Shown: positions 1 to 47,262 of the stretch, piece by piece | How the letters are laid out: every line of letters starts with the position of its first letter | How positions within the stretch are numbered: the stretch's first letter is position 1 | DNA from: an uncultured Bacteroidales bacterium | GTDB taxonomy: Bacteria; Bacteroidota; Bacteroidia; Bacteroidales; Bacteroidaceae | Assembly (NCBI GenBank): GCA_902774005.1 | Contig: CACYGK010000006.1 | Coordinates: 1 to 47,262 of the forward strand | DNA length: 47,262 bases | Reading direction: 5' to 3' | The notes under the pieces: generated by a model | What the model was told of the DNA's origin: nothing | Databases searched by the model: none | What the model saw: only the letters and a program-made list of their open reading frames with translations | Program-made: the position numbers and the translations under genes

Positions 1-31
1 CGCAGGATTGAGACCATTTTATACACGAAGC

Positions 32-284
32 CAGTTTCGCAGTTTCACAGTTTCACAGTTTCAAGCGTTTTTTCACTCGTCTCGCGCAATATATAGATTT
101 AGAATCTCATAGAATAAGGTACCTTATTCTATATCTTTTCTATATATATACTATAACGTTAGATAGAAGCACTGAACCCAGACGTTCAAAGCATCGTATC
201 CAAACGTTTGAGGCATCGTAGCGGAAAAATCGTTCCTTAGGAGAAAAGTTATTGAAACTGTGAAACTGTGAAACTGTGAAACTG
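32..284. repeat. Intergenic element with inverted arrays of an 8-bp tandem repeat
   Basis: The left end carries four tandem copies of CAGTTTCA (32-63, the first ending in G). The right end carries four copies of the reverse complement TGAAACTG (253-284). The two arrays form an inverted repeat around an AT-rich core of about 190 bp. The core holds GCGTTTTTTCA (65-75), CTCGCGC (81-87), a perfect 24-bp palindrome (109-132) and an imperfect direct repeat ACGTTnnnnGCATCGTA (about 182-220). No ORF is convincing here. The layout matches a second element at 27856-28159 with a different repeat unit. It could be a non-autonomous mobile element or a folded intergenic repeat; I cannot tell which. Confidence 0.7.
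109..132. repeat. Perfect 24-bp palindrome centred on GGTACC
   Basis: Bases 109-120 are the exact reverse complement of 121-132, with the centre at GGTACC. It lies in the AT-rich core of the repeat element, next to a run of TATATATA. It could be a protein-binding site, a recombination site or a hairpin tip. It has no T-tract that would make it a terminator. Confidence 0.75.
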
Positions 285-316
285 AGCGAAAAAAGAGATT
301 ATATTTGTCTGTTTTA

Positions 317-349
317 TTTTGCATTGTATTCGCTTAACCGTATCTTTGC
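317..349 (+). promoter_or_regulatory. Bacteroidota-type promoter for the DUF4353 gene
   Basis: TATCTTTGC (341-349) fits the -7 consensus TAnnTTTGC, and TTTTG (317-321) lies 19 bases upstream as the -33 element. The predicted transcript start is near 353-356. This favours the ATG at 377 over the one at 359, which would have almost no leader. Confidence 0.6.
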
Positions 350-376
350 AAAAAATCCATGCAAAAAATCCAAAAT

Positions 377-1783
377 ATGAATGCGATAAGAAGGTTTCTT
401 TTTTTTATGATGTGTATGGTGACAGCCTTGCAGGTATGCATGGCTGAGACTATCACAATTACGTATAATGAAGGAAGTGCGGCTACGGTCGGAGGTGATC
501 AGGTGGAGGATGTAAAGATTGCTGTGAAGGGAAATAGAGTGAGCATAAAGGATCTGCGCGACTATGAGAAAAAGCTGAGTACGCTGACTTATGTGCTGAA
601 GGGAAAGACAAGTGACGGACAACTGAAACTGAATACGTATGTAAAGGCTCGGATTCTGCTTGACGGAGTGGATTTGACTTGTCAGGAGGGTGCACCGATA
701 CATCTGAAGAATAAGAAGATGGTCACGATGGAATGTGTCAAGGGTAGTCATAACCGAATCGTAATAGCTGCATGTAACGACACTGCGAAGAACAAACAGG
801 CTGCGATTTGGGCAAAGGATAAGCTGACGCTGACGGGTAAGGGAACTCTGCAAGTGGAAGCTCTGGGCAACGGCTGCAAAGGCATAAACTGTAAGGATGA
901 CCTGAAGATAGACGAACTAACTCTCAGCGTCGTTACAAAAGGGGATAATCTTGGTGTGGACACCACAAAGATGATGGGACCACCAATGGGTGGAAGAATG
1001 TTTCCACCAAGGGATAGTGTACAAGGAATGCCTCCGATGGGAGATATGCCTGGTGGTATGCCCGGAGGCAAGCAGAAATACATCGCAACATGCAAGGGCA
1101 TAAAGTCTGCGGGTACGATAACCATTGGTTCGGGAACAGTCAGTGTGGAAACAAACAGTGCTGGTGCTGAGGGTATCGAAGGAAAGAAAGGTGTGACGAT
1201 AAGCGGTGGAAACGTAACCGTAAACGCAGTGGATGACGGAATGAATTCAGGTGGAAAAATTATGTTTACGGGGGGAAACGCAACTGTGATAAGTTTAACG
1301 AATGATGCTATAGATTCAAACTTAGGAGGAATGATGCCACCGTTTGAGAACGACGGATTTATGGAATCAGAGAAGGAAAAGGAATCGTCTATTGTGGTTG
1401 CAGGTGGAACTGTTATGGCATGGAGTAAACGTGGGGCACCTGAGGAAGGACTGGACTGCGACTTCGCACCGATAGAGGTGTCGGGAGGTACGTTGTTTTC
1501 TATTGGTGCAGGCATGGGTGAGATGCCGTCGGTACCGACTGAAGAGACTGCAAAACAGGCTACTGTGCTTTTCATCGGTCTGAATTTCAGCGAGGGAGAG
1601 CAGGTGAAGGTGACGGACAAGGCAGGAAAGACTCTTATCAATTTCAAGGCTCCGTTCGACTTCCAAAGGAGTGCGAGTCTGGTGTCGTGTCCTGCATTCA
1701 AGGCTGGAGGCACATACACGTTGACAAGCGGTAAGGAAACAAAGGATTTTGAATTGAACAAACAGTTTACGATAGTTAGATAA
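377..1783 (+). CDS. Secreted carbohydrate-binding domain protein (DUF4353-like)
   Basis: A 468-residue exported protein. An N-terminal signal peptide (about residues 1-23, hydrophobic FLFFMMCMV, ending CMA) is followed by a repetitive beta-rich body with many GGTV/GGNVTV turns (GTITIGSGTVSV, GVTISGGNVTVN). This pattern is typical of the carbohydrate-binding DUF4353 family with a right-handed beta-solenoid look. A Met/Pro/Gly-rich insertion lies around residues 195-232. The 359 ATG adds six residues, but the promoter puts transcription start just before it, so 377 is preferred. The stop codon overlaps the radA ATG by one base (TAATG), suggesting coupled translation. The ligand is unknown; the family name comes from pattern recognition only. 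Confidence 0.75.
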   Translation: MNAIRRFLFFMMCMVTALQVCMAETITITYNEGSAATVGGDQVEDVKIAVKGNRVSIKDLRDYEKKLSTLTYVLKGKTSDGQLKLNTYVKARILLDGVDLTCQEGAPIHLKNKKMVTMECVKGSHNRIVIAACNDTAKNKQAAIWAKDKLTLTGKGTLQVEALGNGCKGINCKDDLKIDELTLSVVTKGDNLGVDTTKMMGPPMGGRMFPPRDSVQGMPPMGDMPGGMPGGKQKYIATCKGIKSAGTITIGSGTVSVETNSAGAEGIEGKKGVTISGGNVTVNAVDDGMNSGGKIMFTGGNATVISLTNDAIDSNLGGMMPPFENDGFMESEKEKESSIVVAGGTVMAWSKRGAPEEGLDCDFAPIEVSGGTLFSIGAGMGEMPSVPTEETAKQATVLFIGLNFSEGEQVKVTDKAGKTLINFKAPFDFQRSASLVSCPAFKAGGTYTLTSGKETKDFELNKQFTIVR

Positions 1784-3162
1784 TGGCTAAGGATAAAATA
1801 CAATATGTATGTACTGCGTGCGGATATGACAGTCCAAAATGGATTGGCAAGTGTCCGTCGTGCGGCGAGTGGAACACGTTCGTGGAACAGAGAGTAGGAG
1901 GCAAGAAGACGTACGACAAACGGTTGCAGTTCAATACTGCTGACGAACCGAAGACTAGTCCGATACAGATGCGTACAATAAAGACAACGGAGGAACCGCG
2001 CATCAATATGCACGACGATGAACTGAACCGTGTGTTGGGTGGCGGACTGGTGCCAGGTTCACTCGTACTGCTGGGTGGCGAACCGGGAATCGGTAAGTCA
2101 ACACTGGTGCTACAGACAGCTCTGGGACTGAAGGACAAGACTGTGCTGTACGTAAGCGGTGAGGAAAGTGCACGTCAGATAAAACTGAGGGCTGACCGTA
2201 TAACGAAGGAGGAGAGCGGTGTGCTGGTGGTATGTGAGGCGATGATTGAGAATGTGTTCAAGCATATAGAGACATGCAATCCGGACATCGTAGTCATCGA
2301 CTCCATTCAGACTATGGCAACGCAGGACATCGAGGCAGCTCCGGGTAGCATCAGTCAGATACGCGAATGTGCAGCATTGCTGCTGAAGTTTGCAAAGGAG
2401 ACGAATATCCCTGTCATCATCATCGGACATATCACAAAGGAGGGTACGATTGCAGGTCCTAAGATTCTGGAACACATGGTAGACACCGTGTTGCAGTTTG
2501 AAGGCGACCAGCATTACATGTACCGCATAGTAAGAGCCATAAAGAATCGCTTCGGTTCAACTGCTGAACTGGGAATATATGAAATGAGGCAGGACGGACT
2601 GCGTCCAGTGACTAATCCGTCGGAACTACTGCTGAGCGATGTGAGCAACAGCGAAGGACTGTCGGGAGTAGCCATCGCAAGTGCGATAGAGGGTGTGAGA
2701 CCACTGCTCATCGAGACACAGGCTCTGGTAAGCAGTGCAGCATACGGTAATCCGCAACGTTCGGCTACGGGTTTTGACCTGCGACGACTGAATATGTTGT
2801 TAGCTGTACTGGAAAAACGTGTAGGATTCAAACTGATGCAGAAGGATGTGTTCCTGAACATAGCAGGAGGTATAAGAGTTACGGATACAGCCATAGACCT
2901 TAGTGTGATTGCAGCCGTTTTGTCGAGTAATGTAGATACTGGAATAGATCGCGATGTATGTATGACTGGAGAGGTAGGACTCTCAGGTGAGATTCGTCCT
3001 GTAAGCAGAATCATGCAACGCATAGCAGAAGCAGAGAAACTGGGGTTCAGAACTATCATCGTACCCAATGCCAATATGCAGGGCATAGACACGTCGAAAT
3101 TCAAGATCCAGATACGTCCCGTAAGGAAAGTGGAAGAGGCACTTCGGGAGTTATTTGGATAG
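1783..3162 (+). CDS. radA: DNA repair protein RadA
   Basis: A 459-residue RecA-like ATPase that helps process recombination intermediates, driving branch migration alongside RecA. The N-terminal C4 zinc finger uses Cys10, Cys13, Cys24 and Cys27. Walker A GGEPGIGKST is near residues 98-107. The RadA-specific KNRFG motif appears in AIKNRFGSTAE (about residue 253). The C-terminal third is the Lon-protease-like domain (AGGIRVTDTAIDLSVIAA). Length is normal for the family. It starts on the last base of the upstream stop codon, so it is probably co-transcribed with the secreted DUF4353 gene, an odd partner with no clear functional link. Confidence 0.97.
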   Translation: MAKDKIQYVCTACGYDSPKWIGKCPSCGEWNTFVEQRVGGKKTYDKRLQFNTADEPKTSPIQMRTIKTTEEPRINMHDDELNRVLGGGLVPGSLVLLGGEPGIGKSTLVLQTALGLKDKTVLYVSGEESARQIKLRADRITKEESGVLVVCEAMIENVFKHIETCNPDIVVIDSIQTMATQDIEAAPGSISQIRECAALLLKFAKETNIPVIIIGHITKEGTIAGPKILEHMVDTVLQFEGDQHYMYRIVRAIKNRFGSTAELGIYEMRQDGLRPVTNPSELLLSDVSNSEGLSGVAIASAIEGVRPLLIETQALVSSAAYGNPQRSATGFDLRRLNMLLAVLEKRVGFKLMQKDVFLNIAGGIRVTDTAIDLSVIAAVLSSNVDTGIDRDVCMTGEVGLSGEIRPVSRIMQRIAEAEKLGFRTIIVPNANMQGIDTSKFKIQIRPVRKVEEALRELFG

Positions 3163-3227
3163 AAAATAAATAATAATATTGCGCAACCAGAACAAATCTG
3201 ATTTTCAAGAGGTTGTAAATTTAATAT

Positions 3228-3280
3228 AAAAGTTGTGCATTGATTTTCTTGTCTTAATGCATAACTTTTACTATCTTTGC
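3228..3280 (+). promoter_or_regulatory. tetR-type promoter with overlapping inverted repeat (putative operator)
   Basis: The -7 element TATCTTTGC (3272-3280) and -33 TTG (3249-3251) are spaced by 20 bases. AAAAGTTGTGCATT (3228-3241) is matched by AATGCATAACTTTT (3256-3269), an inverted repeat with one G-T mismatch and a 14-base gap. The right arm fills the spacer between -33 and -7, so a bound protein would block RNA polymerase. Autoregulation by the downstream TetR protein is the simplest reading. A radA terminator is less likely, since no T-tract follows the right place. Confidence 0.55.
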
Positions 3281-3305
3281 ACCAAATTTCTCAATAAAGT
3301 ATATT

Positions 3306-3884
3306 ATGGCGGTGTCAAAAACAAGAAAATTACTTGTAGATGTTGCAAGACAATTGTTTGCAAAACAAGGATTTGAAAGCACTACGATGAACGACATTGC
3401 TGCGTTGTCGAGCAAAGGACGACGCACACTGTACACTTACTTCAAGAGCAAGGAAGAGGTGTACTATGCTGTAATCCAGACTGAATTGGAGCGTTTGTCG
3501 GAGCGCATGGAAGAAGTTGCAAACAAACCTATTGCGCCGGAAGAAAAACTCGTACAATTAGTTTTTACACATCTGGGTGTTATAAAAGAAGCTGTGTATA
3601 GAAACGGAAACCTGCGTGCCGAGTTCTTCCGCGACGTGTGGAAGGTGGAAGCTGTGCGCAAGAACTTCGACAAGAACGAAATCAACCTGATTCGCCGTAT
3701 CATGAACGAAGGAAACGACCAGGGGAAGTTTGAGATCAGAAACGTGCGACTGATGGCTGAGATTTTCCATTTCTGTCTGAAGGGATGTGAGGTTCCGTTC
3801 ATCTACGGACGATATGCAGCACAAAACGAAGAGGAGTTATATCCTTACGTCAGAAACATGATAATGAAACAACTGAAAAAATAA
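3306..3884 (+). CDS. TetR/AcrR family transcriptional regulator
   Basis: A 192-residue one-component regulator. The N-terminal helix-turn-helix covers about residues 8-52 (ARQLFAKQGFESTTMNDIA, then RRTLYTYFKSKEEVYYAVI), the standard TetR DNA-binding fold ending in the YxYFxSKE motif. The rest is a helical ligand-binding and dimerisation domain with no recognised effector signature. It lies 14 bases upstream of fabG on the same strand, so both are probably one transcript. That link to fatty-acid synthesis suggests, without proof, that it senses a fatty-acid or membrane signal. An inverted repeat overlaps its promoter (3228-3269). Confidence 0.9.
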   Translation: MAVSKTRKLLVDVARQLFAKQGFESTTMNDIAALSSKGRRTLYTYFKSKEEVYYAVIQTELERLSERMEEVANKPIAPEEKLVQLVFTHLGVIKEAVYRNGNLRAEFFRDVWKVEAVRKNFDKNEINLIRRIMNEGNDQGKFEIRNVRLMAEIFHFCLKGCEVPFIYGRYAAQNEEELYPYVRNMIMKQLKK

Positions 3885-3898
3885 ACACATATTTTATT

Positions 3899-4657
3899 AT
3901 GGGACTTTTAACAGGTAAGACAGCTCTCATAACTGGAGCTGCACGTGGCATCGGAAAGGCCGTTGCCATCAAGTTTGCACAGGAAGGTGCAAATATTGCA
4001 TTCACAGACCTCGTACTTAACGACGACATGGCAGCAGGACTCGAAGCTACCCGCAAGGAAATCGAAGCTTTAGGTGTGACTTGCCGTGCTTATGCAGGCA
4101 ACGCTGCAGACTTCGCAGAGACTGAAGCTGTAGTGAAGCAGATACATGCTGACTTCGGCAGCATCGACGTACTGGTAAACAATGCCGGTATCACAAAGGA
4201 CGGACTGATGCTCCGTATGAGTGAACAGCAGTGGGACGCAGTACTGAACGTGAACCTGAAGTCGGCTTTCAACTTCATTCATGCAGTATCTCCTATCATG
4301 CTCCGTCAGCGTGGTGGTTCAATCATCAACATGTCATCGGTTGTAGGTGTACACGGAAATGCAGGTCAATGTAACTACTCTGCTTCAAAGGCAGGTATGA
4401 TTGGTCTGGCTAAGTCAATTGCTCAGGAATTGGGTCCGAAGGGTGTACGAGCAAATGCAGTAGCTCCCGGATTTATCGAGACTGCAATGACTGCGCAGCT
4501 GCCTGAGGAAATTCGCAACGACTGGATGAAGAAGATTCCATTGCGTCGCGGTGGTCAGGTAGAGGATATCGCAAACGTATGTCTGTTCCTCGCATCTGAC
4601 ATGTCAAGCTACGTAAGCGGACAGGTGATACAGATCGACGGCGGAATGAATATGTAA
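3899..4657 (+). CDS. fabG: 3-oxoacyl-[acyl-carrier-protein] reductase FabG
   Basis: A 252-residue short-chain dehydrogenase that reduces 3-oxoacyl-ACP to 3-hydroxyacyl-ACP with NADPH in fatty-acid elongation (cytosol). The cofactor motif TGAARGIG is at residues 12-19. NNAGITKDGLMLRM is the FabG-style NNAG region, and the catalytic Tyr and Lys are in YSASK (about 160-164). The C-terminus ends SGQVIQIDGGMNM, close to the classical FabG ending. No acpP or fabF lies nearby; instead a TetR gene is directly upstream. A different SDR substrate is possible but the motif match to FabG is good. Confidence 0.88.
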   Translation: MGLLTGKTALITGAARGIGKAVAIKFAQEGANIAFTDLVLNDDMAAGLEATRKEIEALGVTCRAYAGNAADFAETEAVVKQIHADFGSIDVLVNNAGITKDGLMLRMSEQQWDAVLNVNLKSAFNFIHAVSPIMLRQRGGSIINMSSVVGVHGNAGQCNYSASKAGMIGLAKSIAQELGPKGVRANAVAPGFIETAMTAQLPEEIRNDWMKKIPLRRGGQVEDIANVCLFLASDMSSYVSGQVIQIDGGMNM

Positions 4658-4661
4658 ATTA

Positions 4662-4696
4662 GTTTACTGTTTACCGTTTACGGTTTACTGTTTAGT
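4662..4696. repeat. Five tandem 7-bp repeats (GTTTACN) just before a start codon
   Basis: Five back-to-back heptamers run GTTTACT, GTTTACC, GTTTACG, GTTTACT, GTTTAGT. They lie between the fabG stop and the ATG at 4699, which begins two bases after the last unit. They therefore occupy the whole ribosome-entry region of the next gene. Copy-number change would move the distance between fabG and rluA without changing any protein. Confidence 0.8.
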
Positions 4697-4698
4697 CA

Positions 4699-5361
4699 AT
4701 GACAGTCGTTTACGAAGACAATCATATCATCATCGTTTCGAAGGAAAGTGGAGAGATAGTACAGGGTGACAAGACCGGTGACACACCACTCTCGGAAACG
4801 GTAAAACAATACATCAAGGAAGCGTATGCCAAACCGGGCAACGTCTTCCTTGGTGTTGTTCATAGGCTGGACCGTCCGGTGAGCGGTCTGGTACTCTTTG
4901 CTCGCACAAGCAAGGCTCTGCCACGACTGAATAAGATGTTTGCCGAGGGCAATATCCACAAGACGTATTGGGCTATCGTTGCCAATACCCCACCCCAACC
5001 TGAAGGTACAATAGTTCATTGGTTGGTAAGAAATGAAAAACAGAATAAGTCGTATGCTTACGACCATGAAGTGCCAAACTCAAAGAGAGCAGAACTCGAC
5101 TATAAAGTCATCGGAAAAAGTGACCGTTATTGTCTGGTGGAGGTAGTACTAAAAACCGGACGCCACCATCAGATACGCTGTCAGTTGGCAAAGATGGGAT
5201 ATCCGATTAAGGGTGACTTAAAGTACGGAGCAAAGCGCAGCAATGCGGACGGAAGTATCTGTCTGCATTCACGCCGTATGGAGTTTGTGCATCCGATAAG
5301 CAAAAAAGAAATTGTCGTCGAGGCACCAGTCCCCAACGACAATCTATGGAAAATCTTTTAG
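4699..5361 (+). CDS. RluA-family RNA pseudouridine synthase
   Basis: A 220-residue enzyme that isomerises uridine to pseudouridine in rRNA or tRNA. The catalytic block HRLDRPVSGLVLFARTSKAL places the nucleophilic Asp at residue 58. The later KTGRHHQIRCQLA and PIKGDLKYGAK motifs are conserved in the RluA/RluC/RluD branch. There is no N-terminal S4 RNA-binding domain, so it is the short single-domain form; the target site cannot be read from the sequence. It follows fabG after 41 bases filled by heptamer repeats and ends 15 bases from the convergent leuD. Confidence 0.9.
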   Translation: MTVVYEDNHIIIVSKESGEIVQGDKTGDTPLSETVKQYIKEAYAKPGNVFLGVVHRLDRPVSGLVLFARTSKALPRLNKMFAEGNIHKTYWAIVANTPPQPEGTIVHWLVRNEKQNKSYAYDHEVPNSKRAELDYKVIGKSDRYCLVEVVLKTGRHHQIRCQLAKMGYPIKGDLKYGAKRSNADGSICLHSRRMEFVHPISKKEIVVEAPVPNDNLWKIF

Positions 5362-5376
5362 AATTAACAGTTTTGT

Positions 5377-5994
5377 TTAACGCTTTTGTTCAAAGGCTTC
5401 GATTTTTTCAGTATTACTGAGCAGGAAATCGATGTCGTCGTATGCATTCATGAGACAGTACTTCTTATAAGAGTTGATGTCGAAGTGCTCTGAATGACCT
5501 GTTGCCATATTAGTAACAGTCTGATTAGGTACATCGACCTTCACCTCAGTCCTGCTGTCATCAGCGATGCTTGCAAAGAGTTCCTGCTGGAATTCACGAC
5601 TCACGATGACAGGGAGTACGAAGCAGTTGAGGAGGTTGTTGCGATGGATGTCGGCAAACGAACTGGATATGACGACACGGATGCCGTAGCCGGCAATTGC
5701 CCATGCTGCATGTTCGCGACTCGAACCACTACCCCAGTTCTGACCACCGACGATGATTTCGTGAACACCCTTACGTGGAGCCTCGCTGTACTGCGGGAGG
5801 TTCATCACAAAGTCTGCAACCGGCTTGCCGTTAGCATCGAAACGGAGGTCGTGCATGAAGGCATCGCCAAAGAACTTAGGGTCGCGAGTAGTACTTGCAA
5901 GATAGCGTGCCGGAATAATCAGATCGGTATTACAGTTGTCAATCTCGATAGGAATACAAGTTGACTGTATGATGTCGAATTTCTCTTTTGCCAT
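5377..5994 (-). CDS. leuD: 3-isopropylmalate dehydratase small subunit
   Basis: A 205-residue small subunit of isopropylmalate isomerase, which with LeuC converts 2-isopropylmalate to 3-isopropylmalate in leucine synthesis. The aconitase swivel-domain signature GGQNWGSGSSREHAAWAI is clear, preceded by DTDLIIPAR-like CNTDLIIPARYL. Length is normal. It is the last gene of leuA-leuC-leuD, starting 6 bases after the leuC stop. The next enzyme, LeuB, is not in the operon or window. Confidence 0.96.
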   Translation of the reverse strand: MAKEKFDIIQSTCIPIEIDNCNTDLIIPARYLASTTRDPKFFGDAFMHDLRFDANGKPVADFVMNLPQYSEAPRKGVHEIIVGGQNWGSGSSREHAAWAIAGYGIRVVISSSFADIHRNNLLNCFVLPVIVSREFQQELFASIADDSRTEVKVDVPNQTVTNMATGHSEHFDINSYKKYCLMNAYDDIDFLLSNTEKIEAFEQKR

Positions 5995-6000
5995 AGTCGT

Positions 6001-7392
6001 TTAAAGTTTACGAGGGTCAGTAATAACACCTGTAATAGCTGAAGCTGCAACTACAAGTGGAGATGCAAGAATGGTGCGGGCACCCGGTCCCTGACGACCT
6101 ACGAAGTTACGGTTGCTCGTAGAAATGGACAGTTTGCCGGCAGGTACCTTATCAGGATTCATAGCCAGACAGCTGGAGCATGACGGCAGACGGAGTTCGA
6201 AGCCTGCATCCTCAAGAATCTTATCAATTCCTTCGTCGATAATCTGCTGACGAACGAGCCATGAACCTGGAACGAGCCATGCAACGACGCTGGCAGCCTT
6301 CTTCTTTCCCTTCACGATGCTGGCAAAAGCACGGAAGTCCTCGATACGTCCGTTGGTGCAGGCACCAAGGAAACAATAATCGACTGGAGTACCTTCCAGT
6401 TTCTGTCCAGGTTTGAACTGCATATAATCAAGCATGCCGAGGAACTGAGCCTTGTCTTCTTCAGGAATGCTTTCGAGTGTAGGAATGCATTCGTCAATGG
6501 CGATACCAGCACCCGGATTGGTTCCGTAGGTGATGCGTGGAGCGATATCTTCAGCACGGTATGTCACTTCCTTATCAAATACTGCATCAGAATCGGAATA
6601 GAGTTTGCGCCACTCCGCTACTGCCTTATCCCAGTCGGCACCTTTGGGTGCGTATTCGCGACCCTTAAGGTATGCAAATGTTGTATCATCGGGAGCAATC
6701 AGTCCGGCACGACTACCCATCTCGATTGAGAGGTTAGAGAGTGTGAGACGACCTTCCATCGACATGTTCTTGATAGCACTTCCGGCATATTCAACTGCAT
6801 AGCCTGTAGCACCGCTGGTAGTCATCTGAGCCATGATATAAAGAGCTACGTCCTTGGCTGTAGTACCCTTAGGCAGCGTGCCTTCGACGTTGATACGCAT
6901 TGTCTTGGGTTTTGACTGCAGGATACACTGTGATGCGAGTACCTGTGCCACTTCGCTTGTACCGATACCCATTGCGATGGCACCTACGGCTCCGTGGGTA
7001 CTGGTGTGGGAGTCACCACAAACGATGGTCATACCAGGCAGGGAGAGTGCTTTCTCCGGACCTACAACATGGATGATACCATTGTCCTTCGTACCCATTG
7101 CAAAGTGTTTGATACCAAATTCCTTACAGTTGTTTGCAAGCGTTTCAACCTGCTTGCGACCTACAGGGTCGTTGATTACTTCTTGCTGGTCGGATGGTGT
7201 GTTGTGGTCGGGCATAGCTACGACGTGGTCGGGACGGAATACCTTCACACCTTTGTCTCTCAATGTGTCAAATGCCTGCGGACTGGTCACTTCGTGTGCG
7301 TACAGACGGTCTATATATAATTGTGTAGGGCCGTCTTCCACGTTCTGAACCACGTGGGCATCCCAAATCTTATCAAATAATGTCTTTCCCAT
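6001..7392 (-). CDS. leuC: 3-isopropylmalate dehydratase large subunit
   Basis: A 463-residue aconitase-family large subunit carrying the [4Fe-4S] cluster of isopropylmalate isomerase. It starts [15 protein letters not shown], the usual LeuC N-terminus. The cluster ligands are in [14 protein letters not shown] and [13 protein letters not shown], and [22 protein letters not shown] is the substrate loop. The reading frame is open nine codons further upstream, but that would overlap the end of leuA and adds nothing homologous. With the ATG at 7392 the gap to leuA is 5 bases. Confidence 0.96.
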
Positions 7393-7397
7393 ATTTT

Positions 7398-8897
7398 TTA
7401 TCTGAACTTGTTTATACAATCGATGTAGGCTTCGACAGAAGCTGTAACTATGTCGGTATTGGCACCGAAACCATAATATACATGTCCGTCGTGCTCTACC
7501 TGCATGTGTACCTTTCCGAGGTCGTCGCTACCCTTAGAGATAGCCTGGATAGTGAACTCCTTCAGCACCATCTTACGCTTAATGATATTCTTAAGAGCAT
7601 TGATGGCTGCATCGACAGGACCATTACCCGAAGCAGCTGCCTCGAAATGTTCGTTGGCAACCTGAAGTCCGATGCTTGCTACGCTGCGTACACCTTTACC
7701 TGTAGTAACCTGAAGGTAATCGAGTTTGACATTGTGGGAAGTACTGCGGTCGGAACCTGCAAGAACGAGTACATCGTCGTCGGTGACTTCCTTCTTCTTG
7801 TCTGCCAGTTTGAGGAACTCCTCGTAAATCTTGTCAAGACGTTCGCCATCTACATCTACTCCGTTAACATGTAGACGGTGTTTCAGTGCAGCACGACCGC
7901 TGCGGGCAGTCAGTACGATTGCATTGTCATCGATTCCGACATCCTTCGGGTCCATAATCTCATAAGTGGAAGCGTTCTTCAACACTCCGTCCTGATGTAT
8001 GCCGGAAGAGTGAGCAAAGGCGTTGCGACCCACGATTGCCTTATTAGGCTGAACAGGCATATTCATCAACGACGAAACCATACGGCTCGTCGGATAAATC
8101 TTAGTAGTATTGATATTAGTCTCGATGCCGAGGTCGGGGTGAGTCTTGAAAATCATTGCCACCTCTTCGAGCGATGTATTTCCGGCACGTTCGCCGATAC
8201 CGTTGATGGTAACCTCAACCTGACGTGCTCCACCAAGTACACCGGCTACGGTATTGGCTGTTGCCATACCAAGGTCGTTATGACAATGGGTTGACAGAAT
8301 GGATTTGCCTGCTGCAAAGGCATCTACATGTTCGTAGAGATACTTTATCTTCTCGTGATATTCGTTGGGCACACGGAAACCGGTAGTGTCAGGAATATTA
8401 CATACGGTAGCACCAGCCTTGGTGACAGCATCGATGACACGAGCGAGGTATTCGTTGTCGGTACGTCCGGCATCCTCAGCATAGAACTCTACGTCATCGA
8501 CATATCGTCGCGCATACTTCACAGCTGCTACGGCACGTTCGATTATCTCCTCAGGAGTGGAGTTGAACTTATACTTAATATGATAAGGACTGGTACCTAT
8601 ACCGGTGTGGATACGCTTGTGCTTCGCAAATTTGAGTGCGTCAGCAGCTACATCGATATCCTTCTCTACGGCACGTGTAAGTGCACAAATAGTTGGCCAG
8701 GTAACAGCCTTGGAAATCTCAACTACACTGTTGAAGTCGCCGGGGCTGCTGATAGGGAAACCTGCTTCGATAACGTCAACACCCAGAGTCTCCAGTTGCT
8801 TTGCAACCTGAATCTTCTCCACTGTGTTCAACTGACATCCCGGCACTTGTTCTCCGTCGCGCAGTGTAGTGTCAAAAATAAATAATCTGTCTGCCAT
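7398..8897 (-). CDS. leuA: 2-isopropylmalate synthase
   Basis: A 499-residue enzyme that condenses acetyl-CoA with 2-ketoisovalerate, the first committed step of leucine synthesis. The N-terminal TIM barrel has [16 protein letters not shown] and the metal-binding [13 protein letters not shown]. The C-terminal LeuA regulatory domain is present ([17 protein letters not shown] onward), so feedback inhibition by leucine is expected. It heads the leuACD operon. Upstream lies a leader ORF with an intrinsic terminator and an antiterminator, so expression is also likely controlled by attenuation. Confidence 0.96.
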
Positions 8898-8945
8898 AAT
8901 ATGTTTGTTTTATAAATTGATCTCACAGCGTCGAGCACATCGGAT

Positions 8946-8981
8946 AAAAACAAAACCCTCCTCACGGCACTGTGAGAAAGG
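8946..8981 (-). terminator. Leu operon attenuator terminator
   Basis: On the minus strand CCTTTCTCAC (8981-8972) pairs with GTGAGGAGGG (8965-8956) around a 6-base loop. All 10 positions can pair, with two G-U pairs, and the hairpin is followed by TTTTGTTTTT. This is a Rho-independent terminator between the leader ORF and leuA. Its 5' arm is perfectly complementary to GTGAGAAAGG inside the leader ORF (minus strand 9035-9026), so an alternative antiterminator excludes it. Confidence 0.85.
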
Positions 8982-8999
8982 TTATAGTTCGTTATGATT

Positions 9000-9098
9000 T
9001 TATCCCATACACATACTTTTACATACCTTTCTCACCACAACCGTGTAAGTCGTAGCGCCAGCAGGGATATAATAGCTGTATATGTCATAATGCCTCAT
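9000..9098 (-). CDS. Leader peptide of the leuACD operon (32 codons)
   Basis: A 32-residue ORF lies between a promoter-like element and the attenuator. It reads MRHYDIYSYYIPAG, then ATTYTVVVRKVCKSMCMG. It has five Tyr, three Thr and a Val-Val-Val run, but no Leu codon and only two Ile codons. CTTACAC (codons 17-19) can pair with GTGGTGAG (codons 21-23), giving the classical segment 1:2 hairpin. GTGAGAAAGG (from codon 22) is segment 2 for the antiterminator. A ribosome paused around codons 15-17 would cover segment 1 and leave segment 2 free. The ATG sits about 10 bases after the -7 element, so the message is nearly leaderless. The sensed amino acid or signal is unclear. Confidence 0.7.
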   Translation of the reverse strand: MRHYDIYSYYIPAGATTYTVVVRKVCKSMCMG

Positions 9099-9108
9099 TG
9101 TTTGCGGC

Positions 9109-9140
9109 GCGAAGGTACGCATTTATCAATAAAGTACAAA
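9109..9140 (-). promoter_or_regulatory. Promoter of the leu leader and leuACD
   Basis: Minus strand TTTG (9140-9137), a 19-base spacer, then TACCTTCGC (9117-9109), one base off the Bacteroidota -7 consensus TAnnTTTGC. The transcript should start only a few bases before the leader ATG at 9098. It is divergent from xylB. I found no good promoter for xylB in the same gap. Confidence 0.6.
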
Positions 9141-9232
9141 ATAATCGAAGAAAAAGTTGGCAGTCACAAATATAATTTGGAAATTTGTAAGCAAAATATA
9201 ATACCAACACAAAAGACAAAAAACAAAAAAAC

Positions 9233-10723
9233 ATGGCAAACAGATATCTTTTGGGATTCGATGTCGGCAGTTCATCTGTCAAGGCATCGCTTGTAAATGC
9301 CGACAGCGGTAAGTGCGTTGCAGCGGCATTCTATCCCAAACATGAGGCAGAGATTATAGCCGTAAAGGCTGGTTGGGCAGAACAGAATCCACAGACCTGG
9401 TGGGAGTATGCAAAAATGTCATTGCAGGCAGTTATGTCGGAAGCTAACGTGAAAGGTGACGAGATTGCAGCCGTCGGCATTTCCTATCAGATGCACGGAC
9501 TGGTATGTGTGGACAAGAACCAGCAAGTGCTCCGTCCAGCTATCATTTGGTGCGACTCACGTGGCGTACCCTATGGCGAAAAGGGATTCAAGGACTTAGG
9601 TGAGCAGTGGTGTCTGTCGCACCTGCTGAATTCCCCAGGCAATTTCACAGCTACAAAGTTGGCTTGGATAAAAGAGAACGAGCCTGAGTTGTTCGAGAAG
9701 ATATATAAGATAATGTTGCCGGGCGACTATCTGGCAATGCGTCTGTCAGGACAGGTAGGTACTACGGTGAGTGGTCTGAGCGAAGGTATGTTCTGGGACT
9801 TCAAGGAGAACCGTGTATCGCAGACTCTGCTTGATTACTACGGCTTTGACAAGTCAATATTGTCGGATATCGTGCCTTCGTTCGGTATAGAGAGCGAAGT
9901 ATGCAAGGAAGCTGCCGAGGAACTAGGATTGAAGGTAGGAACTCCTATCTCTTACCGTGGTGGTGACCAGCCGAACAATGCCCTGTCGTTGAACGTAATG
10001 AATCCGGGCGAGATAGCTGCTACTGCAGGTACTTCAGGTGTAGTATATGGAGTGCTTGGCGAAGTAAACTATGATCCTCAGTCGCGTGTCAATACTTTTG
10101 CTCATGTCAATCACACAGACGACTTGACACGTCTTGGAGTATTGCTCTGCATCAACGGTACGGGCATCCTGAATGCATGGACTCACAGGAATATAACTCC
10201 TGAACTGGGTTATGCAGAGATGAACGACCTTGCAGAGACCGTACCTGTAGGAAGCGAAGGACTGACGGTTATTCCGTTCGGAAACGGTGCAGAACGTGTA
10301 CTTGTAAACAAAGAGACAGGCTGCTCGTTCAATGGTCTGAACTTCAACAAACATAATAAGGCACATATGGTAAGAGCTGCTCAGGAAGGCATTGCCTTCT
10401 CCTTCTGCTACGGAATCGAAATCATGAAGGAGATGGGTATGAATATCCGAAATATCCATGCAGGAAAAGCAAATATGTTCCTGAGTCCGTTGTTCCGTAA
10501 TACATTGTCAAGTGTTTGTGGAGCTACTATTGAATTGTACGACACTGACGGCAGTGTGGGTGCAGCCAAAGGTGCAGGAATCGGTGCAGGAATATACAAG
10601 AACTGTGACGAAGCTTTCGCATCATTGGAGAAACTGGCAGTTATCGAACCTGATACCGCTCAAAAAGAAAACTATCTGACAGCATATAACCGCTGGAAGG
10701 AAACACTTAATAACATCATATAA
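9233..10723 (+). CDS. xylB: Xylulokinase
   Basis: A 496-residue FGGY-family sugar kinase that phosphorylates D-xylulose to xylulose-5-phosphate with ATP, feeding the pentose-phosphate pathway. The N-terminal ATP-binding motif is GFDVGSSSVKASLV (residues 8-21). The C-terminal half holds GGDQPNNALSLN and the ATPase-fold motif AATAGTSGVVYG. Length is typical. It is followed 35 bases later by xylA, so the pair forms a xylose catabolic operon. The FGGY family includes other kinases, but the xylA neighbour settles the substrate. No xylose transporter or xylR regulator is adjacent. Confidence 0.93.
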   Translation: MANRYLLGFDVGSSSVKASLVNADSGKCVAAAFYPKHEAEIIAVKAGWAEQNPQTWWEYAKMSLQAVMSEANVKGDEIAAVGISYQMHGLVCVDKNQQVLRPAIIWCDSRGVPYGEKGFKDLGEQWCLSHLLNSPGNFTATKLAWIKENEPELFEKIYKIMLPGDYLAMRLSGQVGTTVSGLSEGMFWDFKENRVSQTLLDYYGFDKSILSDIVPSFGIESEVCKEAAEELGLKVGTPISYRGGDQPNNALSLNVMNPGEIAATAGTSGVVYGVLGEVNYDPQSRVNTFAHVNHTDDLTRLGVLLCINGTGILNAWTHRNITPELGYAEMNDLAETVPVGSEGLTVIPFGNGAERVLVNKETGCSFNGLNFNKHNKAHMVRAAQEGIAFSFCYGIEIMKEMGMNIRNIHAGKANMFLSPLFRNTLSSVCGATIELYDTDGSVGAAKGAGIGAGIYKNCDEAFASLEKLAVIEPDTAQKENYLTAYNRWKETLNNII

Positions 10724-10758
10724 ACTTTTCATTCTATAAAACTTTTATTATTTAAATT

Positions 10759-12075
10759 ATGAAAGAGTACTTCAATTTTACAGGTAAGATTCCCTTCGAG
10801 GGAAAAGACAGCAAGAACGTGATGGCATTTCATTACTATGAGCCAGAACGTGTAGTAATGGGCAAGAAAATGAAGGATTGGCTGAAGTTCGCTATGGCTT
10901 GGTGGCATACACTCGGCGGCGCAAGTGCAGACCAGTTCGGTGGACAGACTCGTTTCTACGAGTGGGACAAAGCTGCTGATGCAGTTCAGCGTGCTAAGGA
11001 CAAGATGGATGCAGGTTTCGAGATTATGGACAAGCTCGGTATCGAATATTTCTGCTTCCACGATATTGACCTCGTTGAGGAGGCTGATACTATCGAAGAG
11101 TATGAAGCTCGCATGAAGGCTATCACTGACTATGCTCTGGAGAAGATGAAGCAGTTCCCAAACATCAAGCTGCTTTGGGGTACAGCTAACGTATTCAGCA
11201 ACAAGCGCTATGCTAACGGTGCCAGCACTAACCCAGACTTCGATGTTGTTGCACGTGCTATCGTTCAGATTAAGAACGCTATCGATGCAACTATCAAACT
11301 TGGTGGTCAGAACTATGTATTCTGGGGTGGACGTGAAGGTTACATGAGTCTGCTGAATACAGACCAGAAGCGCGAGAAGGAGCACATGGCTACAATGCTG
11401 ACTATGGCTCGCGACTATGCACGTTCTAAGGGATTCAAGGGTACATTCCTTATCGAACCAAAGCCAATGGAGCCATCAAAGCATCAGTATGATGTTGACA
11501 CAGAGACTGTTGTTGGTTTCTTGAAGGCACACAATCTGGATAAGGACTTCAAGGTTAATATCGAAGTAAACCACGCTACTCTGGCTGGTCACACTTTCGA
11601 ACACGAACTCGCTTGCGCCGTTGATGCAGGTATGCTGGGTTCAATCGATGCTAACCGCGGTGATGCTCAGAACGGATGGGATACTGACCAGTTCCCAATC
11701 AACAACTACGAACTGACACAGGCTATGCTGGAGATTATCCGCAATGGTGGTCTTGGCAATGGCGGAACAAACTTCGATGCTAAGATTCGTCGTAACTCAA
11801 CTGATCTTGAGGATCTCTTCATCGCTCACATCAGTGGTATGGACGCTATGGCTCGCGCTTTGCTCAACGCTGCTGACATCCTCGAAAACAGCGAACTGCC
11901 AGCAATGAAGAAGGCACGCTATGCAAGCTTCGACAGCGGCATGGGTAAAGAATTCGAGAACGGCAAACTCACTCTCGAGCAGGCTTACGAATACGGAAAG
12001 AAGATCGGTGAGCCTAAGCAAACTTCCGGTAAGCAGGAGAAGTACGAGACTATCGTAGCTTTATATTCTAAGTAA
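10759..12075 (+). CDS. xylA: Xylose isomerase
   Basis: A 438-residue class II xylose isomerase that converts D-xylose to D-xylulose in the cytosol using two divalent metal ions. The catalytic pair His101/Asp104 is in FCFHDIDLVEEADT. Metal-ligand motifs FLIEPKPMEPSKHQYD and NIEVNHATLAGHTFEHELA follow, and the third metal region is DANRGDAQNGWDTDQFP. Length and motifs match the Bacteroidota enzymes. Its codon usage (many GCT, GTT and AAG) differs from some neighbours and looks like that of a highly expressed gene. It ends 14 bases from the convergent GH2 gene. Confidence 0.97.
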   Translation: MKEYFNFTGKIPFEGKDSKNVMAFHYYEPERVVMGKKMKDWLKFAMAWWHTLGGASADQFGGQTRFYEWDKAADAVQRAKDKMDAGFEIMDKLGIEYFCFHDIDLVEEADTIEEYEARMKAITDYALEKMKQFPNIKLLWGTANVFSNKRYANGASTNPDFDVVARAIVQIKNAIDATIKLGGQNYVFWGGREGYMSLLNTDQKREKEHMATMLTMARDYARSKGFKGTFLIEPKPMEPSKHQYDVDTETVVGFLKAHNLDKDFKVNIEVNHATLAGHTFEHELACAVDAGMLGSIDANRGDAQNGWDTDQFPINNYELTQAMLEIIRNGGLGNGGTNFDAKIRRNSTDLEDLFIAHISGMDAMARALLNAADILENSELPAMKKARYASFDSGMGKEFENGKLTLEQAYEYGKKIGEPKQTSGKQEKYETIVALYSK

Positions 12076-12088
12076 GCCTCGTAGTTTT

Positions 12089-14584
12089 TTATTCTGCGAA
12101 AATCTCTAAAACAGCAGGTTTCAATCCCTTACCACTCACTTTGATGGTAATGAAACCCTGCTGTTTTACTGTTTGTATAGCGAACACAAGTTGTCCGTGG
12201 AAGACCTTCATAAATGGAGATGTGAACGGTTCAAGACTGGTTGCATCTCCATTACATATTCCCTTAAATAAGGCACTTCCAGTAACCTCTACATGAATCT
12301 CATTATCGGCATCAGGACACAGATTTCCATGCTTATCCGTTACATCTACAGTAAGGAAAGCCATATCGTTACCATCGGCTTTCAGAATAGGATATTCCTC
12401 AGCTTTATATAATGCCTTATCGGCTGTAATTCTGATACGACTCGGTTTACCGGCAGTTTTCACAGTCTCAGTACCAGCCTCATTTCCATCCTTATCATAC
12501 ACCACTACTTTCAGTTCTCCGGGTTTGTAAATCACATCGTTCCAACGGAGACGGTAACGGTCGAGACGAGACTTGGGGTCTTTTGTCTTCTTACCCTGAC
12601 TCACACCATTGACGAAGAGTTCAGCCGTAGGATGATTCGTGTAGCAATAGACAGGTGTCACCTCCCCTTCTCTATCCTCCCAGTTCCAATGCGGTAAGAG
12701 ATGTATTGTAGTCTCTTCCTGATTCCAATGTGAGCGGTATAGCCAATAGCGGTCCTTGGGCAGTCCGGCAAGGTCAAAAATGCCGAAATAAGACGAACGA
12801 CTTGGCCAATAGTTGTCGTATGGTGTCGGTTCGCCAAGATAGTCGAAACCCGTCCATACGAATTCTCCTATTACCCAATGTTTGTCATCCTGCAGCTGCC
12901 AATCGTCGTCGGGCAGGTTGCTCCATGAACAAGCAGTAAGGTCGTAACTTGAACATTGACCATCAGGATATGTCACACCTTTCTCTTCAGTAAGCGGGAA
13001 CTTGTAAACACCACGTGAGGAGACGGTAGATGCTGTTTCGCTACCAAGCAAATAACCCTGTCCCAATTTTTCATAAGCCATCTCATACTTGTGTACACGA
13101 TAGTTCATTCCAGGTACTTCAGCAATCTGTGCAAATCCTGTATTGAGGGCATTATCTATACGGTCCATGCCGTTGGTAATAGGACGTGTCTTATCATACA
13201 GACGAACTGTCTCCTGCAAATGGCGCAACATCTTCGGTCCTTCCTTCATACCCTGTTCGGGTATTTCATTACCGACACTCCACATGATAATGGAAGGATG
13301 CAGACGATTGGCACGTACCAGATTCTCGATGTCACGATCGCTCCATTCCTTGAAGAATCGGGCATAGCCGTTTTTACACTTTGCATATACCCACATATCA
13401 AAACTTTCAGCCATCACCATCATACCGAGTGAGTCGCACACATCCATCTGAATCTGTGACGGCATATTATGAGCTGTACGAATGGCATCACAACCCATAG
13501 TCTTTAGGAGTTCAATTTGACGGACGATAGCGGCTTTATTTACAGCCGCTCCAATCATACCCAAATCATGATGTAAACAAACACCTTTTATCTTCCGACT
13601 CTGACCATTAAGTGCAAAACCTACTTCGCGATTACATTCCACTGTACGAAAACCTATTCTCTTTTTCTGTCGGTCGAGAACCGCACCCTTGGTACCATCA
13701 TTATTAACTACACAGAGTTCGACTGTAAGGTCGTACAATTTCGGATTTTCAGGCGACCACATCTCAACTCCGAAATATGTTCCCGTAGTTGTTGCCCTAC
13801 CCTCACGGTCGAGACGTACAAGACGTGATATGTCCTTGTTTCCAATACGAACAGTAAATTCGAAACCAAGGAATTGTCCTCCAAAACCTATTGCTTGAGC
13901 TCCGAACTGTTCAACTGCTATTCCGTCGTCGGGACTGACACTTATGGTATTGGCTGTGATGCTCCATTCAGCTATTGCACTACGACCTGTCTGAATCAAG
14001 GTAACTGGACGATAAAGTCCGGCACCTGGATACCATCGGCTACTCTCCTCCACATTCTGCAGGTGAACAGCCAAGGTATTATCTTTCCCGTCTTTGTTTA
14101 CATATGGGGTGATATCAATATTGAAAGCATTATACCCGTACTTCCATTCACCTGCCTTCTTACCGTTGACATATACAACAGGTTCAGCCATAGCACCGTC
14201 AAAATTCAGTATGGCACGTACACAGTCTTTGTCCACCTTGAAATGAGTACGATACCACCCACTTCCAATCCAAGGCAGCGAACCACTTCGTCCTGTCTTC
14301 TCTGTTGCTTCCTTCTCCCCATTCTGTTCGATGGCAACAACCTGCTTGTCTATTTCCTTATCAAACGGACCAGCTATTGCCCAGTCGTGAGGAATACTCA
14401 CCTCCTGCCACTTTGAATCGTTATATTTTGGTTGGGCAGCTTCATCACCCGACATCTTATCAGCTCTGGTAAATCGCCAACCGTCTCGCAAAAGAGTTTC
14501 CTTGCGATCTGCATCCGCATGCTGAATGCCACTCAGCAAGAGGGATGCAACAAGCACGGTGCGTAATAACTTTGTTTGTATCAT
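12089..14584 (-). CDS. Secreted glycoside hydrolase family 2 (beta-galactosidase-like)
   Basis: An 831-residue GH2 enzyme with a signal peptide (about 1-25, ending ADA). The jelly-roll sugar-binding domain (IPHDWAIAGPFDKE, GWYRTHFKVDK) is followed by an Ig-like domain. The TIM barrel has the acid/base Glu in WSVGNEIPEQG (about residue 438) and the probable nucleophile in LLGSETAST (about 514). The C-terminus has DUF4982-like and Ig-like domains. It probably removes a terminal beta-linked sugar in the periplasm; beta-galactosidase is the usual label but beta-glucuronidase or beta-mannosidase cannot be excluded. It is the last gene of a four-gene set with another GH2. Confidence 0.9.
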   Translation of the reverse strand: MIQTKLLRTVLVASLLLSGIQHADADRKETLLRDGWRFTRADKMSGDEAAQPKYNDSKWQEVSIPHDWAIAGPFDKEIDKQVVAIEQNGEKEATEKTGRSGSLPWIGSGWYRTHFKVDKDCVRAILNFDGAMAEPVVYVNGKKAGEWKYGYNAFNIDITPYVNKDGKDNTLAVHLQNVEESSRWYPGAGLYRPVTLIQTGRSAIAEWSITANTISVSPDDGIAVEQFGAQAIGFGGQFLGFEFTVRIGNKDISRLVRLDREGRATTTGTYFGVEMWSPENPKLYDLTVELCVVNNDGTKGAVLDRQKKRIGFRTVECNREVGFALNGQSRKIKGVCLHHDLGMIGAAVNKAAIVRQIELLKTMGCDAIRTAHNMPSQIQMDVCDSLGMMVMAESFDMWVYAKCKNGYARFFKEWSDRDIENLVRANRLHPSIIMWSVGNEIPEQGMKEGPKMLRHLQETVRLYDKTRPITNGMDRIDNALNTGFAQIAEVPGMNYRVHKYEMAYEKLGQGYLLGSETASTVSSRGVYKFPLTEEKGVTYPDGQCSSYDLTACSWSNLPDDDWQLQDDKHWVIGEFVWTGFDYLGEPTPYDNYWPSRSSYFGIFDLAGLPKDRYWLYRSHWNQEETTIHLLPHWNWEDREGEVTPVYCYTNHPTAELFVNGVSQGKKTKDPKSRLDRYRLRWNDVIYKPGELKVVVYDKDGNEAGTETVKTAGKPSRIRITADKALYKAEEYPILKADGNDMAFLTVDVTDKHGNLCPDADNEIHVEVTGSALFKGICNGDATSLEPFTSPFMKVFHGQLVFAIQTVKQQGFITIKVSGKGLKPAVLEIFAE

Positions 14585-14613
14585 GTCAATTATCTTTATA
14601 TTTGTATTACATT

Positions 14614-17061
14614 CTATCGGCTAAACGACATCACGGCTGTAGGATTAGGTAACAAAGGCGACGAAGCACGTATAATAATATGCTCACTGTCAGCCTGAGG
14701 TACGAAATATGCCACAAGTCTTCCACCATAAACACGAAGACGGTTAGGACGCTGACGACCAGTTACTGTGATGTCTGCCATGTTTCCATTCTCCATACCC
14801 AGAAGTCGTGCTCCACGTACATTGAGCAGTATCTCGTTATCTGCATTCTTTACAAGATTACCGTCTTCATCAACCACTTCCACAAAAATATGAGTCAAGG
14901 AATCGGTACTTATCTTCAAGGTATAAGGAGTCTTTGTTGTCTTCACTTCATAGGAACTGCCATTATCTGCCACACAAGAAAGAGTTCCTGGTGCATACTC
15001 TATATCCCAATAACGTATTCCTGTTGCAGCATCAGTTGTCGGTTCACCTCCTATGTTATTTCCATTAAGTATGAGCTGCAGGGACTTAGCGTTGGAGTAA
15101 CACACGACACGAACCTTCTGTTCGTCTTCGTAATTCCAAGTATCGTTGGCGTAAGGTGAAACAAAGCGCTGATTATTCTGACGCGAACCATAGCGCTGCG
15201 GTCCTAGTGGATATGTACCTATATAGCACACAGGCTTATCGCTCCACAACGAGGCACGATACCAACCGTTAGGCTTACGCTGTCCTGCCAAATCGAGCAA
15301 ACCTGCTGACGAGCCTCTTGCAGGCCATACTCCACTCTCACCAAGATAATCAATACCTGTCCAGAGGAACTGTCCGAAGATGTGCTCATTCTCACTTACT
15401 GCTTTCCATGCAGCCAAGTCGTGTCGGTTTTCCGAACCATATAATATACGTTTAGGGTATTTCTCATGGTCTATGCCATAACGGCTTTCTGTATAGTTGT
15501 AACCTACAACATCAATAGCCTCGGGATATGCTGTCTCGTTCGACATAACCACACCTGCCAGAGCTCCAGTAGTAGGACGAGAAGTATCAATATCACGTAC
15601 AATCTTCGCCAATCTCTGAGCTATAATACCTATGCGTTCTGCATTCGGCTGCTCAGGTTTATAGCCTCCATACACAGGTTGAGTGAATTCTGTACCACTG
15701 CCATTGAGCACAGGGTGAGAATAAGGGTCGTTTGGATAATCCACCTCGTTGCCTATGGACCACATGAATACAGAAGGATGACAACGGTCGCGACGTACCA
15801 TATCTGCCACATCGCGATCTATCCATTCCTCAAAATAGCTGTATGTACCCTGAAATCCTGGAGCACCCTGGTTCCATCCTTTAAGCCACTTACGCTTAGG
15901 GAACTCCCACTCATCTGAAGCCTCATCCATAATCAACATTCCCATCTCGTCGCACAAATCATAGAGTTCAGGAGCATGAGGATTGTGACTTAGACGCAGA
16001 GCATTGGTTCCTAACGCTTTCAGTTCAGCTATGCGGCGACGCCATACCTCCTTGGGCACAGCAGTTCCCAACACACCTGCATCGTCATGTACACATACTC
16101 CTTTCACCTTCATCCATTCACCATTAAGTGCGAAACCCTTGTCAGCAGAGAACTGCAAGGTTCTCAATCCTACACGCACTTCAGACACATCCCCATTTGA
16201 CAAACGTGTAGTAAGCGAATAAAGATATGGATTATCGAGAGTCCATCGCTGAGGATTAGGCACTTGGAGTTTTACAGTCACCTTTTCCTGAGTTCCGATT
16301 TTCCGCTCAGTCTTTGCAACAATCTTGCCTTCTGCATCTTTTAGTTCTACAGTGGCCTTCAACTGCAATGGACTCTTCTCTGTTCTGCAATCAGCAGTCT
16401 CAACATCCACTTCCAGCTCGGCTTTCTTTTTATTGATTTTCTTCAGTCTGTATGCCGTTCCCCACTGAGACAAGTGAACCTCCGGAGCACTGATGAGCCA
16501 CACATTGCGATAAATACCGGAACCTGTGTACCAGCGTGAATCGTTCTCCTCACTATGGTTCACTCTTACAGCCAATACGTTTTCACCTGTCTTGTTCAGA
16601 TATGATGTAATATCGTACATGAACGATGCAAATCCACTTGGGCGCTTGCCCAGCAGATGTCCGTTAAGATATACTTCTGAGTTGTTATATACTCCTTCGA
16701 AATACACATATTGTTTGGGGGCATCAGTAGCTCTGAAATGCTTTCTATACCATCCTATTCCACCTGGCAGATAACCCTGACACGATCCTTTGTCAGGCGA
16801 CATAGGTTGTTCTACTCCCCAATCATGGGGTAATGTAACTTGACGCCATCTGCTATCGTCAAAATCAGCATCCTTCATGTCTGGACGCGACCCTGGCAAA
16901 CGTTCGCCTGTAAGCAGATATTCACGCGCATTCCATAATGTGTCGATACGCATGAAATACCAGTCATTATTTATTCTCTCTGCTTTGCCAAAGGATACCT
17001 GTGCCTGCATTCCAATGACAAATAACTGTGCTAAAAACACAAATAAAAATCTTTTTCTCAT
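14614..17061 (-). CDS. Secreted glycoside hydrolase family 2 (second paralogue)
   Basis: An 815-residue GH2 enzyme with a signal peptide (about 1-20, IGMQAQ). It has the same domain order as its neighbour: LPHDWGVEQPM and GIGWYRKHF in the sugar-binding domain, WSIGNEVDYPNDP with the acid/base Glu near 438, and GSENRHDLAAW with the likely nucleophile near 542. The nucleophile region departs from the usual GSET-S-SRG pattern, and the sequence differs widely from the downstream GH2, so the two likely cut different linkages. It starts 7 bases after the cyclophilin stop and is 29 bases from the next GH2 start. Confidence 0.9.
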   Translation of the reverse strand: MRKRFLFVFLAQLFVIGMQAQVSFGKAERINNDWYFMRIDTLWNAREYLLTGERLPGSRPDMKDADFDDSRWRQVTLPHDWGVEQPMSPDKGSCQGYLPGGIGWYRKHFRATDAPKQYVYFEGVYNNSEVYLNGHLLGKRPSGFASFMYDITSYLNKTGENVLAVRVNHSEENDSRWYTGSGIYRNVWLISAPEVHLSQWGTAYRLKKINKKKAELEVDVETADCRTEKSPLQLKATVELKDAEGKIVAKTERKIGTQEKVTVKLQVPNPQRWTLDNPYLYSLTTRLSNGDVSEVRVGLRTLQFSADKGFALNGEWMKVKGVCVHDDAGVLGTAVPKEVWRRRIAELKALGTNALRLSHNPHAPELYDLCDEMGMLIMDEASDEWEFPKRKWLKGWNQGAPGFQGTYSYFEEWIDRDVADMVRRDRCHPSVFMWSIGNEVDYPNDPYSHPVLNGSGTEFTQPVYGGYKPEQPNAERIGIIAQRLAKIVRDIDTSRPTTGALAGVVMSNETAYPEAIDVVGYNYTESRYGIDHEKYPKRILYGSENRHDLAAWKAVSENEHIFGQFLWTGIDYLGESGVWPARGSSAGLLDLAGQRKPNGWYRASLWSDKPVCYIGTYPLGPQRYGSRQNNQRFVSPYANDTWNYEDEQKVRVVCYSNAKSLQLILNGNNIGGEPTTDAATGIRYWDIEYAPGTLSCVADNGSSYEVKTTKTPYTLKISTDSLTHIFVEVVDEDGNLVKNADNEILLNVRGARLLGMENGNMADITVTGRQRPNRLRVYGGRLVAYFVPQADSEHIIIRASSPLLPNPTAVMSFSR

Positions 17062-17068
17062 AACTCAA

Positions 17069-17881
17069 TTATCGTATATATGCTTTTATAATTCTTATCT
17101 CAACCTTCGGCACATCATTCGCATCAGTCTTTATTTTCTGGATTTTCTCCACGACAGCCATTCCCTCAACCACCTCGCCGAATACTGTATATTCGCCATC
17201 GAGCCAAGGAGCACCACCTTTACTACGATAAGTGCTACGCTGAGACTTTGTATATGTCAAAGGTGGATTTTCGGATACTGTCATACGAGCCTCATCAAGT
17301 AATGATTCCAGACGGTCACTCAATTTCCGAGGCTGACGGGCGGCACGGAGAGCATCTATCTCAGCTTTATTCTTGTCACAAAGGTGATCAAACAAAAACT
17401 GAGCCTCTCTTTCCTCCCTTGCCATCTCATAACCGTCCAAATCTGCATCGGAACAAATCTTTCCGGTAATAATATAGAACTGAAATTTGTCGGACATACG
17501 CTGAGGATTCTCGTCATCACCATCGCGTGCTGCACCCACAAAACCTCGCTGATGGAAATACTTCGGATATACTATCTCAGCAGGTATGCGTTCAGGTTGT
17601 AAAGTCGTGTCAACTGGTTCGGCACCAGGACGGGTGGCAGGGTCACCTGTCTGTATCATAAAGTTTCGTATGACACGATGGAACGTGACACCGTCGTATT
17701 CACCATTGCGAATATTCTGTATGATATTGTCACGATGTCTGGGAGTATCATCAAACAAAGCGATATGTATGTCGCCAAGAGTGGTTTCAAGTACGATTTC
17801 CGTACTTGCCCCCTCACGTCGCTGACCATTACAACTGACGAAGAGGATGAGCGACAGTAGGAAAAAAAACAGTTTCTTCAT
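17069..17881 (-). CDS. Cyclophilin-type peptidyl-prolyl isomerase, lipoprotein
   Basis: A 270-residue protein that catalyses cis-trans isomerisation of prolyl bonds, assisting folding outside the cytosol. A lipoprotein signal ends in the lipobox LFVSC (Cys17), so it should be lipid-anchored. The cyclophilin core includes VTFHRVIRNFMIQTGDP and later EYTVFGEVVEGMAVVEKIQ. Between these halves lies a charged helical insertion (about residues 135-205) seen in Bacteroidota members but not in the minimal enzyme. It starts 27 bases after the DUF1460 gene and precedes two GH2 genes at close spacing, so it may help fold the secreted enzymes of its own operon. Confidence 0.92.
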   Translation of the reverse strand: MKKLFFFLLSLILFVSCNGQRREGASTEIVLETTLGDIHIALFDDTPRHRDNIIQNIRNGEYDGVTFHRVIRNFMIQTGDPATRPGAEPVDTTLQPERIPAEIVYPKYFHQRGFVGAARDGDDENPQRMSDKFQFYIITGKICSDADLDGYEMAREEREAQFLFDHLCDKNKAEIDALRAARQPRKLSDRLESLLDEARMTVSENPPLTYTKSQRSTYRSKGGAPWLDGEYTVFGEVVEGMAVVEKIQKIKTDANDVPKVEIRIIKAYIR

Positions 17882-17908
17882 TATATTATACTGATAGTAT
17901 TTTCGATG

Positions 17909-18766
17909 TTAGAATTTCAAGCCCCGATATACACGTATGCCCGTATGGTAGGGCTGTTTCTGCTCGTAGTCATAGAACGTCATCGTGTCCATTACCACTT
18001 TCTTGTAGAGACTGGATGCATGCATGAGATGCAGACGTCCGTCGTGCCAAAAAGCTATACCGATATGTTGGGTGTCGAGTCCGGGTTTTGAGGTAAGCAT
18101 AGATACTATGTCACCATCGTGAACCACACCAAGAGCTGAAGACTGAGGCAGATTTAGAAGGCGTTTCGGAATAAACTTATATTTCTTGCCTTTTGAGGCT
18201 TTTTCATACTCACGTATCTTACTGATGAATAGCGGATGGTTTGTCAGTTGTTTGTAATACTTCGGAAATTTCGTCATATAGTAGATGTCAATTGTCTGAG
18301 TATCGACAAACACATCCGGGTCATACACCGACTTAACGATACCTAGTTGTTCGTTATCCTCACCCCACCATGTAAAATAATGCAGTCGGCTGGTATAGTC
18401 CGTCATCTTTCCTGAGCGATATCGTATTGTGGAAAGCCAACGACAGTAGTCCGAGAAAGTACGCTGATCATGTGCATCGCAAAGCGACAGAGCTGTCACC
18501 GTTTCAACGAAAGTAGTGCAATCAAGTCCGTGAAGGTTCACAATAAGATGTTCGCTGTCACCATTCTCAAGCGTATGGGCCACATAAGGCAGTCCGAGAA
18601 ACTGCTTTCCAAAATAAATCATACGATTCTCCCCAGCTCTCTCTGTTTTGGCTTTTTCCAACAGTTTGACAACGAGCAGAGAGTCGTCACGGGTAACTTC
18701 AACCTGCGCCCACACATTATTTAATATAAAGAGGAGCAGAAATATTGTAAATAGTTTCTTCATCAT
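17909..18766 (-). CDS. Secreted DUF1460 protein (NlpC/P60-like amidase fold)
   Basis: A 285-residue exported protein with a signal peptide (about 1-19, NNVWA). It matches the DUF1460 family, whose members have a cysteine-peptidase fold related to NlpC/P60 and are thought to cut peptidoglycan stem peptides. The probable nucleophile is Cys82 in HGLDCTTFVETVTALS. The conserved His is in TQHIGIAFWHDGRLHLMHAS. It is the first gene of the run continuing through the cyclophilin and two GH2 genes. A cell-wall enzyme leading a glycosidase operon is unusual; shared export may be the only link. Confidence 0.85.
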   Translation of the reverse strand: MMKKLFTIFLLLFILNNVWAQVEVTRDDSLLVVKLLEKAKTERAGENRMIYFGKQFLGLPYVAHTLENGDSEHLIVNLHGLDCTTFVETVTALSLCDAHDQRTFSDYCRWLSTIRYRSGKMTDYTSRLHYFTWWGEDNEQLGIVKSVYDPDVFVDTQTIDIYYMTKFPKYYKQLTNHPLFISKIREYEKASKGKKYKFIPKRLLNLPQSSALGVVHDGDIVSMLTSKPGLDTQHIGIAFWHDGRLHLMHASSLYKKVVMDTMTFYDYEQKQPYHTGIRVYRGLKF

Positions 18767-18781
18767 TTCAATTTATTTGGT

Positions 18782-18790
18782 GCGAAAATA
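18782..18790 (-). promoter_or_regulatory. -7 element for the DUF1460 operon
   Basis: TATTTTCGC on the minus strand resembles TAnnTTTGC and lies 15 bases before the DUF1460 start codon. A -33 TTG at the right distance is not obvious, so this call is weak. Confidence 0.35.
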
Positions 18791-18810
18791 CAACATTTTA
18801 TGCTATTAAG

Positions 18811-18841
18811 AACCATCAACCAACAAATAATTTGTATGGTT
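18811..18841. repeat. Nested palindrome in the divergent gap before upp
   Basis: ACAAAT-A-ATTTGT (18823-18835) is a perfect 13-base palindrome, flanked by AACCAT (18811-18816) and ATGGTT (18836-18841). It lies between the divergent DUF1460 and upp promoters, upstream of both -7 elements, and could be an operator. No regulator gene is adjacent. Confidence 0.4.
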
Positions 18842-18864
18842 ACTGATTAAAAGTGCAGAATTGC

Positions 18865-18897
18865 TTGCAAAATCTAATGTTTTTGAACTATCTTCGC
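18865..18897 (+). promoter_or_regulatory. Promoter for upp
   Basis: TTG (18865-18867), a 21-base spacer and TATCTTCGC (18889-18897), one base from the Bacteroidota -7 consensus. The upp ATG follows 16 bases later, so the leader is very short. Confidence 0.5.
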
Positions 18898-18913
18898 ATA
18901 AAATTTAACAACC

Positions 18914-19573
18914 ATGAAAGTCATAAACTATTCGGAAAGGGACAGCGTGGTAAGCCAGTTCATGGCAGAACTGCGTGACACGACCGTGCAAAACGACAGA
19001 ATGAGGTTTCGACATAACATCGAACGTATCGGTATGCTAATGGCATACGATATCAGCAAGATGCTCGACTACAAAAGACAGACAATCGAAACTCCGCTCA
19101 CTTCTACTGACGTGAGAGTATTGAAGGATAATATCGTCCTGGGTACCGTATTCAGAGCCGGACTTCCGTTCCATACAGGGTTCCTCAATATTTTTGACAA
19201 AGCAGGTAACGCCTTCGTGTCAGCATACAGATATTACCTCGACAAGGAATGTACGAAGGTGGGTGTGAAGATTGAGTATATTGCTTCACCTGCTCTCGAC
19301 GGCAAGACACTTATAATCGTGGACCCAATGCTGGCTACCGGTGATAGCATGGAACTGGCATACCAGGCTCTGAAGACTAAAGGTTCACCGTCCAAACTGT
19401 TTCTGGCTTGTGTCATAGCAAGTAAGTATGGTGTTGAACGTCTGCAGAAAGTCTTTGCAAGCGATGATATAACACTCTTCTGCGGAGCTATAGACCCAAT
19501 CCTCAACGACCAGAAATACATAGTACCGGGATTAGGCGATGCAGGCGATTTGATGTACGGCGACAAGCTGTAA
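18914..19573 (+). CDS. upp: Uracil phosphoribosyltransferase
   Basis: A 219-residue enzyme that joins uracil to PRPP to make UMP in pyrimidine salvage. The PRPP-binding loop is IIVDPMLATGDSMELA, and the uracil-binding C-terminus is PGLGDAGDLMYGDKL. Both are strong family signatures. Length is slightly above the usual 208-210 because of the N-terminus. It stands alone, followed by a 177-base gap with a hairpin before dnaK. No uracil permease is adjacent. Confidence 0.94.
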   Translation: MKVINYSERDSVVSQFMAELRDTTVQNDRMRFRHNIERIGMLMAYDISKMLDYKRQTIETPLTSTDVRVLKDNIVLGTVFRAGLPFHTGFLNIFDKAGNAFVSAYRYYLDKECTKVGVKIEYIASPALDGKTLIIVDPMLATGDSMELAYQALKTKGSPSKLFLACVIASKYGVERLQKVFASDDITLFCGAIDPILNDQKYIVPGLGDAGDLMYGDKL

Positions 19574-19616
19574 TCCACCATTCCTCCATTTGTTTTTGTG
19601 GCGCCTTGCGTCAAAA

Positions 19617-19665
19617 TGTCATATCGTGTCAGTGCGAGTGTCAGTCGACCCGCACATGGCACGAT
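19617..19665 (+). promoter_or_regulatory. dnaK upstream region: TGTCA repeats and hairpin
   Basis: TGTCA occurs three times in the same orientation (19617, 19627 and 19639; spacing 10 and 12). Overlapping this, ATCGTG (19623-19628) pairs with CACGAT (19660-19665) and GTGCG (19632-19636) with CGCAC (19651-19655), giving a long imperfect hairpin. It could be an upp terminator or a heat-shock control region for dnaK. No CIRCE-type TTAGCACTC repeat is present. Confidence 0.35.
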
Positions 19666-19750
19666 TATTGTCTAATCGGCTGTCGTGCCGTAAAAATCAC
19701 ATATCGGCTACAGACAAATTAGAGTATTAACACAAAAACAATTAAATATT

Positions 19751-21682
19751 ATGGGAAAGATTATTGGTATTGACCTTGGCACAACAAACTCATGTGTCAG
19801 TGTATTTGAAGGCAACGAGCCTGTAGTTATCACAAACAGCGAAGGCAAGCGCACCACCCCTTCTGTTGTTGGTTTCGTAAAGGATGGTGAGCGCAAAGTA
19901 GGTGATCCAGCAAAGCGTCAGGCTATCACAAACCCAAAGAACACAGTATTCTCAATCAAACGTTTCATGGGTGAGACTTACGACCAGGTGCAGCAGGAGA
20001 TAGCACGCGTACCTTATACCGTAAAACGTGGCGACAACAACACTCCACGTGTTGACATCGAAGGTAAACTCTATACTCCACAGGAAATCTCTGCAATGAT
20101 TCTTCAGAAGATGAAGAAGACAGCTGAAGACTACCTCGGACAGGAAGTTAAGGAAGCAGTCATCACCGTTCCTGCATACTTCTCCGACTCACAGCGTCAG
20201 GCTACAAAGGAAGCTGGACAGATTGCCGGACTCGACGTTAAGCGTATCGTCAACGAGCCAACCGCAGCAGCACTTGCATACGGTATCGACAAGGCTAACA
20301 AGGATATGAAGATTGCAGTGTTCGACCTTGGTGGTGGTACATTCGATATCTCAATCCTCGAATTCGGTGGCGGTGTGTTCGAAGTACTTTCTACAAACGG
20401 TAACACACACCTCGGAGGTGACGACTTCGACCAGGTAATCATCGACTGGCTGGCAAGCGACTTCAAGGCTCAGGAAGGTATCGACCTCACACAGGACCCG
20501 ATGGCAATGCAGCGTCTGAAGGAGGCAGCTGAAAAAGCTAAGATTGAACTCTCAAGCGGTTCTTCTACTGAAATCAACCTGCCATACATCACAGCCGTAG
20601 GTGGTGTGCCAAAGCACCTCGTAACCACTCTGACACGTGCTAAGTTCGAAAGTCTTGCACACAACCTCATCCAGGCATGTCTCGAACCATGTAAGGCAGC
20701 CATCCGCGATGCAGGCATCTCTACAAGCGAAATCGATGAGGTAATCCTCGTAGGTGGTTCAAGCCGTATCCCAGCTGTTCAGCAGCTCGTACAGGATTAC
20801 TTCGGCAAAGTACCTTCAAAGGGTGTTAACCCGGACGAGGTAGTAGCTGTAGGAGCTTCAATCCAGGGAGCAATCCTCAACAAGGAAGAAGGTGTGGGCG
20901 ATATCGTACTTCTCGACGTAACTCCACTGTCAATGGGTATCGAAACTCTTGGTGGTGTCATGACAAAGATGATTGAAGCTAACACAACCATTCCTTGCAA
21001 GAAGACTGAGACATTCTCAACTGCAGCCGACAACCAGACAGAAGTGACTATCCACGTGCTTCAGGGTGAACGTCCGATGGCAGCTCAGAACAAGTCAATC
21101 GGTAACTTCAACCTCACAGGTATTGCACCAGCACGTCGTGGAGTTCCACAGATTGAAGTATCGTTCGACATCGACGCCAACGGTATCCTCAAAGTATCAG
21201 CAAAGGATAAGGCTACAGGCAAGGAACAGGAAATACGTATCGAGGCTTCTTCAGGTCTGTCAAAAGAGGAAATCGACCGCATGAAGGCAGAAGCAGAAGC
21301 AAATGCAGAAGCAGACAACAAGGAGCGTGAACGTATCGACAAGATTAACCAGGCTGACTCAATGGCATTCCAGACAGAGAACTTCCTCAAGGAGAATGGC
21401 GACAAGGTTCCAGCTGACGACAAACCAGGTATCGAAGCAGCTGTCGAGGCACTTAAGAAGGCAAAGGAAAGCGGCGACGTGGCACAGATCGATGCAGCCA
21501 TCAACGACCTCAACGCAAAGATGCAGGCAGCAAGTCAGAAGATGTACGCAGCAGGCGGTGCTCAGCCAGGTGCAGGAGCTGGAGCTGGTGCAGGATTCCA
21601 GGGCGGTCAGCAGCAGTCAGGTTCGTCAAGCCAGAACAACGGTGACAATGTTCAGGATGCAGACTTCGAAGAAGTGAAGTAA
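19751..21682 (+). CDS. dnaK: Molecular chaperone DnaK (Hsp70)
   Basis: A 643-residue Hsp70 that binds exposed hydrophobic segments of client proteins in an ATP-driven cycle with DnaJ and GrpE. It has [14 protein letters not shown] at the N-terminus, [12 protein letters not shown]-like [17 protein letters not shown], and [13 protein letters not shown]. The substrate-binding domain starts after the linker [14 protein letters not shown]. The Gly/Ala/Gln-rich tail ends in DADFEEVK, a typical Hsp70 end. No grpE or dnaJ lies next to it. A clear terminator follows at 21708. Confidence 0.98.
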
Positions 21683-21707
21683 AATAACTTAACTACATTC
21701 TATAACG

Positions 21708-21741
21708 ATAGCGCATAGCCGACAGGTTGTGCGCTATTTTT
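21708..21741 (+). terminator. dnaK terminator
   Basis: ATAGCGCA (21708-21715) pairs with TGCGCTAT (21730-21737) around a 14-base loop, followed by a short T-run. It lies 26 bases after the dnaK stop. Confidence 0.75.
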
Positions 21742-21783
21742 ATAAATAAAAAATGCATGTAAATAAATTTTCTGCTTCATTCT

Positions 21784-21816
21784 TTTGTTTTTCCGCTCAC
21801 TTAATCGTACCTTTGC
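21784..21816 (+). promoter_or_regulatory. Strong promoter for rplU-rpmA
   Basis: TTTG (21784-21787), a 20-base spacer and a perfect TACCTTTGC (21808-21816). This is the best match to the Bacteroidota consensus in the window, as expected for ribosomal protein genes. Confidence 0.75.
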
Positions 21817-21901
21817 AGCCGATTTATGCCGTAGTGGCTCGAACAAGTAAGCTAAGAGAGTAGCTTCGCCCTGCGGTCCCAACCCTAAATAATAATAAAA
21901 A
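21817..21901 (+). promoter_or_regulatory. Structured 5' leader of rplU (possible ribosomal protein leader)
   Basis: The roughly 80-base leader contains GCC-gtagt-GGC (21828-21838) and a perfect hairpin AAGCTA-agagag-TAGCTT (21849-21866), followed by GC-rich CGCCCTGCGGTCCC. Ribosomal protein operons often carry such leaders for autogenous control. I cannot assign it to a named RNA family. Confidence 0.35.
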
Positions 21902-22216
21902 ATGTACGTAATCGTAGAAATTCAGGGTCAACAGTTCAAGGCTGAAGAAGGCAAAAAGCTGTTCGTACACCACATTAAGGATGTAGAAGCTGGTCAGGCT
22001 GTTGAATTTGAGAAAGTTCTCCTTGTTGACAATGGCAAAATCTCAGTAGGTGCTCCTACAGTAAAGGGCGCAAAGGTTGTTGCTGAAGTTGTTTGCCCAC
22101 TCGTGAAGGGTGACAAAGTATTGGTATTCCACAAGCGTCGCCGTAAGGGTTACCGTAAGTTTAACGGACATCGCGAGCAATTCACAGAGATTCTGATTAA
22201 GCAGGTTGTCGCTTAA
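21902..22216 (+). CDS. rplU: 50S ribosomal protein L21
   Basis: A 104-residue large-subunit ribosomal protein that binds 23S rRNA. The N-terminus [17 protein letters not shown] and the C-terminal [23 protein letters not shown] region are the L21 signature. It is followed by rpmA (L27), the near-universal bacterial order rplU-rpmA. The two genes are separated by 68 bases. Confidence 0.98.
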
Positions 22217-22284
22217 TTCATGAATGGAGAAAGAGAAAAGGAGACAACAGAAATTCATTAACAATCTAAAAACTACAATTCAAC

Positions 22285-22548
22285 ATGGCACATAAAAAAG
22301 GTGTGGGTAGTTCTAAGAACGGCCGTGAATCACACTCAAAACGACTCGGACTCAAGCTTTTCGGTGGTCAATTTGCTAAGGCTGGCAACATCATCGTTCG
22401 TCAGCGTGGTACAAAGCACAACCCAGGCAAGAACGTTGGTATTGGTAAAGACGACACTCTCTACGCACTCGTAGATGGTACAGTTGTATTCAAGAAGGGT
22501 CGCCTCAACCGCTCTACTGTTTCAATTGTTCCAGCAGTTGCTGAATAA
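22285..22548 (+). CDS. rpmA: 50S ribosomal protein L27
   Basis: An 87-residue ribosomal protein located near the peptidyl-transferase centre. It begins [20 protein letters not shown], the classical L27 N-terminus without a cleavable extension, and contains [29 protein letters not shown]-type sequence throughout. It ends the rplU operon, with a strong terminator 25 bases beyond the stop. Confidence 0.98.
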
Positions 22549-22571
22549 AGAAAACTTAATTACTAAATAAG

Positions 22572-22612
22572 AATCTCCCCTTGGGCAATGCTCAAGGGGA
22601 GATTTATTTTAT
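22572..22612. terminator. Bidirectional terminator between rpmA and the guanylyltransferase gene
   Basis: AATCTCCCCTTG (22572-22583) pairs with CAAGGGGAGATT (22593-22604), with a short GGGCAATGCT-type loop, followed by a T-rich tail on the plus strand. A T-rich stretch on the minus side lets it serve the convergent gene too. Confidence 0.85.
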
Positions 22613-22633
22613 ATTATTGCGAAATAACGAAAC

Positions 22634-23698
22634 TTATTCAGCTGAGAATTCTTTGATGCGCTGTTCTTCCGACAACTTACAGATGAGCAGGGTGTTATCT
22701 TTCTCTGCCACGATATAGCCGTCGAGACCCTGGATTACAACTCTCTTCTCCTGAGTGGTGTGTATCACACAGTTCTTAGTCTCGTAGAGACGGATATCCT
22801 GTCCTATCGTGTTGTTCTTATCGTCATCAGCCTTGGCTATGGTGTGGAGCGACCCCCATGTACCAACATCGCTCCATCCGAAACTTGCAGGCATCACGAA
22901 TATCTCGTCTGCCTTCTCCAACACAGCATAGTCAATGGAGATATTCTCACACTTCGGAAACTCCTTGTCGATGATTTCCTGTTCCGTGGCAGTACCGTAG
23001 ATAGGCAGCAGAGCCTCGAATATATCATTAACATCTGGCAGATATACCCTCAGCGCATTGATGATGGTACGTACATTCCAAACGAAGATTCCGGAATTCC
23101 AGAAATACTCCTTATCCTGAATATAACGCTTTGCAGTTGCAAGGTCGGGTTTCTCCTTAAACGAATCAACACGGAAAATCTCCTTGTTACGCAATGACGG
23201 TTCATGACTGTTAGCCTGGATATATCCGTATCCGGTTTCAGGACGTGTGGGCTTCATGCCGAGAGTGACGATGCTGTCAGTCTCCGATACAAACTGCAGA
23301 GCGGTATTGATGACACGCTGGAACTCCACCACGTCAGTAACTAGATGATCGCTCGGAGCAACTACTATGTTAGCCTTCGGATTCTTTGCCTTGATACGCC
23401 AGCTGACGTATGCGATACAAGGTGCTGTATTGCGACGACATGGCTCAAGCAGAATATTCGACTCAGGCACTTCGGGCAACTGCTGCTTCACGATGTCCTT
23501 GTATTTCACACTGGTTACCACCCATATATTCTCAGGCAATACCAAACCCTTGAACCTGTCAACAGTCATCTGAATGAACGTACGTCCTGTACCAAAGACA
23601 TCGATAAACTGCTTTGGGCACTCCGGTGTGCTCATTGGCCAAAAACGACTGCCAACGCCGCCAGCCATTATCACAAGATGATTGTCTGCTTTACTCAT
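22634..23698 (-). CDS. Mannose-1-phosphate guanylyltransferase
   Basis: A 354-residue nucleotidyltransferase that makes GDP-mannose from mannose-1-phosphate and GTP, a precursor for GDP-fucose and cell-surface glycans. The signature MAGGVGSRFWPMSTPECPKQ is at residues 11-30, and FKEKPD at about 180 carries the sugar-phosphate-binding Lys. It lacks the C-terminal isomerase domain of the fused ManC/AlgA form. It is the last gene in the ligA-dapA-kinase run, but a 144-base gap suggests its own promoter. Confidence 0.93.
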   Translation of the reverse strand: MSKADNHLVIMAGGVGSRFWPMSTPECPKQFIDVFGTGRTFIQMTVDRFKGLVLPENIWVVTSVKYKDIVKQQLPEVPESNILLEPCRRNTAPCIAYVSWRIKAKNPKANIVVAPSDHLVTDVVEFQRVINTALQFVSETDSIVTLGMKPTRPETGYGYIQANSHEPSLRNKEIFRVDSFKEKPDLATAKRYIQDKEYFWNSGIFVWNVRTIINALRVYLPDVNDIFEALLPIYGTATEQEIIDKEFPKCENISIDYAVLEKADEIFVMPASFGWSDVGTWGSLHTIAKADDDKNNTIGQDIRLYETKNCVIHTTQEKRVVIQGLDGYIVAEKDNTLLICKLSEEQRIKEFSAE

Positions 23699-23842
23699 AA
23701 TGAAAAATACAATTTAGCCTCAGAATTTACAAAATTCCTCGGGGTGAAACTTTTATGTTTGTGGTAAATTAGCCTTTCTTACCTTGCATTGAAACTGCAA
23801 AGTAAAATCGTTTTAATCTATTTTCCAAATAATTAAAGAAAA

Positions 23843-24727
23843 TTATAACAAATGGTAGTCAATTAGACCTTTCAATGGCTCTTTTAGAACATTTCCAATG
23901 GTATAGCCGAGCATTTCTGCCACTTCTTTAATCTCCTCTTGGAAGATATAGCCTACAGAACCCACAATATGAACGGTAGAACCTTCATACGAAGCAATGT
24001 TGCGGACGAAGAACTGGCGGAAACAATCGAGCAGCAGAGTGCGGATAGCAGGATCATCACGATGCAGGGCACAGAAAGGTGAAAAACTTGCGAGGAAACG
24101 GTTAGGAAATGCCTCGCGATATGTCTTCTGAATAATGCTTGCAGCCGTTTCGTGAGTCTCCTCGAAGAAACGTTCACATATTTCATCGGGAAGCTGACGT
24201 TTCAGCACATCGCCCACAAGACGTTTGCCGATATATGCTCCACTACCTTCGTCACCCAGGATGAAACCAAGTGGCGACACATTCTTCTGAATCTTTGTTC
24301 CGTTATAATAACATGAGTTGGAACCAGTACCCAAAATAGCCACGATGCCGGGTTGGTTGCCACAAAGACCTCGGGCAGCACCCAACATATCGCTCTGTAC
24401 CTCTATAACAGCATCCCTGAAAAGCTGACGCATAGCCGTTTCCACTTTCGGAGCAGCTTCAGGTGTGCATCCGGCTCCGTAAAAATAAATCTCAAGCGAA
24501 TCGCCCGTCGAGATACCACGAGTCAGAATACCCTTCTGCTGAGAACCTTTCTGCTGCAGAATCTGAATGATGTAAGGCAGCAACTCAAACTTCATCACAC
24601 GGCAGATATCGTTCTCCGACTGCTGAAACGGGTTAATGCCCTGAGTGTTGCAGAACTGCTTGTTACCCTCGTCGTCTATCAGACACCAGGCTGTCTTTGT
24701 AGAACCGCTGTCGGCTATGAGTTTCAT
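23843..24727 (-). CDS. BadF/BadG/BcrA/BcrD-type ATPase, N-acetylglucosamine kinase-like
   Basis: A 294-residue protein of the actin-like ATPase superfamily. The N-terminal phosphate-binding motif LIADSGSTKTAWCLID (residues 3-18) and the central GIVAILGTGSNSCYYNG and LGDEGSGAYIGKRLV motifs match eukaryote-type N-acetylglucosamine kinases and their Bacteroidota relatives. It probably phosphorylates an amino sugar, perhaps during peptidoglycan or host-glycan salvage. The substrate is not proven by sequence. It starts 50 bases after dapA. Confidence 0.82.
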   Translation of the reverse strand: MKLIADSGSTKTAWCLIDDEGNKQFCNTQGINPFQQSENDICRVMKFELLPYIIQILQQKGSQQKGILTRGISTGDSLEIYFYGAGCTPEAAPKVETAMRQLFRDAVIEVQSDMLGAARGLCGNQPGIVAILGTGSNSCYYNGTKIQKNVSPLGFILGDEGSGAYIGKRLVGDVLKRQLPDEICERFFEETHETAASIIQKTYREAFPNRFLASFSPFCALHRDDPAIRTLLLDCFRQFFVRNIASYEGSTVHIVGSVGYIFQEEIKEVAEMLGYTIGNVLKEPLKGLIDYHLL

Positions 24728-24777
24728 ATCGACTCCTTATCTTATTTGTACGAAATTCAGATTCTATTCTCAGATTG

Positions 24778-25671
24778 CTAACACTTAATATTCAGCTCCT
24801 TTACTATGCTACTGATGCGCTCCATAGTAGAAAGACGTGAAGGAACAAGAGGCAGACGGAGTTCGTTCTCCACCAGTCCCATGCTGCTGAGCATAGCCTT
24901 CACTCCGGCTGGATTTCCATCAACAAAGAGAAGTTTGAAAAGTTCGGCAAACTTATGGTGAATAGTAAGAGCGTTGGCATAGTCGCCTGCAAGAGCCAGA
25001 CGAACCATTCGACTGAACTCCTTCGGCAGGGCATTTCCTATTACGGAAATAACGCCGGCTGCTCCAAGTGTTATGAGCGGAAAAGTGATGCCGTCGTCAC
25101 CAGAGATGACATCGAAATCCTTTGGTTTGTTCTTGATGATATCGTCAATCTGACCGAAATTGCCGCTTGCCTCCTTTACGGCTACTATGTTCTCGCAGTC
25201 GCGAGCCAGTCGCAGAGTTGTTTCGGCAGTCATATTGACACCCGTTCTGCCAGGTACATTATAAAGTACTACAGGCACAGGGCTGTGTGTAGCAATGGCA
25301 CGGAAATGCTGATAGAGTCCCTCTTGCGACGGTTTGTTGTAGTATGGACAGACGCTCAGAATGCCGTCGATGCCTCGAAGGTCAGCAGAACAAACCTGAC
25401 GTACGATGGCAGCCGTATTGTTGCCGCCCATGCCGAGCAGGATTGGTATTCTGCCCTGCACCTTGTCGCGCACAAGATTGATGATGTTCTGTTTCTCCTC
25501 GTCTGTGAGTGTAGGGGTTTCGGCTGTGGTACCCAATACGCAGAGGAAGTCGGTACCGTTTGCGAGTTGATAGTCAAGGAGTCGGCGCAGCGATGTGTAA
25601 TCAACCTCTCCAGTCGCCGTGAATGGGGTGACGAGAGCTACACCAAGTCCTTTGAAAATATTGTGTGCCAT
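24778..25671 (-). CDS. dapA: 4-hydroxy-tetrahydrodipicolinate synthase
   Basis: A 297-residue aldolase-type TIM barrel that condenses pyruvate with aspartate semialdehyde in lysine and diaminopimelate synthesis. It begins with GLGVALVTPFTATGEVD. GTTAETPTLTDEEK holds the substrate-binding Thr-Thr pair, VLYNVPGRTGVNM the catalytic Tyr, and NIVAVKEASGNFGQ the Schiff-base Lys (about residue 165). The downstream kinase also acts on sugars linked to cell-wall metabolism. A -7 element lies upstream at 25694-25702. Confidence 0.96.
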   Translation of the reverse strand: MAHNIFKGLGVALVTPFTATGEVDYTSLRRLLDYQLANGTDFLCVLGTTAETPTLTDEEKQNIINLVRDKVQGRIPILLGMGGNNTAAIVRQVCSADLRGIDGILSVCPYYNKPSQEGLYQHFRAIATHSPVPVVLYNVPGRTGVNMTAETTLRLARDCENIVAVKEASGNFGQIDDIIKNKPKDFDVISGDDGITFPLITLGAAGVISVIGNALPKEFSRMVRLALAGDYANALTIHHKFAELFKLLFVDGNPAGVKAMLSSMGLVENELRLPLVPSRLSTMERISSIVKELNIKC

Positions 25672-25693
25672 TTATGCTTTTTCAATTTCGGGT

Positions 25694-25702
25694 GCAAAGG
25701 TA
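25694..25702 (-). promoter_or_regulatory. -7 element for dapA
   Basis: TACCTTTGC on the minus strand, 22 bases before the dapA start, in the 48-base gap after ligA. The -33 region would lie in the end of ligA and is not clear. Confidence 0.45.
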
Positions 25703-25719
25703 AGACTTTTCATTGTTTT

Positions 25720-27732
<2,013 letters not shown>

Positions 27733-27748
27733 CTATTTGTTTTACTCT

Positions 27749-27780
27749 GCAAAGATACTTACTATTCCAAGACTATGCAA
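27749..27780 (-). promoter_or_regulatory. Promoter for ligA
   Basis: Minus strand TTG (27780-27778), a 20-base spacer and TATCTTTGC (27757-27749), a good Bacteroidota match. The ligA ATG follows about 22 bases later. Confidence 0.65.
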
Positions 27781-27855
27781 TAGTTTTTAGGATACTCGCT
27801 AAGAATATTTGGGTTTTGAACACGTAACTTGCAGATAATCAGCGGGGAACACTAT

Positions 27856-28159
27856 TGAAAAAGTGCGAATTTATTTTTTTATTGTCAACACGAATGTATC
27901 AATGTTCGTTTGTTCGTTTGTTCGCGCACTTTTTCAGCAAAATCCTCGCGCTAGATAGATTAACTTACTGATATATTATGGTTACATATCATTATATTCT
28001 TACTGTATATAATATATACTATATATAGGGAGGGTGTGGCATGGCAGTGCGACGAAGTCTCAGCGTCTCTGCTTTGTCACTTCATGGCAGTGGTGTACTC
28101 TATCAAAGAAGCTACAACATGGTTGAAAGTTGTGCGAACATTGTAACAAACGAACAAAC
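27856..28159. repeat. Second intergenic element with inverted 8-bp tandem arrays
   Basis: TGAAAAAGTGCG (27856-27867) and CGCACTTTTTCA (27925-27936) form a perfect 12-bp inverted repeat. Just inside the second arm are 2.6 copies of GTTCGTTT (27904-27924). A reverse-complement copy, GTAACAAACGAACAAAC, is at the right end (about 28143-28159). The core is AT-rich (TATATAATATATA near 28010) and includes CTCGCGC (27945-27951) and two direct copies of CATGGCAGTG (near 28040 and 28084). It occupies most of the 520-base gap between ligA and the lipoprotein gene and matches the architecture of the element at 32-284. No convincing gene lies within it. Confidence 0.65.
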
Positions 28160-28199
28160 TGAAACGAAAAGTCCCGGAAGCGGTCAGCTTCCAGGACTT
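28160..28199 (-). terminator. Terminator of the lipoprotein operon
   Basis: On the minus strand AAGTCCTGGAAGC pairs with GCTTCCGGGACTT over 13 positions (one G-U) around TGACC, followed by TTTTCGTTTC. It lies about 48 bases beyond the stop of the 28247-30430 gene. Confidence 0.85.
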
Positions 28200-28246
28200 G
28201 AGTGTATAGCCTGTACGAACAGAACTATACGAAGAGATTAATTCCT

Positions 28247-30430
28247 TTATCTGTAGTGTCCGCTGAATACATCATCGTATGGAACGGTGATATTGCTGAA
28301 TGCACGGATTGTGATTGAAACTTCGCTCCATCCGTGATGACCACCGAGGATATTGTCAAGATAAGGCTCCCAACCATCATAAGGACTCTTGCAGAAGCCG
28401 AGTTGCAGACCGCGACCGTCCTTAATGAAGATATATGTCTTGTAGTACTCGTCTGGATCTTCCGGATCATCCATTGATTCGTATGGTTCGCCGAATGTTG
28501 CCTTAGCAGCATTAACAAGTTCGTAGTACTTATTTACGTCTTCTCCGTTGTTGTAGAAGAGAATCCATCCGTCGCCGAGTTTCGGACTGTTAGCAAAGTT
28601 GTAAGACCAGTTAGGAGTAGAACCTGATACAGTCGGTACCCATGAAGGAGGATTAGCACCTGTATTGAACTGAGCCAGAACTGTGTATGGGAACGAACCT
28701 GTGACTGTACCTTCATAGGTAGTAGAGTGATTGCTATACACAGCCTTACCACTGATTGTCACAGTAGCCGTTGTACCGTTAACTGTGTAATCGAGGTTGA
28801 AGTTATCGTCTTTAGTGTAAAGCGATTCGTGAACATCACCATAGGTATACAAACTGAAGGAAGCACGAGACGAATTCTTGCTGAAGCTTAAGTATCCATC
28901 TTTTGAACTATAATTTTGGTAGTTAATCATATCGCCGCCAAGAGTCAGAATACCGCCAAAAGTAAATGCCGGGAGATCGGAGATTGTCTTTGTTACTACA
29001 ACTGAGCCGTCAGTGCTTGTGAACGTAACAGAGCCTGCAGGAATATAAGCAGGACTGATTTCGTAGTTTTCAGTCATATCAGCACCTGTGAGGGTAATGT
29101 TCTTGCGATAGATAGTACCGTCAGCAGCCATGATGTTGAGTGTTGCAGCACCTACATGACTTGCTGGCAGATTGATGTAGTACTTACCGTCAACAGCACT
29201 CATGACAGCCTTTGTTTCGCCACCGTTATAAGATACGTTTACACTTGCCTGAACACCCTGACCATTGCTTGTGATTGTACCGTTGAGGTGAGCCAGCTTA
29301 GGCAGAACGAGGTTAACCTGAACTGTTGAACCCGCAGTTGTGATTTTAGCAACATCCTGCGATACTTCCGGAGTGTAGTTTGCATAGTCGGCAGACTTTA
29401 CACTTACCTTGAATGCAGTATTTGTAGGAACGTAAACAGACAAGTAACCATCTTTATTAGTAGTTGCGCTACTCTGACCATAAACTACGCGCTGGAAAGC
29501 AACTGGAGCACCAGTTTCGTCCTTTACACTAACACTAAGATTTGCACGAGTCTCAGGATAGTCGAGGTTATGCCAAGAGAAGTGAGAAACAGTACCTACG
29601 TATGTACCGTCAGCCTGCTTGGTTGCCATACCTTCCTCTACCCATAAGCCCTGCTCTTCGTCGAAGTACCAGAGTGGAATCTGGTCGTGAGCTTCAAGAC
29701 CTGCCGGAGCCGGGAATGTGATGGTTGCAGTCTGACCAGACTTCAGATTAACAGACTTACCTGCATCATCAGTAAGGGTGACACTTACCATACCGTAGCT
29801 GACGAGCTGAGCATCGCTGCCGTCTGTACGGATAGCGATAAGGTCGCCACCAGGCATCTGAGATTCAAAACCTTCGTCATTCGGATCCAGATAAGTTGTC
29901 GCAGCACTTACCTGACCTGTGATAGGAGATCCATCAGTAGTCTGGAGTGAGTTAGCAGGAATTTCAACCTTCATGTTTGGATTGCTGTAAGGATCTGGCT
30001 GGATGGTCGTTGAAGCTGTAGGAGTAAAATAAGAACTCGACTGGTACTTCATCTTTACATCCCATACATCGCCCTCCTTAAAGATTTCTGAACGAACAAC
30101 ATCAATATAGCCGTTTTTCTCGAACTTTACGACTACACGATTTTTGCTGTTTACGTTTACCTGTGGAAGGGTGAACGCACCGTTCTCGTTAGTGGTAGTT
30201 GATGCAGTTCCGCTGGTAACCTTAACGCCAGAAATTGGATAAGTACCTTCATATACGAAACCTGACAACTTAGCCATTGTCATGTCTGATGGGTTCACTG
30301 GTGTTGGAGCAGGTGCAGGTGAAGGACCAGGTTGTGGAGCTGGACCGTCATCGTCACTACTGCTACATGCAGTAAATGCGAGTGAACCTACGAAAAGGCT
30401 TGCAAGAAGCCAAAAATTCAGTTTCTTCAT
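28247..30430 (-). CDS. Surface lipoprotein with carboxypeptidase-like regulatory domain
   Basis: A 727-residue lipoprotein. The signal peptide ends in the lipobox FTAC (Cys22), followed by SSSDDDG, an acidic stretch like the Bacteroidota surface-export signal, then a Pro-rich linker. Residues about 55-120 resemble a carboxypeptidase-regulatory beta-sandwich (SGFVYEGTYPISGVKVTSG). Later Ig-like repeats include NLSVSVKDETGAPVAFQRV and LNGTITSNGQGVQASVNV. The C-terminal 200 residues are unassigned. It is probably cell-surface exposed; binding or scaffolding is likely, but no catalytic motif is visible. It lies 45 bases downstream of a second lipoprotein gene. Confidence 0.8.
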   Translation of the reverse strand: MKKLNFWLLASLFVGSLAFTACSSSDDDGPAPQPGPSPAPAPTPVNPSDMTMAKLSGFVYEGTYPISGVKVTSGTASTTTNENGAFTLPQVNVNSKNRVVVKFEKNGYIDVVRSEIFKEGDVWDVKMKYQSSSYFTPTASTTIQPDPYSNPNMKVEIPANSLQTTDGSPITGQVSAATTYLDPNDEGFESQMPGGDLIAIRTDGSDAQLVSYGMVSVTLTDDAGKSVNLKSGQTATITFPAPAGLEAHDQIPLWYFDEEQGLWVEEGMATKQADGTYVGTVSHFSWHNLDYPETRANLSVSVKDETGAPVAFQRVVYGQSSATTNKDGYLSVYVPTNTAFKVSVKSADYANYTPEVSQDVAKITTAGSTVQVNLVLPKLAHLNGTITSNGQGVQASVNVSYNGGETKAVMSAVDGKYYINLPASHVGAATLNIMAADGTIYRKNITLTGADMTENYEISPAYIPAGSVTFTSTDGSVVVTKTISDLPAFTFGGILTLGGDMINYQNYSSKDGYLSFSKNSSRASFSLYTYGDVHESLYTKDDNFNLDYTVNGTTATVTISGKAVYSNHSTTYEGTVTGSFPYTVLAQFNTGANPPSWVPTVSGSTPNWSYNFANSPKLGDGWILFYNNGEDVNKYYELVNAAKATFGEPYESMDDPEDPDEYYKTYIFIKDGRGLQLGFCKSPYDGWEPYLDNILGGHHGWSEVSITIRAFSNITVPYDDVFSGHYR

Positions 30431-30475
30431 AGTGTTTTGAATTTAAAAGTTAATATTAAAGTATTAAAGGTTGGG

Positions 30476-31324
30476 TTATTTCTTTGTGTATTCAACTTGG
30501 AGATTTGCAAGTTCGCCATATGCCTTTATGCCATTAGGAATGAAAGGAATCACGTCGTCACCTGGGTTACTGAAGTATATAGGATCACCATAGACTCCCG
30601 GTTCTCCAGGATGCTTCCATGGTGTTGCCTCCGGATTCTCAATATTGATGTGATCAGAATCATCGTAACGACTTGTAAAGCTCTCTTCTGGAGTAAGGTG
30701 GATATAACCGTTCTGATAAGTAAATGTACCTATGTGGCGTTCACCCCAAGGAGTGATAATCAAGTCGAATTTATCACCGTCAAGGATGAGGACTGCGCGA
30801 GCGCCTACAAATCCGTGCTCAGACTGCCAATACCATTTGCCCTGAATGTCGGAAGCAGTAACAGGAATTGTAGCACCTTCCCTGTATCCGAACGAAGTCT
30901 GGCGCTCTTCCTCTCCAGAATAAGACTGGCTAGCAGGAATGATAGATATTGCAAGAATCACAGTCTTATTGTGAATCATTTCCACGTTGAAACTTACATC
31001 TTCGCCGTTGAAACGATAAAAAAGTCTTTCATTCTCAAACGTGTAAGCGCCATTATCATCTACATCAGTATCGTTAATCTTCAATTGAGTATCAGTAAAT
31101 GAAAATTTGACAGGTGCACCGTTGAGATATACTTTCCACGAACCAATAAGGTCAGCCTTAGTAACTGCTGCTGGGGCAGGAGATGGAGCAGGAGATGGAG
31201 CAGGAGCTGGAGCAGGAGCTGGAGGAGTAGGGTCATCATTCTTGTCATCACCACACGAAACGAGTGTTGTTGTAAGTGCGCAGAAGCAGAATGCAACTGC
31301 CACAAAACTGAGGATTTTCTTCAT
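30476..31324 (-). CDS. Surface lipoprotein, lipocalin-like, with Pro-Ala linker
   Basis: A 282-residue lipoprotein. The signal peptide MKKILSFVAVAFCFC runs to the lipobox LVSC (about Cys24), followed by GDDKNDD, an acidic surface-export-like stretch. Next is a (PAPA/PSPA) linker of about 22 residues coded by 12-bp tandem DNA repeats. The body (ADLIGSWKVYLNGAP, later IQGKWYWQSEHGF) looks like two lipocalin-type repeats of the kind found in Bacteroidota. A longer in-frame start exists 63 codons upstream, but it would bury the signal peptide and cross the promoter. It is first in the operon with the 727-residue lipoprotein. Confidence 0.8.
   Translation of the reverse strand: MKKILSFVAVAFCFCALTTTLVSCGDDKNDDPTPPAPAPAPAPSPAPSPAPAAVTKADLIGSWKVYLNGAPVKFSFTDTQLKINDTDVDDNGAYTFENERLFYRFNGEDVSFNVEMIHNKTVILAISIIPASQSYSGEEERQTSFGYREGATIPVTASDIQGKWYWQSEHGFVGARAVLILDGDKFDLIITPWGERHIGTFTYQNGYIHLTPEESFTSRYDDSDHINIENPEATPWKHPGEPGVYGDPIYFSNPGDDVIPFIPNGIKAYGELANLQVEYTKK
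31173..31220. repeat. Four tandem 12-bp repeats coding a Pro-Ala linker
   Basis: Four copies of the 12-mer GGAGCAGGAG(A/C)T (plus-strand sense; the first copy has GGGG) run head to tail inside the lipoprotein gene. Each unit codes four residues of the Pro-Ala/Pro-Ser linker just after the lipid anchor. In-frame gain or loss of units would change linker length only. Confidence 0.8.
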
Positions 31325-31377
31325 AGTCGTTTTTTGATTTAAGTTGTTGCTATTCGATATTTTTAATAAATGACACC

Positions 31378-31386
31378 GCAAAAGTA
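31378..31386 (-). promoter_or_regulatory. -7 element for the lipoprotein pair
   Basis: TACTTTTGC on the minus strand, 54 bases before the lipoprotein ATG, is a perfect TAnnTTTGC match. A TTG at the usual distance is not evident. Confidence 0.45.
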
Positions 31387-31469
31387 TGTAAACAAACGTT
31401 AACAGACAGAGCATTTTTGCAGAAATCATTCTCATATTTGCAGAAAGTTTTGTCAGAGGGCTAGGAGAC

Positions 31470-31502
31470 TTGGATAAATAGGCGAAAAATGCGTACTTTT
31501 GC
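31470..31502 (+). promoter_or_regulatory. Promoter for the AraC-type regulator
   Basis: TTG (31470-31472), a 21-base spacer and TACTTTTGC (31494-31502). The start codon lies about 120 bases downstream, a longer leader than most in this window. Confidence 0.6.
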
Positions 31503-31621
31503 CAAGGATACATTTTTATAATACGTAGAGTCTCCTAAAGGACTGAAATCGTTCTGAAATTTGCAATATAGAGCAAAAAGCAGAGCTAAAACCACGAATT
31601 CATCGACAAAAAGCATAGAAT

Positions 31622-32776
31622 ATGATAAAATCACTCACAATCACAATGCCGCTGTTCGTCTGCTTCTTCTGGAGTCTGCTCATAGCAACAGACCTCATAA
31701 GAAACGGACTGAGAAGACACAGAATTTACCTTTTTGTGTTCTTCGTGGCAGCTACGGTACTCTATCTGGGACATGCCGTATTCTTCAGCCGCAGTCTGGA
31801 GTGGCTGCCCATGAGCGACTGGCTGTATTCCACATGCAACCTGGCAGTATATCCTCTATGGTACCTGTATGTCAGTTCGTTTACACAACGGCATTTCACA
31901 AAAGGAGAACAGTTCATCATACTGCTACCCACCATGATTGGATGTGCAGCTGTGGGTGTGCAATATATGATTATGTCGCCAGACGACACGGCTATGTTCG
32001 TGGAACAATATCTATACAATAACATATCGAACATGCCGTCGGAAGCAGGAAACATACAGGCACGTATCCATAATGCGTGCAAGGTGACTTTCGGACTGCA
32101 GCTCATTCCGATTCTCTATTTCGGCTACAGGAAGATTAAAAAGTTCAACCAGCAGGTGAACAGCATCTATGCTGACACGGAGAACAAGGTCGTTCCAGCT
32201 GCAATGCACTATCTGCTGATACTTTTCCTCGTCACATCAGTTATGTCATTCATCGTCAATGCACTCGGACGATACAGATTTGAAGACTCACTACCGCTCC
32301 TTGCCTTTCCATCTGTAATTTTCACGCTATTACTATTCTTCATCGGATACATCAGCTATTTCCAGACCTTCACAATTGACGACATCAAGTCGGACGAACT
32401 TGAAGCGGACGATTTCATCGAGAAATCAACGAATTCATCGGAACTTCGCGAACGCATTGAGCAGGTAATGATAACCGAAAAGCTCTATCTGCAACCTAAT
32501 CTAAAGCTTCACGACCTCGTGAGATATGTGCAGTCGAACCGCAACTACGTGTACAATGCTATAAATAAGGAGATGGGCATCTCGTTCAACGAGTACGTAA
32601 ACCGTCTGCGCATCGAGCATGCCATCCGACTGATGCAACAGCATGCCGACATGCCGCTGGCAGAAGTAGCAGAGAAGTCAGGATTCACGAGTATTGCCTC
32701 GTTCTATCGAAACTTCAAGCAATTTACGGGCAAAAGTCCGAAGGAATATTCAGGGGGGGGTAAGAAAACCGACTGA
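31622..32776 (+). CDS. Membrane-embedded AraC-family transcriptional regulator
   Basis: A 384-residue protein with about seven hydrophobic helices (roughly residues 5-25, 38-60, 68-90, 98-120, 138-158, 190-212, 222-247), then a C-terminal AraC-type double helix-turn-helix (about 285-378: LVRYVQSNRNYVYNAINKEM and VAEKSGFTSIASFYRNFKQF, ending GKSPKEY). This is a 7TM sensor joined to a DNA-binding domain, which would regulate from the membrane. The target and ligand are unknown. The last codons overlap a run of eight G (32753-32760), so slippage would only alter the final few residues. Confidence 0.88.
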   Translation: MIKSLTITMPLFVCFFWSLLIATDLIRNGLRRHRIYLFVFFVAATVLYLGHAVFFSRSLEWLPMSDWLYSTCNLAVYPLWYLYVSSFTQRHFTKGEQFIILLPTMIGCAAVGVQYMIMSPDDTAMFVEQYLYNNISNMPSEAGNIQARIHNACKVTFGLQLIPILYFGYRKIKKFNQQVNSIYADTENKVVPAAMHYLLILFLVTSVMSFIVNALGRYRFEDSLPLLAFPSVIFTLLLFFIGYISYFQTFTIDDIKSDELEADDFIEKSTNSSELRERIEQVMITEKLYLQPNLKLHDLVRYVQSNRNYVYNAINKEMGISFNEYVNRLRIEHAIRLMQQHADMPLAEVAEKSGFTSIASFYRNFKQFTGKSPKEYSGGGKKTD

Positions 32777-32790
32777 TTCGGAAGATTAAA

Positions 32791-32830
32791 ACAAAAGGCT
32801 TGACACCACGAAGGTATCAAGCCTTTTTGT
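32791..32830. terminator. Bidirectional terminator between the AraC regulator and aquaporin genes
   Basis: ACAAAAGGCTTGA and TCAAGCCTTTTTGT flank a small inner stem (ACC/GGT), with A- and T-runs on opposite sides. It serves the convergent genes ending at 32776 and 32857. Confidence 0.85.
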
Positions 32831-32856
32831 ATTCAGAATTTAAAAATGAAAGTCTT

Positions 32857-33516
32857 TCATTCTTCACCTACGACCTTCCAGATGCAAGCTGCGATGATAG
32901 CGCCTACCAACGGACCTACGAAGAAAATCCATACATTTGCAAGAGCGTCGCCACAAGCAAAGAGTGCAGGACCGAGTGAACGGGCAGGGTTAACAGATGT
33001 ACCTGTGAAGTGGATGCCTACGAGGTGGATGAGGATGAGTGACAGACCGATAGCCAGACCTGCGAAGTTGCCAGCACCTACTTTTCCGTCAGTAGTACCG
33101 AGAACTACGAGTACGAAGAGAGCTGTGAGGACAGCCTCAACAACGATTGCAAGGCATACGTCACCACCGCAACCGGCAATGCCGTTAGCACCAAGACCTG
33201 ATTCTGCTCCGTAGATGTAAGCAAGGAGAGCACCTGCAAGGATACCACCGATAATCTGGAATACCCAGTACATGCAAGCATCCTTAACACTCATACGCTT
33301 TGAAAGCAGTACACCGAGTGTGATAGCGGGGTTGATGTGGCAACCAGACACACCGCCTATAGCGTATGCCATAGCTACTACTGCAAGACCGAATGCAACG
33401 GCTGTACCAACAACAGCAGCTGTGTTTTCTTCTGCACATCCAAGTGAAACGGCTGCACCACAACCAAGGAATGTAAGTACGAATGTACCAACTAATTCTG
33501 CAAGATACTTTTTCAT
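32857..33516 (-). CDS. Aquaporin / MIP-family channel
   Basis: A 219-residue, six-helix channel. Both pore NPA motifs are intact, in HINPAITLGVLL and TSVNPARSLGPALF. The Arg directly after the second NPA is the selectivity-filter Arg. The size and lack of the Asp/Gly insertions typical of glycerol facilitators point to a water channel (AqpZ-like), but substrate cannot be settled from this. It lies 78 bases downstream of ilvC, past a terminator, with no clear functional link. Confidence 0.92.
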   Translation of the reverse strand: MKKYLAELVGTFVLTFLGCGAAVSLGCAEENTAAVVGTAVAFGLAVVAMAYAIGGVSGCHINPAITLGVLLSKRMSVKDACMYWVFQIIGGILAGALLAYIYGAESGLGANGIAGCGGDVCLAIVVEAVLTALFVLVVLGTTDGKVGAGNFAGLAIGLSLILIHLVGIHFTGTSVNPARSLGPALFACGDALANVWIFFVGPLVGAIIAACIWKVVGEE

Positions 33517-33548
33517 TGTAGTTTAATATTTTAAGGGTTAAACAATAA

Positions 33549-33580
33549 GTTCCAGAAAAGTCGCGAGGACTTTCTGGAAC
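33549..33580 (-). terminator. ilvC terminator
   Basis: GTTCCAGAAAAGTC (33549-33562) pairs with GACTTTCTGGAAC (33568-33580) with a single-A bulge around a GCGAG loop. It lies just past the ilvC stop. The T-run is weak (CTTATTG), so read-through into the aquaporin gene is possible. Confidence 0.7.
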
Positions 33581-33594
33581 TTTATAATGTGTGA

Positions 33595-34638
33595 TTAGTT
33601 GTTTTCAGGACGGAGCTGACGAACCACCTCAGCTGTACGCCACATCTCAGAGTTGTGGAGAGCTGCAAGTTCTTTCTCGAGACCTACGCGGTAGTCTGGC
33701 TTAGAGTTAGCGTCGATTGAAATCTGAGCCTCGTGACCACTCTTAACAGATGCATAGAGCTGTTCAACAACTGGCTTGATAGCATCGTGGAAACGTGGGA
33801 ACCAGTCGAGAGCACCACGCTGAGCAGTAGTAGAACAGTTAGCGTACATCCAGTCCATACCCTTCTGAGCGAAGAGTGGCATGAGTGACTGAGTGAGCTC
33901 TTCAACTGTCTCGTTGAATGCCTCAGATGGAGTGTGACCGTTCTCGCGGAGTACTTCGTACTGAGCAAGGAGAAGTCCCTGGATAGCACCCATGAGTGAA
34001 CCACGCTCACCTGTGAGGTCAGAAGTAGCTTCACGCTGGAATGTAGTCTCGAACATGTAACCTGAACCGATACCGATACCGAGTGCGAGTGTACGCTCGA
34101 GAGCACGGCCTGTAGCGTCGTTATATACTGCGTATGAAGAGTTCAGACCACGACCCTCGAGGAACATAGTACGAAGTGATGTACCACTACCCTTTGGAGC
34201 AACCATGATAACGTCGATGTCCTTTGATGGAACACAACCTGTACGATCGTTCCATGTGATAGCGAAGCCGTGAGAGAAGTAGAGAGCCTTACCAGGAGTG
34301 AGGTACTTCTGGAGGGTTGGCCATACTGACATAACTGCTGCGTCAGAGAGCAGACACATGATGATAGTACCCTTCTCTGCTGCCTCTTCGATAGAGAAGA
34401 GAGTTTCGCCTGGTACCCATCCGTCAGCCTTTGCCTTCTCGAATGTCTTACCCTGACGCTGACCAACGATTACGTTGAATCCGTTGTCGCGGAGGTTGCA
34501 AGACTGACCAGGACCCTGGACGCCGTAACCGATTACAGCGATTGTTTCGTTCTTCAATACTTCACGAGCTTTCTCAAGTGGAAACTCTTCGCGTGTTATC
34601 ACTTCTTCGATAACACCGCCAAAATTCATTTTTGCCAT
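33595..34638 (-). CDS. ilvC: Ketol-acid reductoisomerase
   Basis: A 347-residue enzyme that isomerises and reduces acetolactate or acetohydroxybutyrate with NAD(P)H in valine, leucine and isoleucine synthesis. The Rossmann motif is VIGYGVQGPGQ (about 36-46). Metal-binding residues fall in QGLLLAQYEVLRENGHTPSEAFNETVEEL-type sequence (Asp/Glu ladder). The cofactor loop after strand 2 reads VGQRQGKTFEKA; I cannot decide NADH or NADPH from it. It is the last gene of ilvD-ilvB-ilvN-ilvC, with a 46-base gap after ilvN. Confidence 0.96.
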   Translation of the reverse strand: MAKMNFGGVIEEVITREEFPLEKAREVLKNETIAVIGYGVQGPGQSCNLRDNGFNVIVGQRQGKTFEKAKADGWVPGETLFSIEEAAEKGTIIMCLLSDAAVMSVWPTLQKYLTPGKALYFSHGFAITWNDRTGCVPSKDIDVIMVAPKGSGTSLRTMFLEGRGLNSSYAVYNDATGRALERTLALGIGIGSGYMFETTFQREATSDLTGERGSLMGAIQGLLLAQYEVLRENGHTPSEAFNETVEELTQSLMPLFAQKGMDWMYANCSTTAQRGALDWFPRFHDAIKPVVEQLYASVKSGHEAQISIDANSKPDYRVGLEKELAALHNSEMWRTAEVVRQLRPENN

Positions 34639-34684
34639 AGTTTTTGTTGTTTAAAAAATTATATCGTTATTACGCGGTATTACG

Positions 34685-35242
34685 TTATTTCCCATTCCTT
34701 TTCTTCTCACGGTCTGCAAGGTATTCGTCGAGGTGTTCGGTGAAGTCCTTGGTGATACAGATACGACCTGAACGGACGAACTGGAGGACACAACCGATGG
34801 ACTTGAGCGAATTGTAGAGTGAGAGGATGTCGGATGTGATGCCTGTCTTCTCGACTGTGGCATATATGCTGTTCACCTCAACGATGTGTGCGTTGTGGAG
34901 GCGTACCATGCGGCATACGTTCTTGTTTTCAAGCATCACAGGTGTGCTTATCTTGAGCAGACAGGTTTCGTTGATGAAAATCTCATCGTCGGTGAAGAAG
35001 TTTGCCTGAAGCACATCTATCTTTTTCTCTATCTGCTTGGTGAGCATCAATGCCATAGTGCGGTCGCAGTTGGCTGTGATGGTGTATTTGTGGGCTCCGG
35101 GAGTACTCGACGCACATACGTTGAGCGACTCGATGTTTACCTGACGGCGTGTGAATACTGCCGTAATCTGACTTAAGAGTCCGGGTACGTTCTCACTATA
35201 TATTATAAATGTGTAAAGTCTTACGCTGTTGTCTTGTTCCAT
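34685..35242 (-). CDS. ilvN: Acetolactate synthase small (regulatory) subunit
   Basis: A 185-residue subunit that makes the catalytic subunit IlvB sensitive to valine. The N-terminal ACT domain (LYTFIIYSENVPGLLSQITA, VNIESLNV) is clear, with a second ACT-like half after it. I chose the ATG at 35242, where family homology starts and a purine-rich stretch (AAAGAAGAGAAA) precedes it. The frame is open from 35359, only 5 bases after ilvB, and that extension has four Cys in a CxxCxxCxxC pattern. If real, the protein would be 224 residues with a novel metal-binding tail. Confidence 0.9.
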   Translation of the reverse strand: MEQDNSVRLYTFIIYSENVPGLLSQITAVFTRRQVNIESLNVCASSTPGAHKYTITANCDRTMALMLTKQIEKKIDVLQANFFTDDEIFINETCLLKISTPVMLENKNVCRMVRLHNAHIVEVNSIYATVEKTGITSDILSLYNSLKSIGCVLQFVRSGRICITKDFTEHLDEYLADREKKRNGK

Positions 35243-35364
35243 TTTCTCTTCTTTCTTTATTGCTTCGTTGCTTCGTCCGTTGAGAAGGCGGTCACATTTG
35301 CCGCATTCTGTACATACTCCGCATAATGCCCCACCCTTCTGTTGATCTGTAGATGTCATTGGGG

Positions 35365-37062
35365 TTATGGTTTGTATTCCAGAATCATCTCGTCGATATT
35401 GGCACCTGGCGGTACCATCGGCATCACGTTGTCCTCCTCCTTAATAGCACACTGCAGCAAGTACGGACCTGGAGTAGAGAGCATCTCTGCGATGGCTGCG
35501 TCGAGGTCTTTGCGTTCCACTACTGTCTTGGCTGGAATGTTGTAACCCTTTGCGATGAGTTCGTAGTCGGGGTTGAGCATCGGTGTGAATGAGTAGCGAT
35601 GACTGAAGAACATCTCCTGCCATTGGCGCACATTGCCGAGGTAGTTATTGTTGAGCAGTATGATTTTCACAGGAGCGCCCTGTTCCATGATAGTTCCGAA
35701 TTCCTGAAGGGTCATCTGCAGACCTCCGTCACCAACGAAAAGGCAAACTGTACGGTCGGGAGCACCAAACGTAGCACCGATGGCTGCAGGAATACCGAAT
35801 CCCATTGTGCCGAGACCACCCGAAGTAACTACGGAACGAGGTTGTGTAAACTTGAAGTAACGGCATGCAAAGAGTTGGTTCTGACCCACGTCTGTTACCA
35901 TGATGCCGGCATTCTTCGTAGCTTCGCTGACCTTACGTACAACCTCACCCATAAGCAGTGGTCCTTCCGTAGGATTGAGTGCCTTATCAATGACCTTCTG
36001 ATATTCTTTCTCCTCGTATGGCTTGAATCCCTCTATCCATGCAGTATGAGTAGCCTTGTCGAGCAGTTTGGTTACTGCTGCAAGCGACTTCTTACAGTTT
36101 CCGTGAACGGAGAGGTTCACCTTTACGTTCTTATTGAACTCACTACGGTCTATGTCGAAGTGTATGATTTTTGCCTGTTTTGCGTATGTTGCAAGATTTC
36201 CCGTCACACGGTCGTCGAATCGCATCCCCACAGCAATGAGCAGGTCGCACTTGTTAGTCATCACGTTAGGTCCAAGATTACCATGCATGCCAAGGATACC
36301 CTTGTTCAGACGGTGGTCACTCTCAATAGCACTCAGTCCGAGGAAAGTTGTACCACAAGGCATGTCTGCTTTTTCGAGGAATTCTTTCAGTTCTTCACGG
36401 GCATTACCCAGTTCCACACCCTGACCTACGAGTACGAACGGCTTCACACTCTCGTTGATCATGCGCGCAGCCTGACGAATCTCATCTTCGTTGAGGTCGG
36501 GATCGGGTTCGTAAGAACGGATGAAGTCAGCCTTCACAGGTTCATACTCTACAAGCGAAGTCTGTGCATTCTTTGCAAAGTCGAGCACTACAGGTCCGGG
36601 ACGTCCGCTCTTTGCGATATAGAATGCACGAGCCACTGCCCATGCCACGTCTTCAGCACGACGAATCTGATAGCTCCACTTTGTGATTGGCGATGTAATG
36701 CCTACTACGTCAACCTCCTGAAAGGCATCGGTACCAAGCATTGCCACACCTACCTGACCTGCTATGACCACCATCGGAGTGGAGTCGATCATAGCGTCAG
36801 CTATACCTGTAACGGTGTTCGTAGCACCCGGTCCGCTGGTCACGATGGCACATCCCACCTTTCCGCTCACACGGGCATATCCCTGAGCAGCGTGGACAGC
36901 ACCCTGTTCGTGGCGCACCAGTATATGATTCAATGTCTTCTTATGGTCGTACAACGCATCATATGTTGGCATGATGCTTCCGCCCGGATATCCGAACAAT
37001 ATGTCAACACCCTCATTCTCGAGAGCACGCATCAACGCTTCTGCACCTGTTATCTTTTCCAT
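35365..37062 (-). CDS. ilvB: Acetolactate synthase large (catalytic) subunit
   Basis: A 565-residue thiamine-diphosphate enzyme that joins two pyruvates, or pyruvate and 2-ketobutyrate, in branched-chain synthesis. It has the catalytic Glu in YPGGSIMPTYDAL to HEQGAVHAAQGYARV, and the TPP/metal motif GDGGLQMTLQEF followed by NNNYLGNVRQWQ. The open frame upstream begins only with TTG overlapping ilvD, so the ATG at 37062, directly after the ilvD stop (TGA-T-ATG), is used. It is tightly coupled to ilvD and ilvN. Confidence 0.97.
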   Translation of the reverse strand: MEKITGAEALMRALENEGVDILFGYPGGSIMPTYDALYDHKKTLNHILVRHEQGAVHAAQGYARVSGKVGCAIVTSGPGATNTVTGIADAMIDSTPMVVIAGQVGVAMLGTDAFQEVDVVGITSPITKWSYQIRRAEDVAWAVARAFYIAKSGRPGPVVLDFAKNAQTSLVEYEPVKADFIRSYEPDPDLNEDEIRQAARMINESVKPFVLVGQGVELGNAREELKEFLEKADMPCGTTFLGLSAIESDHRLNKGILGMHGNLGPNVMTNKCDLLIAVGMRFDDRVTGNLATYAKQAKIIHFDIDRSEFNKNVKVNLSVHGNCKKSLAAVTKLLDKATHTAWIEGFKPYEEKEYQKVIDKALNPTEGPLLMGEVVRKVSEATKNAGIMVTDVGQNQLFACRYFKFTQPRSVVTSGGLGTMGFGIPAAIGATFGAPDRTVCLFVGDGGLQMTLQEFGTIMEQGAPVKIILLNNNYLGNVRQWQEMFFSHRYSFTPMLNPDYELIAKGYNIPAKTVVERKDLDAAIAEMLSTPGPYLLQCAIKEEDNVMPMVPPGANIDEMILEYKP

Positions 37063-37063
37063 A

Positions 37064-38866
37064 TCAGTCAATAATTCTTACACCACCCTTATCAGCACTC
37101 GACACACTCTGAGCGTATGCACGCAGAGCCTTTGACACTACACGGTTGCGCTTCAGCGGCTGCTGAGGACGCGCTGCAAGTTCTTCGTCCGAGAGACGTA
37201 CATTTATACTACGGTTCGGAATGTCAATCTCGATGATGTCGCCATCAACAATCTTTCCGATATTACCACCACTGGCAGCCTCCGGAGAGACGTGACCGAT
37301 AGAGAGTCCTGATGTTCCACCGGAGAATCGTCCGTCGGTGATAAGCGCACATTCCTTACCCATGTGCATACTCTTTATATAAGATGTAGGATAGAGCATC
37401 TCCTGCATACCAGGACCACCCTTCGGACCTTCGTGAGTGATGACGACTACATCGCCCTTCTTCACTTTTCCTCCGAGAATACCCTCGCATGCATCTTCCT
37501 GACTGTCGAACACAACGGCTGGACCTGCAAACTTCCATATGCTTTCGTCAACTCCGGCAGTCTTCACTACGCAGCCGTCCTGAGCAATGTTTCCAAAGAG
37601 GATTGCCATACCGCCGTCCTTAGTGTATGCATGCTCAATATCACGGATACATCCCTTCTCACGGTCTGTATCGAGAGTCTCGTAGTTTGTATTCTGCACA
37701 CCAAGCTGGTTGCAGAACTTGCCGGCAGGAGCACTTGAATAGATGCGCTTAGCCTCCGGGTCGATATTTGCTTTGAGTATGCTGTATTTCTCAATGTCTT
37801 CTGCGAGAGTAGCTCCGTTCACACGCTTCACGCTTGTATCGATAAGTCCGCCCTTAGCCAGTTCGCCGAGCAGGTTGAGCATACCACCGGCACGTCCACA
37901 CTCCTGTACGCTGTACTTCTGACTGTTTGGTGCCAGTTTGCAGAGGAACGGAGTTTTACGTGACAGGGCATCGATATCCTTCATCGAGAAGTCAACACCT
38001 GCTTCCTGAGCAACAGCAAGGAGGTGAAGTACAGTATTTGTCGAAGCACCCATTGCGATGTCGAGGGTCATGGCATTGAGGAATGCCTTACGTGTAGCGA
38101 TGCTGCGTGGCAGTACGCTCTCGTCACCGTCTTCGTAGTATGCCATAGCGTTCTTCACAATCTGACGGGCAGCAGCCTTCATCAGTTCGATACGGTTCAC
38201 GTGAGTAGCAAGTATGGTTCCGTTACCTGGCAGGCTGAGTCCGATAGCTTCAGTCAGGTTATTCATCGAGTTGGCTGTAAACATTCCTGAGCAGCATCCG
38301 CAACCCGGACATGCACGGTTCTCAACCTCTGCCAGTTCCTCGTCGCTCACCGTCGGGTCGGCACCCTTAATCATAGCTGCAATGAGGTCGAGGTTTTCAC
38401 CCTTATACACTCCTGCCTCCATCGGACCACCGCTTACAAACACAGCAGGTATGTTGAGTCGCATTGCAGCCATCAGCATACCCGGAGTAATCTTGTCGCA
38501 GTTGGAGATACAAACCATCGCGTCAGCCTTGTGGGCATTACACATATATTCAACTGAGTCGGCAATGATGTCGCGCGAAGGCAAACTGTAGAGCATACCG
38601 TCGTGTCCCATTGCTATGCCGTCGTCGATGGCTATAGTATTGAATTCAGCTGCATAACAGCCCAAACGTTCTATCTCAGCTTTTACTATCTGTCCTGCTT
38701 CATGCAGATGGGTGTGACCCGGCACGAACTGCGTGAAAGAGTTTACGATGGCAATGATTGGTTTACCGAATTGCTCACGCTTCATACCATTGGCAACCCA
38801 CAGTGCTCTGGCACCTGCCATTCTGCGTCCTTCTGTACAGACAGAACTACGTAACTTATTCTTCAT
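37064..38866 (-). CDS. ilvD: Dihydroxy-acid dehydratase
   Basis: A 600-residue iron-sulfur enzyme that dehydrates dihydroxyacids to 2-keto acids, the shared third step of valine and isoleucine synthesis. Cluster and metal-binding motifs are [15 protein letters not shown] and [27 protein letters not shown]-like [13 protein letters not shown] follows. Length is normal. It is first of the ilvDBNC operon, read from a promoter at 38892-38925. Unlike leuA, it has no leader ORF or attenuator in its short upstream region. Confidence 0.97.
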
Positions 38867-38891
38867 CTTTATACCTTTTTGTATTTTGCGT

Positions 38892-38925
38892 GCAAAAGTA
38901 CGAATTTTATTCGTTATCCGAACAA
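38892..38925 (-). promoter_or_regulatory. Promoter for ilvDBNC
   Basis: TACTTTTGC (minus strand 38900-38892) with TTG 22 bases upstream (38925-38923). It is back to back with the iorA promoter, and the upstream regions of the two share about 25 bases. Confidence 0.6.
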
Positions 38926-38950
38926 CAAAAACAAGAAAAACTGCATCGCG

Positions 38951-38984
38951 TTGCTGGTATTAGAAATAAAATTCGTAATTTCGC
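38951..38984 (+). promoter_or_regulatory. Promoter for iorAB-paaK
   Basis: TTG (38951-38953), a 22-base spacer and TAATTTCGC (38976-38984), one base from consensus. It lies 31 bases before the iorA start. Confidence 0.5.
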
Positions 38985-39015
38985 GCCGATTTTGTTGAAA
39001 TAGAATCGATATAAG

Positions 39016-40614
39016 ATGAAAAAACTGTTATTAGGCGACGAAGCAATAGCTTTGGGCGCCATTCATGCTGGACTGAGCGGTGTGTATGCTTATCCAGGTA
39101 CTCCGTCGACCGAAATCACGGAGTTTATTCAGGCTGACGCCACAGCCCGCGAGCGTGGTGTACACAGCCGTTGGTGCACGAACGAGAAGACTGCGATGGA
39201 GGCTGCGTTGGGTATGTCTTACGCAGGAAAACGTGCTTTGGTGTGTATGAAACATGTGGGCATGAACGTATGTGCCGATGCCTTTGTGAACAGCGCCATT
39301 ACTGGTGTCAACGGCGGACTCATCGTCCTTGCAGCCGACGACCCTTCGATGCATAGCAGTCAGAACGAGCAGGACAGCCGTTTCTATGGTAAGTTTGCCC
39401 TCGTTCCCGTATTCGAACCGAGCAACCAGCAGGAAGCATACGATATGGTAAGCAGCGCCTTCGACTTTTCCGAAGCATTGAAAGTACCTGTAGTCCTGCG
39501 TATCGTCACACGTCTGGCACATAGCCGTGCTGCCGTTGAAATCGGCAATCAGGGTGCCGAGAACAAACTCAACCCGTCAACCGACCAGTGGGTACTCCTC
39601 CCAGGTATCGCACGAAAGAAATATGTCGATTTGCTCAACAAACAACCTAAGTTTATTGAGGCAAGCGAGAACTCACGTTATAATAAGGTAGAGAAAGGCG
39701 GACAGAAGCGTCTTGGCATCGTGGCATGCGGTATTGGTTACAACTACGTTAAGGAAGCTGTAGGCAATGATGCAAATATTCTGAAGATCAGTCAGTATCC
39801 TCTGCCTGAGGCAAAGATAAAGGCTTTGGCTGCTGAGAACGATGAAATCCTTGTAGTCGAGGACGGACAGCCCGTCGTAGAGGAAGGTCTGAAGGCTCTG
39901 CTCGGAGCCGGCTATCCGGTTAAGGGACGCCTCACAGGCGACCTTCCACGTACAGGCGAACTCACTCCCGACTGCGTGGCAAAAGCTCTCGGCAAACCAT
40001 GCGGAGCGGTTTACGAACCGGCTAAGAACCTTGCAGGACGTCCTCCACAGCTCTGTCAGGGATGCGGACACCGCGATGTCTATGCTGCCCTCAACGCCGT
40101 ACTTGCTGAATATCCCGACTATCGCGTATTTGGTGACATTGGTTGTTACACACTCGGAGCCCTGCCCCCATTCAAGAGTCTTTCATCTTGTGTCGATATG
40201 GGTGCCAGCATCACTATGGCAAAGGGTGCTGCCGACGCAGGCCTCTTCCCAGCCGTTGCCATCATCGGTGACTCTACATTCACTCATAGCGGTATGACCG
40301 GTCTGCTCGATGCCGTCAATGACAAGTCGAACATCACCGTTGTCATCTCCGACAACCTCACCACAGGTATGACCGGTGGTCAGGATTCCGCCGGAACGAA
40401 CAAGTTCGAGGCTATCTGTCTCGGTCTTGGTGTAGAACCCGAACACGTTCGCGTGGTCGTTCCACTTCCGAAGAACATGCCTGAAATCACTCGCATCCTG
40501 AAGGAAGAGATTGAATATAACGGAGTAAGCGTCATCATTCCACGTCGTGAGTGCATCCAGACAGCAGCACGTCACGCCCGTGAAGCAAAGAAAGCAAAGG
40601 AGGCAAACAAATGA
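39016..40614 (+). CDS. iorA: Indolepyruvate ferredoxin oxidoreductase, alpha subunit
   Basis: A 532-residue subunit of the TPP-dependent enzyme that interconverts aryl-pyruvates and aryl-acetyl-CoA with ferredoxin. It begins with LLLGDEAIALGAIHAG, and the N-terminal domain has GVYAYPGTPSTEITEF. The TPP region is GDIGCYTLGALPPF to GDSTFTHSGMTGLLDAV. The C-terminus ends ARHAREAKKAKEANK, with no CxxCxxC motif, so it lacks the 8Fe ferredoxin-like tail of archaeal IorA and is about 70-90 residues short of that form. The stop overlaps the iorB ATG by 4 bases. Confidence 0.92.
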   Translation: MKKLLLGDEAIALGAIHAGLSGVYAYPGTPSTEITEFIQADATARERGVHSRWCTNEKTAMEAALGMSYAGKRALVCMKHVGMNVCADAFVNSAITGVNGGLIVLAADDPSMHSSQNEQDSRFYGKFALVPVFEPSNQQEAYDMVSSAFDFSEALKVPVVLRIVTRLAHSRAAVEIGNQGAENKLNPSTDQWVLLPGIARKKYVDLLNKQPKFIEASENSRYNKVEKGGQKRLGIVACGIGYNYVKEAVGNDANILKISQYPLPEAKIKALAAENDEILVVEDGQPVVEEGLKALLGAGYPVKGRLTGDLPRTGELTPDCVAKALGKPCGAVYEPAKNLAGRPPQLCQGCGHRDVYAALNAVLAEYPDYRVFGDIGCYTLGALPPFKSLSSCVDMGASITMAKGAADAGLFPAVAIIGDSTFTHSGMTGLLDAVNDKSNITVVISDNLTTGMTGGQDSAGTNKFEAICLGLGVEPEHVRVVVPLPKNMPEITRILKEEIEYNGVSVIIPRRECIQTAARHAREAKKAKEANK

Positions 40615-41189
40615 AAAAAGACATCATACTCTGCGGTGTGGGCGGACAAGGCATCCTCTCCATCGCTACCATCATAGGCGAAGCAGCCACAGAGGCTGGC
40701 ATCAACCTGAAACAGGCAGAAGTACACGGAATGAGTCAGCGCGGTGGCGACGTACAGTCGAACCTGCGTCTCTCTACCGAACCCATCTACTCCGACCTCA
40801 TCTCACTCGGTGGAGCCGACGTTGTCATCTCTATGGAACCGATGGAATCGCTGCGTTATCTGCCTTATCTTGCTAAAAACGGTACTATCGTCACAAGCAA
40901 TAAACCATTCGTAAACATACCCGATTATCCCGATGAAACCGCACTTATGGCAGAACTCTCAAGTATGCCATCTGTTGTTCAGCTCGACATTGAGAATGTA
41001 GCCAAAGACGCAGGCAACGCACGTGGTGCCAACATGGTTCTGCTGGGTATGGCTGCCCCATTCATCGAGATTCTCAGCGTCGAACAGTTGCGCAAAGCCA
41101 TCTCCGTCATCTTCGCACGCAAGGGTGAGGCTGTGGTAGAAGCCAATCTGAAGGCATTCGACATGGGTGTGGAAGCAAGCAAGAAATAG
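40611..41189 (+). CDS. iorB: Indolepyruvate ferredoxin oxidoreductase, beta subunit
   Basis: A 192-residue gamma-domain-type subunit that pairs with IorA. The N-terminal GVGGQGILSIATIIGEAATEAG and EVHGMSQRGGDVQSNLRLS are standard for the pyruvate/ketoisovalerate oxidoreductase gamma family. Its ATG overlaps the iorA TGA (ATGA), so translation is coupled. paaK follows after 28 bases. Confidence 0.94.
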   Translation: MKKDIILCGVGGQGILSIATIIGEAATEAGINLKQAEVHGMSQRGGDVQSNLRLSTEPIYSDLISLGGADVVISMEPMESLRYLPYLAKNGTIVTSNKPFVNIPDYPDETALMAELSSMPSVVQLDIENVAKDAGNARGANMVLLGMAAPFIEILSVEQLRKAISVIFARKGEAVVEANLKAFDMGVEASKK

Positions 41190-41217
41190 AAACCCCATAA
41201 ATACATTAATAACTACT

Positions 41218-42534
41218 ATGATTCACAATCCCGCAATGGAGTGCATGGACAGAGAATCCATGCGAAAATTGCAGTCTGAACGCCTTGTCAAGACTGTAAA
41301 GAGATGTTATGAGAAGGTTCCTTTCTACAAGAAGAAGATGGACCACATGGGTGTAAAACCCGAGGATATTCGTGGCATCGATGACATCTACAAACTGCCT
41401 TTCACTACGAAGCATGACCTGCGCGACGAGTATCCGTTCGGTCTGCAGGCTGTTCCACAGAGTGAGATACGCCGTATCCACGCCTCTTCAGGTACTACAG
41501 GCAAACCCGTTGTCGGCACTTATACCGAGAACGACCTGAAGATGTGGGCTGAGTGCGTGGCACGAGTATTTGCTGTAGGCGACGTAGGTCCGGGCGATAT
41601 CGTTCAGGTTGCATACGGCTACGGACTCTTCACCGGCGGACTCGGAGCTCACGACGGCGCACTGGCACGCGGAGCCGTTCAGTTGCCTATTTCGGCAGGA
41701 AACTCAAAGAAGCAAATCATGCTGATGAAGGACTTCGGCACTACTGCTCTCTGCTGTACTCCTTCCTACGCCCTGCACTTGGCGGAGGTGATTGAACAGA
41801 GTCCCGACATCAAGGCTGAAGACCTGAAACTGAGAGTCGGATTCTTCGGAGCCGAACCTTGGACTTGGGGTATCCGCCGCGAATTGGAAAAGAAACTGCA
41901 CATAAAGGCAATTGACATCTACGGACTGACAGAGATGTGTGGTCCGGGTGTAGGCGGCGAATGTCTCTTCCAGAACGGTACACACGTGGCTGAGGATATG
42001 TTCTATCCGGAAATCATCAATCCTGAGACACTCGAACCCGTAGCACCAGGCGAAGAGGGTGAGTTGGTATTCACTTCACTCTGCAAGGAGGCTATGCCAA
42101 TACTCCGCTACCGTACACGCGACCTTACCCACCTCATCTACGAGCCATGCGAATGTGGTCGTACGACAGTACGCCTCGGAAAGATTCTGGGTCGAAGCGA
42201 CGATATGCTCATCATCCGTGGTGTGAACGTATTCCCGTCTCAGATAGAGACTATCCTGACAGAGTTCCCTGTCTTCACCCCACAGTATTTCATCACGGTG
42301 GACCGCAAGAACAACGAAGACACATTCGACCTCGACGTCGAACTGCGTACCGAATACTTCTCGCCGAACCCTGCCAAGCAGATGCCGTTCATCAAACCGC
42401 TCTACGACCGCATCGTAAGTATGGTGGGCATCAAGCCAAACATCCATATCAAGGAACCGGGCAACATCGAACGTTCGACCGGTAAGGCAAAGCACGTTCT
42501 CGACAAGAGAACTATCCTTACAGACTGGAAATAA
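41218..42534 (+). CDS. paaK: Phenylacetate-CoA ligase
   Basis: A 438-residue AMP-forming adenylating enzyme that activates phenylacetate (or related aryl acids) to the CoA thioester. It has the P-loop SSGTTGKPVVGTYTEND, then IDIYGLTEMCGPGVGGEC and GRSDDMLIIRGVNVFPSQIE near the C-terminus, matching PaaK. The open frame 17 codons upstream overlaps the end of iorB and is ignored. Next to iorAB, it supplies or consumes aryl-acetyl-CoA. The set could run either way: degrading aromatic amino acids or carboxylating aryl-acetyl-CoA. Confidence 0.93.
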   Translation: MIHNPAMECMDRESMRKLQSERLVKTVKRCYEKVPFYKKKMDHMGVKPEDIRGIDDIYKLPFTTKHDLRDEYPFGLQAVPQSEIRRIHASSGTTGKPVVGTYTENDLKMWAECVARVFAVGDVGPGDIVQVAYGYGLFTGGLGAHDGALARGAVQLPISAGNSKKQIMLMKDFGTTALCCTPSYALHLAEVIEQSPDIKAEDLKLRVGFFGAEPWTWGIRRELEKKLHIKAIDIYGLTEMCGPGVGGECLFQNGTHVAEDMFYPEIINPETLEPVAPGEEGELVFTSLCKEAMPILRYRTRDLTHLIYEPCECGRTTVRLGKILGRSDDMLIIRGVNVFPSQIETILTEFPVFTPQYFITVDRKNNEDTFDLDVELRTEYFSPNPAKQMPFIKPLYDRIVSMVGIKPNIHIKEPGNIERSTGKAKHVLDKRTILTDWK

Positions 42535-42576
42535 GTCGGGTTCTATACAACAAAAAAACGGCGTCCCTGCCGTGCT

Positions 42577-42644
42577 GAAATTCCAAGCGCTTAGAATTTA
42601 AGTTTCAAGCGCTTGGAATTTTATTTCTAAGCGCTTGGAATTTC
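42577..42644. repeat. Three palindromes at an exact 22-bp period between convergent genes
   Basis: AAGCGCTT occurs at 42585, 42607 and 42629, each flanked by AATTC/GAATT-type bases, so the repeat period is exactly 22. Units 1 and 3 are inverted copies of each other over 17 bases. The array lies between paaK and the convergent DUF486 gene. It may be a bidirectional terminator, or a protein-binding array, since 22 bp is close to two helical turns. Confidence 0.7.
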
Positions 42645-42669
42645 AACGACGCAGAAGCGTCATATTTTC

Positions 42670-43038
42670 TTACTTGAGAAACACGAGCCAGACGGCAGCG
42701 ATAAGACAGAGAAAAGCTGCGAAATGGTTCCAATGGAGTTGTTCGCCTTGGAACATCATACCTGCAATAGCCGTAAAGACAGTAAGGGAAATCACCTCTT
42801 GGATTACCTTAAGCTGAACGAGGGTGAAGGGTCCGCCATTGCCGATGAAACCAATCTTGTTGGCAGGTACCTGAAGCGAATACTCAAAGAAAGCAATTGC
42901 CCACGAAAAGATGATTACAGCGATGAGAGGCCAACTGTCGCTGACGTGCATCTGTTGCAGTTTCAGGTGACCGTACCATGCGAGAGTCATGAATATGTTA
43001 CTGCCGATAAGCAGCACCACAGTATATATTCCGTTCAT
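42670..43038 (-). CDS. DMT-family membrane protein (DUF486)
   Basis: A 122-residue integral membrane protein with about four hydrophobic helices (start MNGIYTVVLLIGSNIFMTLAWYG). GWAIAFFEY-like SWAIAFFEYSLQVPANKIG and the C-terminal EVISLTVFTAIAGMMFQGE match the DUF486 branch of the drug/metabolite transporter superfamily. The start at 43038 is used because the upstream 26 codons cross the promoter region. Substrate is unknown. Confidence 0.88.
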   Translation of the reverse strand: MNGIYTVVLLIGSNIFMTLAWYGHLKLQQMHVSDSWPLIAVIIFSWAIAFFEYSLQVPANKIGFIGNGGPFTLVQLKVIQEVISLTVFTAIAGMMFQGEQLHWNHFAAFLCLIAAVWLVFLK

Positions 43039-43056
43039 ATATTGATTTTTTGACGC

Positions 43057-43096
43057 TGCAAAGGTACGCTTTTCATTTTTAAATTGTACCTTTGCA
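43057..43096. promoter_or_regulatory. Divergent pair of -7 elements forming an 11-bp inverted repeat
   Basis: TGCAAAGGTAC (43057-43067) and GTACCTTTGCA (43086-43096) are perfect reverse complements. Each holds TACCTTTGC: one drives the DUF486 gene on the minus strand, the other the aminotransferase on the plus strand. The two initiation regions face away from each other across 18 bases. Neither shows an obvious TTG at -33, perhaps because each one's -33 region overlaps the other promoter. Confidence 0.6.
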
Positions 43097-43121
43097 AGGA
43101 AATTTTGTAAGAACACAAATT

Positions 43122-44432
43122 ATGAAAAATACTCCATTAGATTACGAGACGGTGACAAATGCCATCAACGAGATGGCTTTAGGTGACTTTTCACAGGCAA
43201 CGATTCGCGATATCCAGTCGTTGTCGAAGGTATTGGAAGAGAAGACAGGACAGACAGTTATCCACCTTGAGATGGGTGTGCCGGGTTTGAAGCCGTCGGA
43301 CATAGCCATCGAAGCCGAGAAGAAAGCGCTGTCTGAGGGTTGTGCTACGATATACCCTCCCAACGGCGGTATGCCTCGCATCAAGCAGGCTGCATCGCGC
43401 TTCGCAAAGGCATTTATAGATGTAGATGTCGATCCGCTCTGCTGCATCCCGACAACAGGTTCGATGCAGGGCACCTTCGCCACATTCACGGCCTGGCACC
43501 ACGCTATGCCCGAGAAGGACACCGTTCTGTTCATCCATCCCGGATTCCCCGTACAGACTACCCAATGCGACGTCATCGGACTGAAACACATAGGTCTCGA
43601 CATCCACGGCTATCGTGGTGAGGCACTCGTAAAGAAACTGGACGAAATCCTTTCGCAGAACAACATCTGTGGTATCGTATATTCGAATCCCAACAACCCG
43701 TCGTGGGTATGCTTCAAGGACGAGGAACTGCAAGGTATTGCAAAACTCGTAGACAAGTACGACTGCATCGTGCTGGAGGACCTTGCCTACTTCGCTATGG
43801 ACTTCCGTCGCGACCTCAGTCACCCGTTCGAGGCTCCTTTCCAGGCTACGATAGCACATTATACAGACAATTACATCCTGGCCGTATCGGGTTCGAAAGC
43901 ATTCTCATACGCCGGACAGCGTATCGGTGTGGCTTGCATCAGCAACAAACTCTACCACAGGGTATATCCTGCACTCGAAAAGAACTTCGGTGTGGGCGAA
44001 TTCGGAAACTTCTTCTGCAACCGTCTGATGTACACCCTTTCGAGTGGTACGACCCACAGCGTGCAGCACGCTATGGCAGCACTTATGGAGGCTGCTTGCG
44101 ACGGGAAATACAACTTCCTTGCCGATGTCCGCGAATACGGCAGGCGTGCGAAGTTCATGAAAGATGTCCTGCTCGCCAACGGCTTCTACCTCGTCTATGA
44201 CAACGACCTCGGCGCTCCACTTGCCGACGGATTCTACTTCACGGTTCAGTACCCGGGCATGAACGACCTCGAACTGACTCGCGAACTGATGTACTATGGC
44301 ATCGCCGTCTTCCCACTCGACACTATGGGTAGTCTGGAACAGGGTGTCAGAATCTGCACTTCGTTCTTCAGCAGGGAACTGGAACCGCTTTTCAAGGAAA
44401 GAATCGAAATGTTCAACCAAAACCAGAAATAA
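43122..44432 (+). CDS. Pyridoxal-phosphate aminotransferase, class I/II
   Basis: A 436-residue fold-type I aminotransferase. The PLP-binding Lys is in SGSKAFSYAGQRIGVACIS, and SNPNNPSWVCF is the conserved Asn-Pro region. The upstream TTG-start extension (10 codons) is ignored in favour of MKNTPLDYETV. The acceptor is not clear; being downstream of iorAB-paaK, aryl-pyruvates are one candidate, but a repeat array and a convergent gene separate them. It is followed by an SDR gene three bases later. Confidence 0.88.
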   Translation: MKNTPLDYETVTNAINEMALGDFSQATIRDIQSLSKVLEEKTGQTVIHLEMGVPGLKPSDIAIEAEKKALSEGCATIYPPNGGMPRIKQAASRFAKAFIDVDVDPLCCIPTTGSMQGTFATFTAWHHAMPEKDTVLFIHPGFPVQTTQCDVIGLKHIGLDIHGYRGEALVKKLDEILSQNNICGIVYSNPNNPSWVCFKDEELQGIAKLVDKYDCIVLEDLAYFAMDFRRDLSHPFEAPFQATIAHYTDNYILAVSGSKAFSYAGQRIGVACISNKLYHRVYPALEKNFGVGEFGNFFCNRLMYTLSSGTTHSVQHAMAALMEAACDGKYNFLADVREYGRRAKFMKDVLLANGFYLVYDNDLGAPLADGFYFTVQYPGMNDLELTRELMYYGIAVFPLDTMGSLEQGVRICTSFFSRELEPLFKERIEMFNQNQK

Positions 44433-44435
44433 ACG

Positions 44436-45236
44436 ATGGGAGTAGCAGTTATAACAGGAGCTTCGTCGGGTATCGGACGCGCCACAGCACGAATAATGGC
44501 TGACAAGGGTTGGAAGGTGTACGACCTGAGCCGTAGTGACAAGCCGCAGGACGGTGTGACCCATATCGCATGCGACGTCACGAATCGTGACACCATCGAG
44601 TCTGCCATCAAGCAGATAGCCGACAAGGAAGGACGCATCGACGTACTCGTACTTTGTGCAGGCATGGGTGTGGCTGGTTCTATCGAATTTACGAAAGAAG
44701 AAGAGATGCAACGTCAGTTCGACGTCAACGTATATGGTCCTATCCGTGTCGTACAGGCAGCCCTTCCACTTATGCGCAGTCAGGCAAAACAGGGCAAGGA
44801 ACGCGGCAGACTCGTGTTCGTAAGCAGTATGGCAGCCGTGTTCAGTATTCCGTTCCAGGCTATGTATTCAGCTACGAAGGCGGCACTCAATGCCTTTGCC
44901 TTCGGACTGAAAAACGAACTGAAAGCATACGACATTACTGTCAGCTGTGTTCTGCCAGGCAATGTAAATACAGGATTCGGAGCCGCACGCCGTACAGACC
45001 TTGCCGGCAGCGATGTCTATCCCAATATGAAGGGAGCCATAGAGCAGATGGAACAGGAGGAAAACAACGGAATGACATCGGAGAAGGTGGCAAAGAAAGT
45101 AGTCAAGGCTTGTACAAAACGCTGTCCGAGTTTGTTCTACACAAGTGATATAGTGTCCGACCTCGAATGCCTGGGCAACCGCCTGCTGCCCACGTGGTTG
45201 GCAAACAAAGTAGTTGGAAAGATGTATAACTGTTAG
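44436..45236 (+). CDS. Short-chain dehydrogenase/reductase
   Basis: A 266-residue classical SDR. The cofactor motif is VITGASSGIGRA (residues 5-16), and the catalytic Tyr and Lys are in YSATKAALNAF. The usual NNAG is replaced by LCAGMG, a common SDR variation. The substrate is not evident. It begins three bases after the aminotransferase stop, so the two are surely co-transcribed, and an SLC13 transporter starts four bases after it ends. The three may handle one metabolite, though which one is not known. Confidence 0.87.
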   Translation: MGVAVITGASSGIGRATARIMADKGWKVYDLSRSDKPQDGVTHIACDVTNRDTIESAIKQIADKEGRIDVLVLCAGMGVAGSIEFTKEEEMQRQFDVNVYGPIRVVQAALPLMRSQAKQGKERGRLVFVSSMAAVFSIPFQAMYSATKAALNAFAFGLKNELKAYDITVSCVLPGNVNTGFGAARRTDLAGSDVYPNMKGAIEQMEQEENNGMTSEKVAKKVVKACTKRCPSLFYTSDIVSDLECLGNRLLPTWLANKVVGKMYNC

Positions 45237-45240
45237 ACCT

Positions 45241-46782
45241 ATGTTAGAGCATATTACATTTTGGGGATTATCAGGAAACGCATGGTTTACCATCGTAGTT
45301 GTAGTGGCTATGTTCGCAGCTTTGATTTATACGAACATAAGAACCGAAACTGCCTTCCTTGCAACCATGACAGCCCTGCTGGTATTCGGAGTTCTGGACT
45401 TCGAAGACACATTCGAAGGCTTCAGTTCGGAGTCGGTCGTAGTAGTTGCCATCCTGTTTGCAATCGTAGCCGGACTGTCCTATGGCGGAGTATTGAACTG
45501 GATGGTAAAACACCTGATGGGAACACCCAAGACGTTGTCGGGTGCCATAGTGCGCCTGATGATGCCGGTTGCCTTACTATCGTCAATGCTGAGCAACACG
45601 ACAGTCGTGGCCCTGTTCATCAACGTAGTGAAGATTTGGGCGAAGAAACTGGGCATCGCCCCCTCCAAACTTCTCATACCGTTAAGCTACGCAGCTGGAA
45701 TGGGTGGAATCTGTACACTTATCGGTACTCCTCCCAACCTTATCATTTCACAGATGTATGCAGAAAGCAGCGGAGTCCACATGAACATATTCGAACCGAC
45801 ACTTGTCGGACTGTTCTGCCTAGTAGTAGGAGTAGTCAGCATGGTAGCAATGGGAAAACTGCTGCCCAACCATAAGTCGCCGATGGACGAAGCCGATATT
45901 GACGACTACACCACCGAACTGACTGTTCCGGCAGACAGTCCGTATGTAGGAATGACTTTGGACGATATCTACCAGAAATACAACAACGGAAAACCTTTCG
46001 ACATCGACCTGCTGGCAATCAAAGGCTACGACAGCGAGATGACAACCCCTGTAAAAGATGGAGAATTCATCATGGGTTCCGACCGTATGATAGTAACAGG
46101 AAAGGTAAAGGCAATACGTGAAACCTGTCATAGATTCGGACTAGAAGCCAAGCACATGGAAGGTATATTGGAGTCGGCAGACGAAAACGTGAGCAGTATG
46201 AAAACCCTCACATCAGCCCTGATTATGTTAGCTATGATGCTTCTCTCTGCCTTTAATATCATGCCGATGGTGAATGCATGTCTGCTGGCAGCATTTGCAA
46301 TGGTAATATTCCGCTGCTGCAAGGCAGAACAGGCATTGAAAGCGATAGACTGGGACATCCTTATAATCTTTGCAGGTAGCGTTTGCATCGGTAAAGCCAT
46401 TGAGAACTCAGGTCTGGCACATTCCATAGCCGAGGGACTGCTGCACAGCTGCGGCACAAATCCTTACGTTGTACTCACCGTGGTGTGCTTTGCGGCTATG
46501 ATAGTTACTGCATTCATATCCAACACGGCAACAGCAGCCATCTTCTACCCTATCGCCATGACTACTGCCACAACACTCCATCTGAACCCGATGACATTCT
46601 GCATAGCCCTGATGGTAGCCGTCAGCAGCAGTTTTGCCACTCCAATCGGTTCACCAACCCACATGCTGGTATATATGCCGGGCGGATATAAGTTCAAGGA
46701 CTTTGCCGTAGTGGGCATACCTATGACATTCATTATACTGATTGCCGACATATTCATAACGACACTACTTTTCCCATTCTAA
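45241..46782 (+). CDS. SLC13/DASS-family anion transporter
   Basis: A 513-residue integral membrane protein with about 10-12 helices. Both Ser-Asn-Thr motifs of the divalent anion/sodium symporter family are intact (LSNTTVVALFINVV and ISNTATAAIFYP), along with IGTPPNLI and IGSPTHML. A single TrkA-C (RCK_C) domain sits in the middle (about residues 222-305), as in sulfate-type members. It likely imports sulfate or a dicarboxylate with Na+. The ATG at 45241 is preferred over the in-frame one at 45214, inside the SDR gene. Confidence 0.9.
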   Translation: MLEHITFWGLSGNAWFTIVVVVAMFAALIYTNIRTETAFLATMTALLVFGVLDFEDTFEGFSSESVVVVAILFAIVAGLSYGGVLNWMVKHLMGTPKTLSGAIVRLMMPVALLSSMLSNTTVVALFINVVKIWAKKLGIAPSKLLIPLSYAAGMGGICTLIGTPPNLIISQMYAESSGVHMNIFEPTLVGLFCLVVGVVSMVAMGKLLPNHKSPMDEADIDDYTTELTVPADSPYVGMTLDDIYQKYNNGKPFDIDLLAIKGYDSEMTTPVKDGEFIMGSDRMIVTGKVKAIRETCHRFGLEAKHMEGILESADENVSSMKTLTSALIMLAMMLLSAFNIMPMVNACLLAAFAMVIFRCCKAEQALKAIDWDILIIFAGSVCIGKAIENSGLAHSIAEGLLHSCGTNPYVVLTVVCFAAMIVTAFISNTATAAIFYPIAMTTATTLHLNPMTFCIALMVAVSSSFATPIGSPTHMLVYMPGGYKFKDFAVVGIPMTFIILIADIFITTLLFPF

Positions 46783-46801
46783 AACATCTCGCCCCACACG
46801 T

Positions 46802-47262
46802 ATGGAAGCCTTACAGATAACGAGCACACAAAACCCGAGGATTAAATCTTTGGTGGCTTTGCAGCAGAAAGCGTCGGAACGGTGTCGTCAGGGTCTGTTC
46901 GTAGTGGAAGGCAGAAGGGAAATAGATCATTGCATAGAAAGCGGATTCGAAATCAAAGAAATATACTACAGCCCCACGTCTGCCCTCCCCCTGATGGAAG
47001 GGAGCATAAACGGTGCAACCATAATAGAGGTTTCCAAACAAGTATATGAAAAGATTGCATACCGAGGCAGCACAGAGGGTGTCGTAGCCGTAGTAAAGGA
47101 GAAAAATCTCCAATTAGAAGACTTGGCATTACCCGAAAATCCGCTCATCGTCGTTGTGGAGAGTGTAGAGAAACCCGGCAATCTGGGTGCCATACTCCGT
47201 AGTGCCGACGCAGCTGGAGTGAACGCAGTAATAGTGTGCGACCCGCTGACCGACCTCTACAA
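46802..47262 (+). CDS. TrmH-family RNA methyltransferase (partial, runs off the window)
   Basis: The first 153 codons of a SpoU/TrmH-type 2'-O-methyltransferase. It begins MEALQITSTQNPRIKSLVAL, the substrate-binding domain of the RlmB/TrmH group. Near the window end is VEKPGNLGAILRSADAAGV, the first SAM-knot motif of the family. The C-terminal SAM-binding knot lies beyond the window. It starts 19 bases after the transporter. Target RNA is not determined. Confidence 0.88.
   Translation, partial: MEALQITSTQNPRIKSLVALQQKASERCRQGLFVVEGRREIDHCIESGFEIKEIYYSPTSALPLMEGSINGATIIEVSKQVYEKIAYRGSTEGVVAVVKEKNLQLEDLALPENPLIVVVESVEKPGNLGAILRSADAAGVNAVIVCDPLTDLY

Follow-up and report, generated by a model that had tools for sequence, protein, structure and literature searches.

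How does an attenuator that precedes a leucine biosynthetic operon respond to leucine if its leader peptide contains no Leu codon? This question is raised by the region upstream of leuA in the window, that is, the whole stretch of 47,262 nucleotides that was analyzed. An earlier note described this region as an attenuator for the leu operon whose leader lacks Leu codons, and concluded that the control codons specify something other than leucine or, alternatively, that sensing acts on the nascent peptide itself. The sequence supports the first part of this description well; the missing Leu codons reflect an error of reading frame, in that a wrong start (ATG 9098) and its frame had been chosen. 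As read from the DNA, the region features a Leu-rich leader ORF and a predicted antiterminator (2:3) and terminator (3:4) sharing segment 3, and this arrangement is conserved before leuA. A classical ribosome-mediated transcription attenuator most likely controls leuA–leuC–leuD (probability roughly 0.92), and the leucine attenuator is ordinary in kind.

The leu operon and its leader region

The leu operon lies on the minus strand in the order leader, leuA, leuC, and leuD, and all leader features below refer to this strand. The gene leuA, which encodes 2-isopropylmalate synthase (7398–8897, starting at 8897), matches NCBIfam TIGR00973 with 652.3 bits at a cut-off of 598.7. The genes of the large and small subunits of 3-isopropylmalate dehydratase, leuC (6001–7392) and leuD (5377–5994), match TIGR00170 with 606.9 bits (cut-off 560.25) and TIGR00171 with 148.1 bits (cut-off 116.25), respectively. 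The leader is placed between leuA and a divergent xylulokinase-like gene (xylB) at 9233, which reaches 309.8 bits against TIGR01312 and thereby stays below the cut-off of 380.25. Ownership of the element by xylB was considered and rejected, since xylB adjoins leuA in just 2 of 41 genus loci—a count that includes 11 loci with short flanks.

In line with the promoter that had been proposed on the minus strand, a promoter-like pair (9110–9140) was found in the sequence. It consists of a −33 box TTTG (9140–9137) and a −7 box TACCTTCG (9117–9110), which we take to match the promoter consensus of Bacteroidetes, and from the position of these boxes the transcript is predicted to start at about 9105–9101. 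A −7-like box is located 24–31 nt 5′ of the start of the Leu ORF described below in 13 of 14 hand-picked loci; in the remaining one, L085, no −7-like box with that spacing was found. A sigma-70 promoter scan gave no match; the promoter type of the Bacteroidetes phylum is other than that of sigma-70.

RNA segments of the leader

Segment 2 (GTGAGAAAGG, 9035–9026) is the 5′ strand of the putative antiterminator and would form 10 perfect pairs with segment 3 (CCTTTCTCAC, 8981–8972). Segment 3, as judged by the sequence and an alignment of 42 leaders, is common to antiterminator and terminator, so that the two predicted structures share a strand. The 3′ arm of the terminator is segment 4 (GTGAGGAGGG, 8965–8956), supported by the alignment and a terminator scan. 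Terminator 3:4, an intrinsic terminator that precedes the first structural gene, spans 8981–8956 and is followed by the U-run TTTTGTTTTT (8955–8946), at which, by sequence and terminator scan, the attenuated transcript is expected to end. The scan returned this one site in 8700–9300, with a mean of 0.5 and an SD of 0.6 in shuffles. The succession of a 10-base antiterminator, terminator, U-run, and leuA on the minus strand was hence described correctly in the earlier note. The leader RNA folds with a z-score of −3.99, a stability matched by 1 of 200 shuffles.

The initial pairing of the leader, in contrast, had been misassigned as CTTACAC/GTGGTGAG. The minimum-energy fold instead pairs 9057–9048 with 9042–9033, and the resulting hairpin 1:2 (9033–9057), for which comparative support is weak, overlaps the first three bases of segment 2. 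Rfam gave no match at or above the gathering cut-off in the window, Leu_leader and other cis-regulatory families included.

Two overlapping leader ORFs

The 32-codon ORF of the earlier note (MRHYDIYSYYIPAGATTYTVVVRKVCKSMCMG, 9098–9000) is present as a string. Ten bases downstream of its ATG at 9098, a second ATG at 9088 opens an overlapping ORF (9088–9032), which had been overlooked in the statement that the leader holds no Leu codon. This ORF, MTYTAIISLLALRLTRLW*, comprises 18 codons and is rich in codons for the amino acid its operon makes: the five Leu codons CTG, CTG, CTA, CTT, and TTG begin at 9064, 9061, 9055, 9049, and 9040. Its stop codon TGA (9034–9032) lies within segment 2. Upon dinucleotide shuffling of 9104–9000, an ORF with at least five Leu codons was obtained in 26 of 5000 cases, and in 8 of 5000 with the same Leu density too.

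The apparently almost leaderless nature of the leader ORF follows from picking ATG 9098 instead of ATG 9088. The pause site that had been derived from geometry was well placed, at 9056–9048, and its codons were misread: Ala15-Thr16-Thr17 is, one base off, CTA CGA CTT, that is, Leu-Arg-Leu. These codons are part of the probable control region CTG CTG GCG CTA CGA CTT (9047–9064), which carries four Leu codons and is delimited by folds with a 12-nt ribosome edge.

Predicted response to ribosome position

Folds of the window were calculated for seven ribosome states, with the ribosome edge set 12 nt downstream of the A site. The antiterminator is predicted to form with the ribosome on the Leu codons at 9064, 9061, 9055, and 9049—the stall on CTA 9055 being a close call at −26.8 versus −26.2 kcal/mol—and the terminator with the ribosome on TTG 9040, at TGA 9034, or absent. 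TTG 9040 is not a useful control codon, since a stall there would block segment 2. Moved codon by codon, a ribosome stalled anywhere in codons 2 to 15 (9085 to 9046) yields the antiterminator; Leu has no special status in the fold model, and the Leu specificity therefore rests on codon content and conservation.

These states suggest the following cycle. With charged tRNA-Leu scarce, the ribosome would stall on CTG CTG, CTA, or CTT and cover segment 1, upon which segment 2 would pair with segment 3 and RNA polymerase would read into leuA. With leucine plentiful, the ribosome would proceed to TGA 9034–9032 and sit on segment 2, and 3:4 would end transcription at about 8955–8946. Without translation, hairpin 1:2 and the terminator would form, corresponding to a basal off state.

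The folds of the 42 aligned leaders are mixed in this respect. In full-length folds with the 12-nt edge, the antiterminator is favored at 62 of 216 Leu-codon stalls, and such stalls occur in 25 of 42 sequences. If segment 4 is not yet made, all 216 of the 216 Leu stalls favor the antiterminator, but so do 33 of 42 sequences without a ribosome. A ribosome at the ORF stop leads to the terminator in 42 of 42 leaders, where only the RNA 3′ of the ribosome was folded. In 28 of 42 leaders the stop is situated 21 nt 5′ of segment 3 and hence past segment 2, so their off state would have to differ somewhat from that of the window. The switch in which a stall on the control codons would free segment 2 and a ribosome at the stop would cover it is thus predicted by the folds for the window only.

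Conservation in the genus

Leaders of relatives were found by the motifs CGACTTA and CTTT[CT]T[CT], yielding 65 loci with 45 distinct leaders. The alignment contains 42 of these, most but not all from the genus of the window; L024 (no ORF) as well as L054 and L163 (divergent) were left out. LeuA is present in 43 of 45 genus genomes. With training loci counted, 39 of the 45 have a match of at least 101 bits beside leuA to a covariance model of the 42 leaders; the window leader itself scores 116.3 bits. In the other six genomes, the best match of this model is located before ilvD, not leuA, in G013, G019, and G028 and before pheA in G021 and G029—such matches in genomes lacking a strong leuA hit score 37–46 bits—and G037 has no match to the model. 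Among the 41 genus loci with upstream sequence, no leader is seen in the 600 nt next to leuA in four (L086, L117, L119, and L120), and in L098 the leader is present but broken by an insertion. The peptide core LLxLRL is kept ahead of leuA across the genus.

The reading frame was compared over nine codon columns in the 42 distinct leaders, the window included. In the Leu frame, 2031 of 5128 codon differences are synonymous (39.6%) and stops are absent, whereas the 9098 frame features 183 of 4858 (3.8%) and five stop cells. The third frame has 9.1% synonymous differences and 25 stop cells. Leu column −1 encodes Leu in 42 of 42 leaders by three codons (CTA 21, CTT 16, CTG 5); columns −3 and −4 encode it in 39 and 36 of 42, each by five codons. 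No column of that kind, with the residue kept and the codon changing, occurs in the other two frames of these leaders. As regards a leader that senses its nascent peptide, the LRL residues are conserved, but CGA and CTT are invariant as DNA in 42 of 42, for which RNA pairing could also be the cause; their invariance is less telling in addition because CGACTTA served to find these leaders.

A short form of the leader is found in four sequences: the window (L001) and the relatives L002, L005, and L092. Pairwise comparison of these four over the 18 codons gives 16 synonymous and 17 nonsynonymous differences in the Leu frame, against 0 synonymous and 37 nonsynonymous ones for the same stretch in the 9098 frame.

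With respect to the RNA, terminator 3:4 is paired in 419 of 420 cells of the 42 leaders and has seven cells changed on both sides; this measure and the covariation score were reached by 0 of 500 shuffles. Pairs changed on both sides (reached by 62 of 500 shuffles) and pair types (302 of 500) are not above shuffles. The antiterminator is paired in 97.6% with no excess of paired changes over the 42 leaders, a level that 199 of 500 shuffles reach, and stem 1:2 is paired in 81.7%, not above shuffles.

Origin of the short form and alternative readings

Many relatives carry a longer leader, for example MATYSNIALLNLLGLRLTESEVRKVCVCYQA*. In the alignment, the clade of the window lacks one base in the interval from LRLT to segment 2; therefore the stop falls in segment 2, and the old tail VRKVC is left in the 9098 frame. 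The C-terminal half of MRHYDIYSYYIPAGATTYTVVVRKVCKSMCMG is read in the frame that encodes the tail of the longer leader in relatives, and the frame of its N-terminal half is not conserved as protein. A 1-base deletion after the control codons thus appears to have cut the peptide from ∼31 to 18 residues in this clade, with the RNA stems retained.

Both overlapping ORFs might be translated as an addition to leucine attenuation, the short one sensing leucine and the long one driving ribosomes through segment 2 and setting the basal level, a role that the relatives' longer leader may likewise have. We consider this improbable: the upstream ATG and its frame are kept in four of four short-form sequences, and a gap of 18 nt separates the end of the long ORF from segment 3, near the 21 nt of 28 of 42 leaders, yet these are four sequences only, the predicted 5′ UTR of the upstream ATG amounts to ∼3–7 nt, and the residues of the long ORF are unconstrained. 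The corresponding evolutionary scenario, in which the one-base deletion split the ancestral leader into two overlapping and both-used ORFs—a short leucine sensor and a long ORF for ribosome flow through segment 2 and the basal level—is equally improbable.

Sensing by other means, with a tRNA bound as in a T-box, a small molecule, or a protein acting on the RNA and the ORF being incidental, is very unlikely. Such a reading could draw on the fact that translation of the ORF is deduced from the sequence and that Leu codons do not stand out in the folds alone; it is at odds with the conservation of Leu at the codon level, with the codons of sister leaders, which are matched to their operons, and with the lack of an Rfam family at cut-off in the window. 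That the 32-codon ORF 9098–9000 is itself the sensor, by non-Leu control codons or by a nascent-peptide signal, is scarcely credible: its start is kept and its frame open over 31 compared codons in four of four short-form sequences, window included, but none of its 37 codon differences there is synonymous, its synonymous share over the 42 leaders is 3.8% with five stop cells, and the pause predicted for it sits on Leu codons of the other frame.

Leucine leaders in the wider family

Other members of the family, too, have candidate leaders related to the leucine attenuator of the window. Ahead of leuA in loci outside the genus are, for instance, MIQNFTYILLCGIIILLAKFSGSECCA and, in the named record of Phocaeicola sp. 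(L065), MIKSFIDILLHGIIILLARLVGSECRA, with GGAAGTGAG:CTCACTTCC as the putative antiterminator. The family loci L142–L201 feature peptides of the type ILLxxIIILL...GSExxA ahead of leuA and the same antiterminator; the GSE in these peptides is hence segment 2 read as codons. In five tested loci of L142–L201, no Rfam cis-regulatory match was found. Seven loci searched against Rfam to an E value of 1 gave 5S rRNA and two sub-threshold sRNA matches only, and six further loci none. At 389–448 on the minus strand of L156, a sub-threshold match to Rfam STnc390 reaches 33.8 bits at a cut-off of 50.

The antiterminator of 38 leaders outside the genus is paired in 99.1% of cells, with three pairs changed on both sides and 0 of 500 shuffles as high; since the 38 sequences are chosen positives, most of which had passed a scan demanding a complement of at least 8 pairs, the 99.1% partly reflects this selection, which also favors the outcome of the shuffle test. 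A joint scan for ORF, antiterminator, and terminator recovers 34 of 41 genus loci, 41 of 60 other family loci, hand-chosen across genera and not random, and 0 of 505 shuffled sequences. The first two are tuned rates because the limits on peptide richness and loops were loosened after known cases had failed; under the stricter first thresholds, the scan recovered 6 of 41 loci of the genus, 2 of 60 of the family, and 5 of 78 named ones, along with 0 of 895 shuffled sequences.

Loci L027, L118, and L121 allow for pairing along both registers, which suggests that the antiterminator slid along one strand. The sequences favor a wider leucine/isoleucine leader family in which the antiterminator slid along one conserved strand, from GTGAGAAAGG:CCTTTCTCAC here to GGAAGTGAG:CTCACTTCC elsewhere or the reverse. 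The two registers constitute a natural case of drift in such RNAs.

Relation to known attenuators

The enteric leuLABCD attenuator (Rfam Leu_leader) features a leader ORF with Leu codons, a mutually exclusive antiterminator and terminator, and leuA downstream. The window is similar in its Leu-codon ORF, its predicted exclusive antiterminator and terminator, and leuA on the 3′ side. It differs in that it has no Rfam match and no four adjacent Leu codons, the stop codon lies inside segment 2, and the host belongs to the Bacteroidota. A comparative study by Lopatovskaya and colleagues from 2010 may cover this group.

The ilv-leu attenuator of Staphylococcus aureus is described with a Leu/Ile-rich leader peptide, a downstream terminator, and Leu-dependent control (PMC5794164). 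The Leu-rich leader and downstream terminator resemble those of the window; the antiterminator predicted there uses the poly-U as its pairing partner, and the terminator stem stays intact, whereas segment 3 would be shared in the window (PMC5794164). Leu-related leaders of other phyla appear in excerpts of two papers (PMC5794164, PMC1262725). Within the phylum of the window, the excerpts report clues for leader-peptide attenuation of amino acid operons in Flavobacterium psychrophilum (PMC9723704), list Bacteroid-trp RF01692 (PMC2864571), and mention short ORFs in long 5′ UTRs of Bacteroides thetaiotaomicron with leader-peptide attenuation as a possibility (PMC7366714); these excerpts name no leu leader (PMC9723704, PMC2864571, PMC7366714). 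Elements 5′ of pheA and hisG are named for Flavobacteriaceae in the text available. A description of a leu leader in Bacteroidales was not found in the excerpts of the open PMC literature, among the matches listed. The apparent anomaly is replaced by a well-supported classical attenuator in Bacteroidota, on whose control of amino acid operons little was found in print (open PMC, among the matches listed).

Sister leaders at other operons

Further leaders were found with the model of the leuA leader, and the sister loci are therefore not a random sample. In the genome of the window, a leader with three Trp codons (MKKMYNTYWWWQNLRFKIS; L220 on C73) precedes trpB (TIGR00263, 568.5 bits), with a terminator assigned by eye; a search of L220 against Rfam at E 0.1 gave no match, not even to Bacteroid-trp. 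A Phe/Tyr-rich leader (MKFNFGAYYYFYFYFTKQ; L219 on C55) precedes pheA (PF00800) in the same genome, with attenuator-like segments AGAGCGGGAT / ATCCCGCTC / GAGTGGGAT and a terminator, all assigned by eye. No His leader was seen at hisG of this genome. The ilvD gene of the window starts at 38866; a candidate 10-codon ORF ends ∼47 nt upstream of it, and no minus-strand terminator was found in 38800–39200; the leader was counted absent because the ORF precedes the promoter-like TACTTTTG and no terminator was found.

Relatives feature Phe/Tyr-rich leaders before pheA in seven loci and Ile/Leu/Val-rich leaders before ilvD in three, the latter (L205, L208, and L209 of G013, G028, and G019) with terminator-like hairpins. 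G019 and G028 show no leuA leader, and in the genome of the window the leuA leader is present and none was seen at ilvD, so that control may have moved between operons. Gene families were checked for ilvD of L205 and L208 and for the pheA fragments of L206 and L211, which are cut at 200 residues and do not reach the cut-offs for the whole protein; the remaining six genes were named by eye. Among 14 extra loci, L217 is a leuA leader, and no leader was seen in L213 and L218. A leader with two Trp codons precedes a trpB-like gene, named by eye, in L214. Where a leader is seen, its codons match the operon, as ribosome-mediated attenuation predicts, and the related leu, ilv, phe, and trp leaders with matching codons form a ready list of testable switches.
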